Assembly: GCA_028688015.1 (NCBI GenBank)
Contig: JAQTZB010000008.1
Location: forward strand, 62,001 to 126,000
Reading direction: 5' to 3'
DNA: 64,000 nucleotides
Origin: Elusimicrobiales bacterium
GTDB taxonomy: Bacteria > Elusimicrobiota > Elusimicrobia > Elusimicrobiales > UBA9959
Of the stretch, positions 1 through 64,000 are shown one piece after another. Position numbers and translations under genes: made by a program. The notes under the pieces were generated by a model that did no database searches, had not been told where the DNA came from, and saw only the letters and a list, made by a program, of their open reading frames with translations. The stretch's first letter is position 1. The number at the start of each line of letters is the position of its first letter.

Positions 1-500
1 CGGGGCCCGGCCCCCACCTCGAACAGCGGGTCGTAGCCGAAGCCGTTGCCGCCCCGCGGGGCGGCGGTGATGCGTCCCTCGAGGACTCCCCGCGCGGTGC
101 GCACCGCGCCAGAGGGCAGGGCCAGCGCCGTCACGCAGGCGAAGCGGGCCGCGCGCCCTGCCGGTGGCACCCCGGCCAGCGCGGCGAGCAGCCGGGCGTT
201 ATTGTCGGCATAGGAAGCTTTTTCCCCCGCATAGCGCGCGGAGCGCACGCCGGGCGCCCCGCCGAGCGCGTCCACCTCCAGCCCGGTATCGTCGGCCAGC
301 GCCGGCAGGCCCGTGAAGCGCGCGGCCGCCAGGGCCTTCTTCAGCGCGTTGGCCTCCAGCGTCTCGCCGTCCTCCTCGGCCGGAACGGCCCCGGGGAAAG
401 AGGAAAGGGCCCGCAGTTCGGGGAACAGGCCAGGCAGGAGAGCGCGGAGCTCGCCCAGTTTATGCGGGTTAAAAGTAGCGATGACGAGTATTTTTCCCAT
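1..500 (-). CDS. rdgB: RdgB/HAM1 family XTP/dITP diphosphatase (3' end outside window)
   Basis: House-cleaning pyrophosphatase that hydrolyses non-canonical purine triphosphates (dITP, XTP) in the cytoplasm. The reverse strand reads from an ATG at 500 into the window edge, giving about 166 N-terminal residues. Visible family motifs are the N-terminal ATFNPHK substrate-binding segment, the [12 protein letters not shown] metal/catalytic segment followed by GVRSARYAG, and FGYDPLF near the truncated end. The C-terminal SHR segment lies beyond base 1. The start is set by the VIATFN motif a few residues in. The gene diverges from the TPR gene at 522, with only 21 bases between the two start codons, so both must have very short leaders. 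Confidence 0.93.
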
Positions 501-512
501 GAAATGTATTAG

Positions 513-541
513 AATATATACGTGGCCGACAGTTTTCCCAA
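513..541 (-). promoter_or_regulatory. Candidate rdgB promoter
   Basis: On the minus strand TTGGGA (541-536), a 17-base spacer and TATATT (518-513) fit a sigma-70 promoter. Transcription would start about six bases before the rdgB ATG. The -35 lies inside the divergent TPR gene. Four of six -35 bases match consensus, so this is tentative. Confidence 0.35.
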
Positions 542-2948
542 TGTTAACATTTTTGAAGGGGCCCCCGGCCGCTTCCTCGACGCGCTGCCCCTCTTTTCCG
601 GCCTGCCCGCGCTGGCGCTGCCGCTGCGCCGGGAAACCGCCGGTCCGGCCCACCTGCACACCCTCGCCGATTTTACCGAGGGAGGGCGGCAGGCCCTGGC
701 GGCCTTCTCCGACCCCGCGCTGGTAGAGGCGCCGCTGCTGACCCCCGCCCCCGCGGAGGCCGCCCAGCTCTTCTTCCACGCGCCGCTGCACGACCTCTTC
801 ATCTTCAACCCGCAGCACCCGCAGTCTCATTACCGCTGCGTGCCGTTCAAGGCCTCACGCCTGGACATGTCGCTGCTGGCCGGCTGCATGAAGGTCTCCG
901 CGAAGGGCGCGCCCTCCGACCCCGCCGGCCAGGCCGCGGGCGAGTTCGCCCTGGGGAACCTGCACGCGGCGCATTACCTCTGCGCGCTGGCCGACGCCCG
1001 CAACCCCGCCTCCCGCGCGCGCTTCGCCATGGGCGCGGCGCTGGTGGAACTGGGCTTGCTGCAGGAGGCCTACGACCTGCTGAAGGCCGACTGGGACCCG
1101 GAGGCGCGCCTGCTGCTGGCCGTGATCCACCGCCGGACCGGCAACGCCGCGGAGGCCCGCCAGATACTGGCCGGCCTGGACCAGATGGCCCCGCTCGCGG
1201 AGCGCAGGGCGATCGAAACCGCCTGGCTGGACCTGGAGGAAGGCAAGGACGACGAGGCGCAGAAAGCTTTCCAGCGCCTCTCCTCGGCCGCCTTCGAAAA
1301 GACGGAGGCGCTCTCCGGCCTCGGCGCGGCCCTGGCGAAAACGGCTTTCAAAGCCAGGGACAAGGGCCGCGTGGCTGCCGCCGTCACGGCGCTCAAGTCC
1401 GCGCTGGTCACGCCGTCGTCCGCCTCCGCCCGCATCTTCTTCCAGCTCGGCAATATTTATTTCCGCTCCGGCGACCCGGCGCAGGCCGAGGCCTGCTACC
1501 GGCGCTCGGCGGCGCTGGCCCCGGCCGTGCAGGCCCTGGCCAACCTGGCCCTCACGCTGATAAAGACCGGCAAGCACGCCGAGGCGGCGGCGGTAACGGC
1601 GCAGGTGGCGCTGACCGACCTGGCCTCTGCGAAGCGGCTCACTGCCGAGTTCCCCAAAGAGAAGACCGCCGAATTATTCCCGGCTCCGGCTCCGGCGCAG
1701 GACCGCTCGAAGCCGGTCCTTATCAGACAGGCCCCGGCGGTGCCCGAGCAGCCGGTCCCCGCTCCGGTCCCCACGCCTGCCCCCGCGCCTGCTCCTGCGC
1801 CGGCCCCCGCGCCGGCCCCCGCGCCTGCTCCAGCGCCCGCTCCCCAGGCACGGCCTGCCCCGGCTCCGGCGCCAGCCCCGGCCTCAGGCGGGCTGAACGA
1901 CGCGGGCGGCGGTTTCAAGTTCATAAATCCCTCGGCGGCGGCTCCCGGTTCCGGAGGCTCGCTGCTGGAGCCGGCCCGCCCGCGGGACGCCTCGGTTTCC
2001 GGCCGCGCCAAACCTGCGCCGGCCCCCGAACCCGCCCCCCGGCCGGTGCAGTTCGAGACCATGCACGACGTAATGGCGTCCCCCTCCCAGCCGACCGAAG
2101 AGGAAAGCCGCAAGGACGACTTTATCTCCAGGGCCTTCCGCCTGGCCTCCGACCTGGAGGACGAGCTCGGCCGGAAGGTCTACTTCAATCTCGACGGGCT
2201 CGGCGAGGTGGAGCGCCGCCTGCGCCTGCAGTTCATAAAAGCCAGGACCAACCCGCAGGGCAACATCGAGACCGTCAAGAACTGCGCGGCGTTCCTCTGC
2301 TATTTCCTGCAGGAGCGCCACAAGGGCCGCCTGCTGAAGATGGCCGATTTCGACCCCTGGGGCTGGCCGATGGTCTTCGAAGCGCCGAACAATAAGGTGA
2401 CCACCTACCCCGTGCAGCGCGTCTGGCGCCTGCTCTGGGAGGAGACGGTGCCGGAGCCCGGCTGGCTGACAAAGTACTCGCAGTGGCTGGCGGACCGGGT
2501 AAAGCTGCCTCCCGCCGTCTGCGGCTCCGCCGCAGCGCGCGGCAAGGTGATGAGCCACCCGGAGCGCCTGGCCGACGCGCAGACCGAACACAAGCGCATG
2601 CTGGTGCTCCTCAGTTCGCTGTCCGAAACGGCCCACATAGAGATCGGCCGCACCGGCCTGCTGAAACTGGAAAACGCGATAAAGAACAATTTCAGGCCCA
2701 ACATACCCCCGACCGCGGACGGCTGGAAACTGCTGCGCTGCTACGGCCACCTGCTGGCCGCGATCCTGATCAAGGACTTCAAGGCGGTCTGGTACAACGT
2801 GGACGGCGAAGACGGCGGCTGGTCCTTGCAGATGCCGTGGAAGACCCTGGCCTTCCCGCTGGGCAAGGTCTACAAGACCGCCACCACCCGCGACGACCTG
2901 GGCGCCTACTACGAGGCCCTGCTCAGCGAGAAGCTGCGCTACCAGTAG
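522..2948 (+). CDS. TPR-repeat protein with long Pro-Ala linker and uncharacterised C-terminal domain
   Basis: An 808-residue protein of unknown function starting at GTG 522. Residues about 130-390 contain TPR-like helical repeats (for example around [21 protein letters not shown]), which usually mediate protein-protein contacts. Residues about 411-456 form a low-complexity linker of alternating Pro and Ala, typical of flexible or extended spacers. Residues about 540-808 make a separate Trp-rich globular domain that I do not recognise (contains DPWGWPMVF and [15 protein letters not shown]). There is no signal peptide or membrane segment, so it is probably cytoplasmic. It diverges from rdgB and is followed by the secreted C11 protease gene at 3046, which has its own ribosome binding site. 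Confidence 0.85.
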
Positions 2949-3045
2949 CGCGCCAGGGACCCAGGCCCCGGTAGGCCCTTGGACCTTGCCCCGGCACCCT
3001 TTTTTCGGCAATAATTATTATAGTTATCCTTTCAAAGGGGTTACG

Positions 3046-4404
3046 ATGATATTGAACTTACTCTCTTCGCTGCTGCTGACTTCGGCCTTCGCGGCCCCCG
3101 CTTTAGATTCGCTTTCCGCCATAAAACAGGCAGAGGCCGTACAGGCCCCGGAACCCGCCCGCCCCCCGCTGCGGGAGTGGACCGTGATGGTGTACATGAA
3201 CGGCAAGAGCAATATAGAGCCCTTCGCCCTGGCCGACCTGAACCGCTTCGAGACCGTCGGCTCCAACGACAAGGTGGCCATAGTGGCCGAGATCGGCCGC
3301 TCCAAAGGCCTGGACAACGACACCACCGCGGACGGCGACTGGGCCGGCGTGCGCCGCTACTACGTCACCAAGGACGCCGACGCGGAGCATATCGCTTCGC
3401 CGCTGCTGGCGGACCTGGGCAACCCCGACATGGGCGACTGGAAGCAGGCCGCGGCTTTCCTTAAATGGGCGCGCGCGGAATACCCGGCCAAGAAGTACCT
3501 CTTCATAATCTGGGACCACGGCTGGGGCTGGCTGGACCCGGTGAAGCCCGGCCAGAACCCGCTGGAGGACGAGAAATCCATTTCGCACGACTTCGTGACC
3601 GGCAACTATATCGGCACGCGCCAGTTGGGCAAGATCTTCCGCGAGGCCGGTAAAGTGGATATGTACGTCTCCATGGCCTGCTTCATGCAGATGGCCGAAG
3701 TGGCCTACGAGCTCAAGGACGGGGCCGAAGTTATAGTTGGCGCAGAGGAAGTGATACAGCTGCCAAGCCTGAACTGGGAAGGCTTCCTCGAAGGGCTCAA
3801 CAAGAACCCCGCCGCAGGCGCAGAGGCCGCCGGCGCCTACATGGTGGACTCGTTCAAAGAGATGTATTCCCGCCCCGAGATGCTGGAGCTGCTGCAGCAG
3901 GGCGGCTACGGCACTCAGCTGTCCGCTATACGCGGCGCAAAAATGCGCGGGCTCGCGCAGAAGCTCAAGGACTGGTACCCGCTGGCTATGGCCGTCGGCG
4001 ATAAGGCCGCCCTCGCTAAGGCCAAGCGCGACGTGGTCCGCTTTGAAATCGGCGACCCCACTACCGACCCGGACAAGCAGATCGCCTTCTACGGCGACCT
4101 GCACAACTTCGTGGAGCTGGCCGCGCGCCACGCCGACAAGGCCCTCCCTGGCGCGGCCGAAGCGCTGGCGGCCGGAGAGCGCCTGAACAAGTTCATAACC
4201 TCCGAACTGGTCATAAAAAATGCGTCCATCGGCAAGGACCGCACCGGCAAGGACTTCTCCGCGGTTAAGGGCCTGGCCATCAACATCCCCGGCCGGCCCG
4301 GTGCGCTCATAGAATATTACCCCACCTATTCCAAGCTCTTCTTCGCCCAGGACAGCGGCTGGGAGACCTTCATGAAATACCTAGACGGTATAGAAAACAG
4401 GTGA
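3046..4404 (+). CDS. Secreted clostripain-family (C11) cysteine peptidase
   Basis: A 452-residue exported member of the clostripain (C11) family. The start at ATG 3046 is chosen because it follows AAAGGGG at 3034-3040 and begins directly with a signal peptide (LLSSLLLTSAFAA) ending near residue 17; an upstream in-frame start at 2986 would bury that signal. The catalytic dyad is visible as His158 in IIWDHGWGWLD and Cys212 in SMACFMQMAEVAYEL. Clostripains cleave after basic residues, but substrate choice here is unknown. A paralogue with the same layout lies at 50851-52116 on the other strand. It may act in the periplasm, at the surface or outside the cell. Confidence 0.87.
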   Translation: MILNLLSSLLLTSAFAAPALDSLSAIKQAEAVQAPEPARPPLREWTVMVYMNGKSNIEPFALADLNRFETVGSNDKVAIVAEIGRSKGLDNDTTADGDWAGVRRYYVTKDADAEHIASPLLADLGNPDMGDWKQAAAFLKWARAEYPAKKYLFIIWDHGWGWLDPVKPGQNPLEDEKSISHDFVTGNYIGTRQLGKIFREAGKVDMYVSMACFMQMAEVAYELKDGAEVIVGAEEVIQLPSLNWEGFLEGLNKNPAAGAEAAGAYMVDSFKEMYSRPEMLELLQQGGYGTQLSAIRGAKMRGLAQKLKDWYPLAMAVGDKAALAKAKRDVVRFEIGDPTTDPDKQIAFYGDLHNFVELAARHADKALPGAAEALAAGERLNKFITSELVIKNASIGKDRTGKDFSAVKGLAINIPGRPGALIEYYPTYSKLFFAQDSGWETFMKYLDGIENR

Positions 4405-4479
4405 AATTTCAGCGACGGGGACGCTGATGACTGTTTGACCATTACATATTATCCCGCACAGATCGCGGCCTGTTAACAA

Positions 4480-5325
4480 GTGCCACACAATCCCCAAATA
4501 GTCATCAACGTCCCCACCCAATCCTCTTTCGCGCCCGCTTTTTTCTTTCTGGACAAGCGGCAGCGCGCGGCGCTGTCCGCCTATTACGGTTTCGCCCGCG
4601 CCGCCGACGACATCGCCGACGACCCCTGCGCGCCGGTTGAAGAGAAGCGCGCCCGGCTGGCCGCCTGGCGGGGCGGCGTGGAAGGTCTTTTCTCCGGGGA
4701 CGTGCCGGATACGCCGCTGGCCCGGGACCTGGCCCGCGCGATCGAGGCCTTCCCGCTGAAGCGGGAGCATTTCCTGCGCGTGCTCGACGGCGTGGAGATG
4801 GACCTGGAGCCCGGGCCCTTTCCCTCCTTCGCCGACCTGGAAACCTACATGAGCCGGGTGGCCGGGGCCGTGGGGCTGGCCTGCCTGGCCGTCTTCCGCT
4901 ACGAGGACGAGGCTGCCCCCGCGCTGGCGGAGCGGCTGGGCGCAGCCGTGCAGCTCACCAACATCATCCGCGACGCGGCGGAGGATCACGCGGCGGGCCG
5001 CGTCTACCTGCCGCAGGAGGACCTGGCCCGCTTCGGCTGCCGGCCGGAAGACCTCGGCGGTTCCAATTACCCCCCCAATTTTATAGAATTGATGCAGTTC
5101 GAAGCCGAGCGCGCGCGCGGTTTTTACGCCGGGGCGCTGGCCCTGGCGGCGCCGGGGCAGAAGCGCAGGCTGGTGCCGGCGCTGGTCATGGGCGCGCTCT
5201 ACAGGGCGCTGCTGGAAAAGATCGAGCGGGGCGGCTTCAGGGTAAAAGAGGGGCGGGCGCGCCTGTCCCGCGCGGAAAAACTCAAGGCGCTTTACCAGGC
5301 CTGGCAAGACTACCGGAGAATTTAA
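4480..5325 (+). CDS. Squalene/phytoene synthase family protein (HpnC/HpnD-like)
   Basis: A 281-residue prenyl-diphosphate condensing enzyme starting at GTG 4480. Both Asp-rich motifs that bind the Mg-diphosphate are present: DDIAD at residues 43-48 and DAAED at residues 165-169 in [13 protein letters not shown], followed by [10 protein letters not shown]. The family joins two C15 or C20 prenyl diphosphates head to head. The [10 protein letters not shown] and [14 protein letters not shown] segments resemble the hopanoid-pathway HpnC/HpnD proteins more than plant-type phytoene synthases, but the product cannot be read from sequence. It precedes dcd by two bases and is probably co-transcribed. 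A second, longer family member is at 23204-24271. No cyclase or desaturase is present in the window. Confidence 0.88.
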
Positions 5326-5327
5326 AC

Positions 5328-5891
5328 ATGCTCAAACCTGACTCGTGGATACGTGAAATGTGCCGCAAGCGCAAGATGATCGCCCCCTTCGTGGAAGGCC
5401 TGGTCGCCAGGGGCAAGGTCTCCTACGGCCTGTCCTCCTACGGCTACGACATCAGGGTCTCCGACGAGTACAAGGTCTTCACCGACGTGCACAACTGCGT
5501 GGTGGACCCCAAGGCCTTCAACGACAAGTCGTTCGTGGACATCAAAGGCCCGCACTGCATCGTGCCGGCGCATTCCTTCGCGCTGGCCCGCTCGGTGGAA
5601 TATTTCAAGATCCCGCGCGGCGTCATCGGGCTCTGCATCGGCAAGAGCACCTACGCCCGCTGCGGCATCGTGGTCAACATCACGCCGCTGGAGCCCGAGT
5701 GGGAAGGCCACCTGACGCTGGAGATCTCCAACACCACGCCGCTGCCCGCCAAGATCTATTCCAACGAGGGCATAGCCCAGCTGGTCTTCCTGGGAGCCGA
5801 AGACGAATGCGAGACCTCTTATAAGGACAGGAAGGGCAAATACCAGGCCCAGCGGGGCGTCACGCTGCCGCGTATCCTGAAGCCGCGCTAG
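5328..5891 (+). CDS. dcd: dCTP deaminase
   Basis: A 187-residue cytoplasmic enzyme that deaminates dCTP to dUTP, feeding dTMP synthesis. Family signatures are [13 protein letters not shown] near residues 37-49, [10 protein letters not shown] (the triphosphate-binding segment), and [20 protein letters not shown], which carries the catalytic Glu in the LEISN position. The length matches typical Dcd proteins. The ATG sits two bases after the stop of the prenyl synthase and the stop is one base before the next ATG, so the three genes form a tight unit. Members of this family can be bifunctional dCTP deaminase/dUTPases; this cannot be decided here. Confidence 0.93.
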
Positions 5892-5892
5892 G

Positions 5893-7893
5893 ATGAGGAC
5901 CGGGGGGCCCTTTACCTGCGCCGCGGCGCTGCTGCTGGTTCCCGCGCTGGCCGGCGCCGCCGGAGAGCTGCAGCGGGCCCGAGAGGCCGCCGCGCTCGGT
6001 TCCGAGGCCCGGGCCTTCGACCTGGCCGCCGACGGCCTGAAACAGGCCCCGGCCGACAGGGAACTTTTCCTGTACGCCGTGGAACTGCTCCCCGAAAATT
6101 CCCCAGCCAGGGCCAAAACCATTTCCGCCGCGGCCGCCGCAAGGCTGGCCAAGGACGCCGCCGATTACCCCGGGTACCTGGGCGCCTGCAAGGCGCTGCG
6201 CGTGCTCTCAAAAGCCCCGGAAGCTCTGGCCAACTGCAAGAAGGCCTTGGAACTGGAGCCGACGGCCTACCCGGTTTACCGCGAGCTGGGCCTCACCTAC
6301 GCCGCCGCCGGCAACCCGCGCAAGGCCGCCGAAACCTTGTCCCAGGGCGTGGAAATTTCCTCGGCCAGCTGCCAGGCGCATTACTACCTGGCGCGCGTGC
6401 TGGAAAAGCGCGGCGACGCCGCCCGCGCAGCCGCCTCCTACAGGCGGGCCCTGGCCTGCGCGAAGCCGGACCAATCGCTGGACGCCGGCTATTACCGGGC
6501 GCTGAGCAAGGCCGGCCTGAAGCGCACCGCGGCCGGGAAGGCGCCGGCCGCAGGCAGGCTGCCCGCGCCGGCCTCGCCCGCCAGGAAGCAGCTGGCGGCG
6601 GCCTGCCTGGCCAAGTTCCGCGAAGAATTCCTCAAGGACAACCTCGGCATGGCGCTGCAGCAGAGCGACGCCTGCCTTAAATATTCCCCCGCCGACCCGG
6701 ACCTGGCCTCCGAGCGCGCGCCGCTGATGGTGCGCCTGGGCCGCTACGAGGACGGCGTCAAGGAATACGAGCGGGCCGCCGGCCTGCTCCCCGCAAAAAG
6801 CCAGGCCGCTGCCCTGCTGCGCGTGAAGGCCGCTGAGACCTGGCAGAAACTGGGCAAGCAGGAGAACGCGCTGGCCCAGTACCGCCTGGCGCTGACCGCC
6901 TACCCGCAGGACATGAACGCGCTCAAGGGCCTGGCCGCGGCGCTGGAGGCTCGCTCCGACTTCGACGGCGCGGTGGAAGTTTACGGCGAGATCCTTAAAT
7001 TGGAGCCAGGCAACGCCAGGGCCCGCGCGCGCCGCGAGGAGCTGAGGGCCTCCGCCCTGTCCGACCCGCAGATCCTGGAAGAGCTCAAGGTCCGGGAGGC
7101 GCTGGACAAGAACAAGGCCGCCCTGCAGCCGGAAGACATCAAGCTGTTCAGGGGCCTGAAGGCCGCCGAGCTGAGCGGCGCGGTGGACTATCTCAAGGAG
7201 CGCCTTCCGTCCGCCCGCGGCTTCTCCGTCCGGCGGGACTCGCCCGAGGGCGTGAAGGTGCTGCTGACCGGCGCCGGCTACAAGGCCTACGTCTTCCACT
7301 CTTCCCGCGACGCCGTTAAATTCTTCGAGAGCGAGAAGGTCGGCATGCGCGAGATCTTCCAGCTGCGCACCGAGGCAGGCGAGCCTGTATTCGACAAGGC
7401 GGGCCGGCTGACGCAGGAGGGCGAGGAGCTGTGGCGCAAGGCCGTGCCCGGCAAGAAGACCTGGCTGCTGCCCTACGACCTGGTGCCGGACAGCGCGCAG
7501 GCTAAAGCGTCCAAGGAGGCGCAGGCCCGGGTGGACGCCGCGCTGCAGAAGGGCTATCAGGAGATCTCGGAGCCGGAATACCTCTGGCTCCTCACCGCTA
7601 CCACCTGCACCGACGACATCATGATGAACGACCCAGTCAACATGCAGATGGTGCTCGACGGCGCGAACCGGCGCTACCTGATGTGCTTCTCCGACCAGGC
7701 GCCGTGCTCCACGAAGGAAAACATCGTGCTGCCCTCCTACATAGTCGGCTACCGCGAGAACAAGCACTTCGTCCCCGGCACCTCCTCCCACTCTGGCTTT
7801 TTCGGCTCCGGGCCCAAGAAATACCACTACTGCGAGAACGGCAAGGTCTGGGACGGCACCCCCGGCGGCGCGGGCGTAAAGATAGGCCCCTGA
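5893..7893 (+). CDS. Exported TPR protein with Cys-containing C-terminal domain of unknown function
   Basis: A 666-residue protein with an N-terminal signal peptide (CAAALLLVPALAGAA, cleavage near residue 22). Residues about 60-210 and 230-395 are TPR-like repeats. The last about 250 residues form a distinct domain that I do not recognise; it contains TATTCTDDIMMNDPVN, LMCFSDQAPCS and YHYCENGKVWDG, hence four closely spaced cysteines suited to disulfides or metal binding outside the cytoplasm. A 30-residue linker rich in Ala, Pro and Lys separates the two TPR blocks. The ATG follows the dcd stop by one base. Likely a periplasmic or outer-membrane-associated scaffold; no enzymatic motif is evident. 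Confidence 0.83.
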   Translation: MRTGGPFTCAAALLLVPALAGAAGELQRAREAAALGSEARAFDLAADGLKQAPADRELFLYAVELLPENSPARAKTISAAAAARLAKDAADYPGYLGACKALRVLSKAPEALANCKKALELEPTAYPVYRELGLTYAAAGNPRKAAETLSQGVEISSASCQAHYYLARVLEKRGDAARAAASYRRALACAKPDQSLDAGYYRALSKAGLKRTAAGKAPAAGRLPAPASPARKQLAAACLAKFREEFLKDNLGMALQQSDACLKYSPADPDLASERAPLMVRLGRYEDGVKEYERAAGLLPAKSQAAALLRVKAAETWQKLGKQENALAQYRLALTAYPQDMNALKGLAAALEARSDFDGAVEVYGEILKLEPGNARARARREELRASALSDPQILEELKVREALDKNKAALQPEDIKLFRGLKAAELSGAVDYLKERLPSARGFSVRRDSPEGVKVLLTGAGYKAYVFHSSRDAVKFFESEKVGMREIFQLRTEAGEPVFDKAGRLTQEGEELWRKAVPGKKTWLLPYDLVPDSAQAKASKEAQARVDAALQKGYQEISEPEYLWLLTATTCTDDIMMNDPVNMQMVLDGANRRYLMCFSDQAPCSTKENIVLPSYIVGYRENKHFVPGTSSHSGFFGSGPKKYHYCENGKVWDGTPGGAGVKIGP

Positions 7894-7913
7894 CGACGGC
7901 GCGGCGCTGGGTT

Positions 7914-7942
7914 TTGCACAATTCCGGTAAATTTGCTATTAT
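7914..7942 (+). promoter_or_regulatory. rplM-rpsI promoter, predicted leaderless
   Basis: TTGCAC (7914-7919), 17 bases, then TATTAT (7937-7942) preceded by TGC, an extended -10. Only nine bases separate the -10 from the rplM ATG, so the transcript should begin at or within three bases of the start codon. No Shine-Dalgarno sequence precedes the ATG. The same layout recurs at rplU. Confidence 0.7.
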
Positions 7943-7951
7943 TATCCTACT

Positions 7952-8383
7952 ATGACACAGAAAACCACTTTGCCCAAAGCCGTTACGGCCGAAAAAACGA
8001 GGAAATGGCATTTCCTCGACGCGTCCGACCAGGTGCTCGGCCGTCTCTCCACGAAAATAGCCGTGCTGCTGATGGGCAAGCACAAGCGCGATTTCGCCCC
8101 CCAGGTTGACTGCGGCGACTTCGTTGTAGTCACCAACACGGACAAGCTGCGCGTGACCGGCAACAAGCTGGACGACAAGTTCTACTTCCGCCACTCCGGC
8201 TACGCCAACGGCGCCAAGACCATCCCGTACAAGCGCCAGATGGAGAACGACTCCACGAAGGTGCTCGAGCTCGCCGTCAAGCGCATGCTCGACGACAACA
8301 AGCTGCGCGACCGCCGCCTGAAGCGCCTGCGCATCTTCGCCGGGGCGCAGAAGCAGTTCGCCGCCGCCAAGGCCGCGAAGTAA
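7952..8383 (+). CDS. rplM: 50S ribosomal protein L13
   Basis: A 143-residue L13, one of the first proteins to assemble on 23S rRNA. Signature segments are WHFLDASDQVLGRLSTKIA, LLMGKHKRDFAPQVDCGDFVVV and the KLDDKFYFRHSGY block. The C-terminus keeps the usual basic RRLKRLRIFAG pattern. It is followed after 19 bases by rpsI, the standard bacterial pairing. The start at 7952 has no ribosome binding site but lies directly behind a good promoter, suggesting leaderless initiation, whereas rpsI has an AAGGA site. Confidence 0.97.
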   Translation: MTQKTTLPKAVTAEKTRKWHFLDASDQVLGRLSTKIAVLLMGKHKRDFAPQVDCGDFVVVTNTDKLRVTGNKLDDKFYFRHSGYANGAKTIPYKRQMENDSTKVLELAVKRMLDDNKLRDRRLKRLRIFAGAQKQFAAAKAAK

Positions 8384-8402
8384 ATATAAGGAAAACAGAA
8401 CA

Positions 8403-8801
8403 ATGGAAAACAAGAATCTGATACTGGCCACCGGCCGCCGCAAAACCTCCGTGGCGCAGATACGCATGTCGCAGGGCGGCGAAGGCAAGATCACCATCAA
8501 CACCAAGACCCCCGAGGATTACTTCGGCAACAACCCGAGGCTCCGCCACGAGATCCTCCGGCCTTTCGACCTGACGAAGGACCAGAAGTTCGACTGCGTG
8601 ATCAAGGTCACCGGCGGCGGCGTCTCCAGCCAGGCCGGGGCGATCCGCCACGGCATCTCCCGCGCTATCGCCAGCCTGGGCGACAGCTTCCGCGCTTCCA
8701 TGAAGAAGGCCGGGTTCCTGACCCGTGACTCCCGCATGGTCGAGCGCAAGAAGCCCGGCATGCCGAAAGCCCGCAAACGCTTCCAGTTCTCCAAGCGCTA
8801 A
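8403..8801 (+). CDS. rpsI: 30S ribosomal protein S9
   Basis: A 132-residue S9 with the N-terminal ATGRRKTSVAQIR motif, the GGGVSSQAGAIRHGISRA core and the invariant C-terminal KRFQFSKR tail, whose final Arg contacts P-site tRNA. An AAGGA ribosome binding site lies at 8388-8392. It is the last gene of the rplM-rpsI unit and is followed by a strong intrinsic terminator. Confidence 0.97.
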   Translation: MENKNLILATGRRKTSVAQIRMSQGGEGKITINTKTPEDYFGNNPRLRHEILRPFDLTKDQKFDCVIKVTGGGVSSQAGAIRHGISRAIASLGDSFRASMKKAGFLTRDSRMVERKKPGMPKARKRFQFSKR

Positions 8802-8821
8802 TCAGCGCCTGGCTTACTGCC

Positions 8822-8857
8822 AACCGGGGGAGGTTCAAACCTCCCCCGGTTTTTTTT
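8822..8857 (+). terminator. Intrinsic terminator of rplM-rpsI
   Basis: Perfect 12-base stem, 8822-8833 paired with 8840-8851, six-base loop, then a run of T to 8857. Confidence 0.93.
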
Positions 8858-8902
8858 ATCCATCTATTCTTATTAAGAGCCGCGGGAAGCCTAGTCGGGT
8901 GC

Positions 8903-9024
8903 CGGGCGGGGAGGGGCCCCTGGCTCCTGGGCAGAGGGAAACCGTTGCGCGGTTTCCCCCCGCCCTTTGGGAATTAAGGGCGGGGCCCCCCTCCCCAAAG
9001 TCGCCAGGAACCCCTCCCCGCCCG
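8903..9024. repeat. Nested palindromic module A (122 bases)
   Basis: Outer 14-base perfect inverted repeat, 8903-8916 with 9011-9024, continued by six pairs (8919-8924 with 9003-9008). Inside lie two hairpins: 8936-8943 with 8951-8958 (eight pairs) and 8958-8967 with 8976-8985 (ten pairs, sharing one base with the first). No T-run follows, so it is not a terminator. Could be a structured RNA, a miniature palindromic mobile element or a protein-binding site. Confidence 0.65.
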
Positions 9025-9073
9025 TCCCCCTCCGTTTGCTTGTCAGTCTACTCAAAGCGAGCCACCAGCGGAG

Positions 9074-9195
9074 ACCGCGAGGGGCAGGGTTAGCAAAACC
9101 CTCATGAGGAGGAGGCTTGCGTAGCGCCGACGACGAATGCGGAGGGGAGGCCACGGTGTGGCCGACCCGCGTTTTGCGTTCCTGCCCCTCGCGGT
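9074..9195. repeat. Nested palindromic module B (122 bases)
   Basis: Outer 15-base perfect inverted repeat, 9074-9088 with 9181-9195, enclosing hairpins 9086-9091/9097-9102 and 9149-9154/9158-9163. It has the same overall length and design as module A, with different bases in the arms. Its right arm merges into the first 29-base tandem repeat. Confidence 0.6.
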
Positions 9196-9278
9196 AGGCC
9201 GCCAACCCACGAGCGTCCCACGGTAGGCCGCCAACCACGAGCGCCCTCGCGGTAGGCCGCCAAACCACGAGCGACCCT
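9192..9278. repeat. Three tandem 29-base repeats
   Basis: Copies begin at 9192, 9221 and 9250, each starting CGGTAGGCCGCCAA and ending with CCACGAGCG plus a few variable bases. A partial fourth copy is at 9296-9310. A separate short direct repeat, TTGCGTTCCTGC, precedes both the array (9174 region) and the partial copy (9279 region). No spacers, so not a CRISPR. Confidence 0.75.
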
Positions 9279-9340
9279 TTGCGTTCCTGCTCTCTCGGTA
9301 GGCGGCGCCACGCGGTCTTCTTTTTTTATATTATTACTGG

Positions 9341-9865
9341 GTGAGAAAATTCTGGATCATGGTTACGGACGGGCGGGTGAAGGCGGCGGTGCGGGCGCTG
9401 CAACTGGCCGGCGTGGGTATAGGCGACCTGGCGGCCAAGCCCGGCGAGGCCGCGACTTTTTTCAGGCCGATAAAGATACAGTTATACGCCGCTATTAAGG
9501 AAGGGAAGCCGGCTTCGCTGGCGGTCGTTTCGGCGGCGGAGGATTTAGCCTCGCGGCTGGAGAAAACTTTTTCCGACATGGCGCTGCTGCAGGCCCCGCC
9601 GGACAGGCCCGTGCTGGAAGCGCTGAGACTGATGCAGCGCGCCTGCGCCGCCGCGCCGGACCTGCTTTCGACATCTGGCAGAAAAAACGCGGACCTCGAA
9701 GTCAGGACCTGCTGCGGAGAGGGGCGCAAGACCCTGGTGCTGGCCAAGGCCGCGGCGGAGGGCGCCGGTTTCCCGCAAAATCTCAAATTTAGTAGTATAT
9801 ACTCCGGGCTCGATGCGGCTTTCGACTCGCTCGAACGCTGCGCCGAAGCCCTCTTCAAAGCATAG
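9341..9865 (+). CDS. Hypothetical protein
   Basis: A helical, Ala-rich protein of 174 residues from GTG 9341, or 168 from ATG 9359. I do not recognise a family. There is no signal peptide. Two cysteines sit together in VRTCCGEG near residue 125. It lies nine bases ahead of the 5'-nucleotidase gene and reads in the same direction, so it is probably the first gene of that cluster. A TATTAT box at 9329-9334 six bases before the GTG again suggests a very short leader. Confidence 0.6.
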   Translation: MRKFWIMVTDGRVKAAVRALQLAGVGIGDLAAKPGEAATFFRPIKIQLYAAIKEGKPASLAVVSAAEDLASRLEKTFSDMALLQAPPDRPVLEALRLMQRACAAAPDLLSTSGRKNADLEVRTCCGEGRKTLVLAKAAAEGAGFPQNLKFSSIYSGLDAAFDSLERCAEALFKA

Positions 9866-9874
9866 GAGCCTCCC

Positions 9875-11419
9875 ATGATAAAGTTGCTCGCGGCGCTGCT
9901 GCTGACCCTCCCCCTTTCCGCCTGGTCGCTGACCATCGACGTCTACCACACCAGCGACGTGCACGGCTGGTACTACTCGCGCCCCGCCAAGTGGGACAAA
10001 GAAAATTCCACCCGCACCATAGGCGGCTTCCCGGCCCTTTCAGCCCTGGTCCGGGCCGACAAGAACCCCAAGCTCCTGCTGGACTCCGGCGACACCTTCC
10101 AGGGCACGCCCGAGGGCACGCTGACCAAGGGCCTGGCCACCGTAACTATGATGAACCACCTGGGTTACGCCGCCGCAGCAGTGGGCAACCACGACTACGA
10201 CTACAGCGAAGCCAGCCTGCGCGAGATGGTGAAGCAGTCCAATTTCCCCTGGCTGGGCGCTAACCTCTATGTAAAGGAAAGCGGCAAGGCCGCCGACTAC
10301 GTAAAACCCTACACCGTGATCCCGGTGGGCGGCAAGCGCATCGCGGTCATCGGCATCCTCGGCGAGCATACCGTCACCTCCACGCTGCCGCTGAATGTCA
10401 AGAACCTGGAATTCCGCAGCGAGACCGCCGAGGCCGCGCGCTGGACCAAAGAAGTCCGCGAGAAGGAAAACCCCGACGCCGTCCTGATCCTGGCCCATAA
10501 TGGTCTGGGCGCCCCGCCCGGCCTGGCCGACATGACCGCGTGGACGCCCACGGAGGCCCACGCCTCCTCCGGCACGCTGGGCATAGCCCGCGCCTCCGGC
10601 GCCGACGTTGTGTTCGGCGGGCATATCCACGCCTCCCTGCCGAGCGGCTACCGCGACCCGGTCAGCGGCGCCCTGCTGGTGGAGAGCGGGTCCTCCCTCA
10701 CGCACGTCAGCCGTGTCACGCTCGATTTCGACGATAAAACCGGCAAGCTCAAGGCGACCGCAGTGCAGTTGGTGCCGCTCTGGACCGACCAGACCGGCGA
10801 GGACCAGGCCGCCATCGCCAAACTGAAGGTCTTCAGCGCCCAGGTGGAGGCTGAGATGGGCCGCAAGGTCAGCGAGTCGGCAGTGGACCTCGGCAAGTCA
10901 CCCGACGGGACCGATTCCCCCATCGGCAACTGGTTCGCCGACGCGATGCGCCGGCAGAGCAAAACCGACATCGCCTTCCAGAACACCTCCGGCATCCGCG
11001 CCGAGCTCAAGGCCGGCACCGTGACCGTCCGCGACGTCTTCCAGGTGATGCCCTTCGAGAACACCCTGGTCAAGCTCACGCTGACCGGCGAACAGCTGCG
11101 CCGCCTGCTGGCGGACAACTTCCCGGGCGGCTTCTCCAAGCTCCAGGTCTCCGGCTTGAAGGTCAGCGTTAAAAAGCCCTACGACGACCCCGCCAACGTC
11201 TCGTTGGAGCGGGACGGCAAACCCGTGGCCGACGGTGACAAGTTCTCCGTAGCCACCAACAACTACCTTACCACCGGCGGCACCGGCGGCCGCGTCTTCT
11301 CCGAAGACGCCAAGGCCGAGGACACTATGCAGCCGATCCGCGAAGTGCTCATGAAGGACATCTCCGAGAACCCGGTGAAGGCCCTGCCGGCCGGCGGGAG
11401 AATCGTACGGCTGGACTAG
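9875..11419 (+). CDS. Secreted 5'-nucleotidase / metallophosphatase (UshA family)
   Basis: A 514-residue periplasmic or surface enzyme that removes phosphate from extracellular nucleotides. A signal peptide (LLAALLLTLPLSAWS) ends near residue 18. The metallophosphatase domain keeps its dinuclear metal motifs: HTSDVHG at residues 25-31, DSGDTFQG at 70-77, GNHDYDY at 104-110 and GGHIHA near 249. The C-terminal nucleotide-binding domain begins near residue 330 and has NTSGIRAELKAG and the NNYLTTGGTGG segment. It is immediately followed by a paralogue (11479-12864) in which these residues are lost. Both proteins end in a GGRIV sequence. Likely role: nucleotide scavenging and phosphate supply. Confidence 0.92.
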   Translation: MIKLLAALLLTLPLSAWSLTIDVYHTSDVHGWYYSRPAKWDKENSTRTIGGFPALSALVRADKNPKLLLDSGDTFQGTPEGTLTKGLATVTMMNHLGYAAAAVGNHDYDYSEASLREMVKQSNFPWLGANLYVKESGKAADYVKPYTVIPVGGKRIAVIGILGEHTVTSTLPLNVKNLEFRSETAEAARWTKEVREKENPDAVLILAHNGLGAPPGLADMTAWTPTEAHASSGTLGIARASGADVVFGGHIHASLPSGYRDPVSGALLVESGSSLTHVSRVTLDFDDKTGKLKATAVQLVPLWTDQTGEDQAAIAKLKVFSAQVEAEMGRKVSESAVDLGKSPDGTDSPIGNWFADAMRRQSKTDIAFQNTSGIRAELKAGTVTVRDVFQVMPFENTLVKLTLTGEQLRRLLADNFPGGFSKLQVSGLKVSVKKPYDDPANVSLERDGKPVADGDKFSVATNNYLTTGGTGGRVFSEDAKAEDTMQPIREVLMKDISENPVKALPAGGRIVRLD

Positions 11420-11478
11420 CCCGCCTGCTGCTGGCCGCCCTGCTGCTGGGAGCCGGTGCCTGCACCAAGAAGGAGCAG

Positions 11479-12864
11479 GTGGTGATCTTCGCCACCGCCC
11501 GCGGCGGCGGGACGCTCTCAGCCGACAAGGCCTCCGGCGCCGGCGGCTTCGCCGTCTTCAAGCGCCTCTACGATTCCGAAAAGAAACCCAAGCTCGCGCT
11601 GGACCTGGGCGGCTGGACCGCCTCCACCCCCGAAGGCCGCCTGCAGCGCGGCCGGCCGGCCGCCGCCTGCCTGGGCGCCGTGCCCTACGCCGCGGCCGGC
11701 GTCGGTTTCGACGACCTCGCCCTCCCGCCGCAGGACCTGCAGCGCCTGGCCGAAGAACAGTCCGTCACTCCGCTGCTGGCCTCCAACCTCTATCTCAAGA
11801 CCAACAAAAAGCCCGCCTTCCTGCACAGCTACGCCCTGGTGCGGGCCGGCGGCCGCAAGATAGGCGTCCTTTCGCTGGCGGTTAATTCCCCCTCAAAGCC
11901 GAACACCCCGAAACACCTGCCCAGCTACCGGCTGGAAAAGGAAAGCTACGAGGCGGAGCGCGCCATCAGGGCCCTGAAGGAAGCCGGCGCGCAGCTGACG
12001 GTGATGCTGCTGGCCGTGAACCCGAAGGAGAAAGCGGCCCCCGACTACTTCAAGGCCTTCCTTGCCAAGCTGCCGCGCGTGGACCTGGTCATCACCGACG
12101 AGCCGACGCTGAAGAAGCCGTTCAGGGCCGGCAAGACGTGGGTGGCGCCGGCGGGGCTGGCCCTGGCCCACGCGGCGCGCCTCACGCTAACGCTTGAAAG
12201 CCCCGGCGGCCGCGTGAACGGCCTCAGTTTTAAAAGGATAGCGCTGGACGCGGACAAATACGGCGAAGACCCGGGCGTGCTGAAGGTCATCGCCGGCTAC
12301 CGCGGCGCGGCCGCGGCACATTTCGCGAAGAAGCTGGGCGTACTGAAAGCGCCCCTGCCGCTGCGCGAGGGCGGCCTATCCCCGGCCGCCGATTTCGCCG
12401 CCGACTGCATGCGCCGCTGGGCCCGCACCAACGCGGCCATCATCGGGCTCTCGGAGCTGGCCGCCGGACTGCCGGCCGGCCCGGTGACGCTGGGCGACCT
12501 GCACGCCTCTTTCCCCCTGGATTCCAGCGTGGTCTTCGTCAAGATCCGCGGCGACGACCTTGAGCGCGCCCTGGCGGGCCTGAATCCCGGCGAGCTCAGC
12601 GTCTCCGGCCTGCGGCTCTTCCTGCGCGACGGCGCGCTGGAACGGGCCGAGGGCGAGAACGGCCCGCTGACGCCTGGCAAGGTCTACCACCTGGCGGTGC
12701 CGGACTCGCTGGTGAGCGGCCGGGAGAACCCCGTGCTCTCCAGCGCGATGGAGTTCGCGAACTCCAAGCGCTCGCTGCGCGAAGTGGTGGGCTGGTGCTT
12801 CTCGCGCCAGAGCTCTTTTTCCAGGCCGGCCGGCGGCCGGATCGTAAAGGCGGGTAACGACTGA
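11479..12864 (+). CDS. Inactive-looking UshA-family paralogue, probable lipoprotein, start codon unclear
   Basis: It aligns along its whole length with the preceding 5'-nucleotidase but lacks the metal ligands: HTSDVHG becomes ATARGGG (residues 5-11), DSGDTFQG becomes DLGGWTAS (42-49), GNHDYDY becomes GFDDLAL (76-82), and GGHIHA is gone. The first canonical start is GTG 11479, yet the same frame upstream encodes LLLAALLLGAGAC (11425-11463), a lipobox signal sequence that belongs to this protein. The frame is open back to a stop at 11236 with no ATG, GTG or TTG. ACG 11407, six bases after a GGGAG, or CTG 11425 could start it. Probably a catalytically dead, membrane-anchored nucleotide-binding or regulatory protein. 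Its stop overlaps the next ATG (ATGA). Confidence 0.82.
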   Translation: MVIFATARGGGTLSADKASGAGGFAVFKRLYDSEKKPKLALDLGGWTASTPEGRLQRGRPAAACLGAVPYAAAGVGFDDLALPPQDLQRLAEEQSVTPLLASNLYLKTNKKPAFLHSYALVRAGGRKIGVLSLAVNSPSKPNTPKHLPSYRLEKESYEAERAIRALKEAGAQLTVMLLAVNPKEKAAPDYFKAFLAKLPRVDLVITDEPTLKKPFRAGKTWVAPAGLALAHAARLTLTLESPGGRVNGLSFKRIALDADKYGEDPGVLKVIAGYRGAAAAHFAKKLGVLKAPLPLREGGLSPAADFAADCMRRWARTNAAIIGLSELAAGLPAGPVTLGDLHASFPLDSSVVFVKIRGDDLERALAGLNPGELSVSGLRLFLRDGALERAEGENGPLTPGKVYHLAVPDSLVSGRENPVLSSAMEFANSKRSLREVVGWCFSRQSSFSRPAGGRIVKAGND

Positions 12865-13451
12865 TGTTCCAGGCGCTGGCGGCTTTCTTCGGCAAGTGGT
12901 ACGGCCGTTTCAAGGCCTTCTGCATCCTCGCCGGCGCGTGGGGCTTCCTGTTCAGCGTGAATTCGCTGATAGGTTTCCAGGCCGGTTTCGAGTACGACGA
13001 CGGGCTGGTCTATTCCACCCCGGCCTTCCAAGCGGCCGCGAAGGACAAACTGGAGCCGGGCACCCCGGATTACTGGAACTCCGTCAACCGCTCCTTCGCT
13101 TACGAGCGCCTGAAGCCCGTACCTTGGCTCGCCGCCTGGGCCCTGAAGGCGCTGGGCGTCAAGATAGCCGTGTTCTGCGACCGCGGCAGAGAAGGGAGCG
13201 ACAGCCTGGAGGCCTCCTGGCGCAGGCTCGCCGATTACTTCTACTTCACTTCCGCCGAGGACGAAAAATACCGCCTGCTGGAAAAATACCGCTTTATCCT
13301 TTACGCGGCCCCGTCCGACGCCGGCGTGATCCAGGCCCGCAAGGCCGGCGTCACGCCGCTTCGCGTCAGAAAAAGCCCCAAGTCCACGGGCGCACTGGAA
13401 AGCAACCCCGGCAAGTTCGGAGAAAAGATCCTGCCCCTCTCGGCCTTCTGA
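12864..13451 (+). CDS. Class B acid phosphatase (AphA)-like HAD protein lacking catalytic motifs
   Basis: A 195-residue protein with an N-terminal signal anchor (residues about 17-38). From residue 39 it follows the AphA layout, but the HAD motifs are altered. The nucleophile motif DIDDT of AphA reads EYDDG here (residues 43-47), so the attacking Asp is Glu. The Thr-containing motif II (VTGRS in AphA) reads FCDRGRE. Motif IV (GDSDND) reads AAPSDA. The C-terminal GVTPLRVRKS and FGEKILP segments match AphA end to end, which supports the homology. Phosphatase activity is therefore unlikely. The ATG overlaps the stop of the nucleotidase-like gene, so the two are translationally coupled. Confidence 0.75.
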   Translation: MFQALAAFFGKWYGRFKAFCILAGAWGFLFSVNSLIGFQAGFEYDDGLVYSTPAFQAAAKDKLEPGTPDYWNSVNRSFAYERLKPVPWLAAWALKALGVKIAVFCDRGREGSDSLEASWRRLADYFYFTSAEDEKYRLLEKYRFILYAAPSDAGVIQARKAGVTPLRVRKSPKSTGALESNPGKFGEKILPLSAF

Positions 13452-13495
13452 CGCCGCCCGGGCCGGAGGCGGAAAGCGCCGGCGAAAGCAAAGCG

Positions 13496-14245
13496 ATGAA
13501 AAACCTGGTTTACGTGATACCGATGGCCGGCCTGGGAACCAGGTTCCTGAAGGCGGGCTACACGCTGCCCAAATACATGCTGCAAGTGCGCGGAACTACA
13601 GTTTTCGAGCATTCGCTGCGCAGCCTGCCGCTGGAGCTGGCTTCCAAGCTGGTTTTCGTGGCGCTGGAGGCCCACAAGGACGAGCACGCCCTGGAAGCTT
13701 TTCTCGACGGGGCGCTGCGGCGGCTGGGCTGCCGGGCGGCGCGGGAACTGGTGCTCCTGGACGGCCCCACCTCGGGCCAGGCCGAGACGGTGCTGAAGGC
13801 CCGCGCCTGCGTGCCGGCCGGCGCGGAGCTCGCCATCTACAACATCGACACCCATTTCAAGTCCGCCGCCCTCGCAGGGATGCTGGCCGACCCGGCCAGG
13901 AAGCGGGACGGGGTGATAGGAGCCTTTACGCTGGCGGAGCAGGACCCGAAGTGGAGTTTCGCCGCGCTGCGCCCCGACGGGACCGTGGCCGCCACCGCAG
14001 AGAAGGAGCAGATATCGGAGAACGCCCTGACCGGCTTCTATCACTTTACCAGCGCGGAAGATTTTTTCGGCGCCGCCGCCGCGGCCCTGGCGGCCGGCCG
14101 CAAAACCAGAGGAGAGCTGTACGTGGCCCCGCTCTACAACGACCTCATCGCCGCCGGCCGGGCCTTCGCGCTGGATCGCGCGGACAGCCTGGTGCCCCTG
14201 GGCACCCCTGAAGACCTCCTGAAGGCGGAACAGCGTGTCTTCTGA
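13496..14245 (+). CDS. Sugar nucleotidyltransferase family protein
   Basis: A 249-residue protein with the nucleotidyltransferase signature AGLGTRF at residues 11-17 and the Lys-containing LPKYMLQV at 24-31. IYNIDTHF later in the chain holds the metal-binding Asp. The family activates sugar phosphates with NTPs for glycan synthesis; the sugar is unknown. The start at ATG 13496 is chosen because it opens directly on the Rossmann strand MKNLVYVIPMAG; longer frames upstream are the shadow of the preceding gene. It overlaps the downstream glycosyltransferase by 11 bases, so the pair probably works on the same glycan or glycolipid. Confidence 0.82.
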   Translation: MKNLVYVIPMAGLGTRFLKAGYTLPKYMLQVRGTTVFEHSLRSLPLELASKLVFVALEAHKDEHALEAFLDGALRRLGCRAARELVLLDGPTSGQAETVLKARACVPAGAELAIYNIDTHFKSAALAGMLADPARKRDGVIGAFTLAEQDPKWSFAALRPDGTVAATAEKEQISENALTGFYHFTSAEDFFGAAAAALAAGRKTRGELYVAPLYNDLIAAGRAFALDRADSLVPLGTPEDLLKAEQRVF

Positions 14246-14978
14246 AGCCGGCGCCCGGGACGGACTTTTCTGCTCCATAGTGCTGCCCTGCTATAACGAG
14301 GCCGGCAATCTCCCGGAGCTGCTCGCCGGCTTCGCAGCGGGCATCCCCGCCGATATGGAGCTGGTGCTCGTGGACAACGCCTCCACCGACGGCACGGCCG
14401 AGCTGCTCCGCCGCGAGGCCCCCAAGCATCCTTTCCTGCGCATCGTTTCCGTAGAGGTCAACCGGGGCTACGGCGCCGGCATCCTCTCCGGGCTCGCGGC
14501 CGCCCGCGGCGCGGTGCTCGGCTGGGCGCACGGCGACCTGCAGTATTCCCCCGCCGACATCCTGGCCGCGGCCGAAAGCCTGCGCCCGCTGGCCGGCGGG
14601 AAGGTCTTCTTGAAAGGACTGCGATCAAACCGCTCCGCCGCCGACGTTTTCTTCACCGGAGCGATGGCCCTATTCGCCTCGGCAGCACTGGGCCTGCGCC
14701 TGCGCGACATCAACGCGCAGCCCACTTTTTTCAGCCGGGAGCTTTTCGAAGGCTGGGCCGACCCGCCGGGGGATTTTTCGCTGGACCTCTTCGCCTACGC
14801 CGATGCGCTGCGCCGCGGCTACCAGGCGGTCCGCAGGCCCGTGCGGCTGGCTCCCCGACCGCACGGCAGCTCCTCATGGAACCGCGGCCTGGCGGACCGC
14901 CTGCGCCTCTCCTGGCGCATGACCGGGGCGGTGCTGGGCACCCGGGCCCGCCTGCGGGCCGGCCGCGCCGGGGCCTGA
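14235..14978 (+). CDS. Family 2 glycosyltransferase
   Basis: A 247-residue GT-A fold transferase starting at GTG 14235. It has the N-terminal SIVLPCYNEAGNL motif, LVDNASTDGT and a DxD-like region (HGDLQYSP) that would bind the metal-nucleotide sugar. The layout resembles dolichol-phosphate mannosyltransferase-like soluble enzymes; no membrane segments are evident. It overlaps the nucleotidyltransferase gene and is the last gene of the plus-strand cluster that starts near 9341. Confidence 0.85.
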   Translation: MSSEAGARDGLFCSIVLPCYNEAGNLPELLAGFAAGIPADMELVLVDNASTDGTAELLRREAPKHPFLRIVSVEVNRGYGAGILSGLAAARGAVLGWAHGDLQYSPADILAAAESLRPLAGGKVFLKGLRSNRSAADVFFTGAMALFASAALGLRLRDINAQPTFFSRELFEGWADPPGDFSLDLFAYADALRRGYQAVRRPVRLAPRPHGSSSWNRGLADRLRLSWRMTGAVLGTRARLRAGRAGA

Positions 14979-14995
14979 ACCTCCGAAAGCCCCCA

Positions 14996-15025
14996 TTGCC
15001 CTCCCCCCTTATAAAATAATAAAAT
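14996..15025 (+). promoter_or_regulatory. hinT promoter, predicted leaderless
   Basis: TTGCCC (14996-15001), 18 bases, TAAAAT (15020-15025), then seven bases to the ATG at 15033. No Shine-Dalgarno sequence is present. Confidence 0.55.
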
Positions 15026-15032
15026 AGAAGTA

Positions 15033-15377
15033 ATGGCGGATTGTATTTTCTGCAAGATCGCCTCAGGCGAGATCCCGAACGTAAAGATAGTTTACGAAGA
15101 CGAGGCCACGATGGCCTTCCTCGACCTGAATCCCCAGGCCCCGGCCCACGCCCTGGTGATACCGCGCAGGCACCTGGACCGCCTGACGGCCGCGCAAGAC
15201 TCCGACGCGCAGCTCCTGGGCCAGCTGCAGCTGACGGCCGCGAAGACGGCGAAGCTTTTGAAGGTGGAAGGCGCTTTCCGCCTGGTGACCAACAACGGCA
15301 AGGGCGCGGGCCAGTCGGTGGACCATCTCCACTATCACCTGCTCGGCGGCAGAAAGATGCTCTGGCCCCCGGGCTGA
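15033..15377 (+). CDS. hinT: HIT-family purine nucleoside phosphoramidase (HinT-like)
   Basis: A 114-residue HIT protein. The N-terminus CIFCKIASGEIPN carries the CxxC zinc pair typical of HinT, and the C-terminus has the catalytic HLHYHLLGG triad motif. The family hydrolyses AMP-lysine and similar phosphoramidates. The length is standard. The predicted mRNA is leaderless. The stop lies 39 bases before rpsU, so hinT and rpsU may be co-transcribed. Confidence 0.93.
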   Translation: MADCIFCKIASGEIPNVKIVYEDEATMAFLDLNPQAPAHALVIPRRHLDRLTAAQDSDAQLLGQLQLTAAKTAKLLKVEGAFRLVTNNGKGAGQSVDHLHYHLLGGRKMLWPPG

Positions 15378-15416
15378 CAGATTTTAAAGTTTGCATACCC
15401 AAAGGTGGTGATCAGC

Positions 15417-15608
15417 GTGGTATTTGTAAAAGTAAGAGACGATGAATCGATAGAAGAGGCGCTCCGGCGCTTCAAGCACGACTGCGAAAGGAACGGCATC
15501 CTCAAGGAGATCAAGCGCCGCGAGCATTACGTAACGCCCGCGATGAAGCGCAAGATAAAGTCCCAGGAAGCCCGCCGCAAGGTCCGCAAGGGCCGCAGGT
15601 CTTACTAA
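15417..15608 (+). CDS. rpsU: 30S ribosomal protein S21
   Basis: A 63-residue S21 from GTG 15417, chosen because AAAGGTGG at 15401-15408 is a well-placed ribosome binding site and the family normally starts one or two residues before a VKV strand (here VFVKVRDDESIEEALRRF). A GTG at 15405 would add four residues. The Cys in FKHDC and the basic tail RRKVRKGRRSY are typical. It is the first gene of the classical rpsU-dnaG-rpoD macromolecular synthesis unit. Confidence 0.94.
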   Translation: MVFVKVRDDESIEEALRRFKHDCERNGILKEIKRREHYVTPAMKRKIKSQEARRKVRKGRRSY

Positions 15609-15619
15609 GCAGCCACCCC

Positions 15620-15665
15620 GCAAAAGGCCGTCCGCCTGAGGCGGACGGCCTTTTGCCTCTTTTTT
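15620..15665 (+). terminator. Intrinsic terminator between rpsU and dnaG
   Basis: Perfect 17-base stem, 15620-15636 with 15640-15656, three-base loop, T-rich tail to 15665. It sits 24 bases ahead of the dnaG ATG, the same place as the attenuating terminator of the E. coli rpsU-dnaG-rpoD operon. Confidence 0.93.
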
Positions 15666-15688
15666 CCGCGCGCGCGCGTAACTATATA

Positions 15689-17425
15689 ATGAGTTCGTCC
15701 CCCATCATAGAGCTTATCAGGGAAAAGCTGGACATCGTCGATGTCGTCAGCGAATACGTGCCGTCCCTGAAGCGGGCGGGGCGCAACTACAAGGCCAACT
15801 GCCCGTTCCACAACGAGAAGACCCCCTCTTTCACGGTGAACCCCGAGAAAAAGATCTTCTACTGCTTCGGCTGCAACTCCGGCGGCGACATCTTCAAGTT
15901 CGTGATGGACATCGAGGGCCTCTCCTTCCCCGAGGCCGCCCGCAAGCTGGCGGCCAAGGCCGGCGTGGAATACGGCGACGAGCGCGCCCACAAGATCTCC
16001 CCCGAGGACCGCGAACGCCTGGACCTCAAGAAGATCATGAAGGCCGCCGCCGAATTCTACAAGAAGGAGCTGTTCTCTCCCTCCGGGGAAAAGGCCCGCC
16101 TCTATCTGGGCGAGCGCCGCCTCAACAAGACCACCGTGGAGAAGTTCGAGCTCGGCTGGGCGCCGGCCGGCGGCAACGCCCTGATGGACGAGCTGAAAGA
16201 GAAAGGCTGGAGTTCGGACCTGGCCCTCAAGGCCGGCCTGATCACCGAGCGCGAGGGCGGCCGAGTGGCCGACACCTTCCGCGGCCGCGTGATGTTCCCC
16301 ATCAAGAACCAGTCCGGCGAGACCATCGCCTTCGGCGGCCGCGTCCTGGACCCGGAAGGCATCCCCAAATATCTCAACTCCCCGGAGACGCCGCTCTTCT
16401 CCAAGCGCCGCACCCTCTACGGCCTGCACGAGGCCCTGCCGCAGGTGCGCCGCACCGGCCGCCTGCTGCTGCTGGAAGGGTACATGGACGTGATAGGCGC
16501 GCACCAGCACGGCGTGGACTGGGCCGTGGCCCCGCTGGGCACCAACCTGACGCTGGAGCATTCCGGCATCGTGCGCCGCTACGCCAAGGACACCGTGGTG
16601 ATGTTCGACGACGACCGCGCCGGCATCCAGGCCTCGGTGAAGGCCGCCGAGACCTTCATGGAGGCCGGCCTCTACGTGCGCCTGGCCAGCCTGGACGGCG
16701 GCCTGGACCCCGACGAATACCTGAACGAGCACGGCCGCGAAGAGTTCGAAGGCAAGCTGGCCGCCGCGGCGGACCCGCTGGATTTCCGGATGAACCTGTT
16801 TTTCAAGAACAAGCCCGCCCCCACGGCGCAGGAGAAGGCCCAGGCCATCGCCGTGCTGCTGGAGACCGTGGCCAGGCAGGGCGACGAGGTGCTCAAGAGC
16901 GAATGGGTCAAGAACCTGTCCACGCGCTTCGGCGTGGAGCAGGCCTCCGTGCTCAAGCAGCTGCGCAAGACCGCCGTCCCGCTGCCCCGCGAAACGCCCC
17001 GCAAGCCCGCCGCGGCCCCGGCGATGCCGCAGCTTGAGAAGGGCTACATCCAGCTGCTGCTGCGCGACCCCGCGCTGATAGCCCAGGCGGCGGCCCTCGA
17101 GCCCGAAGATTTTTCCAGCCCGCTGGCGCGCACGCTGTTCGCCGCGCTGCGGGCGCTGCCGCCGGAAGCGCTGGCCAAGGCCCCAGCCGCGCTGGCGGGG
17201 CAGTACCCGGAGCACTCGGCCCTGGTGCACGAGCTCGCCGTGGCCGACCTCGGCCCGGACGCCTCGGGCGGCCGCGACGCCGCCGGCGCGGTGCGCATGC
17301 TCAAACGCTTTTCCGCGGAGAGACGCCTGAAGGAACTCAAGGCGCTCCCCTCGATGGACCCGCAGCAGCTGCAGGAGTACAGCCGGCTAATGCTGGAGCT
17401 GAAATCGACGGTTAAAGACAGGTAG
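15689..17425 (+). CDS. dnaG: DNA primase
   Basis: A 578-residue primase that makes RNA primers for replication. The N-terminal CHC2 zinc ribbon is complete: Cys38, His41, Cys59 and Cys62 in CPFHNEKTPSF and YCFGCNSGGD. The Toprim core has EGYMDVIGA and the DDDRAG acidic cluster. The C-terminal about 140 residues form the helicase-interacting region. ATG 15689 is chosen since upstream residues would be encoded by the terminator hairpin. There is no ribosome binding site and no room for a full promoter after the terminator, so expression likely depends on read-through from rpsU. rpoD follows after 18 bases. Confidence 0.95.
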   Translation: MSSSPIIELIREKLDIVDVVSEYVPSLKRAGRNYKANCPFHNEKTPSFTVNPEKKIFYCFGCNSGGDIFKFVMDIEGLSFPEAARKLAAKAGVEYGDERAHKISPEDRERLDLKKIMKAAAEFYKKELFSPSGEKARLYLGERRLNKTTVEKFELGWAPAGGNALMDELKEKGWSSDLALKAGLITEREGGRVADTFRGRVMFPIKNQSGETIAFGGRVLDPEGIPKYLNSPETPLFSKRRTLYGLHEALPQVRRTGRLLLLEGYMDVIGAHQHGVDWAVAPLGTNLTLEHSGIVRRYAKDTVVMFDDDRAGIQASVKAAETFMEAGLYVRLASLDGGLDPDEYLNEHGREEFEGKLAAAADPLDFRMNLFFKNKPAPTAQEKAQAIAVLLETVARQGDEVLKSEWVKNLSTRFGVEQASVLKQLRKTAVPLPRETPRKPAAAPAMPQLEKGYIQLLLRDPALIAQAAALEPEDFSSPLARTLFAALRALPPEALAKAPAALAGQYPEHSALVHELAVADLGPDASGGRDAAGAVRMLKRFSAERRLKELKALPSMDPQQLQEYSRLMLELKSTVKDR

Positions 17426-17443
17426 AGACTACAGGAGACAACA

Positions 17444-19153
<1,710 letters not shown>

Positions 19154-19167
19154 GGCTCCCGAGAGAC

Positions 19168-19205
19168 AAAGAAAAAGCCCCGGCTGCCCGGGGCTTTTTC
19201 TTTGG
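19168..19205. terminator. Bidirectional terminator between rpoD and the membrane protein gene
   Basis: 16-base stem, 19168-19183 with 19188-19203, four-base loop, with A-rich left and T-rich right flanks. It can stop both the rpoD transcript and the convergent minus-strand gene. Confidence 0.9.
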
Positions 19206-19215
19206 GTCAGGCGGT

Positions 19216-19899
19216 CTACTTTTCGTCCTTGCTCTCGGTGAAGAGGCTCTTCAGGATGTCGTGGGCCAGGTCCTTGGCGCCAAGGCCCACGGCGATAGCG
19301 AACGCGAGGCCCAGCGAGATGAAGACGATGTCGAGGCCGCGGTAGATGGTCTTCATCTTGATGCCGAGCTGCTCGATGGCGGCTATGATGGTGAGCACCA
19401 CGATCACGAAGTTGACCATCTTGGCCAGCGAGCGGCCGCCGCGCAGGTTATTGGAGGTGGCGGAGTTCATGACCACGTCGGACATGAACTTGGCGAACAT
19501 CAGGCCGCCGAAACCGATGAAGATGGCCGCGACCAGGTTGGGCAGGAAGCCCATGGCGCGCTGCAGGATCTCCGAGATCACCGTCAGGTTCAGGATGTTG
19601 GCCGCGGTCACCATGAAGACCAGCAGCAGCGCCCAGTAGACGATGAAGGACAGCACGTGCGACGGCGATTTGCCGAAGCCGAAGCGGATAAACAGCTCGT
19701 TGATGCCGACGCTGCTGGTGTGGGTATCCAGCTTGATCTTGCGCAGGAACTGCTCGAGCAGCGAGCTGACGATGCGGGCGATGAAAAGCCCGAACAGCAC
19801 GAAGGCGAAGGCCGCGACCAGTTTGGGCACGTAGGCGGAAAAATTACCCCAGACCTCGAGCACCGGCTGAAAAAAAGGTTCAGTGATTTCGTTTAGCAT
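19216..19899 (-). CDS. Membrane protein related to mechanosensitive channels (conserved TM helix repeats)
   Basis: A 227-residue inner-membrane protein with about five hydrophobic helices (near residues 25-50, 85-105, 112-140, 160-180 and 185-210). The repeated pattern VAAFAFVLFGLFIARI, VAAIFIGFGGLMFAKFM and GLAFAIAVGLGAKDLAHD matches the conserved TM-helix repeat found in CmpX-like and some MscS-related proteins; the last copy resembles the MscS pore helix. The cytoplasmic beta domain of true MscS is absent, the chain ending 15 residues after the last helix. Function in osmotic or membrane stress is an inference. It has an upstream GGAGG site and converges on rpoD. Confidence 0.78.
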   Translation of the reverse strand: MLNEITEPFFQPVLEVWGNFSAYVPKLVAAFAFVLFGLFIARIVSSLLEQFLRKIKLDTHTSSVGINELFIRFGFGKSPSHVLSFIVYWALLLVFMVTAANILNLTVISEILQRAMGFLPNLVAAIFIGFGGLMFAKFMSDVVMNSATSNNLRGGRSLAKMVNFVIVVLTIIAAIEQLGIKMKTIYRGLDIVFISLGLAFAIAVGLGAKDLAHDILKSLFTESKDEK

Positions 19900-19944
19900 G
19901 TATCCTCCGGGAGCAGTTGCTATTCTAATATTTATCTCCTGGGC

Positions 19945-19974
19945 AAAGCAAAAGCCCGGGAGGGCCCCGGGCTT
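19945..19974 (-). terminator. Terminator downstream of the small secreted protein gene
   Basis: Nine-base stem, 19952-19960 with 19966-19974; on the minus strand the hairpin is followed by a T-rich segment (19953-19945). Confidence 0.65.
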
Positions 19975-19993
19975 CGGCGGGCGGCGCGCTGGC

Positions 19994-20416
19994 TTAAAGA
20001 GAGTTCTTCGCCTTGACCGGGTCGGTGTGCAGGGGCTTCTTCACGGCCGGCTTCTTTATGGTCCTGGCCGGACTGGCGTCCTTGGAGATAGGGGCGTCGC
20101 GCAGAACCGGCTTCTTGGCGTCCCTGGAGGATTCCTCGTCCTTGATCACCTGCTTGAGCATCTCCTTGGCCCCCTCGCGGTACAGCGGGTCGGTCACGGA
20201 GACGGCGTCGAAATCGGTATAGCCGGGCTTGGCCTGCCGGGCGTCTTTGCGCGCGGCTGGCTCGGACTGCCGGGCGTCTTTGCGCGCGGCGGGGAGCTTC
20301 AGCTCCGCCTTGACCGGAGTGTTAAGGGCCAGGAGCACCGGGTCCAGGGCGCTGGCGCCGGCGGCGAAAAAAATAACGGCCGAAGCCGCATAGAAGAAAG
20401 CGCGAACCTTGAGCAT
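19994..20416 (-). CDS. Small secreted protein, Lys/Ala/Pro-rich, unknown function
   Basis: A 140-residue protein starting at ATG 20416, behind a CTCCGGAGGT ribosome-binding region; a longer upstream frame has no such site. The signal peptide AFFYAASAVIFFAAGASA ends near residue 21. The mature part is hydrophilic and contains two tandem copies of PAARKDARQ (coded around 20230-20290), then a C-terminal tail with alternating Lys-Pro and Lys-Asp pairs. No family recognised. The low complexity suggests a flexible, perhaps surface- or peptidoglycan-associated protein. It ends just before a terminator. Confidence 0.68.
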   Translation of the reverse strand: MLKVRAFFYAASAVIFFAAGASALDPVLLALNTPVKAELKLPAARKDARQSEPAARKDARQAKPGYTDFDAVSVTDPLYREGAKEMLKQVIKDEESSRDAKKPVLRDAPISKDASPARTIKKPAVKKPLHTDPVKAKNSL

Positions 20417-20544
20417 GGAAACCTCCGGAGCAAACGCAGATCGCATATTAACAGTATGACACAAAAGCGGCCTCCGCGGAAGTGACTTTGGGCCCACCCG
20501 GGGCTGGGCCTGTCGGACCCGGCCCGCCGGGGCCGCGGTTTTTC

Positions 20545-20573
20545 TTGCCATTTTCCCGCTGTTTTGCTAATAT
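20545..20573 (+). promoter_or_regulatory. rplU-rpmA promoter, predicted leaderless
   Basis: TTGCCA (20545-20550), 17 bases, TAATAT (20568-20573) with TGC just before it. Nine bases separate it from the rplU ATG, exactly as at rplM. No Shine-Dalgarno sequence is visible. Confidence 0.7.
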
Positions 20574-20582
20574 ATATCTACT

Positions 20583-20894
20583 ATGTACGCAATCATCGAA
20601 ACAGGCGGCAAGCAGTACTGGGTAGTCCCCGGCGAGATCCTGCAGGTTGAAAAGCTCACGGCGAAAGAAGGCGAGGAAGTCTCCTTCAAGGCGCTGTGGT
20701 CTGCCTCCCAGGACGAAAAAAACGCCTCGGCTGCGAAGTCTCCCTCCGCCAAGGTAACAGCCCGGATAGTCCGGCATCTCCGCGGCCCCAAGATCATCGT
20801 TTTCCGCAAGAAAACCAAGAAAGCCTACGAAAAAGGCTCGGGGCACCGCCAGGAACTGACTGAGATAGAAGTAAAGAACATCCAGTTGGCATAG
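20583..20894 (+). CDS. rplU: 50S ribosomal protein L21
   Basis: A 103-residue L21 with the N-terminal YAIIETGGKQYWVVPGE signature and C-terminal KTKKAYEKGSGHRQELTEI, the conserved rRNA-contact loop. The start is fixed by the MYAIIETGGKQ family N-terminus. It has no ribosome binding site but lies nine bases after a -10 element. First gene of rplU-rpmA. Confidence 0.97.
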   Translation: MYAIIETGGKQYWVVPGEILQVEKLTAKEGEEVSFKALWSASQDEKNASAAKSPSAKVTARIVRHLRGPKIIVFRKKTKKAYEKGSGHRQELTEIEVKNIQLA

Positions 20895-20960
20895 TTTCTG
20901 AGCCAGCCGTGAAGCTTCCCCACGGGGCGGCGGCCGGCATATCAACAAAGAGGTCCCATC

Positions 20961-21221
20961 ATGGCAGGTACAAAATCACAGGGCTCAAGCGTAAACGGCC
21001 GTAACAGCCCCGGCCAGCGTCTCGGCGTAAAGCGCTACGGTATGCAGAAGGTCAACGCGGGCGAGATCCTGGTCCGCCAGCGCGGCACCAAGTTCCTGCC
21101 CGGCGCCAACGTAAGGCGCGCCTCGGACGACACGCTGTTCTCCATCGTCACGGGCGTGGTCAAGTTCGAGTGGGCCAAACGCGGCAAGAAGCAGATCAGC
21201 GTTTATCCCGAAGCGAAATAA
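20961..21221 (+). CDS. rpmA: 50S ribosomal protein L27
   Basis: An 86-residue L27 with the characteristic [24 protein letters not shown]-terminal portion (shown here in part by its GSSVNGRNS core) that reaches the peptidyl transferase centre, and [12 protein letters not shown]. An AGAGG site precedes the ATG. Unlike Firmicutes L27, there is no cleavable N-terminal extension. It follows rplU by 66 bases and is followed by a terminator. Confidence 0.96.
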
Positions 21222-21238
21222 GCTTCCCCCACAGTTGA

Positions 21239-21275
21239 AACCTCCCGGGCGCCAGAACGGCCGGGAGGTTTTTTA
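21239..21275 (+). terminator. Intrinsic terminator between rpmA and obgE
   Basis: Ten-base stem, 21239-21248 with 21261-21270, followed by six T. The obgE ATG is only 15 bases further on, so obgE needs read-through or a promoter whose -10 (TATTAG, 21274-21279) lies in the tail. Confidence 0.88.
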
Positions 21276-21289
21276 TTAGCGGTGACCCT

Positions 21290-22651
21290 ATGACCAAACC
21301 CAAGAGCAATTCCTTTATAGATACGGCCCACATCTTCCTCAAGGCCGGCGACGGCGGCAACGGCGCCTCCTCCTTCCGCAGGGAGAAGTTCATCCCTTAC
21401 GGCGGGCCCGACGGCGGCCACGGCGGCAAGGGCGGCAGCATCTGGCTGGAGGCCTCGGCCAACATCACCACGCTGTCGGAGATCGCCTTCCACCCCCACA
21501 TCACCGCGCAGAACGCCTGGCCCGGAGGCGGCAAGAAATGCGACGGCCACAACGGCGAGGACAAGACGCTCTACGTGCCCTGCGGCACGGTGGTCAAGCG
21601 CGACGGCCAGATAATGGCCGACCTCAAGGAGAACGGGCAGCGCTTCCTGCTGGCCAAGGGCGGGCGCGGCGGCCGCGGCAACACGGCCTTCAAGACGCGC
21701 TTCAACACGGCCCCCAAGATCTCCGAGAACGGCGAGCCCGGAGAGAAGTTCGAAGCCTTCCTCGAGCTCAGCGTGCTGGCCGACGTAGGGCTGGTAGGTT
21801 TCCCCAACGCCGGAAAATCCACGCTGCTGGCCTCGATCTCGGCCGCGCGGCCCAAGGTGGCGGACTACCCGTTCACCACGCTCAGCCCCAACATCGGCAT
21901 CGTGACGCACAAGGGCAAAAGCTTCGCCGCCGCGGACATCCCCGGCCTGATCGAAGGCGCGCACGAGGGCAAAGGCCTCGGCGACCTGTTCCTCAAGCAC
22001 ATCCTGCGCACCAAGATCCTGATCCACCTGGTGGACCCGCGCGGCTTCGGCGACCTTAAGCCGGAGAAGGCCGTGCGGGTGATAGAGAAGGAATTGAAGG
22101 AATACCATCCCCTGCTGGCCAAGAAGCAGACCATCCTGGCGCTCAACAAGTCCGACCTCCCCGAAACCGAACAGGTCTACGAGACGCTGAAGAAGAAATT
22201 CAAGAAGAAGGAGATCTTCCTGATCTCGGCCGCCACCGGCAAGGGCGTCACCAAGCTGCTCGACCACGTGATCAAACTGCTGCCGAAGCTGAAGGCGGAC
22301 GAACTCTACCAGGCGGCCGGCGAACACACCACCTCCTACAAGCGGCCAGGCGAAGGTTTCGTGATAGGCCGCAACGACGCCGGCGCCTACGTGGTCAGCG
22401 GCGCCCGGGTGGAAAAGCTGATAGCGATGACCAACTTCGCGCAGCCCGACTCCTGGGACCGGCTGCGCCGCATCTTCCGCACGATAGGCCTGGACAAGGC
22501 CCTGAAGAAGGCCGGCGCAGGAGAGGGCGACATAGTGCAGATAGGCGCCAAGGACTTCGAATGGAGCGACGCCGTCCCCGAGGAAGGCCGCCCGGGCAAG
22601 TTCGCCTACAAATACAAGAAGTTCAAGCAGGAATACGGCGGGATAACCTGA
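21290..22651 (+). CDS. obgE: Obg-family ribosome-assembly GTPase
   Basis: A 453-residue GTPase that binds the 50S subunit and links ribosome maturation to growth state. The glycine-rich Obg fold covers residues about 8-165 (GDGGNGASSFRREKF, GGRGGRGNTAF). The G domain begins with GLVGFPNAGKST (P-loop) and includes DIPGLIEGA (G3) and NKSD (G4). A C-terminal OCT domain (about residues 350-430, with GEGFVIGRNDAGAYVV) is present, as in many Obg proteins. It forms the widespread rplU-rpmA-obg cluster. The start has no obvious Shine-Dalgarno sequence. Confidence 0.96.
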   Translation: MTKPKSNSFIDTAHIFLKAGDGGNGASSFRREKFIPYGGPDGGHGGKGGSIWLEASANITTLSEIAFHPHITAQNAWPGGGKKCDGHNGEDKTLYVPCGTVVKRDGQIMADLKENGQRFLLAKGGRGGRGNTAFKTRFNTAPKISENGEPGEKFEAFLELSVLADVGLVGFPNAGKSTLLASISAARPKVADYPFTTLSPNIGIVTHKGKSFAAADIPGLIEGAHEGKGLGDLFLKHILRTKILIHLVDPRGFGDLKPEKAVRVIEKELKEYHPLLAKKQTILALNKSDLPETEQVYETLKKKFKKKEIFLISAATGKGVTKLLDHVIKLLPKLKADELYQAAGEHTTSYKRPGEGFVIGRNDAGAYVVSGARVEKLIAMTNFAQPDSWDRLRRIFRTIGLDKALKKAGAGEGDIVQIGAKDFEWSDAVPEEGRPGKFAYKYKKFKQEYGGIT

Positions 22652-22660
22652 CCCTGTGCT

Positions 22661-22710
22661 CCGGCAAAAGGAAAAGCCCCGGGCCGTCCCGGGGCTTTTC
22701 CTTTTGCCGG
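22661..22710. terminator. Bidirectional terminator between obgE and the OmpA-domain lipoprotein gene
   Basis: Perfect 23-base stem, 22661-22683 with 22688-22710, four-base loop, A/T-rich lower stem on both sides. It lies between convergent genes. Confidence 0.93.
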
Positions 22711-22718
22711 GGGCGTCT

Positions 22719-23207
22719 TCAGTACACCGTGCCCCAGTCGCGGGTGGTGATGCGGAACTCCACGCGGCGGTTGAGCGCCCGGGCCTGTTCGGTGGTCTCG
22801 CGGATGACGGGCTGCCGCTCGCCTTGGCCGTAGACGCGGACGGAATCGGGGTAGACGCCCTTTTTTGCCAGGTAGAACTTGACGGCGCTGGCGCGGCGCA
22901 TCGACAGGTCGTCGTTGTATTCTTCGGAACCCACGTCGTCGGTGTGGCCGGAGACGATCAGCTTCATGCGGTTGTGGTTTATCAATATATGCGCGATGCG
23001 GTCCAGCAGCTCGTAGGACGTTGGCTTGAGCCGGTCGGAGTTGAACTCGAACTCGACCGGCGGGATCTCGCGGCTGGATACCAGGTCCATCACGCCCTTG
23101 AGCTCCAGGTCGGCGCGGCGGGCTTCCTCGCGCTCGGCCGGAGTCAACTGCTTGGCACAGCCGCAGACCGCCAGCGCGCACGCCAGCAGAAAAGAGAATT
23201 TCCTCAT
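22719..23207 (-). CDS. OmpA-domain (Pal-like) outer membrane lipoprotein
   Basis: A 162-residue lipoprotein. Its signal ends in a lipobox (LAVCGC), putting the lipidated Cys at about residue 17. The C-terminal OmpA domain binds peptidoglycan: FEFNSDRLKPTS, VSGHTDDVGSEEYN and LSMRRASAVKFYL are present, as is GQGERQPV and the terminal NRRVEFRI. It tethers the outer membrane to the cell wall. The start at ATG 23207 overlaps the stop of the prenyl synthase by four bases, and the gene is the last of the cysE-to-lipoprotein operon. Confidence 0.92.
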   Translation of the reverse strand: MRKFSFLLACALAVCGCAKQLTPAEREEARRADLELKGVMDLVSSREIPPVEFEFNSDRLKPTSYELLDRIAHILINHNRMKLIVSGHTDDVGSEEYNDDLSMRRASAVKFYLAKKGVYPDSVRVYGQGERQPVIRETTEQARALNRRVEFRITTRDWGTVY

Positions 23208-24271
23208 AGTGCCCTCCCCTCGTAATTGCCGCAAGTTATAGAACCGATCAAAGTTTCCCGGCGGAACCTGTAGCCCCTGGCAAAAGCGGTGTTGCTGAGC
23301 AGCAGCGGCGGGGTAGCCGCGATGGTGGCGTAGACGCGGCTGCGCCTGATACGGGGCCTGTCCTGCGGGTCCAGCAGGTTGGAATGTGCGGCTTCCTCCA
23401 GCGTGTCCATGGCCCAATACACCGGCCAGATGACGGCGGCGCGCAGCGCCAGTTCCGTCTTGGGGATGGCGGCCACGAACCCCTCGCACTGGTCCAGCCG
23501 GTCTATGGCCCAGTAGGTCCACTTGGAGGTCAGTTCCCTGACCCGTCCCATATTGGCGGGGCGCAGCAGGTCGGCCGGCGCCATGTTGCGCGTGTCCAGG
23601 TCTTCCTGCGGCAGGTAGCAGCGGCCCAGGCGCAGATCGGCGGCCATATCCTTGAGGATGTTGGTGAGCTGCAGGGCGGAGCCTATCATCTCCGCGTCCT
23701 TCTCGGAAGGGAAATTAACCGCGCCGGAGTTGGAGCGGCGGATGGCCGCGCGGTAGAGCCGCGCCCAGAAGACCCCGGGCACGCCGCCTATCAGGCGGCA
23801 GTAGCGCTCAAGGTCGGCCCCTGTCTTCAGGGCGGCGGGCGCGCCGCCGGCGAAGGCGCGGACGTCTGTTTCCATGCCGGCGGCAACGCCGGAGACCAGG
23901 TCGGTGAAAAGGTTTTTATCGGCAGGCGGCACCGAAGCGTAGACGGAGAAGATCTTGCCGGACTTCAGCAGCAGTTCGCGCTCGGCCTGCTGCGGCGCCT
24001 GCGCGGCCAGCGCGGCGAACTTATCCTCCAGGGCGGCCTGCGCCCCGGGACTGGCGAAGCCGCGGGCCAGCTCCAGCACCTTCAGCTTCTCGGCGGCGCT
24101 GACGCCGGGGGCGTCGGTCACCGTATCCAGCGCGCGGCAAAGGAGGTAGCCCAGCCCCATGTGCGTCCGCAGGGGCTCGGGCAGGATATTGACGCTCAGG
24201 TACAACGAGCGCGATACCTTCTTGAGGATGTTCTTTATCTCGCCCGAAAGGCGGGCCCCGCTCTTATCCAT
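23204..24271 (-). CDS. Squalene/phytoene synthase family protein
   Basis: A 355-residue isoprenoid synthase, longer than the one at 4480. The first Asp motif is DTVTD at residues 49-53 within LLCRALDTVTDAPG; the second is DMAAD in NILKDMAADLRLGRCYLPQEDL. Both Mg-diphosphate sites are therefore intact. The SRSLYLSVNILPEPLR N-terminus is like that of bacterial proteins resembling eukaryotic squalene synthase. Product (squalene, dehydrosqualene or phytoene) is undecided. It is embedded between an MFS transporter and the Pal-like lipoprotein, an operon with cell-envelope character. Confidence 0.88.
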   Translation of the reverse strand: MDKSGARLSGEIKNILKKVSRSLYLSVNILPEPLRTHMGLGYLLCRALDTVTDAPGVSAAEKLKVLELARGFASPGAQAALEDKFAALAAQAPQQAERELLLKSGKIFSVYASVPPADKNLFTDLVSGVAAGMETDVRAFAGGAPAALKTGADLERYCRLIGGVPGVFWARLYRAAIRRSNSGAVNFPSEKDAEMIGSALQLTNILKDMAADLRLGRCYLPQEDLDTRNMAPADLLRPANMGRVRELTSKWTYWAIDRLDQCEGFVAAIPKTELALRAAVIWPVYWAMDTLEEAAHSNLLDPQDRPRIRRSRVYATIAATPPLLLSNTAFARGYRFRRETLIGSITCGNYEGRAL

Positions 24272-24305
24272 TATTTAAATTCTACAAAAAATAGGGCCAC
24301 CGGCT

Positions 24306-25616
24306 TCAGACCGGGCGCTCCGCCTCGGCGTCGCCAAGCTCTCCCGCGGCGATCTCCCCCATGCCCTGCCTGCCGTAGACGGGCGCGGCGTACGCCGCTA
24401 TCTCGTCCACCTTGCCGGCCAGCCCCGCGGCGGCGGCCAGCACGCAGAGGCCGCTGAGGGCCATAGTGTGCGGCACCCCTATGCGGCTGGCCGCCCAGCC
24501 CGCCAGCAGGCTGCCGAAGGGCGCCATGCCCATGAAGGACAGCGAGTGCAGGGCCATCACGCGGCCGCGCTTATCGTCGTCTACCAGGGTTTGGATGACC
24601 GTGTTGCTGGAGGCGAAGAAGCTGACCATGCCGAAACTGGCCAGCGCCAGCAGCGGGGCGGAAAGGACGAACTTGCCGGAGGAGGCGAAGCCGAGCAGCC
24701 CCACCCCGAAGACGGCCATAAAAACGGGGATCTGCCGCTCCAGGCCGGCCGGGTGCCGACGCAGTGCCAGCCGCAGCGCGCCGGCCAGCGCCCCCACCCC
24801 CGAGGCGGCCATGATGAAGCCCAGGGTCCGGGGCCCCCCGTGCAGGATGTCTCGCACGTAGGCCGGCATCAGCACGGCGTACGGCATCCCGAGCAGGCTT
24901 CCGACGGCCAGCGTAAGCAGCAGATATCTGATGGGCGGGAACCCGGCCACGTATTTAAAACCTTCCGCAAAACCGCCGCGGGCCTTCTCCCGGCGGACGG
25001 CCGCCGGCGGCAGGCGCATGGCCAGCAGCGCCAGGATAACGCCCAGATAGGATATGGAGTTCAGCAGGAAGCAGGCGCCCTCGCCGAAAGCGGCTATGAA
25101 GACGCCGGCGACGGAGGGCCCTATGAGGCGGGCCGAATTGAACATGGAGGAGTTCAGGGCTATAGCGTTGGCCAGGTCCTCGCGGCGCTCCACCAGCTGT
25201 ACCACGAAAGACTGTCTGGCCGGCATGTCGAAGGCGTTGATGGCCCCCAGCACGGAGGCCAGCGCTATGATCTGCCACGGCTGCGGGGAACCGAAGAGGA
25301 CCAGCAGGGCCAGCGCCAGAGACTGCAGCATGGCCAGGGTCTGCGTGAGCAGCAGGATCTTGCGCCGGTCGAACCGGTCCGCAGCGGGGCCGGTGAGCGG
25401 CGCCAGCAGCAGCGCCGGAACCTGCGCCACGAAGCCGGTGATGCCCAGCAGGAGCGCGGAGTTGGTCAGCCGGTAGATCAGCCAGCTCAGGGCGACGGTC
25501 TGCATCCAGGTGCCTATCAGCGAGACACCCTGCCCGGAGAAAAAAAGGCGGTAGTTGCGGTATTTGAAGGCCCGCAGCAGCAGTCCCAGCCCCGACCGGT
25601 GCGCGGTTTTCACCAT
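24306..25616 (-). CDS. MFS transporter (EntS/MFS_3-like)
   Basis: A 436-residue inner-membrane transporter with about 12 hydrophobic segments. The N-terminal pattern FKYRNYRLFFSGQGVSLIGTWMQ and the loop GPAADRFDRRKILL after the second helix are typical of the MFS_3 subfamily that contains the enterobactin exporter EntS. LPPAAVRREKARGG forms the central cytoplasmic loop. The substrate is unknown. Its ATG shares one base with the anmK stop, so the two are translationally coupled. Confidence 0.87.
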   Translation of the reverse strand: MVKTAHRSGLGLLLRAFKYRNYRLFFSGQGVSLIGTWMQTVALSWLIYRLTNSALLLGITGFVAQVPALLLAPLTGPAADRFDRRKILLLTQTLAMLQSLALALLVLFGSPQPWQIIALASVLGAINAFDMPARQSFVVQLVERREDLANAIALNSSMFNSARLIGPSVAGVFIAAFGEGACFLLNSISYLGVILALLAMRLPPAAVRREKARGGFAEGFKYVAGFPPIRYLLLTLAVGSLLGMPYAVLMPAYVRDILHGGPRTLGFIMAASGVGALAGALRLALRRHPAGLERQIPVFMAVFGVGLLGFASSGKFVLSAPLLALASFGMVSFFASSNTVIQTLVDDDKRGRVMALHSLSFMGMAPFGSLLAGWAASRIGVPHTMALSGLCVLAAAAGLAGKVDEIAAYAAPVYGRQGMGEIAAGELGDAEAERPV

Positions 25617-26722
25617 CAGTGAAGCACTTTACCCAGCACGCGGGGGCCGCGCGCGCCGGTAGCGGAAGGGCAGTGGTTAGGCTCCCCGCGCAGCGCTTTC
25701 AGCGCCAGCAAGGCGAAGCAGGCCGGCTCCTTGGCCAGCGGGTGCAGGCCCAGCTCGGCTATGGAGCGCACGCGCACGCCGGACGGCAGCAGCAGGGCGG
25801 AGAGATTGTCCAGCAGGACCGGGTTCAGCGCGCCGCCGCCGCTGACTATGAGCTCTTTCGTACCGCGCGGCGCGAAGGCCTTGAAGGCCTGGGCGACGGA
25901 GGCCGCGGTGAAGAGGTTGAGCGAGGCCAGCAGGCTCGCGGCGCCGGCCTTGTTGAGCAGGCCGGGGAAATTCTTCTTTATGAACTCCAGCGTGTACTCG
26001 CTGCGGTCCAGCGACTTGGGCGGCCGGCGGGAAAAGAAAGGCGCCTCCAGCAGGCGGTAGACCCGCGGCAGGTCCGCCTCGCCGGCTGCGGCCCAGGCGC
26101 CGCCCTTGTCGTAGGAGAGGCGGCCTTTGGAGATCTCGTACACGGCGGTGTCCATCAGGGAATTCCCGGGGCCGGTATCGAAACCGAAAGTCTTAACGCC
26201 TCGCCCGGCGAAGGCGATGTTGCCCACGCCGCCTATGTTCTGCAGCGCCACGGGCGCGCCGCCGCCGAACAGGTATTCGTCCAGGAAGGGGATGAGGGGC
26301 GCGCCCTCACCGCCGGCGGCCATATCGGCCGGGCGGAAGTCGCAGACCACCGGGCGGCCCGTCTCCTCGGCGATAAAAGAAGCTTCGCCGATCTGTAGGG
26401 TGTGTCCCTTTCCTCCGGGCGCGTGCCAGACGGTCTGCCCGTGCGAACCGATCACGGCGACGCTTTTATACGCGACGCGGTGCCGGCGGCAGAAATTTTT
26501 CACCATGCCCGCCCAGAGCCGGCCCAGCTCGAAATTCAGGGCGGACAGGGCCGGGGCAGCCATCTCCTTGGCCGCGATAATGCGCGCCTGCAGGGCGGCC
26601 GGGTACGGGTAATTCCCGAAAGCTTTAACCTTGAGCGAGCGCCCGGCGGCTTCGCACAGGGCTATCGAGAGCCCGTCGGCTGAAGTGCCGCTCATCAGGC
26701 CGAGTATCAGTTCTTTTTTCAT
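25616..26722 (-). CDS. anmK: Anhydro-N-acetylmuramic acid kinase
   Basis: A 368-residue ASKHA-fold kinase of the AnmK family, which converts anhydro-MurNAc from wall turnover to MurNAc-6-phosphate. The signature MSGTSADGLSIAL is at the N-terminus, with GSHGQTVWHAPG, the Asp-containing VVCDFRPADMAAGGEGAPLIP (general base region), LQNIGGVGNI and FDTGPGNSLMD. The start ATG 26722 is chosen by the family N-terminus; the longer frame upstream is the overlapping nudix gene. It indicates peptidoglycan recycling. No MurNAc-6-P etherase is visible in the window. Confidence 0.94.
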   Translation of the reverse strand: MKKELILGLMSGTSADGLSIALCEAAGRSLKVKAFGNYPYPAALQARIIAAKEMAAPALSALNFELGRLWAGMVKNFCRRHRVAYKSVAVIGSHGQTVWHAPGGKGHTLQIGEASFIAEETGRPVVCDFRPADMAAGGEGAPLIPFLDEYLFGGGAPVALQNIGGVGNIAFAGRGVKTFGFDTGPGNSLMDTAVYEISKGRLSYDKGGAWAAAGEADLPRVYRLLEAPFFSRRPPKSLDRSEYTLEFIKKNFPGLLNKAGAASLLASLNLFTAASVAQAFKAFAPRGTKELIVSGGGALNPVLLDNLSALLLPSGVRVRSIAELGLHPLAKEPACFALLALKALRGEPNHCPSATGARGPRVLGKVLH

Positions 26723-27180
26723 CGGTAGTTTTCCACGCTGTAAGTCAGCAGGCGGCCGCCGCGATAGCGGAACTTGCCGGAGAAGCAGCCCCGCCGCTTC
26801 AGCAGTGGCAGGAAAACCTTGTCGCCGCCCCACAGGTTCAGCTTCAACAGGTCACGGTCCGGGATCCAGGCCAGGTTCCCTTCCGGCGAGTCAAGCAGGC
26901 GGCCCGTAAAGACCCCCGCGGTAAAGACGAAGACGTACCAGTCCTCGCGCTTGTCGAAGTCGGGGAAGGTCAGCACGCCTTTCAGCTTCGGGCGCCTGAT
27001 CTCAAGGCCTGACTCTTCCCGCACTTCCCGTATCACGCATTCTTCCGGGCTCTCGCCGGGCTCGAACTTGCCGCCCAGCCCGTTCCACTTGCCTTCATGG
27101 ACGTCGTCGGGCTTTTTGACGCGGTGCAGCATCAGCGTACGACCGCGCCGGCGAACGTAGCAGAGGGTGGCCAGTTTCAT
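26719..27180 (-). CDS. NUDIX hydrolase (MutT/8-oxo-dGTP diphosphatase-like)
   Basis: A 153-residue hydrolase with a perfect Nudix box: Gly37, Glu43, Arg51, Glu52, Glu55, Glu56 and Gly58. The ATLCYVRRRGRTLMLHR start and the KPDDVHEGKWNGLGGKFE approach to the box are like those of 8-oxo-dGTP-sanitising enzymes of the MutT/MTH1 group, but substrate is not certain. The stop overlaps the anmK start by four bases and the start lies one base after the cysK stop, all in one operon. Confidence 0.9.
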   Translation of the reverse strand: MKLATLCYVRRRGRTLMLHRVKKPDDVHEGKWNGLGGKFEPGESPEECVIREVREESGLEIRRPKLKGVLTFPDFDKREDWYVFVFTAGVFTGRLLDSPEGNLAWIPDRDLLKLNLWGGDKVFLPLLKRRGCFSGKFRYRGGRLLTYSVENYR

Positions 27181-27181
27181 T

Positions 27182-28126
27182 TCAGTCCGAGGCCCCCTGC
27201 GGCGGCAGGTCGTCGAAGAGCCAGGTGCTCAGGTAGCGCTCGCCGGTGTCCGGCAGGATCGCCACGATGGTCTTTCCTTTAGAGTCCGGGCGCTCCGAGA
27301 TGTCCCAGGCGGCGCGCATAGCGGCACCGGAGGAAATGCCGGCCATTATCCCCTCTTCCTTCATCAGCCGCCGCGCGGCCGCTCCGGCCTGCTCGTCGGT
27401 CACCTTGAAAACCTCGTCGATAAGGGCGCGGTCCAGCACTTCCGGCACAAAGTTGGCGCCTATGCCCTGGATGCGGTGCGGCCCGGCCTGGCCGCCGGAG
27501 AGGAGCGGCGAGGCCGCCGGCTCCACCGCCACCACCTTCACGCCCGGTTTCTTCTTTTTCAGCCCGCGCGCCACGCCGGTCAGCGTGCCGCCCGTGCCGA
27601 CGCCGGCCACGACGACGTCCACTTTCCCGTCGGTATCGGCCCAGATCTCTTCGGCGGTGGTCGCCTCGTGTATAGCGGGATTGGCCGGGTTGGAGAACTG
27701 CCGCGGCATGAAGGCCCCGGGTGTAGCGGCCAGGATCTCCTCCGCCTTCTCCACCGCGCCGGCCATCCCGGCGGGGCCCGGGGTCAGTACCATCTTGGCG
27801 CCGAAAGCGTGCAGGATCTTGCGGCGCTCCACGCTCATGGTCTCGGGCATGGTCAGCACCAGGCGGTAGCCCCTGAGGGCGCAGAGCCACGCGAGGCCTA
27901 TGCCCGTGTTGCCGCTGGTGGGTTCCACCACCAAGGCGCCCGGCTTCAGCAGGCCGCGCGCCTCGGCGTCGGCCAGCATGCCCAGCGCGGCCCTGTCCTT
28001 GACGCTGGAGGTAGGGTTGAAAAACTCCAGTTTCGCCAGCAGCAGCGCGGGGCACTCCCGGCCGCGGCAGATCTTTACCAGCGGCGTACGCCCTACCAGG
28101 CCGCTCAGGTCCTCAGCGTATTTCAT
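27182..28126 (-). CDS. cysK: Cysteine synthase (O-acetylserine sulfhydrylase)
   Basis: A 314-residue PLP enzyme that makes cysteine from O-acetylserine and sulfide. The PLP lysine is Lys43 in [12 protein letters not shown]; the substrate loop is [10 protein letters not shown] (residues 69-78); [10 protein letters not shown] binds the PLP phosphate; GISSGAA follows near residue 275. The ATG overlaps the cysE stop by four bases (ATGA), and the two enzymes are known to form a complex. Family assignment is secure; A versus B isoform is not resolved. Confidence 0.95.
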
Positions 28127-28737
28127 TTCGCCGTCCCCAGCTCCGCGCGGAGCTTGTCGAGTTCTTCCTGCACGCGGCGCATCTGGTCGGCGCAGTGGTC
28201 GGGCAGGCGGTTATGGTCCAGCTGGCCTCCGGCGGCGCGGCCGCTGTGGGCGGGCACGCCGAAGACGGTGGCTCCCGGCGGGACCTCGGCCAGCACCACG
28301 GAACCGGCGCCTATGCGGGCGCGGTCCCCGATCTTGATGGCGCCCAGCACCGCGGCGCCGGCGCCCACAACCACGCCGTTGCCCAGCGTGGGATGGCGCT
28401 TCTTATGCTCCAGCGAGACGCCGCCCAGCACCACGCCCTGGTAGAGCAGCACGTCGTCGCCTATCTCCGCGGTCTCGCCTATCACCACGCCCATGCCGTG
28501 GTCGATGAAAAAACGGCGGCCTATGGTGGCCCCGGGGTGGATCTCGACGCCGGTCAGGAAGCGGGCGAGGTGGGAGAGCAGCCGCGCCAGGAAATAAAGG
28601 CCCCGCTGCCAGAGCCAGTGGGCGGGGCGGTGCAGCCAGACGGCGTGCAGGCCCGGATAGCAGAGCAGCACCTCCCAAAAGCCGCGCGCGGCCGGGTCTT
28701 TCTCGAAAACCGTCCTGATATCTTCCGCAAAGTTCAT
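28123..28737 (-). CDS. cysE: Serine O-acetyltransferase
   Basis: A 204-residue CysE of the short type found in many non-enteric bacteria, supplying O-acetylserine to CysK. The left-handed beta-helix hexapeptide repeats are visible from [18 protein letters not shown] to [14 protein letters not shown]-like segments ([13 protein letters not shown]). [10 protein letters not shown] carries the catalytic His and Asp context. The C-terminus does not end in Ile as in E. coli CysE, whose terminal Ile inserts into CysK. Start ATG 28737 follows an AAAGGAA site; an upstream in-frame start lies before the promoter-like TATAAT at 28794-28789. Confidence 0.92.
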
Positions 28738-28830
28738 CGATTCCTTTTTAAACCCGGGGAGCGGCAGTTTCTCCTCCCCGCTCTTTGCATTATATAATTT
28801 TTGTATTAGCCGCCCGGGGAGCCGGCGCAT

Positions 28831-28863
28831 AAAAAAGGCCGGGGGTCAGCCCGGCCGTTTTTA
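28831..28863 (-). terminator. Terminator downstream of pmbA
   Basis: Stem 28837-28843 with 28850-28856, flanked by A6 on the left (T6 on the minus strand) and T5 on the right, so it may work in both directions. Confidence 0.8.
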
Positions 28864-28877
28864 TTGCGCGGAGGGGA

Positions 28878-30167
28878 TCAGAATTCCGTCTTGCTGACGA
28901 AATTAAAATCCCGGACCGTGAGCGGCGGCATCGAGGTGAAGAAGCCGTCCTTGGCCTGCCCCACGTCGACCGTGTTGAGCAGCAGGTCGAAGACGCTCTG
29001 GTTGAAGCGGAAATTGTTCACGCTCCCGGCCAGCTTGCCGTCCTTGATGCGGAAGACCCCGTCGCGCGTCATGCCGGTGAAGATACCGTCCATCAGGTCC
29101 ACCAGGCGGATGTACCAGAAGCTGTTCACGTAGACGCCGTTCTCCACCCCGGCGATAAGCGCCTCGAGCGGCTTGTCCGTCCCCTTGAACAGGAGATTCG
29201 CCGGCTGCTTGCCCGTAGCGGGAACGCCCTTCCTGGCGGCATAGAACCTGGAATACCAGGGGCTGACCAGCTTGCCGCCCTTTATCATGTCGAATTCCGT
29301 AAAAGGCATCCCGTCTTCGGGGCAGAAAGGGTGCAGGCCCACCCGGCCGTGGTCCGGCCTGGAGCAGATATGCACCAGGTCGGAGGCTATGACCGCCCCG
29401 GGCCGCTTGGAGAAGGCCGAGCGGCCCTCATCTATGGCCTTGGCGTCCATGTTGTACCAGCAGAAGAAAAGCAGCAGCTCTTCAACGGCCGCAGGCCCCA
29501 GGACCACGGTATACTTGCCGGGCTCCAGCGGGCCCGGGTTCTCCGACAGCTTCGCCCGGGAAACGAGGTCCGCCAGGAATTTGCGGCCGTCATAGTCGGA
29601 AAAGTCCTTGGAGGTGTGGTAATCCTTGAAGGAGGAATTCCCGGTCATGGCCGTCATGGCCAGCGTGGAGAAGCAGTTGGTATGGGACAGGCGCGCGCCC
29701 CTGTTGTTGTAGAGCTCCAGGGTGTACGGGTTGGCCGAAAGGCTGCCGGCCGAGTTCAGCCCCGCCGCCTTCATCTCGCGGAACGCCTCGTCCAGTATGC
29801 CGTACTTCTTCTCTTCGGAGAATTCCCCGAAAGCGGGCTTGAAGTTCTTCACAGCCGCCGCTTCTTGCGGCGTAACCGGCGGCATGTATTCCGGGTCAGC
29901 CGGCAGCAGCCGCGCGGTCTCGTAAGCCTTGGCCACCGCGCGCTTGATGCCTTCCTCGGACAGGTCGTTGGTGCGGCAGGCGCCGGTCTTGCCGTCGAGC
30001 CCGACCTCGGCCCGCACCTCTTCCTCCAGCTTGAACAGGTTTTCCCTGTTGACGGAGTTATTGGAAAACCTTATATGGTGCGTCTCGCTCCTGGAGTGCG
30101 AGATCACGACATGGTCCGTCACCGGGTCCTTGAGGACTTTCTCGATTATAGATCTGGTCTTGTTCAT
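28878..30167 (-). CDS. pmbA: TldD/PmbA family protein, TldE/PmbA-type subunit
   Basis: A 429-residue partner of the TldD protease. It shows the family fold (IRFSNNSVNRENLF near residue 32, SPWYSRFYAARKG, PANLLFKGTDKPLEAL) but no HExxxH zinc motif, as expected for the TldE/PmbA subunit. In E. coli TldD-TldE is a heterodimeric zinc metalloprotease that degrades unfolded peptides and processes microcin B17. The ATG directly abuts the tldD stop (30168), so both are made together. No RiPP precursor gene was recognised nearby, which favours a housekeeping or unknown role. Confidence 0.88.
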   Translation of the reverse strand: MNKTRSIIEKVLKDPVTDHVVISHSRSETHHIRFSNNSVNRENLFKLEEEVRAEVGLDGKTGACRTNDLSEEGIKRAVAKAYETARLLPADPEYMPPVTPQEAAAVKNFKPAFGEFSEEKKYGILDEAFREMKAAGLNSAGSLSANPYTLELYNNRGARLSHTNCFSTLAMTAMTGNSSFKDYHTSKDFSDYDGRKFLADLVSRAKLSENPGPLEPGKYTVVLGPAAVEELLLFFCWYNMDAKAIDEGRSAFSKRPGAVIASDLVHICSRPDHGRVGLHPFCPEDGMPFTEFDMIKGGKLVSPWYSRFYAARKGVPATGKQPANLLFKGTDKPLEALIAGVENGVYVNSFWYIRLVDLMDGIFTGMTRDGVFRIKDGKLAGSVNNFRFNQSVFDLLLNTVDVGQAKDGFFTSMPPLTVRDFNFVSKTEF

Positions 30168-31604
30168 TTACTTGGCCCTCCGCACAGTGATGTTCCTGAA
30201 CCGCGCCGGGCTGGCCCCGTGCGTCATCTGGGCCGACTGCATGGGGTCGCCCTTGCCGCAGGTGATGAAGCCCGCGCGCCTAAACTCGCTCTCGTCGGCG
30301 ATGGCGTCGCAGCTGCGCCAGAACTCGTAAGAGATGGCGTTGTACACCACGTCCTTGAGCATGCCGGTGATCTTGCCGTTCTTGATCTCCCAGAAGGCGT
30401 CGCCGCCGAACTGCATGTTCAGCCGCATCTGGTCTATGCTGAAAGAGCCCATGCCCTCGATATATATGCCGCTCTCGGTGTCGGCTATCAGCTGCTCCTT
30501 CGTCAGGGGTTTCTTGCCGGGGGCCAGGTAGAGGTTGGGCATCCGGGTTATCGGCACGTCGGAATACATGGTGGCCCGGGTGGTGCCGTTGGCCCGGCTC
30601 ATCTTCATCTTATGGGCCAGTTCGCGGTTCACGCCGTAGCCGTTGAGGATGCCGTCCTTCACGATGTGCCATTTCTGGCACTCCACGCCCTCGTCGTCGT
30701 AGCCGCAGCTCGCGAGCCCCCCCTCCAGCGTATTGTCCGCCACCAGGTTGACGAGCTCCGAACCGTATTTGAACTTGCCCAGCTTGTCCATGGTGGCGAA
30801 GCTGCGGCCGGCGCAGGATTCCTCGTAGCCGAGCACGCGGTCCAGCTCCGTCGGGTGGCCCACCGATTCGTGGATCGTGAGCGACAAATGCTCAGGGTCC
30901 AGTATCAGCGTGGTCGGGCCGCTCTCGCAGGCCTTGGCAAAACAGTGCTCGCGCGCCTGTTCGGCTATGCGCGCGGCGTGGGTCTTGAAATCAATGCCCC
31001 GGAAGAACTCGTAGCCCGCGTTCAGCGGCGAGGGCCAGTAATGGCGGGACTTCACTTCGCCGTTGGCCCTGGCCGTGGCCTGTATCTCGGGCAGTATGGT
31101 GTAGATGTCGGTCTCTATGGCCGAGCCCTCGGTGTTGGCGTACTTTTTGCGCATGTTGCGCATCGCCAGGTAGGCGTTCGCCTTGATGATGTCTTTGCCT
31201 TTCAGGCTGATCGCCCCTGCCTCCAGCAGCGCGCCCACGGCGTCGCTGATCTTGACCTCGAAAGGGTCCTCTTTTATCTTCACTGCGAATTTGGCCGTAT
31301 GCTTCGGCTCTGCGGCCAGCTCCACCGGGGTTTCCGCCGACTTGTCGGCGTACTTGGCTAGCGAGAGCGCCTTGTCCGCCGCGCCCCGCAGCGAGTCCAT
31401 GTCCGTGGCGCTGGTGGAGGCGTAGCCCCAGCCGTTGTTAAAAAGGACTTTGATGCCGACGCCGGAATTGTCCAGTTCGGAGATCTGCTCTACGCGCGTG
31501 TCCTCGGTATAAATTTCGCGCTGCCGGAACAAATGCTCCCGCGCGTCCGCGAAGCGCGCCTGCTTGCCTTCCAGGTATTTGATTATCTCACGAAGTTTAT
31601 CCAT
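30168..31604 (-). CDS. tldD: TldD-type zinc metalloprotease subunit
   Basis: A 478-residue catalytic subunit. The zinc motif HESVGH occupies residues 245-250 in LTIHESVGHPTELDR, the hallmark HExxxH of TldD. A further conserved Cys region (GFITCGKGDP) near the C-terminus may supply another zinc ligand. An AGGAGAAT site precedes ATG 31604. It is the first gene of the tldD-pmbA pair. Proteins of this family act on unstructured peptides inside a closed chamber formed with PmbA. Confidence 0.92.
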   Translation of the reverse strand: MDKLREIIKYLEGKQARFADAREHLFRQREIYTEDTRVEQISELDNSGVGIKVLFNNGWGYASTSATDMDSLRGAADKALSLAKYADKSAETPVELAAEPKHTAKFAVKIKEDPFEVKISDAVGALLEAGAISLKGKDIIKANAYLAMRNMRKKYANTEGSAIETDIYTILPEIQATARANGEVKSRHYWPSPLNAGYEFFRGIDFKTHAARIAEQAREHCFAKACESGPTTLILDPEHLSLTIHESVGHPTELDRVLGYEESCAGRSFATMDKLGKFKYGSELVNLVADNTLEGGLASCGYDDEGVECQKWHIVKDGILNGYGVNRELAHKMKMSRANGTTRATMYSDVPITRMPNLYLAPGKKPLTKEQLIADTESGIYIEGMGSFSIDQMRLNMQFGGDAFWEIKNGKITGMLKDVVYNAISYEFWRSCDAIADESEFRRAGFITCGKGDPMQSAQMTHGASPARFRNITVRRAK

Positions 31605-31659
31605 ATTCTCCTCGCTGCCGGCCGGGGGCTGTCTTCCTGAATGATAACAAAGGGGCGGG

Positions 31660-31698
31660 GCAAAGAAAAAGACCGGCGGGACCGGTCTCTTTCTTTGC
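31660..31698 (-). terminator. Terminator downstream of the secreted protein gene
   Basis: 17-base stem with one mismatch, 31660-31676 with 31682-31698, A-rich on the left so that the minus-strand transcript ends in T. Confidence 0.82.
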
Positions 31699-31709
31699 AG
31701 CGGGCGCTA

Positions 31710-32612
31710 TCAAAGCCTGTAGATCTCCAGATTGGTGCCTTCCAGTTTGAAGCCGTAGCCCTTCTCGAAGGACGGGAAGGTGACGCCGGCCGGCTTGATA
31801 TCCGAGGTTTTGAAGATGAAGTAGGAGGTCGCGTCCACCACCGGGAAGGGGATGAGCAGCACCAGCATCTTGTCGGTGAAGCGCGCGCCCTGGGGGCCCT
31901 GCACGATCTCGTTGCCGTAGGCCAGCTTGTAGTTCTTGGCGAGTTTCACGTCCACGCCCTTGGAGGCCACGCCGTCGCCCACCGCTTTCAGGGAGACGTT
32001 CAGCGCCACGCCGCGGGGGCCTTTGATCTCGAGCATGCTGTTCTCGGGGGTGGAGGCGTTGGCCTTGATCTTGACCACGAACTTCTCGCCGTCGATGGTC
32101 ACGGTCTTGGAGCCGCTCATGAAGATGCCCCAGTTGATGATCTCGGTGCCGCGCACGAAGTAGCTCTCGTTGCGGGAGGTGGTCAGCACCAGGAAGAACT
32201 TGTCCTTGTCGGCGCAGGAGTTGCCGCCGTCGGGGCAGTTGGAGGCCTTAGAACCGCTGACGTGCACCTTGGTGCCGGCGCCGGTGGTGAAGGCGACATT
32301 GGGCTTGAGGTAGGCGTTCTTGACGGTGTCGAGGTTGATGGAGAAGACGGTGTCGGCGAGGCCCTTGTTGCCGGCGCGCTCGGCCTGCAGCTCGGCGGCC
32401 CGGGGGGCCACGCCGTAGCCGAAGTAGCGGAAGAGGTCCAGTTCGGGGGCGGCCTGCTCCTGCGCCGCGGCTGCGGGAGCGGACACCGCGGGGGTTTCTA
32501 CGCCTTCCAGGGAGTAGCCGGAATCGCCGAGCACGGCGCCGTTGGCGGCGGCCACGGAGATCAGGTTAAAGGCCGCGAGGGCCGCCGCGCTAAATTTCAT
32601 CAGATTCTTCAT
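31710..32612 (-). CDS. Secreted protein of unknown function
   Basis: A 300-residue exported protein. The signal peptide FSAAALAAFNLISVAAANGA ends near residue 26; a short Ala/Pro-rich spacer follows. The mature part looks beta-rich and contains two cysteines nine residues apart (SNCPDGGNSCADK), probably disulfide-bonded. No family recognised. GGGGAAA at about 32617-32623 (minus strand) is a reasonable ribosome binding site. It stands alone between tldD and a transporter, with its own terminator. Confidence 0.75.
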   Translation of the reverse strand: MKNLMKFSAAALAAFNLISVAAANGAVLGDSGYSLEGVETPAVSAPAAAAQEQAAPELDLFRYFGYGVAPRAAELQAERAGNKGLADTVFSINLDTVKNAYLKPNVAFTTGAGTKVHVSGSKASNCPDGGNSCADKDKFFLVLTTSRNESYFVRGTEIINWGIFMSGSKTVTIDGEKFVVKIKANASTPENSMLEIKGPRGVALNVSLKAVGDGVASKGVDVKLAKNYKLAYGNEIVQGPQGARFTDKMLVLLIPFPVVDATSYFIFKTSDIKPAGVTFPSFEKGYGFKLEGTNLEIYRL

Positions 32613-32736
32613 TTGGTTTCCCCTAGAACTAATTTGGCTGCACTATAGTTATACCAGTTCCCGGCGGCCGGCGAGAGAGGCCAAGGGCTCTATAAATAGA
32701 GATAAGGGGCCCAGGCGAAAATAGGCCCTTAGGGCA

Positions 32737-34026
32737 TCAGCGGATGAGGGGTTTGAAGCCGATGAGGAAAAGCAGCAGTTCCTGCGGGCCGGCCGACCTG
32801 ACCTCGCGCACTTCCCGCACCAGCCGGAACAGCGGCAGCACGGCCGCGGCGCGCAGGGCGGCCGAGATCAGCAGCAGGGTGACGAAAGAGCTGCCTTTCA
32901 AGGCGGGCAGATGCCCGTACAGCCAGCCGCCTGCCAGGGCGCCCGCGAACTGCGCCAGCCCGCCGGTGAAGGCGTTAAAGGCGGTGTAGCCGGCCCGGGA
33001 ATTGGCGGGGATGGACTCGTAGATGAAGTTGTTCATCCCTATCAGGTAGGCGCCCCAGATCACCCCGGAATAGGTCTCCACGGCGGCCAGGTAGTAGAAG
33101 TTGCGGCTGAAGGTCCACAGCAGCGGCACAGTAGGGATGAGCAGGAAGGCCGCCTTCAGCACCTTCACGCTGCCGTAGGCGTCGGCCGCCTGCCCCCAGC
33201 GCTGCATGGTCAGGTAGGTCAGCAGCGGGCCTATGGACATCAACACCATGTACTGCAGGTAGCCGCATTTCAGTTCTTTCAGGGAGTAGACACTGAAGTA
33301 CGGGGCCGCGAGGTAGGTGGAGGTCAGCAGCACCAGCACGGAGAAGAAAAGCGCCGGCACCCGGCCCCTGCGGAAATCGAAGGAGGACAGGAACTTCACT
33401 CCGGAGCCGCGCGGCAGATGGAAGCCGGTGCGCGGCTCGTACATGCCGGTGATGAAATACCAGGACACCAGCCGGAACACCCCGGCCGCCGAGAAGACCG
33501 CGAAGAAACCCCACAAGGTTTTTTCCCCCGCGAGGCCGAGCAGCCTGGACGCGATGAAGCTGGCCGCGAAGAACATCAGACCTACCAACTGGTAGCGGAA
33601 GCCGAAGAAATTCCCCCGCTTCGAGGCAGGGATATACTCCCCCATCAGCACCGCCCACGGCGGCGCAGACATGTTGCCGGCCACGGTGTAGACCATCATC
33701 GCCGCGAGCAGCAGCGGGAAGGCCTCGCCGGCCGGCAGGAAGACCGCCCCCGCCGCAGCGAAGAGGGCCAGGGCCTGGATGAAAACCGTCAGCAGCAGCG
33801 CTTTTTTGCAGCTGCCCAGCCTCGTAACCAGGCGCTCGGTGAAGAACTGGAAGAAGGAGGACAGCAAGGAAGGCAGCGAGCGCAGCACGCCCACGCCCAT
33901 GGTGGACGCGCCAAGCGCCATGGCGAAGGGCACGGCGTACGGGTCGGTGAAGCCGCTCATCGCGGCCCAGGCCACGCCGTCTTTTATGGAGGCTTTTACG
34001 CTGTTCCGCACGCGGTGCTTTTGCAT
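32737..34026 (-). CDS. MFS transporter
   Basis: A 429-residue inner-membrane protein with about 12 hydrophobic segments. The GEYIPASKRGNFFGFRYQ loop and the SIPANSRAGYTAFNAF segment in the second half are MFS-like A-motif positions. The N-terminal half starts with KASIKDGVAWAAMSGFTDPYAVPFAMALGAS, as in a group of poorly characterised bacterial MFS proteins. Substrate unknown. It diverges from the WD40 gene across 49 bases that hold both promoters. Confidence 0.83.
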   Translation of the reverse strand: MQKHRVRNSVKASIKDGVAWAAMSGFTDPYAVPFAMALGASTMGVGVLRSLPSLLSSFFQFFTERLVTRLGSCKKALLLTVFIQALALFAAAGAVFLPAGEAFPLLLAAMMVYTVAGNMSAPPWAVLMGEYIPASKRGNFFGFRYQLVGLMFFAASFIASRLLGLAGEKTLWGFFAVFSAAGVFRLVSWYFITGMYEPRTGFHLPRGSGVKFLSSFDFRRGRVPALFFSVLVLLTSTYLAAPYFSVYSLKELKCGYLQYMVLMSIGPLLTYLTMQRWGQAADAYGSVKVLKAAFLLIPTVPLLWTFSRNFYYLAAVETYSGVIWGAYLIGMNNFIYESIPANSRAGYTAFNAFTGGLAQFAGALAGGWLYGHLPALKGSSFVTLLLISAALRAAAVLPLFRLVREVREVRSAGPQELLLFLIGFKPLIR

Positions 34027-34032
34027 TGAGGT

Positions 34033-34044
34033 CCTTAAATTATA
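34033..34044 (-). promoter_or_regulatory. -10 element and ribosome binding site of the MFS gene in a divergent promoter region
   Basis: Minus-strand TATAAT at 34044-34039 is followed by AAGGA (34037-34033) and the MFS ATG at 34026. The opposite strand has TATAAA (34043-34048) and AAGGGG (34064-34069) serving the WD40 gene. Confidence 0.4.
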
Positions 34045-34075
34045 TAAATTATGACCTGCCGCTTAAGGGGGCTCA

Positions 34076-34945
34076 ATGAACGAAACCGCTTTGGTAAAAA
34101 CTCTGGAAGGACACAAGGACGGCGTGCTGGCGCTGGCCTTTTCGCCCTGCGGCAAATTCCTGGCCACGGCCGGCGAGGACAACGCCATCCGCCTGTGGGA
34201 CATTCCCGACGGCATCGAGATACAGGCCATAGAGGCCCACGGCGGCGACGTCCGCGCCGTCGCCTTCGACCCGGACGGAGACGTCTTCGCCTCCGCCTCC
34301 TGGGACAAGAGTGTCAAGATCTGGAAGACCGCGGACTGCTCCACGCTGGCGGCCGTGACTGCCCACGACGGCCCGGTGAACTGCCTGGCCTTTTCGCCGG
34401 ACGGCAAGCTGCTCTACTCCGGCGCCGACGACGCTACGATAAAGGTCTACAATTCCCCGGGCGGCTCCGTGAAGGGCACGCTGAACCCCGAGATGGGCGA
34501 CATCAAGGCCCTGGCGGTTTCCCCCTCCGGCCTGATCGCAGCCGGCGGCGTGGAGTTACAGCTCATGGACGCCTCGGGCAAGCTGTTGCACGATAACGAC
34601 TCCTATCTCTACGGCGTGCGGTATCTGGCCTTCTCCCCGGACGGCAAGCGGCTGGCCGTGGCCACCGGAATGGAGAAGCGCCTGGAAGTCTGGGACACCG
34701 AAAAACTGGTGGAAGCCGGCTCCGTTAAGGATTCAGACTGGGTCAACTGCGTGACCTTTACCCCCGACAGCAAGTATGTCGTCACCGGCGGCAGCGCCGT
34801 AAAGGTCTGGGACCCGGCCACCGGCGCCTGCGCGAAGACCTTCGAAGGGCACACCGACGAGATCTACAGCGTGGCCGTCTCCCCGGACGGCAAGTACATC
34901 GCCTCCGCCTCCAACGACAAAACCGTCAAACTCTGGTCTTTATAA
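34076..34945 (+). CDS. WD40-repeat beta-propeller protein
   Basis: A 289-residue protein made almost wholly of about seven WD40 repeats, enough for one closed propeller. Repeat units are plain, e.g. LEGHKDGVLALAFSPCGKFL followed by IRLWD, then SWDKSVKIW, ATIKVY, RLEVWD, AVKVWD and TVKLWSL. There is no signal peptide or extra enzymatic domain, so it is a free cytoplasmic interaction scaffold. AAGGGG at 34064-34069 is the ribosome binding site. Free-standing bacterial propellers of this type have no general assigned function. Confidence 0.9.
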   Translation: MNETALVKTLEGHKDGVLALAFSPCGKFLATAGEDNAIRLWDIPDGIEIQAIEAHGGDVRAVAFDPDGDVFASASWDKSVKIWKTADCSTLAAVTAHDGPVNCLAFSPDGKLLYSGADDATIKVYNSPGGSVKGTLNPEMGDIKALAVSPSGLIAAGGVELQLMDASGKLLHDNDSYLYGVRYLAFSPDGKRLAVATGMEKRLEVWDTEKLVEAGSVKDSDWVNCVTFTPDSKYVVTGGSAVKVWDPATGACAKTFEGHTDEIYSVAVSPDGKYIASASNDKTVKLWSL

Positions 34946-34952
34946 CCCCAAT

Positions 34953-34996
34953 AAGGTGCCTGGCACTTTTTTAAAAGGTGCCAGGCACCTTTTTAT
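34953..34996. repeat. Palindromic repeat pair (GGTGCCTGGCA type)
   Basis: Inverted 13-base arms, 34953-34965 and 34979-34991, followed by T5. It could serve as the WD40 terminator. The core GGTGCCTGGCA recurs in the element at 35051-35085, so this is a dispersed palindrome rather than an ordinary terminator. Confidence 0.75.
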
Positions 34997-35050
34997 ACCC
35001 GCCGCAAATGTGTTTATTAAACAAGCACTATTTTTGAGAAATTAAATCAC

Positions 35051-35085
35051 CCCCCCAAAAAGGTGCCTGGCACCTTTTTGGGGGG
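35051..35085. repeat. Palindromic repeat, 17-base arms
   Basis: Perfect inverted repeat, 35051-35067 with 35069-35085 around a single central T; same core as the element 65 bases upstream. The family resembles REP-type palindromes mobilised by IS200-like REP-associated transposases, but no such gene is in the window. Confidence 0.8.
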
Positions 35086-35156
35086 TTGACCTTCGTTAAG
35101 TGGATTACGGTGGGTTTTTTGTATAATTTTAGCGGTTCTATAATCTGTTAGGAGGA
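35086..35156 (+). promoter_or_regulatory. fadL-like gene promoter region and ribosome binding site
   Basis: AT-rich leader with TATAAT at 35122-35127 and again at 35139-35144, and a strong AGGAGGA at 35150-35156. TTGACC at 35086-35091 is too far (30 bases) from the first TATAAT to pair with it. The -35 is therefore not resolved. Confidence 0.4.
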
Positions 35157-35160
35157 ATTA

Positions 35161-36393
35161 ATGTTTAAGACAATAGCTATAGTTCTCGCCCTTGCCGGCA
35201 GCGTTAATGCCGCGGGCTTCCGCCAGGCCAACCAGAGCGCCTCGGCTAACGGCATGGGCACGGCCTTCACCGCCGTGGCCAACGACGCCTCGGCCGTCTG
35301 GTACAACCCTGCCGCACTTACCGACCTCAGCGGCACCAACCTCTCGATCGGTGACGTTTTCGTGGACCCCCGCACCGAGCACACCAGCGCCGATGGCACC
35401 ACCATAGACCGCCCGGACAACATGGTGCACTCCCTGCCCCATGTCTACGCCACCCACAAGATCAACAACAAATTCGCGGTAGGCCTCGGCGTCCTTGTGC
35501 CTTACGGCCTTTCCACAAGCTGGGACGATGAGAACTCCCTCACCCGCAAAGTAGCCACAGAGTCGTCCCTTAAAGCCCTCTACTCCAACCTTAACATCGC
35601 TTACAAGGTCAACGACAAACTCTCCGTGGCCGCCGGCGCCAGCTTCGTAAAACTGGACGCCAGCATGAACAAGATGGTGACCGTGGCCGGTCTTCAGACC
35701 GTGGAGCAGACCCTGAAAGGCGACGGCACCGCCGCCGGGTACAACATGGCCGCCATGTATAAGTGGAACAAGTGGAACTTCGCCGCCAACTACCACAGCC
35801 AGGTCAAGGTAGACATAGACGGCACCATGCAACTGCCGCTGACCGGCATCCTGGCCGGCAACGCCGTAGACGACGACAACGCGAAGACCGAGATAACCCT
35901 GCCCGATACCTTCCAGCTCGCCGCCGCCTACAAGCATGGCGACAAGTGGCTGTTCTCCGCCGAGGCGGACTACACGGACTGGACCACCTACCGGCAGTTG
36001 GACATTGCATACACCAATGCCAGCGGCGTGGCCAGCGTTTCCCACGACTACAAGTACTGGAACAGCGTCTGGGCCTTCCGCGTGGGCACCGAGTACAAGG
36101 TCAACGACACCTGGAAACTGCGCGCCGGTTCCTACTACGACAACACCCCCGTGCAGGATAACTTCTTCGAGACCCGCAACGCCTGCTCTGACCGCTTCGG
36201 CGTGTCCGTGGGCGCCGGTTACCCCCGCGGCAATCTCTCCGTGGACGTATCCTACCTGTACCAGAAGTTCCTGGAGCGCCGCGTCCAGGACAGCATGCAG
36301 GACAACGGCATCACCGGCGGCACCACCGTCCTCAACGGCAAGTACAACACCACCGCCCGCCTGCCCGCCCTCACTGTCAACTACAAGTTCTAA
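35161..36393 (+). CDS. FadL/OMPP1/TodX-family outer membrane protein
   Basis: A 410-residue outer membrane barrel predicted to let hydrophobic substrates such as long-chain fatty acids or hydrocarbons cross the outer membrane. The signal peptide TIAIVLALAGSVNA ends near residue 17. The mature N-terminus GFRQANQSASANGMGTAF and the NDASAVWYNPAAL segment are the FadL hatch signature. Alternating beta strands follow and the chain ends in VNYKF, the C-terminal aromatic expected for BAM-dependent assembly. It is monocistronic, with a strong ribosome binding site and its own terminator, pointing to high expression. Confidence 0.92.
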   Translation: MFKTIAIVLALAGSVNAAGFRQANQSASANGMGTAFTAVANDASAVWYNPAALTDLSGTNLSIGDVFVDPRTEHTSADGTTIDRPDNMVHSLPHVYATHKINNKFAVGLGVLVPYGLSTSWDDENSLTRKVATESSLKALYSNLNIAYKVNDKLSVAAGASFVKLDASMNKMVTVAGLQTVEQTLKGDGTAAGYNMAAMYKWNKWNFAANYHSQVKVDIDGTMQLPLTGILAGNAVDDDNAKTEITLPDTFQLAAAYKHGDKWLFSAEADYTDWTTYRQLDIAYTNASGVASVSHDYKYWNSVWAFRVGTEYKVNDTWKLRAGSYYDNTPVQDNFFETRNACSDRFGVSVGAGYPRGNLSVDVSYLYQKFLERRVQDSMQDNGITGGTTVLNGKYNTTARLPALTVNYKF

Positions 36394-36412
36394 GTTGATT
36401 CCGCAAGGCGTA

Positions 36413-36455
36413 AAAAACCCCGCGTCCGGAAGGGCGCGGGGTTTTCTTTTATTTC
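36413..36455. terminator. Bidirectional terminator between the fadL-like gene and acr3
   Basis: Stem 36413-36424 with 36435-36445, A-rich left flank and T-rich right flank; it lies between convergent transcripts. Confidence 0.88.
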
Positions 36456-36476
36456 AATTTCAGGGAAACCGGGCCG

Positions 36477-37550
36477 TCAGGCGGCCTTGCACTCCGAAGG
36501 GAACCAGTGCCGGGTGGCGTTGCAGAACTTGACCACGCTGAGCATCACCGGCACCTCCACCAGCACCCCCACCACGCAGGCCAGCGCCGCGCCGGACTCA
36601 GGCCCGAACAGCGCTATGGCCGTGGCCACGGCCAACTCGAAGAAGTTGCTGGCGCCTATCAGCGCGCCGGGGGCGGCCACGCAGTAGTCCACCTTGAATT
36701 TCCTCATCAGGAAATACACCAGGCCGGAGTTGAAATACACCTGCAGCGTTATCGGCACGGCTATCAGCGCCACGTGGAAGAAGCGCGAGGTGATGTTCTC
36801 CGCCTGGAAGGCGAAGATGCAGACCAGCGTCAGCAGCAGGGCCACCATGCTGACCGGGTGGAACTTCTCCAGGAATACCCCCTCGAACCATTCCTTGCCG
36901 TGCGTCTTTATAAGCGCGGAGCGGGTCACGGCCCCGGCGGTAAGCGGTATGACTATGAAGATGAAGACCGCCCACAGCAGCACGGTGAAGGGCACCACCA
37001 GGTTGGACGCTCCGCTGACCAGGAAAGTCACCAGCGGCGCGAAGGCGACCAGCATGATCAGGTCGTTGAGCGCCACCTGCACCAGCGTGTAGGCCGGGTC
37101 CCCGTCGGTAAGATAGCTCCAGACGAAGACCATGGCCGTGCACGGCGCGGCGGCCAGGATAATGACGCCCGCTATGTACTGGTCGGCCAGCTCGGCCCCG
37201 ATCCAGGGCAGGAACAGATGTTTGAAGAAGACATAGCCCAGCAGGGCCATGGAGAAAGGCTTCACCAGCCAGTTGACGAAAAGAGTGATGAAGAGCCCCC
37301 TGGGGCGCTTGCGAACGCCCAGGACTGAGGTAAAGTCCACCTTGAGCATCATGGGATAGATCATCAGCCACAGCAGGATGGCTATGGGGATGTTGATCTG
37401 GGAGCCGGCGCCGAACTCCATGCCGCGCAGCGCCTCCACCGCCTGGGGCAGCGCCTTGCCTATCGCTATGCCCACCGCCATGCAGACCGCCACCCAGAGC
37501 GTCAGGTAGCGCTCGAAGATATTCATTTTCTTGGTCGTCGCCTCTGCCAT
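36477..37550 (-). CDS. acr3: ACR3-family arsenite efflux permease
   Basis: A 357-residue inner-membrane antiporter with about ten transmembrane helices that exports As(III). Family signatures are WLMIYPMMLKVDFTSV, LFVNWLVKPFSMA, the conserved Cys in ILAAAPCTAMVFVWS (near residue 136) that is essential in studied ACR3 proteins, and ALIGASNFFELAVATAIALFG. It is the last gene of the minus-strand arsenic operon, nine bases after arsC. Confidence 0.95.
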   Translation of the reverse strand: MAEATTKKMNIFERYLTLWVAVCMAVGIAIGKALPQAVEALRGMEFGAGSQINIPIAILLWLMIYPMMLKVDFTSVLGVRKRPRGLFITLFVNWLVKPFSMALLGYVFFKHLFLPWIGAELADQYIAGVIILAAAPCTAMVFVWSYLTDGDPAYTLVQVALNDLIMLVAFAPLVTFLVSGASNLVVPFTVLLWAVFIFIVIPLTAGAVTRSALIKTHGKEWFEGVFLEKFHPVSMVALLLTLVCIFAFQAENITSRFFHVALIAVPITLQVYFNSGLVYFLMRKFKVDYCVAAPGALIGASNFFELAVATAIALFGPESGAALACVVGVLVEVPVMLSVVKFCNATRHWFPSECKAA

Positions 37551-37559
37551 ATGCTCTCC

Positions 37560-37973
37560 TTAAACTCCCAGTCCTGCCACGAAATCCCGTATTTCGTCGC
37601 GCACCCGGCGGTAAGGCGCGAGCGCCTCTTCCTCGCTAGCCGCGTTTTTCGCCAGGAACGGCGGGTCCTCGAAGCTGCGGTGCAGCTTGCGCGCCGGCCC
37701 CAGCCACAGCGGGCAGCTCTCCCGGGCCTTGTCGCAGACCGTCACCACCAGGTCGAAGGCCTGCCCCTTGAATTCGTCGGAATGCTTGGAGCGGTGGCCG
37801 GAGATGTCCACGCCGGCCTCGGCCATCACCTTTATGGCCCGCGGGTCCACCGCTCCGGGCTTGCTGCCGGCGGAGAAGACTTCCGCGTGGCCTGCCAGCA
37901 GCGCCCTGCCCCAACCCTCGGCCATCTGGCTGCGGCAGGAGTTCCCGGTGCAGAGGAACAGGATCTTCTTCAT
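37560..37973 (-). CDS. arsC: Arsenate reductase, thioredoxin-coupled (LMW-phosphatase fold)
   Basis: A 137-residue reductase that converts As(V) to As(III). The P-loop is Cys8-Thr-Gly-Asn-Ser-Cys13-Arg14, and the redox relay continues through Cys80 and Cys87 in VTVCDKARESCPLW, the spacing of thioredoxin-dependent ArsC enzymes. The start is ATG 37973; a TTG at 38000 would add nine residues without family support. It supplies arsenite to ACR3 and ArsM encoded on either side. Confidence 0.94.
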   Translation of the reverse strand: MKKILFLCTGNSCRSQMAEGWGRALLAGHAEVFSAGSKPGAVDPRAIKVMAEAGVDISGHRSKHSDEFKGQAFDLVVTVCDKARESCPLWLGPARKLHRSFEDPPFLAKNAASEEEALAPYRRVRDEIRDFVAGLGV

Positions 37974-37981
37974 TGGCGCCG

Positions 37982-38323
37982 TCAATGGTCGTGGCCGCAA
38001 CCGCAGTCGTCGCCGCAGCCGTCGTCGCCGCAGCCGCAGCTGTCCCCGCCCTGCTTGGGCAGGCCCTTCACCATTATAGACCCGTCCTTGTCGCAGTCTA
38101 TGACCGCGTTCTCCAGCAGCGGGGCCGCGTCCTTTGCCACGTAGAACTTGAAACTCTTTATTTCCATCTCGGCGTCCTCTTTCTCCGCCTTGGTGGTAAT
38201 ATCCATGGCCAGGCTGGGGCCGCAGCAGCCCGGCGCCATGAAGATGCGCAGGCGGGAGTTCTCCCCCTGCTTGGCTATGAAGCCCTTAAGTTTCTCTATC
38301 GCTCCGTCGGTAATTTCCAGCAT
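37982..38323 (-). CDS. HesB/IscA-like protein with Cys/His/Asp-rich C-terminal tail
   Basis: A 113-residue protein. Residues 1-90 have the HesB/IscA-type fold pattern (ITDGAIEKLKGFI, RIFMAPGCCGPSLAMDI with Cys33-Cys34), lacking the canonical C-terminal CGC position of IscA. The last about 22 residues are almost only Cys, Gly, Asp and His, ending CGCGHDH, a likely metal or metalloid ligand cluster. Relatives occur as free small proteins of unknown function. Its place between arsM and arsC suggests an arsenite-binding, metal-buffering or Fe-S repair role in the operon; that is inference. Confidence 0.82.
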   Translation of the reverse strand: MLEITDGAIEKLKGFIAKQGENSRLRIFMAPGCCGPSLAMDITTKAEKEDAEMEIKSFKFYVAKDAAPLLENAVIDCDKDGSIMVKGLPKQGGDSCGCGDDGCGDDCGCGHDH

Positions 38324-38363
38324 GGTAGTCTCCTTTAATGCGCCGCCGGGCGGCGCGCTGCTT

Positions 38364-39134
38364 TTATTTCTTCGCGCCCGGCTTTTGGGCGAAAACGGTT
38401 ACGCTCGAGGCCGCGCCGTCCAGCGCCTTGGCGGCCTTATCGGTGATGGGATCGGAACAGCCGCCCCCGGAGCGATATTTGTTATCGTTCAGGAGCTTCA
38501 GGCCTTTAAACCCGGCTGCCTTGATGGCCCCAAGATAGTCCAGGCGCTGCAGCGCCCCGGCCACGCAGGCGGCGTAAAGCCCGGCGTGTTTTTTAAGCGC
38601 CGGCGGCAGCTCGCGGTTGAGCACGATGTCGCTGACCACCAGGCAGCCGCCCGGCTTGAGCGCGCGGAAAGCCTCGCGGAAGACCGCGGGCTTGTCCGGC
38701 GAAAGATTTATCACGCAGTTGGAGATCAGCAGGTCCGCCTCGCCGTCCTTGACCGGGAGTTTCTCTATCAGGCCCTTGCGGAATTCCACGTTCTTCAAGC
38801 CGGTCCGGGCGGTAAATTTAACCAGGTTCTTCGCGGCCAGTTTCAGCATCTCCGGCGTCATGTCCACGCCGATGACCTTGCCTTTGGCTCCGGCCCTCGG
38901 CGCGGCTATAAAAACGTCCTTGCCGGCCCCGCTGCCCAGGTCCAGCACGGTCATACCTTTCTTGATTTTGGAGAAGGCCACGGGGTTCCCGCAGGAGAGG
39001 CCCAGTTCGCCCTCCGAAGCCGCGGGCGCGGTCCCGCAGCAGGAGGAGCCTGAGCAGCAGGAAACCGATCTCTTCGCTACGGTGCCGTAAGCCTTGCGCA
39101 CCAGGGACCGTGTTTTTTCATGAAGTTCTTTCAT
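38364..39134 (-). CDS. arsM: Arsenite methyltransferase
   Basis: A 256-residue SAM-dependent enzyme that methylates As(III). The SAM motif is VLDLGSGAGKDVFIAA. The N-terminal Cys cluster CCSGSSCC (residues 25-32) and later cysteines in GLSCGNP, SNCVINLSP and AACVAGAL are those expected to bind arsenite. NCVINLSPDKPAVFREAFRALKPGG is the standard ArsM core (cited in part). Products (mono-, di- or trimethyl arsenicals) cannot be read from sequence. The nearby ArsP-type permease would export methylarsenite, which makes biochemical sense of the pairing. Confidence 0.93.
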   Translation of the reverse strand: MKELHEKTRSLVRKAYGTVAKRSVSCCSGSSCCGTAPAASEGELGLSCGNPVAFSKIKKGMTVLDLGSGAGKDVFIAAPRAGAKGKVIGVDMTPEMLKLAAKNLVKFTARTGLKNVEFRKGLIEKLPVKDGEADLLISNCVINLSPDKPAVFREAFRALKPGGCLVVSDIVLNRELPPALKKHAGLYAACVAGALQRLDYLGAIKAAGFKGLKLLNDNKYRSGGGCSDPITDKAAKALDGAASSVTVFAQKPGAKK

Positions 39135-39142
39135 TTTCTCCC

Positions 39143-39835
39143 CTAAATTACGCCGAAGATATCTTTGAGCCCCAGGTAGACCCCCGCGGCGACGAACACC
39201 CAGCCGGTGGCGGGCCTGGCCCGGCGCTCGAATTTGCCCGCCAAGCCGGTTACAGCCGGGATCTTCCGCAATCCCAGGTCCAGCGCCAGCGCCATGCCGG
39301 CCACCGGCAGGGCCGTGCCCAGGCCGTAGAGCAGCGGCAGCGTCAGCGGGGCGCCGGTCTTGGCCGCCAGCGGCAGGATAATGCCGAAGTAGAGCGCGGC
39401 CGAAACAGGGCAGAAAGCAAGGGCAAAAAGAAAGCCCATAAGCAGCGTGGAAACCGCACCCGCCCTGGCGCGGAACCCGGGAAAAGCGAACAGGTCGAAA
39501 CCGGAAAAATTACTCCCGACGAGGCCCAGCATATACATCCCGGCCAGCACCAGCAGCGGGGACAGTAGCTGCCCGCCGTGGCGCTGCATGAAGAAAGAGA
39601 AAGCCGGAGCGCTCAGCAGGCTCCGGACAATGAGGAACCCGACGGCAGCGTAGGCCAGCGCCCGGCCCAAAGCGTAAAGCCCCCCATGCGCCAGCACCGC
39701 CAGTTTATGCGAGCCCGACTGCTTAGAAATATAGCCCAGGGCGGCGATATTGGTGGCCAGGGGGCAGGGGCTCACCGAGGTGAGCATCCCCGTCCATAAT
39801 GCGGTAAAGGCCGCCCCCCAGAGTTCGGCTTTCAT
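39143..39835 (-). CDS. arsG: CcdA/DsbD-like membrane protein, ArsG-type
   Basis: A 230-residue inner-membrane protein with six hydrophobic segments and one Cys in each of two symmetric motifs (VSPCPLATN near residue 23 and LAFCPVSAALYF near 140), the layout of CcdA/DsbD thiol-electron carriers. In arsenic operons with the two adjacent thioredoxin-fold proteins this family is called ArsG, reported in Shewanella as an efflux permease for aromatic aminoarsenicals. A thiol-electron relay across the membrane is an equally reasonable reading. Its ATG overlaps the arsF stop (ATGA). Confidence 0.8.
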   Translation of the reverse strand: MKAELWGAAFTALWTGMLTSVSPCPLATNIAALGYISKQSGSHKLAVLAHGGLYALGRALAYAAVGFLIVRSLLSAPAFSFFMQRHGGQLLSPLLVLAGMYMLGLVGSNFSGFDLFAFPGFRARAGAVSTLLMGFLFALAFCPVSAALYFGIILPLAAKTGAPLTLPLLYGLGTALPVAGMALALDLGLRKIPAVTGLAGKFERRARPATGWVFVAAGVYLGLKDIFGVI

Positions 39836-40332
39836 TTTTTATCCAGCGCCTTCCGCGTTTCCGCCGCGACGTAATTCACGAAGGCCGCTCGATCACCCAG
39901 CAAAGTCCAGACTTTGTCCAGTTCTATCCAGTCCAGCGCCTGTCCGCCGGCGAACTTCTGCACGACGACGGATTTGGACTCAAGGCCGTAATCCCGCATG
40001 AAATGTTCGTTCCCGGGCTCCTCCACGTTCACGGCCCGGAACTCCACCCGCCAGCCGTTATAGCCGGCGGACAAGAGCGTGTCCACCGTCTCGCGAGTGT
40101 AGGCCTCCAGGTTAAGGCAGGAAGCGCAGCGCGTATTGGTGTAGAAGTAATAGACCACCGCCAGGTTCTGCGCCGCGGCAGGCCCGCTCGCCGGCGCCGC
40201 CTGCGCCGCGGCGGCCGCGGGCCGGGCTTTGAGCGCCGCGGCCTTGGAGGAGGCCGCCTTGTGCAGCATCGTACCGACGCTGGCCGCGATGAAACAGAAC
40301 AGCAGCAGTTTCAGCAGCAGGCGGCCTGTCAT
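39832..40332 (-). CDS. arsF: Membrane-anchored thioredoxin-fold protein, ArsF-type
   Basis: A 166-residue protein. A signal anchor (LLLKLLLFCFIAASVGTM) precedes an Ala/Pro-rich spacer and a thioredoxin-like domain with the redox motif CASC in NTRCASCLNLEAYT near residue 73. Start ATG 40332 overlaps the arsE stop by four bases; a longer frame upstream is the shadow of arsE. The ArsF family name comes from the nitroaromatic-arsenical reduction system arsEFG. The periplasmic domain could exchange electrons with ArsG. Confidence 0.8.
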   Translation of the reverse strand: MTGRLLLKLLLFCFIAASVGTMLHKAASSKAAALKARPAAAAAQAAPASGPAAAQNLAVVYYFYTNTRCASCLNLEAYTRETVDTLLSAGYNGWRVEFRAVNVEEPGNEHFMRDYGLESKSVVVQKFAGGQALDWIELDKVWTLLGDRAAFVNYVAAETRKALDKK

Positions 40333-40562
40333 TTCAGCAGGGCCTTCAGGCTCTCCACCGACGGTACGCGGCCTTCCAGTTTGACCTTCCCGTCCACGGC
40401 CAGCGCCGGGGTGGCCATGATACCGGCCTCGGCTATCTTTTCGTAGTCGCTGACCTTCTCCATCTCGTATTCCAGGCCCAGCTCTTTGGCTGCGGCCTCG
40501 GCGTGCTGGTACAGGATGCCGCATTTGGCGCAGCCGCCGCCGAATATCTGGATCTTTTTCAT
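40329..40562 (-). CDS. arsE: Small thioredoxin-fold protein, ArsE-type
   Basis: A 77-residue protein with the N-terminal redox motif CAKC in IFGGGCAKCGILYQ, the cis-Pro strand IMATPALAVDGKV and no signal peptide, so it is cytoplasmic. This is the glutaredoxin-like 'thioredoxin family protein' common in arsenic and permease operons. Together with ArsF and ArsG it makes a three-protein thiol chain (cytoplasm, membrane, periplasm). Confidence 0.85.
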   Translation of the reverse strand: MKKIQIFGGGCAKCGILYQHAEAAAKELGLEYEMEKVSDYEKIAEAGIMATPALAVDGKVKLEGRVPSVESLKALLK

Positions 40563-40566
40563 GGTT

Positions 40567-41529
40567 TTACCTCATTATGAAGTTGAACAAAAAGCCCGTG
40601 AACATGATGCCCGCGCCCACTATGCCGAAGAAGATGAACAGCAATCGCATCTTCATCACCCGCCGCAGGATCATGAACTCCGGCAGCGACAGGCCTGTCA
40701 CCGCCATCATGAAAGCCAGCGTGGTGCCCAGCGCCACGCCCTTGTCGGTCAGGGCGCTGACCAGGGGAATGATGCCGGCCGCGTTGGAATACAGCGGTAT
40801 GCCCACCAGCGTAGCCAGCGGCACTGCATACCACTTGTCGGCCCCGGCCCAGCGGGCCAGCAGGTCCTGCGGCACATAGCCGTGTATCCACGCCCCGGCG
40901 CCTATGCCTATCAAAACATACGGCCAGACTTTCTTAAGAATATCCAGAGTGTAGTCTTTTGCGTAAGCCCGGCGCTCATCCCACGGCATATCCGCGCCCA
41001 GCACGGAATTCTGGACTCGTTTGGTCTGGTCAAAGCCTTCAAGAAGGTGTTCCAGGTTAAGGCGACCGATAACCAGCCCCGCCGCTACCGCGATGATATA
41101 ACCGCTGACGGCGTACAGGGCGGCGATCTTAAAGCCGAACATGCCGAACAGCATGACCAGAGCCACCTCGTTTATCATCGGGGAGGCCACCAGGAAGGAG
41201 AAGGTGACGCCCAAGGGTATGCCGGTCTGGATGAAGCCAAGGAACAGCGGGATGGCGCTGCAGGTACAGAACGGCGTCACTATGCCCAGCGCGGCGGCCC
41301 AGAGATGGCCGGAGAAGCGGCTCTTCTTAAGGATGATCTCCCGCACCCGCGACGGTGGCAGGAAAGTGCGCAGTATTGAGACACCGTAGATGATGGCGGC
41401 CAGCAGCAGGAAGATCTTGATAGTGTCGAAGACGAAGAAATTGACCGCTCCGCCGGCCAAAGTGTCCCGGCCCAGGCCGAACGCGCCGTAGGTCAGCCAG
41501 TCGGCGAAGAGCTGCACCGGTTTAAACAT
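40567..41529 (-). CDS. arsP: ArsP-type permease (organoarsenical efflux)
   Basis: A 320-residue inner-membrane permease of the ArsP_1 (DUF318) family with about eight helices. The hallmark is IVTPFCTCSAIPLFLGF, with the vicinal-type Cys pair that in studied ArsP proteins binds trivalent organoarsenicals, plus FLVASPMINEVALVM and GIPLYSNAAGIIPLV. ArsP exports methylarsenite and reduced aromatic arsenicals such as trivalent roxarsone. It overlaps the arsR stop by eight bases. Some members of this family have been linked to other metals, so substrate is inferred from context. Confidence 0.88.
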   Translation of the reverse strand: MFKPVQLFADWLTYGAFGLGRDTLAGGAVNFFVFDTIKIFLLLAAIIYGVSILRTFLPPSRVREIILKKSRFSGHLWAAALGIVTPFCTCSAIPLFLGFIQTGIPLGVTFSFLVASPMINEVALVMLFGMFGFKIAALYAVSGYIIAVAAGLVIGRLNLEHLLEGFDQTKRVQNSVLGADMPWDERRAYAKDYTLDILKKVWPYVLIGIGAGAWIHGYVPQDLLARWAGADKWYAVPLATLVGIPLYSNAAGIIPLVSALTDKGVALGTTLAFMMAVTGLSLPEFMILRRVMKMRLLFIFFGIVGAGIMFTGFLFNFIMR

Positions 41530-41818
41530 GTTTGCGCTCCAGGGCGGCTATACAGGCCGCGAAGTCCAGCACGCAGGGGCAGGTCAGCCGGTAATGCAGC
41601 CAGTTCCCCTCCCGGCGCGCCGCCACCAGGCCGGCGTTCTTAAGCACCAGCAAATGCTTGGAGACCGTGGAGATGTCGTCGCCCACCAGGTCGCGCAGTT
41701 CGCAGACGCAGGTTTCGCGCTTCTTAAGGGAGTTCAGGATCAGGAGCCGGGTGGGGTGCGCCATGGCCTTCAGCACGGCGGCCTGCGCGGCATAGGGTTT
41801 CTTGTGGTCCTGCTTCAT
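41522..41818 (-). CDS. arsR: ArsR-family metalloregulatory repressor
   Basis: A 98-residue winged-helix repressor. The sensor motif is CVC in RETCVCELRDLVG (residues about 37-39), the classic As(III)-binding position on helix alpha-3, and DDISTVSKHLLVLKNAGLV is the recognition helix region. A second Cys pair near the C-terminus (TCPCVLDFAAC) may add ligands. It is the first gene of the nine-gene operon and lies next to a 24-base dyad that overlaps its own -10, so it should repress the whole operon until arsenite binds. Confidence 0.94.
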   Translation of the reverse strand: MKQDHKKPYAAQAAVLKAMAHPTRLLILNSLKKRETCVCELRDLVGDDISTVSKHLLVLKNAGLVAARREGNWLHYRLTCPCVLDFAACIAALERKHV

Positions 41819-41820
41819 AT

Positions 41821-41855
41821 TTGACTATTTTGCCAAATAGCCAAGTAGAAGTCAA
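41821..41855 (-). promoter_or_regulatory. arsR operon promoter with ArsR operator dyad
   Basis: Minus strand TTGACT (41855-41850), 17 bases, CAAAAT (41832-41827). Over the -10 lies an inverted repeat, TTG-A-CTATTT (41821-41830) and AAATAG-C-CAA (41835-41844), with ten-base arms and one mismatch around four central bases. Confidence 0.75.
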
Positions 41856-41893
41856 GCCCGCCACTTAAAGCGCCGGCGGCGCTCCGTAACGGC

Positions 41894-41899
41894 TATAAT
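41894..41899 (+). promoter_or_regulatory. -10 element of the pseudouridine synthase gene, possibly leaderless
   Basis: TATAAT ends six bases before the ATG at 41906. No good -35 is visible at the right distance. AAGGA touches the ATG, too close to act as a normal ribosome binding site. Confidence 0.4.
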
Positions 41900-41905
41900 T
41901 AAGGA

Positions 41906-42628
41906 ATGTCCACTCATCGCGGCAAGGTTCCCCTGGAGCGCGCCCTCTCTAAACTGGGGGCGGCGTCCCGCAGCCAGACCCGGGAGTGGGTGATGGCCGG
42001 GCGGCTGAAAGTCAACGGCCGCACCGTCACCGACCCGCTGTTCATGGTCTCTCCGGAGGCGGACAGGTTCACCGTCAACGGGCGGGAACTGGGCCGGCAG
42101 GCCTGGATCACCATCATCCTCAACAAGCCGGGCTCCGTGGTCACCACGCGCTCCGACGAGAAGGGCCGCCGCACGGTCTTCGACCTGCTCCCCCCCGAAT
42201 TCAAGGACCTCCACGCGGTGGGCCGGCTGGACATGGCCAGCACCGGCCTGCTGATCCTGACCAACGACACCAAGCTTTCCGCCCGGCTGACCGACCCGGC
42301 CAACGCCGTGCCGCGCACCTACGCGGTAACGGTGGCGGGGCTGGTCACGGAGGCTGAGCTGAAAAAGGCCGCCGCCGGGATAATGGACGAAGGAGAGCTG
42401 CTGAAGCCCTCCGCCCTGACGCTGCGCAAGAGCAGCGGCAGGGAAACGCATTTACTGGTAGAGCTTACCGAGGGCAAGAACCGCGAGATCCGCAGGCTGT
42501 TCGCGGCCATCGGCCACGAAGTGACGCGGCTCAAGCGCATCTCTTTCGGGACCTATCAGCTGGGCGACCTGCAGCCGGGCGAGTTCCGGCGCCTTTCCAA
42601 AGGCGAAACGGGCCAGGCCGGCGATTAG
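41906..42628 (+). CDS. RsuA/RluB-family pseudouridine synthase
   Basis: A 240-residue rRNA-modifying enzyme. The N-terminal S4 RNA-binding domain covers residues about 8-60 (VPLERALSKLGAASRSQTREWVMAG). The catalytic Asp is in GRLDMASTGLLILTND, and EGKNREIRRLFAAIGHEV is the conserved C-terminal block. The family isomerises specific uridines in 23S or 16S rRNA; RluB, RluE, RluF and RsuA cannot be told apart here, though the length favours RluB/RsuA. It diverges from arsR. Confidence 0.92.
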   Translation: MSTHRGKVPLERALSKLGAASRSQTREWVMAGRLKVNGRTVTDPLFMVSPEADRFTVNGRELGRQAWITIILNKPGSVVTTRSDEKGRRTVFDLLPPEFKDLHAVGRLDMASTGLLILTNDTKLSARLTDPANAVPRTYAVTVAGLVTEAELKKAAAGIMDEGELLKPSALTLRKSSGRETHLLVELTEGKNREIRRLFAAIGHEVTRLKRISFGTYQLGDLQPGEFRRLSKGETGQAGD

Positions 42629-42645
42629 CCGGCTCCGCAAATAAG

Positions 42646-42697
42646 CGGGCCGCTTTCCGGCGGGGTTTTCCCCGGGAAAGCGGCCCGTCTTTTTTTA
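42646..42697 (+). terminator. Terminator of the pseudouridine synthase gene
   Basis: Stem 42647-42658 with 42675-42686, G/C-rich loop, followed by T8 (42690 region) that runs into the convergent peptidase stop codon. Confidence 0.85.
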
Positions 42698-43726
42698 GTT
42701 CTTACGCGCGCAGAGGTCGGCCAGGTAGGCCTCCACCAGCTGCACGGAAGCGCGCAGGCCTTTGAGGTGAGTGCGCTCCACGCCGTGCGAGGCGGAGACG
42801 CCCGGGCCTATGACGGCCACTTTCACGTCGTAGCCGGCGCCCATGGTAGCGTGCGCGTCGGAGCCGTAGAACGGGAAGATGTCCACCGCGTGCGGGATGC
42901 GCTTCTTTTTTGCCAGGGCCACCAGGCGCTGGCGCAGCTCGTAGTCGTGCGGGCCGGTGGAATCCTTGGCGCAGATGGAGACCATCGTCTCATGGCCGTA
43001 AACCTCGCGGCCCACCACGCCCATGTCCACCGCAACCATCTCCTTAACGCAGCGCGGTATGCCGGCGCTGGCACCGTGGCCGACTTCCTCGTAATTGGAA
43101 AAGAAGAAAGCCGCTGGCATTTTCTTCAGCCGCGGCGCGAGCTTCAGGATCACTTCCGCCAGCACGGCGCAGCCGGCCTTGTCGTCCAGGAAGCGCGAGC
43201 GCACGAAGCCCGTGTCGGTGACCTCGAAGCGCGGGTCGAAAAAGACGTAATCCCCGGCGTCTATGCCCAGTTTTTTAGTGTCCGAGGCGGACTTCACCTC
43301 GGCGTCCAGGCGGATGTGCATGTTCTCGCCGGTGCGCTCGGCCTTGCCGATGTTGCGGTTGACGTGGGCGGCGGGGTTATCGCAGAGCAGGGTTCCCCGC
43401 CATTTCTTGCCCGCCGAGTTCATCACGGTCAGGTATTCCCCCTCGAAGGAGTTCCACGGCCAGCCGCCCACCTGCGTCACGCGCAGGGTGCCGTCGCCCT
43501 CGAGGCGCGTCACCATGGCGCCCAGCGTGTCCACGTGCGCGGCGCAGACGGTGACCGGCTCGGGGTGTTCGCAGACCAGCAGGGCGCCCTTGTTGGTCAG
43601 TTTAGGGGTCAGCCCCGCAGAGCGGAACAGGTCCGCCAGGAAAGCGATAGCCTCAACGGTATAGCCGCTGGGCGAGTTGATGGCTTCGAGCTTTCGCAGT
43701 ATCTCTACTATTTCAGGTTTTTTCAC
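42695..43726 (-). CDS. M42-family metallopeptidase (FrvX/TET-like aminopeptidase)
   Basis: A 343-residue cytoplasmic di-metal aminopeptidase or glucanase-like protein of family M42. Ligands and catalytic residues appear in order: His in CAAHVDTLGA (near residue 64), Asp in SRFLDDKAG, the Glu pair in SNYEEVGHGAS, Asp in VAVDMGVVG and His in HGVERTHLKG near the C-terminus. M42 enzymes usually form dodecameric shells that trim peptides. A TGGAGG site precedes the ATG and abuts the inverted-repeat element at 43737. Confidence 0.9.
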   Translation of the reverse strand: MKKPEIVEILRKLEAINSPSGYTVEAIAFLADLFRSAGLTPKLTNKGALLVCEHPEPVTVCAAHVDTLGAMVTRLEGDGTLRVTQVGGWPWNSFEGEYLTVMNSAGKKWRGTLLCDNPAAHVNRNIGKAERTGENMHIRLDAEVKSASDTKKLGIDAGDYVFFDPRFEVTDTGFVRSRFLDDKAGCAVLAEVILKLAPRLKKMPAAFFFSNYEEVGHGASAGIPRCVKEMVAVDMGVVGREVYGHETMVSICAKDSTGPHDYELRQRLVALAKKKRIPHAVDIFPFYGSDAHATMGAGYDVKVAVIGPGVSASHGVERTHLKGLRASVQLVEAYLADLCARKN

Positions 43727-43736
43727 GTATGCCTCC

Positions 43737-43818
43737 AGGGGACGTTGATTCCTAATTCCTAATTATCAACATTGCCGACAGATTCTCAGCAATTAGGAAT
43801 TAGGAATCAACGTCCCCT
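43737..43818. repeat. 82-base element with 28-base perfect inverted repeats
   Basis: Left arm 43737-43764, right arm 43791-43818, loop of 26 bases. Each arm contains ACGTTGATT then two copies of CCTAATT. It fills almost the whole gap between the cupin stop (43825) and the M42 ribosome binding site. It is markedly AT-richer than its surroundings. It looks like a miniature mobile palindrome (REPIN or MITE type). Confidence 0.85.
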
Positions 43819-43824
43819 ACTATC

Positions 43825-44163
43825 TTACGCTTTTATCATTATCAGGGCCATCTTGAACTTCTTAACGGCCTTCAGCGCGTGGGGTTTATTAGCGGGCATG
43901 ATGATGAATTCCCCCGCCTTCACCTTAACTGGCTTGCCGGCGATAGTTATCTCCGCCTCGCCGTCGAGGATCTCCACCATGGCGTCGAACGGGGCGGTGT
44001 GTTCCGAAAGGCCCTGCCCCTTGTCGAACGAGAAGATGCTGACCGTGCCCACCGGCTTCTGGATGATGGTGCGGCTCACCACCGCGCCCGCGTCGTAACC
44101 AACAAGGTCTTTAGCCTTCAGGGCTTTCCCCCGAAGGTCTTCGCTTTTTTCAGTTTTCGCCAT
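43825..44163 (-). CDS. Cupin-domain protein
   Basis: A 112-residue single-cupin protein. Motif 1 is seen in GLSEHTAPFDAMVEILDGEAE and motif 2 in GEFIIMPANKPHALKA, with His and Glu ligands for one metal. Such small cupins can be sugar-binding, detoxifying or regulatory. It begins nine bases after the last efflux permease and is most likely the tail gene of that operon; no direct role in efflux can be shown. Confidence 0.85.
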   Translation of the reverse strand: MAKTEKSEDLRGKALKAKDLVGYDAGAVVSRTIIQKPVGTVSIFSFDKGQGLSEHTAPFDAMVEILDGEAEITIAGKPVKVKAGEFIIMPANKPHALKAVKKFKMALIMIKA

Positions 44164-44172
44164 AAGTTCTCC

Positions 44173-45270
44173 TTAATCCAGCGTTTGTCTGAATCTGTTA
44201 TAGGCCAGCCCGGCGGCGAAAACCGCCATCAGCGCAAGGGCGCCCACGTTGGTCCAGAAAACGTGCAGGTCGCCGCCTTTCAGCATGATGCTCCGCAGCA
44301 GCCGCATGAAATACATCAGCGGATCCAGGTAGGCGGCGGCTATGACTGCGGACGGCATGTTCTCCACCGGGTACATGATGCCGCTCATCAGGATGGCCGG
44401 GAAGAGGAACATGAAGCCGCCCAGCATGGCCTGCTGCTGGTTCCTGGCCAGCGTCGAGATGGAGGTCCCCACGCTCACCGTGGTGATGATGAAGACAAAA
44501 GCCGCCACGAACAGCTGCCATAGCGGCCCGCGCACCGGCACGCCGAAGACCAGGTGCGCCACCGTCAGCACCAGCGAGAAGACGACCAGCCCCAGCAGCA
44601 CGAAGGGCAGCGTCTTGCCCAGCAGGATCTCGGCGTTGGAAAGCGGCGCGGAGACTATGGTCTCGAAGGTGCCCAGCTCCCGCTCGCGCGTCAGCGACAT
44701 GGCGGTGAGGATGATGGTGACCAGGCAGATCAGCATGCCCACCACGCCCGGCACCAGGAACAGGGCGGACTCCATAGCCGGGTTGTAGAGCACCCGCACG
44801 TCGAAGGACAGCGCCTGCGCCGCCGGCGGCGCGTAGCCTGCGGCGGCCCGGGCCGTTATGGTTTTGGCGTAGGCCTCCACCACCCGCGCCTTGGTGGCGT
44901 TGGAGGCGTCCACCAGCAGCTGCATCCTGCCTTCGCCGCGCCCGGCCGCCCGGCCCAGCCCCCCGGGCGGCATCAGCAGCACCGCGTCGGCGCGGCCCGA
45001 GCCGATCAGTTCGAAGGGATCCTCGCCGGGGCTGAAGAGCGCCGGCTTGAACCAGCCCGAAGAGTAAAAATCGTCCGCCAGCCTGGAGGCGGCCAGGTCC
45101 GCGGGCTGGCTGTAGACCGCGAGCTTGATGTTCTTGATCTCGGTGGAAAGAGCCAGGCCGAAGACGGTCAGCTGCAGGATGGGCGCGCCGAACAGCAGCA
45201 CCCGCATGCGCACGTCGCGCAGCGTCTGCACCAGTTCTTTCTTTATGAAGGCCTTGAGCGTCGGGTTCAT
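44173..45270 (-). CDS. ABC-2 type transporter permease (YbhR/YbhS-like)
   Basis: A 365-residue membrane subunit. One N-terminal helix (FGAPILQLTVFGLAL) is followed by a periplasmic domain of about 140 residues and five C-terminal helices. The RERELGTFETIVSAPLSNAEILLGKTLPF segment is the typical coupling region of ABC-2 permeases (cited in part), and PVENMPSAV lies before the last helices. It pairs with the homologous permease directly upstream (one-base gap) and with the two ATPases to form an exporter. Confidence 0.88.
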   Translation of the reverse strand: MNPTLKAFIKKELVQTLRDVRMRVLLFGAPILQLTVFGLALSTEIKNIKLAVYSQPADLAASRLADDFYSSGWFKPALFSPGEDPFELIGSGRADAVLLMPPGGLGRAAGRGEGRMQLLVDASNATKARVVEAYAKTITARAAAGYAPPAAQALSFDVRVLYNPAMESALFLVPGVVGMLICLVTIILTAMSLTRERELGTFETIVSAPLSNAEILLGKTLPFVLLGLVVFSLVLTVAHLVFGVPVRGPLWQLFVAAFVFIITTVSVGTSISTLARNQQQAMLGGFMFLFPAILMSGIMYPVENMPSAVIAAAYLDPLMYFMRLLRSIMLKGGDLHVFWTNVGALALMAVFAAGLAYNRFRQTLD

Positions 45271-45271
45271 G

Positions 45272-46387
45272 TCAGGGCTCCAGGTCCGTCTTGAATTTCT
45301 TCAGCGCCAGCGCCAGCAGCAGCAGGCTGAGCGCGGCCAGCGCGAGGAGCGGCACGGCCAGCTCCGCCGCTCCGGACCCTTTGAGGAAGATGCCGCGCGC
45401 GGCCACCATGAACCAGCGCGGCGGCAGGAGCATGGTAAAATACTGGAAGAAGGCCGGCATGCTCTCCACCGGGAAGATGAAGCCGGACAGCAGCATTGAG
45501 GGCAGCAGGCCGGAGATGATGGCCACCTGCATAGCCACCTGCTGCTGGCGCGTAACCACCGAGATGAACAGCCCCTGCGACAGCGCCGCCGTGATAAAGA
45601 GCAGGCACGCGAGCAGGAACAGCAGGTGAGAGCCCAGGAAGGGAACGCCGAACACCAGCCGCGCCGAGAGGTAGACCAGGAACACCCCGCCCAGCACCAG
45701 CAGCCCGTAAGGCGCCAGCTTGCCGATGATGATCTCCAGCGGCCGCACAGGCGTGGAGAGCAGCAGTTCCATCGAGCCGTTCTCCCATTCGCGCGCCACC
45801 GTCATGGCGGTCAGCAGGATGGCGAGCAGGCCGATGATGATGGCGCCGAGTCCCGGCACCATGAACCAGCGGCTGCTGAGCTCCGGGTTGAACAGGAAGC
45901 GCGTCTCGATGACGAGCGGCGCCGGGGCGGGCTCCTCCCCGTAGATCCTGAGCGCCGCCGCCCGCTGGATGCCGGGCAGGTAGCCTATCATCACAGCGCC
46001 TTTGGAATTGTCGCTGCCGTCCAGCACGAACTGGGCCCTGGCCGGCCTCCCGCCGAGGGCGTCGCGGGAGAAGCCCGGCTCTATGAAGAGCGCGGCGTCG
46101 GCGCGGCGCGAGTCCAGCAGTTCCACCGGGTCGCCGGCCGCCTCCAGCACGCGGAAGTAGCCTGAGGCGGAGAAGATCTCCTTCAGGCGGCGGGAAGCGG
46201 GGCCGTCATCGCGGTCGGCCACGGCCACCTTTATATCGCGCACTTCGAAATCTATGGCGTAGCCGAAGAAGGTGACCAGCATCACCGGCAGGCCCAGCGC
46301 CAGCGCCAGAGTGAACGGGTCGCGCAGGATATGCATGACCTCCTTGCGCGCCACTGACCAGGCCCGGTGCGGGCTAAAGCCGTTCAT
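45272..46387 (-). CDS. ABC-2 type transporter permease (YbhS/YbhR-like)
   Basis: A 371-residue permease of the same design as its neighbour: N-terminal helix (LALALGLPVMLVTFFGYAI), large periplasmic domain, five C-terminal helices, coupling segment AREWENGSMELLLSTPVRPLEI and FPVESMPAFFQYF. Its ATG overlaps the ATPase stop by four bases. Two non-identical permeases imply a heterodimeric channel, as in YbhS-YbhR. Confidence 0.88.
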   Translation of the reverse strand: MNGFSPHRAWSVARKEVMHILRDPFTLALALGLPVMLVTFFGYAIDFEVRDIKVAVADRDDGPASRRLKEIFSASGYFRVLEAAGDPVELLDSRRADAALFIEPGFSRDALGGRPARAQFVLDGSDNSKGAVMIGYLPGIQRAAALRIYGEEPAPAPLVIETRFLFNPELSSRWFMVPGLGAIIIGLLAILLTAMTVAREWENGSMELLLSTPVRPLEIIIGKLAPYGLLVLGGVFLVYLSARLVFGVPFLGSHLLFLLACLLFITAALSQGLFISVVTRQQQVAMQVAIISGLLPSMLLSGFIFPVESMPAFFQYFTMLLPPRWFMVAARGIFLKGSGAAELAVPLLALAALSLLLLALALKKFKTDLEP

Positions 46388-47307
46388 CTCGAGGCCCCCT
46401 CGACGAGGCGGATAAATACGTCCTCCAGGGAAGGCTTGATGACGGCGCGGGAAGCGCCGGCCTGCAGCCCGGCCAGCGCGGCCTCCATTGCGTCAGCGTC
46501 CCTGAAGGCCGCGTGCCAGCGCATGCCGTGCGGCGACAGTTCCAGCAGGCCAGGGGCCTTTTTAAGCTCCTTCAGGAAAGCCGCCGGCGCGGGGCCGTTG
46601 AAATCCAGTTCGGCCATGGGGCCGGGAAAGGCCGAGGCCTTCAGCTCGTCGGGCGAGCCCAGCGCTATAAGGCGGCCGGTGCGCATCAGGGCGATGCGGC
46701 CGCACTGCTCGGCCTCGTCCATGTAGTGGGTGGTGACTATCACCGTCTTGCCCAGCGCGGTGACCTTGCGGATCAGCGCCCAGAAGCGGGCGCGCGCGGC
46801 AGGCGCCACGCCCGAGGTGGGCTCGTCGAGAAAGACTATCTCCGGGTCGTGCAGCATGGCCGCGGCCAGCGCCAGTTCCTGCTTAACCCCGCCCGGCAGC
46901 GACGCCACCATGGTACCGAGCGGCCGGTCGAACCCTATCAGCTCGAACAGTTCCCGGCGCCGTTTGGCGGCGTAGTGCGGCTCCAACTTGCGCAGGCCCG
47001 CCGCGAAGTCCAGGTTCTCTCCGACGGTCAGGTCGTTGTAGAGCGTGAATTTCTGCGACATGTAGCCCACTATCTTCTTTATACCCTTGCCGCCGTCGGC
47101 GAACCCCAGCCCGCCGACCAGGGCGGAGCCGGAAGTAGGCACCAGCAGGCCGCACAGCATCCGGATAGTGGTGGTCTTGCCCGCGCCGTTGGCGCCGAGG
47201 AAGCCGAAGATCTCCCCCTTGTTGACGCAGAAAGAGACATTGTCCACGGCGGTGAAGTCGCCGAACCTGATGGAGAGACCTTTTACTTCCAGGGCGCAGG
47301 CGTTCAC
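46384..47307 (-). CDS. ABC transporter ATPase, equivalent to the C-terminal half of YbhF
   Basis: A 307-residue nucleotide-binding protein. Walker A is GANGAGKTT (residues about 39-47), the signature reads SLPGGVKQE in place of LSGGQ, Walker B is IVFLDEPTSGV, and the switch His is present in VTTHYMDEAE. About 80 extra residues after the core end in SLEDVFIRLVEG. The SLPxGxKQ signature matches my recollection of the second half of E. coli YbhF. It overlaps the upstream ATPase gene by four bases. Confidence 0.9.
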   Translation of the reverse strand: MNACALEVKGLSIRFGDFTAVDNVSFCVNKGEIFGFLGANGAGKTTTIRMLCGLLVPTSGSALVGGLGFADGGKGIKKIVGYMSQKFTLYNDLTVGENLDFAAGLRKLEPHYAAKRRRELFELIGFDRPLGTMVASLPGGVKQELALAAAMLHDPEIVFLDEPTSGVAPAARARFWALIRKVTALGKTVIVTTHYMDEAEQCGRIALMRTGRLIALGSPDELKASAFPGPMAELDFNGPAPAAFLKELKKAPGLLELSPHGMRWHAAFRDADAMEAALAGLQAGASRAVIKPSLEDVFIRLVEGASR

Positions 47308-48026
47308 AGCGCCCCCTTAATGAAGATCTCTTCGAAACTGGCCGCGCCGCGCTCCTTGAGCACCGCCCGCGGCTCGCCCGAGGCCAGCAGCGTCCCGTCG
47401 TCGAGCAGGTGCACCCGCGAGCAGCGCTCGGCCTCGTCCATGTATGCGGTAGAAACTATCACCAGTATCCTGTCCCCTCCCAGGCCGTAGAGCAGTTCCC
47501 AGAACTCCCGGCGGCTGATGGGGTCCACGCCGTTGGTGGGCTCGTCGAGCAGCAGCACGGACGGGGACTGCAGCAGCGCGCACATCAGGGCGAGCTTCTT
47601 GTACATGCCGCCGGAGAGCTGACCGGCGCGGCGCTCCCGGAACTTGTCCAGCCTGGTTATCCCGAGCAGCTCCCTGGAGCGGCGCGCGTAGGTAGCGGCG
47701 TCCAGCCGGTAAAGGGCGCGGAAGAACTCCAGGTGTTCGTCTATGGACAGGTCCGGGTAGAGGCTCGCCTGCTGCGGCATGTAGGCCAGCCCCGGCCGCA
47801 CCCGGGCGAAGTCCGCCGGCCGCCCGTCCAGGGAATAACGCACGCTCCCGGCCGACGGCTTCAGCAGCCCGGCCAGCAGCCGCATGGTGGTGGTCTTGCC
47901 AGCCCCGTTGGAACCTATCAGCCCGTGCAGCAGCCCTTCCGAAAAATCCAAAGACACTCCCTTCAGCGCCTTCACGGCGCCGAAGTTCTTCTTGAGAGTC
48001 TCAGTCTTTATCGAAAAGCCGCTCAT
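47304..48026 (-). CDS. ABC transporter ATPase, equivalent to the N-terminal half of YbhF
   Basis: A 240-residue nucleotide-binding protein. Walker A is GSNGAGKTT, the signature is QLSGGMYKK, Walker B is VLLLDEPTNGV, but the switch position reads VSTAYMDEAE, with Ala where His is normal. The partner ATPase has the His and an altered signature, so the pair should form one regular and one degenerate site. This asymmetry is also a feature of YbhF-type fused ATPases, here encoded by two genes. Confidence 0.9.
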   Translation of the reverse strand: MSGFSIKTETLKKNFGAVKALKGVSLDFSEGLLHGLIGSNGAGKTTTMRLLAGLLKPSAGSVRYSLDGRPADFARVRPGLAYMPQQASLYPDLSIDEHLEFFRALYRLDAATYARRSRELLGITRLDKFRERRAGQLSGGMYKKLALMCALLQSPSVLLLDEPTNGVDPISRREFWELLYGLGGDRILVIVSTAYMDEAERCSRVHLLDDGTLLASGEPRAVLKERGAASFEEIFIKGAL

Positions 48027-48031
48027 GCCTT

Positions 48032-48754
48032 TTACTCCGGCAGCCTGATCTCTATAGTCATGCCCGGCTTCAGGGTCTCGCCCGGGTTGGGAAAGGACAC
48101 TTTAACGGCGAAGACCAGCCGCGTGCGCTCTTTGCGGGTCTGCACGTTCTTCGGGGTGAATTCAGCTTCGGAATGGATCACGGAGATCCGCCCCGGGAAT
48201 TCCTTGTCCCCGGCCTCGGGCAGGTAGCCCTTCAGTTCCATGCCGGGCTTCAGGGCGGCCAGCAGGTCGTGGGGCACGTAGATATAGGCCCAGACCTCCG
48301 AGAGGTCTGCCACCGTGGCAAGTTTGGTGCCCGGCGCCACCAGTTCCCCCTTCTCGCGATAGGCGTAGAGCAGGCGGCCGTCCACCGGGGACTTGATAGA
48401 GCACCAGTCCACCCTCAGCGCCGAGTCGTCGCGCCGGTATTTCAGCCGGTCATAGTTCTCTTTAGACACCGAGCCGCCGCTGTAGAGTTCCTCGGCGCGC
48501 CTGAAGTCGTCGGCGGCTATGCCCGCGGCCAGGCGCAGGTCGGCGCAGTCGAGAGCGGCCAGGACCTGCCCTTTCTTCACCGGGTCTCCCTCCCGCGCGC
48601 CATAGCGCTCTATCACGCCCGGGATGCGGGCGGAAAGGTCCGTCTCGGTGGCCTCTATGGTGCCGGCGTAGCGGAAGGGCTCTCCCGGCCGCAGTTTGAA
48701 CAATACTCCGGCGACGAGGACCACGAATACCAGCGGTATTATTTTCTTTTTCAT
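48032..48754 (-). CDS. HlyD/YbhG-like membrane fusion protein
   Basis: A 240-residue periplasmic adaptor. An N-terminal anchor (IIPLVFVVLVAGVLF) is followed by the lipoyl/barrel halves: GTIEATETDLSARIPGVIERY and SPVDGRLLYAYREKGELVAPG, and a short helical hairpin between (residues about 75-110). It would bridge the ABC permeases to the TolC-like channel encoded just upstream. It starts one base after the tolC-like stop. Confidence 0.9.
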   Translation of the reverse strand: MKKKIIPLVFVVLVAGVLFKLRPGEPFRYAGTIEATETDLSARIPGVIERYGAREGDPVKKGQVLAALDCADLRLAAGIAADDFRRAEELYSGGSVSKENYDRLKYRRDDSALRVDWCSIKSPVDGRLLYAYREKGELVAPGTKLATVADLSEVWAYIYVPHDLLAALKPGMELKGYLPEAGDKEFPGRISVIHSEAEFTPKNVQTRKERTRLVFAVKVSFPNPGETLKPGMTIEIRLPE

Positions 48755-48755
48755 G

Positions 48756-50102
48756 CTATTTCACGCTCCCGGTAAGGCTGTCGAGCAAGGCAAGTTTTAT
48801 AAGGATCTCGGAGTTGGCGTTGGCCGTCGTGGTTTTGGCCTGCAGCGATTTCAGGTTGGCGCTCTCCACCTCAAGCCAGGTGCCGCCGCCCGCCTTGTAG
48901 GCCTCGTAGGCCAGCCTGGCCGCCTCCACGGCGTCGTCCACCGCCTCTATGTTGATCTCCTGCTCGGCCAGCAGGGCGGCGTAGGCGTCCAGCGCCTTCC
49001 TGAAATCCTTCTCCGCGGCCAGCGCGGCCTCGGTGCGGCGCTCAGAAGCGGCGGCCGCGTTAAGTTCCTGCTCCCTGCGTTTCTCTGAAGAGCGGCCGCC
49101 TTCGAACAGGGGCAGCGAGAGCGACAGCGAGGCCGAGTTCTGCAGGAACGAGTAAAGGTTGGGGCCGTTAGGGTAATCCAGCGAGGAGCGCGCGCCCAGT
49201 GTCAGGCGCGGCAGCCGCTCCGCCTTGTAGCCGCCGGACAGCGCGCTGTAAGCCCGCGCCGCATAGTCCAGCGCCTCCACGGACGGGAGGTTTTTAGCCG
49301 GCCCCGCCCCGGCGGCGGGCAGCAGCCGGCCCAGGATCTCGGTGTAGGCCTCGGCCCTGAGGAACAGGTCAGCCTCCTGCGCCCCGCCCAGGTCGCGCCC
49401 GGCAAGCCGCGCGTCCGAAGGCAGGGCGGTTCCGGGCGGCGGCTCCAGGCCGGTCAGGAAGGCGAATTCGCGCAGCGCAGCGCCCAGGTCGGCCCGCGCG
49501 CGCACCAGGTCGCGGCGCCGGGCCAGCGTCTCCTGCCGCGCGCGGATCTCGTCTAGCCTGCTGCGCGTGCCGGCTTTGGCGCCGAGCGCTATGTCCTTGA
49601 GCTGCGCCAGCGAAAGCTGCAGGTTCTCGCCTATCAGGTAAACCCGCTCAAGCGCCAGCTGCAGCTGGAAGTAGGCGTTGCGCGCCTTCAGTACGGTCTG
49701 CCTGCGGACATGCTCCGCCTCGGCCCGGCGGGCCGCCGCCGTCCTGCGCGCCGCGTCCCGGCCGGAGCGCAGCGCCCCGCCGTCGAAGAAGGTCCAGTAA
49801 GCCGCCGGGCCGACCGAATAATTCCAGTTGTCCCCCAGCGGCTTAGCCCCGCCCAGGGCCGCCGGCATGGCTATCTCCGGCACCACGTGCGCGTAGCGCA
49901 GGCTGCCCTCCAGCGTGAAGCGCGGATGCAGCAGGGCGCCCGCCGCCGCCGCCGAAGCCTCGGCCGCCCCGGCCGAAAGCTCGGCAGCCCGGTACTGGTT
50001 GGAAACGGCCAAAGCGCTTTCTTCCGCCGACTTCAGCGTCAGCGAAAGCTCAGCGGCCCCGGCGGGCGCGGCCAGGAGCAGGGCCAGCAGCAGTATTTTC
50101 AT
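48756..50102 (-). CDS. TolC-family outer membrane efflux protein
   Basis: A 448-residue outer membrane channel. Start ATG 50102 opens a signal peptide (ILLLALLLAAPAGAA) and overlaps the tetR stop; a longer frame upstream is the shadow of tetR. The mature chain is mostly long Ala-rich helices in two repeats, with the LSLPLFEGGRSSEKRREQE segment typical of the second TolC repeat. Sequence homology to TolC is moderate, but operon context with HlyD and ABC components makes the role clear. Confidence 0.89.
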   Translation of the reverse strand: MKILLLALLLAAPAGAAELSLTLKSAEESALAVSNQYRAAELSAGAAEASAAAAGALLHPRFTLEGSLRYAHVVPEIAMPAALGGAKPLGDNWNYSVGPAAYWTFFDGGALRSGRDAARRTAAARRAEAEHVRRQTVLKARNAYFQLQLALERVYLIGENLQLSLAQLKDIALGAKAGTRSRLDEIRARQETLARRRDLVRARADLGAALREFAFLTGLEPPPGTALPSDARLAGRDLGGAQEADLFLRAEAYTEILGRLLPAAGAGPAKNLPSVEALDYAARAYSALSGGYKAERLPRLTLGARSSLDYPNGPNLYSFLQNSASLSLSLPLFEGGRSSEKRREQELNAAAASERRTEAALAAEKDFRKALDAYAALLAEQEINIEAVDDAVEAARLAYEAYKAGGGTWLEVESANLKSLQAKTTTANANSEILIKLALLDSLTGSVK

Positions 50103-50728
50103 AAACCTATCCCCCTCAGCGCCATCTCGGCCCTTTCGGCTATGCCTTCGTCGGAGAAGATCTCCTCGCGCAGCTTGCCCAGCGGTATCCCGCCCAGGCT
50201 CTTGACGCCGTTGCGCTCCATCACCGCGCCCATCAGCATGGGGAAGACCATTACCGGCAGCACCCCCGCTATAATGAAAGGCGCCGAATGCCCCTTTACG
50301 GCGGAGGCCGGCCGGCATTCCACGGCCAGCGCGGCGATATATTTTACGTGCTCGGTGAAGTTGCCGCTCAGGAAGGTAAAAGCCTCTTTCTTGCCGTGGG
50401 CCAGGTCCGAGAAGAGCATGGGCGCCGCGTGGCGCATGGCCAGCGCGAATTTGCCCACTTCGATAAGGGCGGCCTTCAGCCGGTCCCGGGGCGTGCCGGC
50501 GGCGGAAACCCCCGCCTTAAAATTATACATGAACTCCGCGTACAGTTCCTTCAGCACGGCCTTCAGGAATTCTTCCTTGGAACCGAAATAGTAATGGAAC
50601 ATGCCGGTATTCACCCCGGCCAGGCGGCAGGCCTCGCGCACGCTCAGGCCGGTAATGCCCTTCGCCTGCAGCAGCGCCCGGCCGGCGGCTTTAAGTTTCA
50701 GGTCTGTATCGGACGGCGGTCTGGCCAT
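50099..50728 (-). CDS. TetR-family transcriptional regulator
   Basis: A 209-residue repressor. The helix-turn-helix covers residues about 22-50 (GLSVREACRLAGVNTGMFHYYFGSKEEFL in part). The C-terminal ligand-binding domain is helical and of TetR size. An AGGAGG-like site (50731-50737) precedes ATG 50728. Two overlapping dyads at the promoter fit autoregulation of the whole efflux operon. In E. coli the comparable TetR (CecR) controls ybhGFSR, a useful parallel. Confidence 0.92.
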   Translation of the reverse strand: MARPPSDTDLKLKAAGRALLQAKGITGLSVREACRLAGVNTGMFHYYFGSKEEFLKAVLKELYAEFMYNFKAGVSAAGTPRDRLKAALIEVGKFALAMRHAAPMLFSDLAHGKKEAFTFLSGNFTEHVKYIAALAVECRPASAVKGHSAPFIIAGVLPVMVFPMLMGAVMERNGVKSLGGIPLGKLREEIFSDEGIAERAEMALRGIGL

Positions 50729-50744
50729 AGCTCCTCCGGCAATT

Positions 50745-50789
50745 ATTATACTTCCGTATAATTATACATCCGTATAATTCAGAAGTCAA
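50745..50789 (-). promoter_or_regulatory. Efflux operon promoter with two overlapping TetR operator dyads
   Basis: Minus strand TTGACT (50789-50784), 17 bases, TATAAT (50766-50761): a near-consensus sigma-70 promoter. Two dyads ATTATAC-N4-GTATAAT, at 50745-50762 and 50761-50778, repeat with a 16-base period and cover the -10 and the start point. Confidence 0.82.
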
Positions 50790-50796
50790 GCCCGGG

Positions 50797-50830
50797 ACAA
50801 AACAAAACCGCCGCCCTTGCGGGGCGGCGG
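50797..50830 (-). terminator. Terminator of the second C11 protease gene
   Basis: Stem 50808-50816 with 50822-50830; the minus-strand transcript then enters a T-rich stretch (50807-50797). Confidence 0.8.
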
Positions 50831-50850
50831 CTGCGGCGGCCGGAAGCCGT

Positions 50851-52116
50851 CTAGCGGGCCTGCCAGGCCAGGAACTCGTCCCACTGCGTGCCCTGGGAGA
50901 GCTGCAGCGCGGCAAAATCCGGGCTGACCGCGCCAGTTGGCAGGTAGGCGGCTATCCCCCCCGAATTGCTGCGCGGGATTATGCTGGTCATGTTCAGCAC
51001 CACCAGCTCATCGTCGATGAAGGAGACCAGGGAGCGGGCGGCGGCCTTGAGGTTCTGGTCTGTGGCCCGGTCGGCTACCAACTGGGCGAAGTGCCGCAGG
51101 TCCTTGTTATCCCCGATAGCGTAGCGCTGGGCGGCGTTGCGCGCGGCCTGGATGGCGGCCTTGTCGGGCGAAGCCATGGCCGTGCGGGCGAAGGCGTGCA
51201 TGCGTTGCGCCAGCCCGGTGGCCTTGGAGAGGTCCAGTATGGAATGCGTGGCCACGGTGCGCCCTATCTTGTTGTTGTCCCAGTAGGCCGCCACTATCAC
51301 CCGCCCGAAGTTGGCCGTACTCATGGAGGGCAGCAGGGTCAGCGGCAGCAGCACCTTGCGGTAGTCGTAGCCGGCGCCCGGCTCGGTTTCCTCGGAGCCC
51401 ACCATGTACTTGGCGGCCCCGCGCACCTCGTAGGCCACCTCGGCCATCTGCATCAGGCAGGCGTCGGAGGCCAGCAGGTCCACGCCGCCGGCGTCCGCTA
51501 TAGAGCGGCGCAGCTGAGGGGTGTCGATATTGTTGCCGGTCTCGTCGTCGTAAGAGATACCCTTGCCCTCGTACGGGGCGGGGTTGCCGCGCAGCCAGCC
51601 GCTGCCGTGGTTCCACACCACCAGGGCATAGCGGTTGGCGGGATAGCGCTGCTTGGCCCAGGCCACGAACTTGCGCAGTTCGTCGGCGTCGCCCATGTTG
51701 ACCGAGCCCATGTTCTCCACCACGCGGGACGTGATCCGGCGCGTGTCGGAGTCGCGGGTGACGTAGTAGCGGCGCACGCCGGTCCAGTCCCCGTCCGAGG
51801 CGTCGTAGCCGGCCATGCGGCCCATCTCCACCACCACGCTGACCTGGTCGGTGGAGCCCACGCGCTCCATCTCGTTAAAATCCTGCATACCGAAGCGCTC
51901 CAGGTCGTTCTTGGCGTTCAGGAAGACCATCACGGTCCATTCCTTGCGCGCGGCGGGAGCGGCGGAGCGGTCGGCCACCGGCTCGGGCGCCGGCACCGCG
52001 GCGGGGGCGGGGCCGGAGACGCCGGCGGCGCCCAGCCTGTCCAGGGCGGAATCTTCGGCGGCGCAGTAAGAGAAGGGCAGGGTCAGCAGGGTTAAAGAGA
52101 TTAAGAGCTTGTTCAT
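50851..52116 (-). CDS. Secreted clostripain-family (C11) cysteine peptidase
   Basis: A 421-residue paralogue of the protein at 3046-4404. Signal peptide ISLTLLTLPFSYCAA ends near residue 20; a Pro/Ala-rich spacer (residues about 34-56) follows. The dyad is His170 in VVWNHGSGW and Cys220 in LASDACLMQMAEVAYEV. The start ATG 52116 is set by the signal peptide and a nearby GGAG; a longer frame upstream crosses the promoter. It has its own strong promoter with an 18-base palindrome over the -35, suggesting specific regulation. Confidence 0.88.
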   Translation of the reverse strand: MNKLLISLTLLTLPFSYCAAEDSALDRLGAAGVSGPAPAAVPAPEPVADRSAAPAARKEWTVMVFLNAKNDLERFGMQDFNEMERVGSTDQVSVVVEMGRMAGYDASDGDWTGVRRYYVTRDSDTRRITSRVVENMGSVNMGDADELRKFVAWAKQRYPANRYALVVWNHGSGWLRGNPAPYEGKGISYDDETGNNIDTPQLRRSIADAGGVDLLASDACLMQMAEVAYEVRGAAKYMVGSEETEPGAGYDYRKVLLPLTLLPSMSTANFGRVIVAAYWDNNKIGRTVATHSILDLSKATGLAQRMHAFARTAMASPDKAAIQAARNAAQRYAIGDNKDLRHFAQLVADRATDQNLKAAARSLVSFIDDELVVLNMTSIIPRSNSGGIAAYLPTGAVSPDFAALQLSQGTQWDEFLAWQAR

Positions 52117-52144
52117 ATAGTTCTCCGTATAGTTTCCTGAGAAT

Positions 52145-52176
52145 AGTATAAACAGAAGCCCTTGACATGTCAAGGG
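52145..52176 (-). promoter_or_regulatory. Promoter of the second C11 protease gene with palindromic operator
   Basis: Minus strand TTGACA (52173-52168), 17 bases, TATACT (52150-52145). The -35 is part of a perfect 18-base palindrome, 52159-52176, CCCTTGACA followed by its complement, a likely repressor or activator site. Confidence 0.78.
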
Positions 52177-52206
52177 CCGCCCGGCTCCCCCCGCGGCCGG
52201 GGCAAA

Positions 52207-52235
52207 CAAAAACGCCCCGGTTGCCCGGGGCGTTT
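52207..52235 (-). terminator. Terminator of the RRM protein gene
   Basis: Stem 52210-52220 with 52225-52235, four-base loop; T-rich on the minus strand beyond 52213. Confidence 0.85.
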
Positions 52236-52257
52236 AAGACCGTTAAAGGATCTTAGT

Positions 52258-52599
52258 TTACCACTTGTCGCCGTAGCCGCCGCGGCCACCGTCGCGGCCG
52301 CCGCGGCCGCCGTCACGACCGCCGCCGAAACCGCCGGTGCGGGGGCGGGCTTCCATCGGGCGAGCCTCGTTGATGGTCAGCTTGCGGCCGCCGTACTCGG
52401 AGCCGTTCAGCTTTTCCATGGCAGCCATGGCTTCCTCGTCGTTCGGCATCTCAACGAAGCCGAAGCCGCGGGACTGGCCGCTGTACTTGTCGGTGATCAG
52501 CTTGGCGCTGGTGACCTGGCCGTAGGTCGCGAAAAGGGTGTTCATTTCCTCTTCGGTGGTTTTGAAGGGCAGACCGCCCACGTATATTCTCTTGCTCAT
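52258..52599 (-). CDS. RRM-domain RNA-binding protein with RGG-type tail
   Basis: A 113-residue protein. One RNA recognition motif spans residues about 3-80, with RNP2 RIYVGGLPF and RNP1 SRGFGFVEM. The last about 30 residues are Gly/Arg/Asp-rich (repeats of GGRDGGR), an unstructured RNA-binding tail. Small RRM proteins of this type are cold-induced in cyanobacteria and act on mRNA structure or stability. A CTAGGAGGA site precedes the ATG. The leader from its predicted promoter is about 110 bases. Confidence 0.93.
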   Translation of the reverse strand: MSKRIYVGGLPFKTTEEEMNTLFATYGQVTSAKLITDKYSGQSRGFGFVEMPNDEEAMAAMEKLNGSEYGGRKLTINEARPMEARPRTGGFGGGRDGGRGGRDGGRGGYGDKW

Positions 52600-52711
52600 T
52601 GTACTATCCTCCTAGCTATCTTTACCTGATCTCAACTCTCTCTGCGCTTTCCTTACTCTACTGCTAGCAGGATAGGCTTCGAAAAATCTTGAGTTCTCGG
52701 TTTGCAACTAC
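52600..52711 (-). other. Long 5' leader of the RRM gene
   Basis: About 112 transcribed, untranslated bases. It has a ten-base palindrome CTGCTAGCAG at 52662-52671 and a purine-rich stretch towards the ribosome binding site on the RNA strand. It resembles the long regulatory leaders of cold-shock genes in position only. Confidence 0.5.
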
Positions 52712-52717
52712 CCCATT

Positions 52718-52746
52718 ATTATGCCATTTTGCCGCGGACAGGTCAA
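52718..52746 (-). promoter_or_regulatory. Promoter of the RRM gene
   Basis: Minus strand TTGACC (52746-52741), 17 bases, CATAAT (52723-52718): five of six matches in each box. Confidence 0.65.
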
Positions 52747-52769
52747 GCCGGGGCGGCGCGGGCGAAGGC

Positions 52770-53528
52770 TCAGCGGGGACCCGACTTCTGCATGAAAAGA
52801 CGCGTCTTCACGATATTTTCCAGCACGCCCAGGTCGGGCGGCTTGCAGAGATAATCGAAAGCCCCCTTCTGCAGGCAGTCTTTCGCTATCGCTTCGTCGT
52901 CATTGCCGCTTATCATCATTATCCCCGTCCCGGGCAGGGCGGCCGACAGGACCTCCAGCACCTCGATACCGTCCTTGCCCGGCATGAAGATATCCAGCAG
53001 CACGATGTCCGGTTTCTCCGACAGCCCGAGGCGCACGGCCTGCGTGCCGTCCGCAGCGGTGAAGACCTGGTAGCCCGGCTGCGAGAAACACCGCCGCAGG
53101 ACGTCCAGCATGGCCAGGTCGTCCTCGGCGATGAGTATTTTCGCAGGGCGCTCCTTCTCCGGGGCGGCCGGCTTCCCCAACAGCCCGGAGATGACTTCCA
53201 GAACCCGGGACAAGCCCTCCCCTTTGGAAACAAAGGCGGCCGCGCCGTTGCGCAGGTAGATCTCCGCCTCCTCCTGCGCGTCGAAGCCGGTCAGGATCAT
53301 TATCGGGGTGTGCCTGGAAACCTTGCGCATCTCGTCGAATACGCCGGAACCGGTGAGGCCCGGCAGCGCGCGGTCCAGCACCACCAGGTCGGGCGCCTCC
53401 CGCTTGTACAGCTGCAGGCCGTTAAGCCCGTCCGAGGCGGCAACCACCGTGTGGCCGTCGCGCATCAAAAAAACGGTGAGCGCGTCCCGCACCACTGCGT
53501 CGTCATCGATAATGAGTATTTTGGCCAT
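52770..53528 (-). CDS. Protein of two tandem response-regulator receiver domains
   Basis: A 252-residue protein of two CheY-like receivers and nothing else. Receiver 1 (1-118) has the acidic pocket Asp8-Asp10 and acceptor Asp52 in VVLDRALPG. Receiver 2 (about 128-250) has ILIAEDD and acceptor Asp in VLLDIFMPG, with the conserved Lys in YLCKPPD. Receiver 1 has SKGEG where Lys is followed by Pro in typical receivers. No output domain is present, so it is a phosphate shuttle or sink for the adjoining kinases. Confidence 0.92.
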   Translation of the reverse strand: MAKILIIDDDAVVRDALTVFLMRDGHTVVAASDGLNGLQLYKREAPDLVVLDRALPGLTGSGVFDEMRKVSRHTPIMILTGFDAQEEAEIYLRNGAAAFVSKGEGLSRVLEVISGLLGKPAAPEKERPAKILIAEDDLAMLDVLRRCFSQPGYQVFTAADGTQAVRLGLSEKPDIVLLDIFMPGKDGIEVLEVLSAALPGTGIMMISGNDDEAIAKDCLQKGAFDYLCKPPDLGVLENIVKTRLFMQKSGPR

Positions 53529-53541
53529 ATTTATCGCTACT

Positions 53542-53570
53542 ATAATACATAAAACCGCGCCCGCGGTCAG
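53542..53570 (-). promoter_or_regulatory. Candidate promoter of the tandem-receiver gene
   Basis: Minus strand CTGACC (53570-53565), 17 bases, TATTAT (53547-53542). The ATG at 53528 follows within 13 bases with no Shine-Dalgarno sequence, so the leader would be about seven bases. Confidence 0.4.
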
Positions 53571-55096
53571 CCGCCGCCCCCGAGAAGTTTTCCCAGCGCG
53601 TCCATGGAATAGGGCTTATGGAGGAACGGGTAGCGCCCGGCGTAGATGAAGGCCAGCGTGTCGTCATCATTCAGGGCGCCGCTGGCGAAGATAAGCCGGA
53701 CTCCGGGGTCCAGGGCCAGAAGGCGGCGCGCCAGGTCCACGCCGTTGCCGTCGGGCAGTTTTAGGTCGCTGAAGACGGCGGCATAAGCGCCCGGGCGGTC
53801 GAAAAGGGCCAGCGCGGCGGCGATAGTGCCAGCCGCGGAGACCGTATATCCCTCCGAAGACAGGGCCTTTATGGCGATGTTCCGCAGGTCTTCGTCATCC
53901 TCTACCACCAGCACACGGCCGCGGGGCGCCCGCGGGGGCACTGCCGCCGGCGGCTCCTGCCCGGGGCCGCCCCCCTCCGCCCCGGGAACTGCCGCGGCCG
54001 CCGCGGGCAGGTAAAGGGAGACCTCGGACCCGGCTCCGCGGGCCGTTTTCACCTCAAGCCAGCCGTTATGCTGCCTGGCTATGCCGTAGGCCTGCGCCAG
54101 CCCCAGTCCCGTTCCCTGTCCTTTTTCCCTGGTGGTAAAGAACGGCTCGAAGAGGCGCTCTACAGTTTCAGGGGACATGCCCTCGCCGGAATCTGCCACC
54201 GAAAAGCGCACGAACCGGCCGCCGGCTGCGGCCGGGTCCGGCGAGAGCACCTCGCCGGCGCGCAGCTCGCACGAGACGGCGGAGAATTTGACCAGGCCTC
54301 CGGCCGGCATGGCTTCCGCTGCGTTGGAGATCAGCTGGAGGAGCAGGAACTCCAACTGCCCCTGCGCGGCGAGCACTTCGGGCAGGCTGCCAGGCACGTC
54401 CGCCTCCATGCGCAGCCCGGCCGGCAGTTTCTGCATCAGCGGCGCCAGCAGGGCCTCCGGGCGCAGCGGCACCCGGCCCGCCTGCTGCTTCCGGCCAAAG
54501 GCCAGCAGGGCCTTATTCAGCGCCGCGCCCCGCTGCACGGCTTTGCGTATTTCGTTGAGGTCGCTCCAGAGCTGGTCGGTCTCGCTGAGCTTTCTGAGGC
54601 TGAGCGCCGCATACCCCTCGATAGCTCCCAACAAATTGTTCATGTCGTGCGCCATCGCCCGGGCCATCCGGCCCAGCGCATCCAGCCTGGCTGCCTTGGC
54701 CAGGCGGTCCGCGGCGGCGGCCCGCGCCAGGGTCGCGGCCCGTTTGGCCAGCGCCGAATCCATGACCTTCGGCAGCCTGAGCAGGCTGGCTTCGGTCAAG
54801 CAATAGTCGGCGCCCTGCGACATCAGCTCCACGGCGGCGTCCCCGATGGTGCGGCAGATGATTATGACCGGCACGCCGGGGGCGTGCAGGTCCCGGGCGC
54901 GCAGCAGCTCGGCGGCCCCCGGGCCGCAGCCGGAAAGCACCAGGTCACAGGCTCCTGAACCCAGCGCGGCGGCCGCGGCGGCCAGGTCGCCTTCGGCCGC
55001 GCACCGGAAGTCGCCCCGCAGCAGTTCTATGGCCCCGCCGGAAACCGCGCACCCGCCGGCCGCCTCCGAGAAGAGAAGTATTTTTCTATCGCCCAT
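53567..55096 (-). CDS. Hybrid histidine kinase with N-terminal pseudo-receiver
   Basis: A 509-residue soluble kinase. Residues about 5-115 fold like a receiver but lack the acidic pair (ILLFSEAAGG) and have Ser55 at the acceptor position (LVLSGCGPG), so this domain cannot be phosphorylated normally. The dimerisation/phosphoacceptor helix has His150 in RAMAHDMNNLLG. The ATPase domain has NAAEAMPAGG (N box), VADSGEGM (G1) and GQGTGLGLAQ (G2). After a Pro/Gly-rich linker, a regular receiver follows with VVEDDED and acceptor Asp in FSDLKLPDG. No membrane segments, so the signal is cytoplasmic. Confidence 0.92.
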   Translation of the reverse strand: MGDRKILLFSEAAGGCAVSGGAIELLRGDFRCAAEGDLAAAAAALGSGACDLVLSGCGPGAAELLRARDLHAPGVPVIIICRTIGDAAVELMSQGADYCLTEASLLRLPKVMDSALAKRAATLARAAAADRLAKAARLDALGRMARAMAHDMNNLLGAIEGYAALSLRKLSETDQLWSDLNEIRKAVQRGAALNKALLAFGRKQQAGRVPLRPEALLAPLMQKLPAGLRMEADVPGSLPEVLAAQGQLEFLLLQLISNAAEAMPAGGLVKFSAVSCELRAGEVLSPDPAAAGGRFVRFSVADSGEGMSPETVERLFEPFFTTREKGQGTGLGLAQAYGIARQHNGWLEVKTARGAGSEVSLYLPAAAAAVPGAEGGGPGQEPPAAVPPRAPRGRVLVVEDDEDLRNIAIKALSSEGYTVSAAGTIAAALALFDRPGAYAAVFSDLKLPDGNGVDLARRLLALDPGVRLIFASGALNDDDTLAFIYAGRYPFLHKPYSMDALGKLLGGGG

Positions 55097-55109
55097 AGGT
55101 TTTACGCGT

Positions 55110-58100
55110 TTATTTTTTCTGCAGCACTTTCGCCAGGACTTTAGCCATTTCCTCGTAACTGTAAGGTTTGGGCAGCACGGCGTCGAAGCCGTAACCCCTG
55201 AACTCCGCCATGACAGGCTCTTCGGAGTAACCGCTGGAGACTATTATAACAGCTTTGGGAGCGGCGAGCCGCAGTTTTTCCCCCGCCTCCTTGCCCCCCA
55301 TTCCTCCAGGGATGGTGAGGTCCATGATCACGGCGTCGAAGGGCCGCCCGGCGGCCGCCTCCTCCGCGTACCTGCGCAGGGTCTCCTTGCCGTCCGCGGT
55401 CAGCTCGCAGTCGTAGCCCAACTCCCGCAGCAGGCGGGCCGCCGCCTTCTGCACTATCTCCTCGTCCTCCAGCAAGAGTATCCTGCCGTGCCCCTTTGCC
55501 ACTTCTTCGTCTTTCTGCGAGGCTCCCTTCAGGCAGCACCCTGTGGCCGGCAGGAAGATTTCGAATTCACTGCCTTTGCCGGACTCCGAGCGCACCAGCA
55601 CCTTCCCTCCGTGGTTGGCCACCACCGACCAGGTCATGGCCAGACCCAGGCCATGCCCCTGCGCCTTGGTGGTGAAATAAGGCTCGAACAGGCGCGGCAG
55701 ATAGCCGGCCGGGATGCCGATGCCGGTGTCCGAGACGGCTATGCGCACGTATTTTCCAGCGGGCAGGCCCGTAACCTGCTCCTCCGAGAGCTCTTTATTC
55801 TCAGCTTTCAGGCGCAGCGTACCCCCCGCCGGCATGGCCTGCAGACCGTTGACCAGCAGGTTGTTCACCGCCTGTTTCAGCTGGTTCTCGTCGGCCTCGA
55901 CGCTCCAAAGCAGGTCGGAAATATCCGGTTCGCAGGCGCATTTGGCGCCCCGGGTGGCCAGGCTGAAGATCTCCAGCAGCGCTTTTCCCAGGCAGGTCTC
56001 CTTTTTCACCGGCTTGCCGCCCCTGGAGAAAGCCAGCAGCTGCGCCGTAAGGCCTTGCGCGTTGCGGGCGGCTTCCAGGACGTCGCGGATGATCTCCTTG
56101 CCGGCGGGGTCGGCCGCTCTGCCGGCCAGCAGCGAGAGGTTGGCCATGATGCCGGTGAGCATGTTGTTGAAGTCGTGCGCTATGCCGCCCGCCAGCGCGC
56201 CGAGGGACTCCACGCGCTGGGCGTCTCCCAGGTCGCGCATCATGCGCTCGGCTTTCTTCCGGCCGGAGATATCGGTGAAGAAGACCACCGCGCAGTCCTC
56301 CCCGGCGAAATTTATGGGCGCCCCGGAAATTTCAAGGTCCAGGCTAACGCCATCCAGGGCGATCACCTCTATCTCCACCGGCGGCGTATTCTGTCCTTCC
56401 TTATCCATAAGGCGCATCAGCTCCAGCAGGTTCGCGTGGTATTTCTCCGGCACCCGTTCCAAAATATCGCGCCCGAGCAGCTGCTCCGTCCGCTCCGCTC
56501 TCATCTGGGCCAGCCCGCCGCGGTTGATATAGCGGATCTCCCGGCCGCGCCGCACCACTATCCCTTCCGGCACGGCGTCCACCAGCGCCTTGAACCTGGC
56601 CTCCCCGGCGGCCAGCGCTTCGCGCGTCTCTCCGCGCTCAACCATCTTCCAGACGGAATCCATCAGCAGGGTCAGTTGGCGCAGGTCCCTGTCGTCATAA
56701 GCGCCCTGCTTATTGGCTACGCCCACCACTGCTACTATGTTGTCCCCGGAAAACACGGGTACCGACATGAAGTTCTCCAGCTTGGCGTGGCCGGCCGGTA
56801 GTCCTTTTTTCAGCTGGCTGTAGACGGCATAGTCGTTGAGGATCAGCGGCTTACGCTGGCGCACCACTTCCCCCCAGATGCCGGAGTTTTCCAACTTGTA
56901 GGTGGCCTGCGGGTCGGCCACCGCGCATTCCCGCGTGACCTCTTTGGACCAGGTGTCCAAGGTAAATTGCTTCGTTTTCTCGCTGTAGTGGTAGATATAG
57001 CCCAGGCGGCTGCCGGTCAGCAGGATGGTTTCCGAGAGGGCGTAATCCAGCAGGTCCTGCGTGTCCCGGGGCTGATAGGCGTTGATGCGGGCCAGCCCCT
57101 CCAGGCGGGCCTCGTTGCGCCGGGCCTGCTCCTCGGCCAGCTTGCGCTCGGTGATGTCGGTGGAGATGCCGCAGACGGCGTAGACGCCCCCGGCCTTGTC
57201 GCGCAGCGGGAACTTGGACGAATAATAATACCGCAGCCCGCCCGGCGAGGGCGCCGTCTCCTCGAAATAGCCAGGAACCCCGCTTTCCCAGATTTTCAGG
57301 TCGTTGGCGAAATGCTGACCCGCCACTTCCGGCGGCATGAAGTCTGAACGTGTTTTCCCCAGCATCTCCTCCGGGCGCACGCCGTACATCCCGGCGAGTT
57401 CTTTGTTGGCTACCAGGAACCGCCCGTCCCGGTCCAGGGCGTAAATAAAACTGGAGCTGTTATTGAGCACGTCGGAGAACAGGCGGCGCTGCCGCTGCAG
57501 TTCGTCGGCCACCTTCTTGCGTTCGGTGATGTCGCTCACCACGGCGAGGAAGAGCCGCTCTTCTCCGACTTCCACCACCTGCAGCCGCAATTCCACCGGG
57601 TAGGCGCTGCCGTCCTTGCGGGTATGCGCGCTTTCCAGCACCAGGCCCCGCCGCCGGCCGGCCAGCAGCGGCTCCACTACTTTTTTAAAAGTCTCCTCCG
57701 AGTAGTCGCGCTTGAGGTCCCACGGGGCCAGCGCGTGCAGCTCGTCGGCGGTATAGCCCAGGTTTTTAAAGGCCGCCTGGTTAGCGAAGATGAACCGGAA
57801 AGAGCGGCTGTCGAAGATATAGATCTCGTCGAAGCTGGAGCTCACGGCGTCCATCAGCAGCCGCATCTGTTTGCGTTGCTCGCGCGTTTCCGTGATATCG
57901 GTGAACACGCAATGCGTCTGCCGGAAGCTGCCGTCGGCGTTCCTGGCCACCCTGCCGCTGAAGTTGAGCCAGCGGCGCGCGCCGTCCGGCCTGGCTATCT
58001 CCACCTCCACGTCCCACATTTCACCGCCCCGCTTGAATTCGGAGAAACAGTCCGGGAACTTGCCCGCGCTTTCCTGCGCCAGGTAGTCGCGCAGGTTATG

Positions 58101-59582
58101 GCCCAAGACCTCACTCCGCGCGCGCCCTAACACCCTGCACCAGGTGTCGTTCACGGCCAGCAGGCGGCCTTCCGCGTCCATGGACAGGTAGCCGACCGGC
58201 GTCTTCTCAAAGAGTTCCTGGAAGCGGGCCTCGGATTCCTTCAGGCCGGTGATGTCGGTCCAGGAGCCGGTCACGCCGCTTCCGCCCGGGGTCACCTTCA
58301 ACTGAGAATGCACCCAGAAATAGGCCCCGTCCTTTCGCCTGAACCGGAAGTCCTGCGTCAGCGACTCCCGGGCAAGGATATCCTTCTGGGCCGCCACGGT
58401 CTTTTCCCTGTCCTCCGGGTGGATATTGGACGCCCACCAGTCCGGCCGGGTGAATTCCTCTGGGGAATACCCGGTCAGGGCGGCCACGTTGCCGCTAACC
58501 CACTCCGTGATGAGGGCGTTGCCCCGCGCCCAATCCCCGGCGTCGGCGCCGCCCCTGGGCTTCAGCGAGAACAGTATCACCGGGTTCACGTCCATCACGT
58601 GCGCCAGCTGCCGGGCCGTGCGGTCCAGGTCGGCGCGGGCCAGGGCGCGCGACCTCTCCGCGCTTATGGCCTCCAGCGCCAGCGAGAGATTAGCCTTTAT
58701 CTCTTCGAGCATGCGCACTTCGTCCGGGGTAAAGAAGTCCGGCTCTGAAGAGTAGAGAGACAGCACCGCCTGCAGGTTACCGTTGCACGACAGGGGAATG
58801 GCCGCCGAGGAACGATAGCCGTGCGCCAGGGCTTTCTCGCGCCACGGGGCCATGGCCGGGTTCGAGTCGATATCGGCGCAGGTACGGATCTGCCCGCTGA
58901 CGGCGGCGCGGCCGGTGGGTCCCTGGCCGGACGGAGCGTTTTCGGCCAGCAGCAGCTTAATGCCGTCGAGATAACCGTCCTCGCTGCCGGCGCTGCAGAA
59001 CGGCACTATGCGCCCCAGTTCGGCGTCCGGCAGGCCTATCCAGGCCATGCGCAGTTCCCCGGCGGTTACCGCGACCTCGCAGATCTTGCGGTAGAGGGCT
59101 TTTTCGTCTTTAGTGTAGGCGGCCGCGAGGTTGACCTGCGAGAGGAAGGTGTAGAGGTGCAGGTTCTTGGCGGTGCTGACGCGGGAGGCTTCCAGGTCGC
59201 GCAGCAGCGCGGCTTTTTCCAGGGCCTTTTTAACTGCCGGCAGCAGCGAGTCCAGGAAATCTGCGTTCTTAATTATGTAGTCGCAGGCTCCGGCCTTCAT
59301 GGCCGCCACGGCCACCGCCTCGTCGCCGCGCCCTGTGGCCACTATGAACGGCGGTACGGGGCGCCCGGCTTCCTTCAGCCGCCGCAGCAGGTCCAGGGCC
59401 GTGCCGCCAGGCAGCGAATAATCGGCCAGCAGCAGGTCCCATCCCCCGGCCGCCGACGCAGCCAACGCCTCGGCTATGCCCTGCACGCAGGTCACCTGCA
59501 GCCCCAGCGGCGCCAGGCGCTGTTTTTCCAGTTCGCGGAGGCCGAGGTCGTCCTCGATTATCAGAATGCCGCTGGTAGTCAT
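55110..59582 (-). CDS. Giant hybrid histidine kinase (REC-GAF-PAS-GAF-PAS-kinase-REC)
   Basis: A 1490-residue soluble hybrid kinase. Order: receiver (1-125, IIEDD and LLADYSLPGG), GAF (about 140-300), four PAS modules (about 310-810, each ending in an SDITERK-like strand), a second GAF-type domain (about 830-975), another PAS (about 985-1110), kinase core with the phosphoacceptor His in LAGGIAHDFNNMLTG, N box NGLQAMPAGG, G1 SDTGIGIP, G2 GHGLGLAM, and a C-terminal receiver (LLLEDEE, VIMDLTIPGGMGG). No transmembrane helix. The kinase-receiver half is closely similar to that of the next gene, so the two are duplicates with different sensor arrays. Confidence 0.93.
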   Translation of the reverse strand: MTTSGILIIEDDLGLRELEKQRLAPLGLQVTCVQGIAEALAASAAGGWDLLLADYSLPGGTALDLLRRLKEAGRPVPPFIVATGRGDEAVAVAAMKAGACDYIIKNADFLDSLLPAVKKALEKAALLRDLEASRVSTAKNLHLYTFLSQVNLAAAYTKDEKALYRKICEVAVTAGELRMAWIGLPDAELGRIVPFCSAGSEDGYLDGIKLLLAENAPSGQGPTGRAAVSGQIRTCADIDSNPAMAPWREKALAHGYRSSAAIPLSCNGNLQAVLSLYSSEPDFFTPDEVRMLEEIKANLSLALEAISAERSRALARADLDRTARQLAHVMDVNPVILFSLKPRGGADAGDWARGNALITEWVSGNVAALTGYSPEEFTRPDWWASNIHPEDREKTVAAQKDILARESLTQDFRFRRKDGAYFWVHSQLKVTPGGSGVTGSWTDITGLKESEARFQELFEKTPVGYLSMDAEGRLLAVNDTWCRVLGRARSEVLGHNLRDYLAQESAGKFPDCFSEFKRGGEMWDVEVEIARPDGARRWLNFSGRVARNADGSFRQTHCVFTDITETREQRKQMRLLMDAVSSSFDEIYIFDSRSFRFIFANQAAFKNLGYTADELHALAPWDLKRDYSEETFKKVVEPLLAGRRRGLVLESAHTRKDGSAYPVELRLQVVEVGEERLFLAVVSDITERKKVADELQRQRRLFSDVLNNSSSFIYALDRDGRFLVANKELAGMYGVRPEEMLGKTRSDFMPPEVAGQHFANDLKIWESGVPGYFEETAPSPGGLRYYYSSKFPLRDKAGGVYAVCGISTDITERKLAEEQARRNEARLEGLARINAYQPRDTQDLLDYALSETILLTGSRLGYIYHYSEKTKQFTLDTWSKEVTRECAVADPQATYKLENSGIWGEVVRQRKPLILNDYAVYSQLKKGLPAGHAKLENFMSVPVFSGDNIVAVVGVANKQGAYDDRDLRQLTLLMDSVWKMVERGETREALAAGEARFKALVDAVPEGIVVRRGREIRYINRGGLAQMRAERTEQLLGRDILERVPEKYHANLLELMRLMDKEGQNTPPVEIEVIALDGVSLDLEISGAPINFAGEDCAVVFFTDISGRKKAERMMRDLGDAQRVESLGALAGGIAHDFNNMLTGIMANLSLLAGRAADPAGKEIIRDVLEAARNAQGLTAQLLAFSRGGKPVKKETCLGKALLEIFSLATRGAKCACEPDISDLLWSVEADENQLKQAVNNLLVNGLQAMPAGGTLRLKAENKELSEEQVTGLPAGKYVRIAVSDTGIGIPAGYLPRLFEPYFTTKAQGHGLGLAMTWSVVANHGGKVLVRSESGKGSEFEIFLPATGCCLKGASQKDEEVAKGHGRILLLEDEEIVQKAAARLLRELGYDCELTADGKETLRRYAEEAAAGRPFDAVIMDLTIPGGMGGKEAGEKLRLAAPKAVIIVSSGYSEEPVMAEFRGYGFDAVLPKPYSYEEMAKVLAKVLQKK

Positions 59583-59585
59583 TAG

Positions 59586-62500
59586 CTATTCTTCCTTATT
59601 TAAGAGCCCGGAGAGGGTCTCCGCCAGGGCCTCGTAATTATAGGGCTTGGGCAGCACGGCGTCGAAGCCGAAGTCCTTATAGGCGGCCATTACCGGCTCT
59701 TCACTATAGCCGCTGGAAACCAGCAGCACCGCACCGGGATACCGGGCGCGCAGCAGCTCGCCGGCCTCCTTGCCGCCCATGCCGCCGGGAACAGTGAGGT
59801 CCAGGATCACCGCGTCGAATGGGCGCCCGGCGGCGCTTTCTTCTTCGTAGCGTTTAAGCGCCAGACCGCCCTCCGGTACCACCTCGCAGTCATAGCCCAG
59901 CTCGGCCAGCATGCGTTTCGCCACCCGGACCACTATCTCCTCGTCTTCAAGCAGCAGTATGCGGCCGGAACCTTTTTCTATTTTGCGGCTCCCGGCTTCC
60001 CCCTCTTTAAGGCAGCGGCCGCTGGCAGGGAGGAAGATCTCGAACCTGGTGCCCCGGCCGGGCTCGGAGAGCACGCTGATGTGGCCGCCGTGATTCCTTA
60101 TTACTATCCAGGCCATGGCCAGGCCCAGGCCGTGCCCCTTCGGCTTGGTAGTGAAGTAGGGGTCAAAGACCTGCCGCAGGTATTTTTCCGGTATCCCTAT
60201 CCCGGTATCCTCCACCGTAATTTTAAGATAAGCGCCTGGTTCCAGAGGCCCCCCGTCGCCGGCCTGGAGTTCCAGGTTCTCGGCCCGCAGGGTCAGGGTG
60301 CCGCCCGAGGGCATGGCCTGCAGGGCGTTGATGAGGAGGTTATTTACCACCTGCTTCACCTGGTTCTCGTCGGCGTTCACGCTCCAGAGTCCCCCGGGCA
60401 CCTGCAGGTCCTGGTCCACCCGGCTGCCGCTGACGGTCAGTGCGTAGATCTCCCTGAGCGGGCGCTCCAGACAGATTTCCTTTTTGACCGGCTGCCCGCC
60501 CCGGGAGAAGCTGAGCAACTGGGCGGACAGGGACTGCGCGCTCCTGGCCGCGGAAATAGCTTCCTCCAGTATTTCCGCCCCCGGCGGGTTCTTGGCGGCC
60601 AGCAGCGAGAGGTTAGCCGTCACGCCCATGAGCATGTTGTTGAAGTCGTGGGCGATGCCGCCGGCCAGCACGCCCAGGGACTCTATCTTCTGCGTCTTGA
60701 GCAGCTCCTCCTCCATACGCTTGCGCGCGCTAATGTCGCGCACGAAGACAAGGTGGGAGTCCTCTCCTAAATACTTGACCGGCACCGCGGTGCTTTCCAC
60801 GCTGACGCGGCTGCCGTCGAGGCGCAAGTAAGCCTGCTCCATCAGCGGCGCGGCCTTACCTGTTTCCCGCTGGGCGGCGATGCGGCTGTTTATGACCTCC
60901 CGGAATTCAGGCGCAATGCGCTCTATAAAGGGCTTACCCAGCAGTTCGCCGGGGCTGGCGGCGCCGAAAAGCCGGCAGGCGGCCTCGTTGAGGTAGGTGA
61001 ACCTCCCTCCGCTCTGGACGAAGATGGCGTCGGGGGCGCTTTCGGCCAGCAGGCGGAAGCGCTCCTGCTCTTCGCGCAGGGCGGCCATGATCCGGTTCCG
61101 GTCGCTGATGTCGTGGATGATGGAATGCAGGAAACCGCGTTTCCCTGCCGTGATGTAGCTGCTGAACACCTCCACGTCGCGCTCCGAACCGTCCGCCAGC
61201 CGGTGGCGGAACTCGAAATGCAGCCTGTCGTTCTGCCTGACCTTGAGCAGCCTGGCCGTCAGCTCAGCCTCCGGCAGGGTGTTGAGGTCTTGTATGCGCA
61301 TCTGCAGCAGTTGCTCGCGCGGCCAGCCGTAAAAGTCCGCCGCCGCGCGATTGACGTCCAGCAGCCGGCCGGTTTGCGGGTCCACCATCAGCTTGACGGC
61401 CGAGTGGTCCATGAAGCTGCGACGGAAGATCTCTTCGCTGTCCTTCAGGGCCTGCTCCGCAAGTTTTAAGTCGTCGATACTCTGGAACGAGCCGTGGACC
61501 TTGACTATCCTGCCGGCCTGGTCCCGCCAGGGCTGCCCTATGGTGCGCACCCAGCGCCGGGCGCCCTTGGCCGTTATTATTTCCATTTCCTCGTCGTAGG
61601 GCACGCCTTCGGCAGCGCAGGCGGAAAAGACCTTCGCAATTTTCCCGCGCCACTCGGGGGCGTAATAGTTGATTCCATCCTGCACTTTAGGGGAATACCC
61701 GGCCGGTTCCTCGTGTATGGCCGCCACCTCGTCGGACCAGGTGCACACGCCGCTGGCCAGGTCCACGCTCCAGCCGCCGAAGCGCGCCGCGCGCCCGGCC
61801 AGTCCCAGGAGGTCCGCCTGCTCGCGCACCTTTTCCTCCGCGGCCTTGCGCTCCGTAATATCCCTGAAAATGCAGGCAAAATTGCGCGGCCCGGACTTGA
61901 ATGCCAGGATATCGTAATGTCTGCCCAGCTCCGGGCTGAACCGCTCGAACCTGGCGGCTTCCCCCGTAAGCACTACTTTGCCGTAGATCTCCACCCACTT
62001 TTTGTAGCCTTCGGGCATGAATTCGGAGATCAGGCGGCCTGTAGTCTCCCGGACCCCCATCCCGGTCAGTATTGCGAAAGCAGGGTTCAGCGTCAGGAAC
62101 CGGTAATCAGCCGGCCTGCCTGCCGGGTCGAAGATCAGCTCATGCACGGCGAAACCGTCCAGCATTGATTCGAAGAGCACCTTGTAATCAGCCTGGAGCT
62201 GGCGGTACCCGGTAATGTCCCGGGCCAAAGTGGTTACCGACTCGACTGCGCCGGCCGGGTTTTTCTGCGGCGTCAGCCGCCAGTTGAAGACTCGCCGGCC
62301 CGACGGGAGGTCCAGCTCGTACTCCAGCTCGGAAGGCTGGCCGCCGGAGAACACTTTCCGCAACTCGCCCTCCAGGAGCCCGCACAACCGGGGCGGAAGC
62401 CCCTGCTCGGCCTGCGTTTTGCCGATGATCTTTTCCGCCGGCGTACCGGTCTCCGCCACATTCGGGGAAACGTAGGTGCAGCGGAGCTCCTTGTCGTAGG

Positions 62501-63722
62501 ACGCCATGATATCAGGCAGACTTTCCACCAGCCCGCGGTAGCGCGCCTCCTCCAGACCCAGGCGCTCACGCGCCTGCATCTCCGCCGTGACGTCGGTATA
62601 GACCGCCACCACTTCCCCCTCCGGCAGGCGGTAAACATAGTTATCCCGCCAGCCCGAGATGCGCTGGTCCTCGTATTTTTTAGCCGGGAACCGTTCTGGC
62701 GCGCCCGTCTTGCTGACGCGGCGCAGCACGTCCAGCAGGCCGAAGGCCTCCACGCCCGGGAAGACCTGCGTCAGCAGCCGGCCCACGATGTCTTCCCTGC
62801 GCACCTGCTCCGCTTTCTCCAGGGACCGGTTGACCTCCGAGATTATAAAATCGCCGCCCGCGGGGGCCGGGGTGTAGACTGCCACCGAACTGGGGATGTT
62901 CTCATAGAGTTCCCTGAAGCGGTGTTCCTGCCGCCGCAGGTCCTCCTCCAGGCGGCGGCGCTCGGTAATGTCCACCATGGTAGTTATAAAATACTCCAGC
63001 CGGCCGGCGGCGTCGCGTTTGGCCTTTGCGCTGACATCTCCCCAGATGATGCCCCCGTCCTTGCGCAGGTAGCGCTTTTCGAAGCGGGCGCTTTCTTTTC
63101 CGCCGCGGGCGAGCTCGGCCAGTATTTCTTCCGGGCCCGCGACATCTTCCGCCGGGGTGATCTCGCGCCAGTTCTTACTCGACAATTCTTCCCTGGTGTA
63201 CCCGAGCATGCTGCAAAAAGCTTCATTGGGCGTTACCGTGCCGTCGGGCAGGGTGATTGACTTGGCGACATTGGCGGCCTCGAAGACCTGGCGGAACCGC
63301 TCCTCGCTGGCGGCGACCCGGGCGTTAAGCTGGCTCTCTTTGAGGCACTTCAGCACCACGGCCGGCAGCCGCTCCAGGAAGAAGCCGTCTTTGACCACAT
63401 AGTCGCAGGCGCCGGCCTTCATGGCGGCCACGGCCACCGCCTCGTCGCCGCGCCCGGTGACCAGCAGGAAGGGCGGCACCTCCGTGCCCGAGCTTTTAAG
63501 GCCCGCCACGAACTCCAGCGCGTCGGCGTCCGGCAGCGAGTAGTCGAGCGCCATCATCGCCGGCGCGCCCTGCGCCAAGGCGGTCCGCGCCTCTTTGGCG
63601 CTGTAGGCTTTGCGCACCTCCAGGCCCAGCGGCTCCAGCCGCTGCGCCTCCAGTTCGCAGGTGCCGCGATCGTCCTCTACCAGGAGTATATAGCCGGCCA
63701 GCTTCTCTTGCTGTCGCGTCAT
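59586..63722 (-). CDS. Giant hybrid histidine kinase (REC-PAS7-kinase-REC)
   Basis: A 1378-residue soluble hybrid kinase. An N-terminal receiver (LLVEDDRG, MALDYSLPD) is followed by about seven PAS modules, beginning near residue 150 (FRQVFEAANVAKS) and including FRELYENIPSS, YRGLVESLPDI, YKVLFESMLDG, FGGWSVDLASG, FRRSFMDHSAV and FRLLAESAPDA. The core has LAGGIAHDFNNML (phosphoacceptor His), NALQAMPSGG, VEDTGIGIP and GHGLGLAM. The C-terminal receiver has LLLEDEE and LDLTVPGGMGG. It starts 11 bases after the next receiver gene and ends three bases before its paralogue, all co-directional. Confidence 0.93.
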   Translation of the reverse strand: MTRQQEKLAGYILLVEDDRGTCELEAQRLEPLGLEVRKAYSAKEARTALAQGAPAMMALDYSLPDADALEFVAGLKSSGTEVPPFLLVTGRGDEAVAVAAMKAGACDYVVKDGFFLERLPAVVLKCLKESQLNARVAASEERFRQVFEAANVAKSITLPDGTVTPNEAFCSMLGYTREELSSKNWREITPAEDVAGPEEILAELARGGKESARFEKRYLRKDGGIIWGDVSAKAKRDAAGRLEYFITTMVDITERRRLEEDLRRQEHRFRELYENIPSSVAVYTPAPAGGDFIISEVNRSLEKAEQVRREDIVGRLLTQVFPGVEAFGLLDVLRRVSKTGAPERFPAKKYEDQRISGWRDNYVYRLPEGEVVAVYTDVTAEMQARERLGLEEARYRGLVESLPDIMASYDKELRCTYVSPNVAETGTPAEKIIGKTQAEQGLPPRLCGLLEGELRKVFSGGQPSELEYELDLPSGRRVFNWRLTPQKNPAGAVESVTTLARDITGYRQLQADYKVLFESMLDGFAVHELIFDPAGRPADYRFLTLNPAFAILTGMGVRETTGRLISEFMPEGYKKWVEIYGKVVLTGEAARFERFSPELGRHYDILAFKSGPRNFACIFRDITERKAAEEKVREQADLLGLAGRAARFGGWSVDLASGVCTWSDEVAAIHEEPAGYSPKVQDGINYYAPEWRGKIAKVFSACAAEGVPYDEEMEIITAKGARRWVRTIGQPWRDQAGRIVKVHGSFQSIDDLKLAEQALKDSEEIFRRSFMDHSAVKLMVDPQTGRLLDVNRAAADFYGWPREQLLQMRIQDLNTLPEAELTARLLKVRQNDRLHFEFRHRLADGSERDVEVFSSYITAGKRGFLHSIIHDISDRNRIMAALREEQERFRLLAESAPDAIFVQSGGRFTYLNEAACRLFGAASPGELLGKPFIERIAPEFREVINSRIAAQRETGKAAPLMEQAYLRLDGSRVSVESTAVPVKYLGEDSHLVFVRDISARKRMEEELLKTQKIESLGVLAGGIAHDFNNMLMGVTANLSLLAAKNPPGAEILEEAISAARSAQSLSAQLLSFSRGGQPVKKEICLERPLREIYALTVSGSRVDQDLQVPGGLWSVNADENQVKQVVNNLLINALQAMPSGGTLTLRAENLELQAGDGGPLEPGAYLKITVEDTGIGIPEKYLRQVFDPYFTTKPKGHGLGLAMAWIVIRNHGGHISVLSEPGRGTRFEIFLPASGRCLKEGEAGSRKIEKGSGRILLLEDEEIVVRVAKRMLAELGYDCEVVPEGGLALKRYEEESAAGRPFDAVILDLTVPGGMGGKEAGELLRARYPGAVLLVSSGYSEEPVMAAYKDFGFDAVLPKPYNYEALAETLSGLLNKEE

Positions 63723-63733
63723 AAGCGGCCCCT

Positions 63734-64000
63734 TTACTTGAACTTATCCACCTTGATCACCATCAGGAACAGCCCCAGGCGCTTCACTACCTCGGCGAAT
63801 TTTTTGAACTCCACCGGCTTGGTCAGGTAGCTGCTGCAGCCGAGTTTATAGCAGTTCTCCACCTCGCGGGGGTCGTCGGTGGTGGTCAGCATGATCACCG
63901 GGATCGTCTTCAGCCGCTCGTCGGCCTTCATGCGGCGCAGTACCTCCACGCCGTCTAACCCGGGCATGCGGATGTCTAGCAGCAGCAGGTATTCTTCCCC
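63734..64000 (-). CDS. Response regulator receiver protein, Rcp1-like (5' end outside window)
   Basis: The C-terminal 88 residues of a receiver protein; the N-terminus lies beyond base 64000. The frame enters as LLLLDIRMPGLDGVEVL, with the acceptor Asp, then VIMLTTTDDPREVENCY and YLTKPVEF with the conserved Lys-Pro. The spacing and the ENCYKLGCSSYL segment resemble Rcp1-type regulators that partner PAS/phytochrome kinases. It ends soon after the receiver fold, so no output domain follows it. It is upstream of the giant kinases in the same direction. Confidence 0.9.
   Translation of the reverse strand, partial: GEEYLLLLDIRMPGLDGVEVLRRMKADERLKTIPVIMLTTTDDPREVENCYKLGCSSYLTKPVEFKKFAEVVKRLGLFLMVIKVDKFK

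Follow-up and report, generated by a model that had tools for sequence, protein, structure and literature searches.

Why would a bacterium keep, next to a gene for a UshA-type 5'-nucleotidase with all its catalytic motifs, a second copy whose active site is gone? The question is raised by a locus within a 64,000-nucleotide stretch of Elusimicrobiales DNA (hereafter the window), which lies on contig C39 of a 3.34-Mb genome assembled in 58 contigs. A sequence-only reading of the locus had described the second protein as a maintained, lipid-anchored pseudo-nucleotidase. We followed the locus through the order and the phylum. In what follows, act is the live UshA copy, pse the dead UshA copy and aph the AphA-like third gene (Table 1); f1 is the family of the window and f2 the other family of the same order, and G and L numbers designate genomes and loci. 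Two tiny stretches, L106 and L181, were excluded.

An emptied active site and a lipobox in the second UshA copy

Table 1. Features of the act-pse-aph locus (positions in the window)
Feature	Position	Strand	Remarks
'up', conserved 174-aa protein	9341..9865	+	ORF; no Pfam family; often directly before act
act, live UshA-type 5'-nucleotidase	9875..11419	+	Pfam Metallophos 7e-13, 5_nucleotid_C 4e-35
pse, pseudo-UshA, full-length UshA fold	11407..12864 (start approximate)	+	metal ligands, catalytic His and both substrate residues (Arg, Phe) lost
pse lipoprotein signal with lipobox Cys (codon 11461-11463)	11407..11463	+	ACG at 11407 as candidate start
ATARGGG replacing HTSDVHG	11491..11511	+	metal ligands Asp and His lost
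DLGG replacing DSGD	11602..11613	+	bridging Asp lost
GFDD replacing GNHD	11704..11715	+	metal Asn and catalytic His lost
aph, pseudo-AphA, class B acid phosphatase fold	12864..13451	+	N-terminal hydrophobic helix; FEYDDG, APSDAG

The act protein has a full set of metal and catalytic motifs and a signal peptide that, by eye, is devoid of a lipobox, and it matches solved 5'-nucleotidases (PDB 3ivd, E 8e-51; 1hp1, E 4e-31). Outside the window, the genome encodes a further UshA-type paralogue, likewise live, with 52% identity to act (G000:C42:103832-105361); the UshA copies of genus members without the cassette are of this type. Relatives of the 'up' protein were found by tblastn upstream of act at many loci with enough flank, and the 'up' gene often follows rpsI and precedes act. 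A DUF47 identity was considered for 'up' and rejected, the curated Pfam match being absent in the three copies tried.

An alignment of act with pse covers most of both proteins (465 columns, 27% identity, E 3e-41), and a C-terminal GGRIV is common to the two, as the sequence-only reading had noted. All the motif losses that it listed are present in pse, namely HTSDVHG to ATARGGG, LDSGD to LDLGG, GNHD to GFDD and GGHIH to TDEPT, to which we add LAHNG to LLAVN, GIR to ELA, PFEN to PLDS and, in a longer form, GNHDYD to GFDDLA. The pse frame is open, and its TGA stop codon (12862-12864) overlaps the aph ATG at 12864 by one base, in line with the coupling to the next gene described earlier. In the Pfam search, pse of the window matched 5_nucleotid_C only (1.3e-11, above cut-off). 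That family was matched by all 44 aligned f1 pse proteins, none of which was listed for Metallophos at E<=0.01. The two-domain fold of UshA was recognized in pse, and the structure model predicts the fold confidently. Membership of the NCBIfam UshA-like (seleno)protein family was rejected (30.5 bits against a cut-off of 275).

Ten positions were scored on a single alignment: the six metal ligands, the two catalytic residues (His and Asp) and two residues that bind the substrate. The dinuclear metal ligands are taken to be Asp, His, Asp, Asn, His and His, and the Arg and stacking Phe of the UshA C-domain presumably hold the substrate. In act, every scored residue is kept in each of the 44 f1 rows that cover it (L075 and L076, which are third paralogues, were omitted). 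The window pse has none of the six ligands, and both substrate residues are gone. Among 47 f1 pse proteins, with gaps counted as losses, 36 keep no metal ligand, seven keep one and four keep two; the first Asp is kept in six, the first His in three, the bridging Asp in five, the Asn in one and the His of the fourth and fifth motifs in none. Two of the 47 keep the catalytic Asp place, two the substrate Arg and three the Phe. The catalytic His is kept in none of them and in none of 29 dead copies of f2. This scoring omits the short L055 and L071 as well as L097-L100; L032 lacks its N-terminus at a contig end. L097-L100 are four very diverged pse proteins, all without the catalytic His; in the alignment used for these four, a His still stands at the place of the fourth motif in L097 and L098, and L100 has retained the first and bridging Asp. 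In most rows of the genus the old motifs are replaced by pse-specific ones (TDEP, FPxDSS, VPDS, EFANS and GWC). Thus, compared with the UshA/CD73 family (E. coli UshA, PDB 1ush; 3ivd), pse differs by the loss of the metal ligands, catalytic His and substrate Arg and Phe, and also by its lipid anchor and the lack of a Metallophos match.

The lipid anchor proposed by the sequence-only reading was borne out by the lipobox pattern, and the start that it assigned to pse was not. This start, the GTG at 11479, lies downstream of the lipobox Cys codon and hence cuts off the anchor. The lipoprotein signal is found in the same open frame (LLLAALLLGAGAC-TKKE), and no in-frame ATG, GTG or TTG occurs upstream of the lipobox in the window. 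Within the stretch inspected, the same is true of four of the other loci (L007, L011, L012 and L026), making five of 43 with no such codon there before the Cys; the others have one. In each of the five, an ACG in frame follows a sequence resembling GGAG(G). The ACG at 11407 is possibly the pse start, as the best candidate, albeit a non-canonical one; it is only a candidate because it also falls within conserved act codons.

Lipoboxes were called by pattern. Among dead copies, the lipobox Cys was called in 41 of 45 f1 rows (a count that omits L055, L032, L072 and L073) and in 28 of 29 f2 rows. The four f1 rows missed by the pattern (L016, L018, L024 and L069) still have a Cys there, and this Cys is nearly invariant in the f1 pse alignment A1. 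With a wider pattern the counts were 29/29 for f2 and 36/44 for the f1 loci L057-L105, cut ones included. Live UshA proteins rarely show a lipobox-type pattern: 1/31 for f2 plus two class loci, 0/26 for f1, 1/18 for the genus loci and 3/43 for class loci outside the order. The lipobox is thus frequent in dead and rare in live copies, which points to a recurrent design, a soluble live enzyme accompanied by an anchored dead twin.

Distribution and origin of the live/dead UshA tandem

A search with pse matched 58 of the 59 f1 genomes, live copies included; pse and aph orthologues were therefore counted by position and profile. The two genes occur together in 51 of the 59 genomes, with pse present in all 13 genera. 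In two further genomes, G007 and G013, pse lies at a contig end, and six have neither gene (G014, G028, G033, G040, G042 and G044). The UshA copies of the last five form a third, live paralogue group apart from act; in G014, no UshA copy was found. The whole cassette is absent from G033 and G040, two genus members that are more than 90% complete, which indicates that it can be lost. In G013, pse is split over two frames at the contig end (L071 3694-5203), owing to an assembly error or to a real break in the gene.

In 47 of the 51 genomes with pse and aph, act is directly upstream of pse; this figure includes G049, whose contig contains no more of act than its final 55 residues. The exceptions are G017 and G047, in which the contig ends there, G012, with act on another contig, and G004 (87% complete), in which no live UshA was found at E<=1e-10.

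A profile search of the phylum with pse led to f2. We sampled 29 of its 90 genomes (9 + 20), picked from the matches listed and not at random, and in all 29 a live UshA gene is followed by a degenerate one. The co-occurrence with the active copy that the sequence-only reading had proposed to check is thus a tandem in 47/51 f1 and 29/29 sampled f2 genomes. Close orthologues with intact metal motifs, which that reading had named as counter-evidence, were found neither among the 47 f1 copies nor among the 29 sampled f2 copies. The aph gene was found in none of the 90 f2 genomes, and within the order it is confined to f1. Thus, the live/dead UshA pair is common to the two families of the order, and the dead AphA belongs to f1. 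The idea that the dead copy is an invention of f1 was overturned by the same tandem in f2.

In the f2 dead copies the catalytic His is replaced by Lys, Ala, Gln, Glu, Thr, Ser or Met; three of the 29 keep no metal ligand, 25 keep one and a single copy, that of G129, keeps four of the six. The G129 protein (L172 2874-4499) has intermediate motifs (HTADVHG, LGGGD, GGMDFA, VTHIG and GGNSH), with Met for the catalytic His, Gly for the Asn and Asn for a His. Judging by these motifs, it appears to be a natural step between live and dead UshA. At six f2 loci (L188, L189, L190, L191, L193 and L197), two copies with live motifs stand in tandem before the dead one, one of them cut in L197; the array has thus grown to three in some f2 genomes.

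In a quick tree, 26 dead copies of f1 and f2 form one clade away from act (SH-aLRT 99.8). The G129 copy is the first in the f2 part of this clade (support 87), and a live UshA of family f12 is sister to the dead clade (support 93, same tree). The single clade apart from act leaves a duplication from act within f1 unsupported and suggests that pse originated at or before the base of the order; the deep root is unsure because of long branches.

All three genes are under purifying selection. The dN/dS check suggested in the sequence-only reading gave 0.09-0.34 for pse in 17 pairs, about that of act (0.04-0.31 in 14 pairs); for aph it was 0.04-0.29 in the 16 of 17 pairs with a finite value.

A second phosphatase family without its nucleophile

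The third gene had been overlooked in the earlier reading. Judging by its motifs, aph is itself probably a second inactivated phosphatase. It matches the NCBIfam AphA profile (4e-7) with 29.8 bits, far below the equivalog cut-off of 195.8, and this profile was matched by all 44 aligned f1 aph proteins (alignments A1 and A2 have 44 rows each, shorter or partial rows being excluded). Against AphA structures in the PDB, 1z5g was matched with E 8e-4. The AlphaFold2 model has a pLDDT of 91, and its 13 best Foldseek matches are all AphA proteins. Its N-terminal helix, called from hydrophobicity and the model, is long in the model and, on a simple measure, scores as hydrophobic in 33 of 44 rows. The nucleophilic Asp of AphA (FDIDDT) is Glu in 44/44 f1 rows, most of which read FEYDDG, and motif IV, GDSDND, has become APSDAG in the window and is degenerate in its relatives. 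Thus, aph shares the fold and family profile of AphA (PDB 1z5g, 2b82) and differs from it by the replacement of the nucleophile, the loss of the motif IV acids and a hydrophobic N-terminal helix directly before the first strand. As pse and aph both look dead, two of the three neighbouring phosphatase-fold genes of f1 would be inactive. A second partial pse (74% identical) and aph (82%) are present on a 3,089-base contig of the same assembly (G000:C11; L002, L077), perhaps from a sibling species given the 6.9% contamination of this metagenome-assembled genome.

At E<=0.01, 115 of the 340 genomes examined in the phylum had a match to the aph profile. Of 64 AphA loci outside f1, 39 encode Asp at the nucleophile position and 22 a different residue (Glu, Gly, Ala, Cys or Thr); three are cut and unreadable there (L132, L133 and L171), which leaves 61 readable loci. 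In families f13-f15, UshA precedes AphA on the same strand at 41 of 53 loci; its motifs are live at 40 of these, and the remaining row (L147) is unreadable. In f11, the run at L119, the locus on which Pfam was run, consists of genes for a Pit transporter (PHO4), DUF47, UshA, an unknown 270-aa protein and a live AphA, which ties the UshA and AphA genes to phosphate. At L119 and L120 this run ends with a gene that we named by eye as triosephosphate isomerase, and we read it as a phosphate operon. At the seven loci of the distant families f19, f28 and f29 the AphA motifs are intact and no same-strand UshA was found. Nine f15 loci (L116, L118, L121, L156 and L158-L162) encode AphA-like proteins without the nucleophile (Gly or Glu), with no same-strand UshA nearby; genes resembling rplM and rpsI are close by at the first three of them (by eye), and G223, the genome of one such protein, has a live UshA on another contig.

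In a tree built from 106 AphA rows (66 dead, 39 live and one uncounted), the live/dead label requires five changes, whether the motif columns are left in or masked (quick trees). A single common clade of dead AphA proteins was rejected with an AU p of 0.00015, also from quick trees in which some long branches were flagged. Together with the live outgroups, the five changes indicate that the AphA nucleophile was lost repeatedly in the class.

Possible roles of the inactive proteins

The sequences point to pse being kept as a pseudoenzyme with a non-catalytic job. We give about even chances to the proposal that the gene products form a conserved assembly of enzyme and pseudoenzymes in the envelope, where dead subunits held at the membrane would dock or regulate the live nucleotidase, a partner role that we infer. 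In such an assembly, act would be a soluble periplasmic UshA-type nucleotidase and pse its catalytically empty twin, lipid-held at a membrane; in f1, aph would be an AphA-like fold held by its N-terminal membrane helix, without the catalytic nucleophile. The dead copies would have non-catalytic functions, most likely that of docking or regulating act from the membrane, with pse resembling those dead paralogues by which a live partner is activated or positioned, and the whole might serve nucleotide and phosphate scavenging in the periplasm. Of the regulatory, nucleotide-sensing or partner roles envisaged by the sequence-only reading, that of a partner is plausible given the near-constant neighbourhood; nucleotide sensing by the old site is unsupported, since so few f1 copies keep the substrate Arg (2/47) or Phe (3/47).

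Branch lengths in 40 related genomes bear on this proposal. The rate of pse follows that of aph beyond that of act (partial r 0.63, a value reached in none of 1000 permutations), a similar covariation links aph with act (partial r 0.65), and pse against act given aph gives -0.05; with 13 chosen representatives the partial r is 0.53, and these values are suggestive only. Such values would fit if aph stood between the other two proteins in f1, or if pse and aph formed a unit, which keeps our confidence in the docking model moderate. The value of -0.05 counts against a direct contact between act and pse, as contact would predict the reverse. The two genomes in which pse and aph occur without act directly upstream (G004 and G012) also speak against a partnership with act, as does the absence of the cassette from G033 and G040. 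A dead AphA is not needed for the pair, since f2 has the dead UshA but no AphA.

Alternatively, pse and aph might act by themselves as a receptor or sensor without catalysis, its ligand being phosphate, a nucleotide or something else, with act a mere neighbour by descent. In favour of this, the two genes adjoin in 51/51 f1 genomes that have both, G004 and G012 among them, their branch lengths covary given act, and dead AphA persists without a UshA neighbour in three f15 genera. Nevertheless, we consider this reading rather unlikely: in f2, pse is present in all 29 sampled genomes and aph in 0/90, aph covaries with act as well, and the near-constant loss of the substrate Arg and Phe means that the ligand would have to be new. 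More doubtful still is an enzymatic role of pse through a new active site that works without metal. The f1 proteins do have invariant or nearly invariant polar residues of their own, many of them in the C-terminal domain (Tyr410, Asp416, Ser417, Glu432, Asn435, Arg441 and Trp446 in alignment A1, row 1 numbering), but no His is found among these columns, and what we take to be the known active site of the fold is the one that pse has lost.

That pse is a decaying duplicate caught before its loss could be argued from the broken copy of G013 and from the absence of the cassette in two nearly complete members of the genus. Yet G013 alone, among the pse matches listed, has inner stops, and the fold is predicted with confidence. 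The presence of pse in both families of the order, a dN/dS about that of act and the conserved lipid anchor all agree with the earlier view that the gene is maintained, so that decay is largely refuted and has a very small probability. Smaller yet, and refuted, is the case for a misassembly, contamination or frame error: the contamination of the assembly and the second partial pse-aph on a 3-kb contig would allow it, but the same arrangement recurs in many independent assemblies, one of them 93% identical in pse. An assembly of act with its inactive neighbours is the reading that we prefer.

VPS29 and the B subunits of DNA polymerases are pseudo-phosphoesterases of the calcineurin fold that serve as non-catalytic subunits. 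As in pse, a metallophosphoesterase fold has been kept there without catalysis; to our knowledge, they have neither a live tandem paralogue nor a nucleotidase C-domain. Dead paralogues that activate a live partner are known as the prozymes of trypanosomatids, those of S-adenosylmethionine decarboxylase (AdoMetDC; PMC5201418) and of deoxyhypusine synthase (PMC3663545). There, as with act and pse, a live enzyme is kept with its dead paralogue; the prozymes are eukaryotic and their complexes were shown by experiment, whereas the act-pse pair is bacterial and envelope-anchored, and its complex a proposed one. In the portions of the open-licence literature that were available, we found no account of a live UshA or AphA accompanied by an inactive copy. 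One survey table marks Elusimicrobiota as devoid of ushA-like and cpdB-like genes (PMC10454023); the UshA copies with intact motifs speak against it as a general statement, as the phylum, judged by motif, encodes live UshA-type enzymes.

Enzyme-pseudoenzyme pairs are well known; what is found here is an order-wide pair of live and dead periplasmic nucleotidases, with a second, inactivated phosphatase family beside it. For annotation, this means that not every gene labelled 'nucleotidase' or 'acid phosphatase' in such genomes should be taken to stand for an activity. The series with its G129 intermediate offers natural material on how and why enzymes become non-catalytic parts. More tentatively, and with less confidence than in the assembly itself, we propose that the order has turned periplasmic phosphatases into a non-catalytic, membrane-held complex, in which a dead UshA lipoprotein of single origin, predating the split of the families, was joined in f1 by a dead AphA, the AphA nucleophile having been lost at least about five times in the class while the gene was kept, often beside UshA. 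If this is true, the conserved role of AphA would never have been mainly catalysis, but rather organizing or sensing for nucleotide and phosphate uptake.
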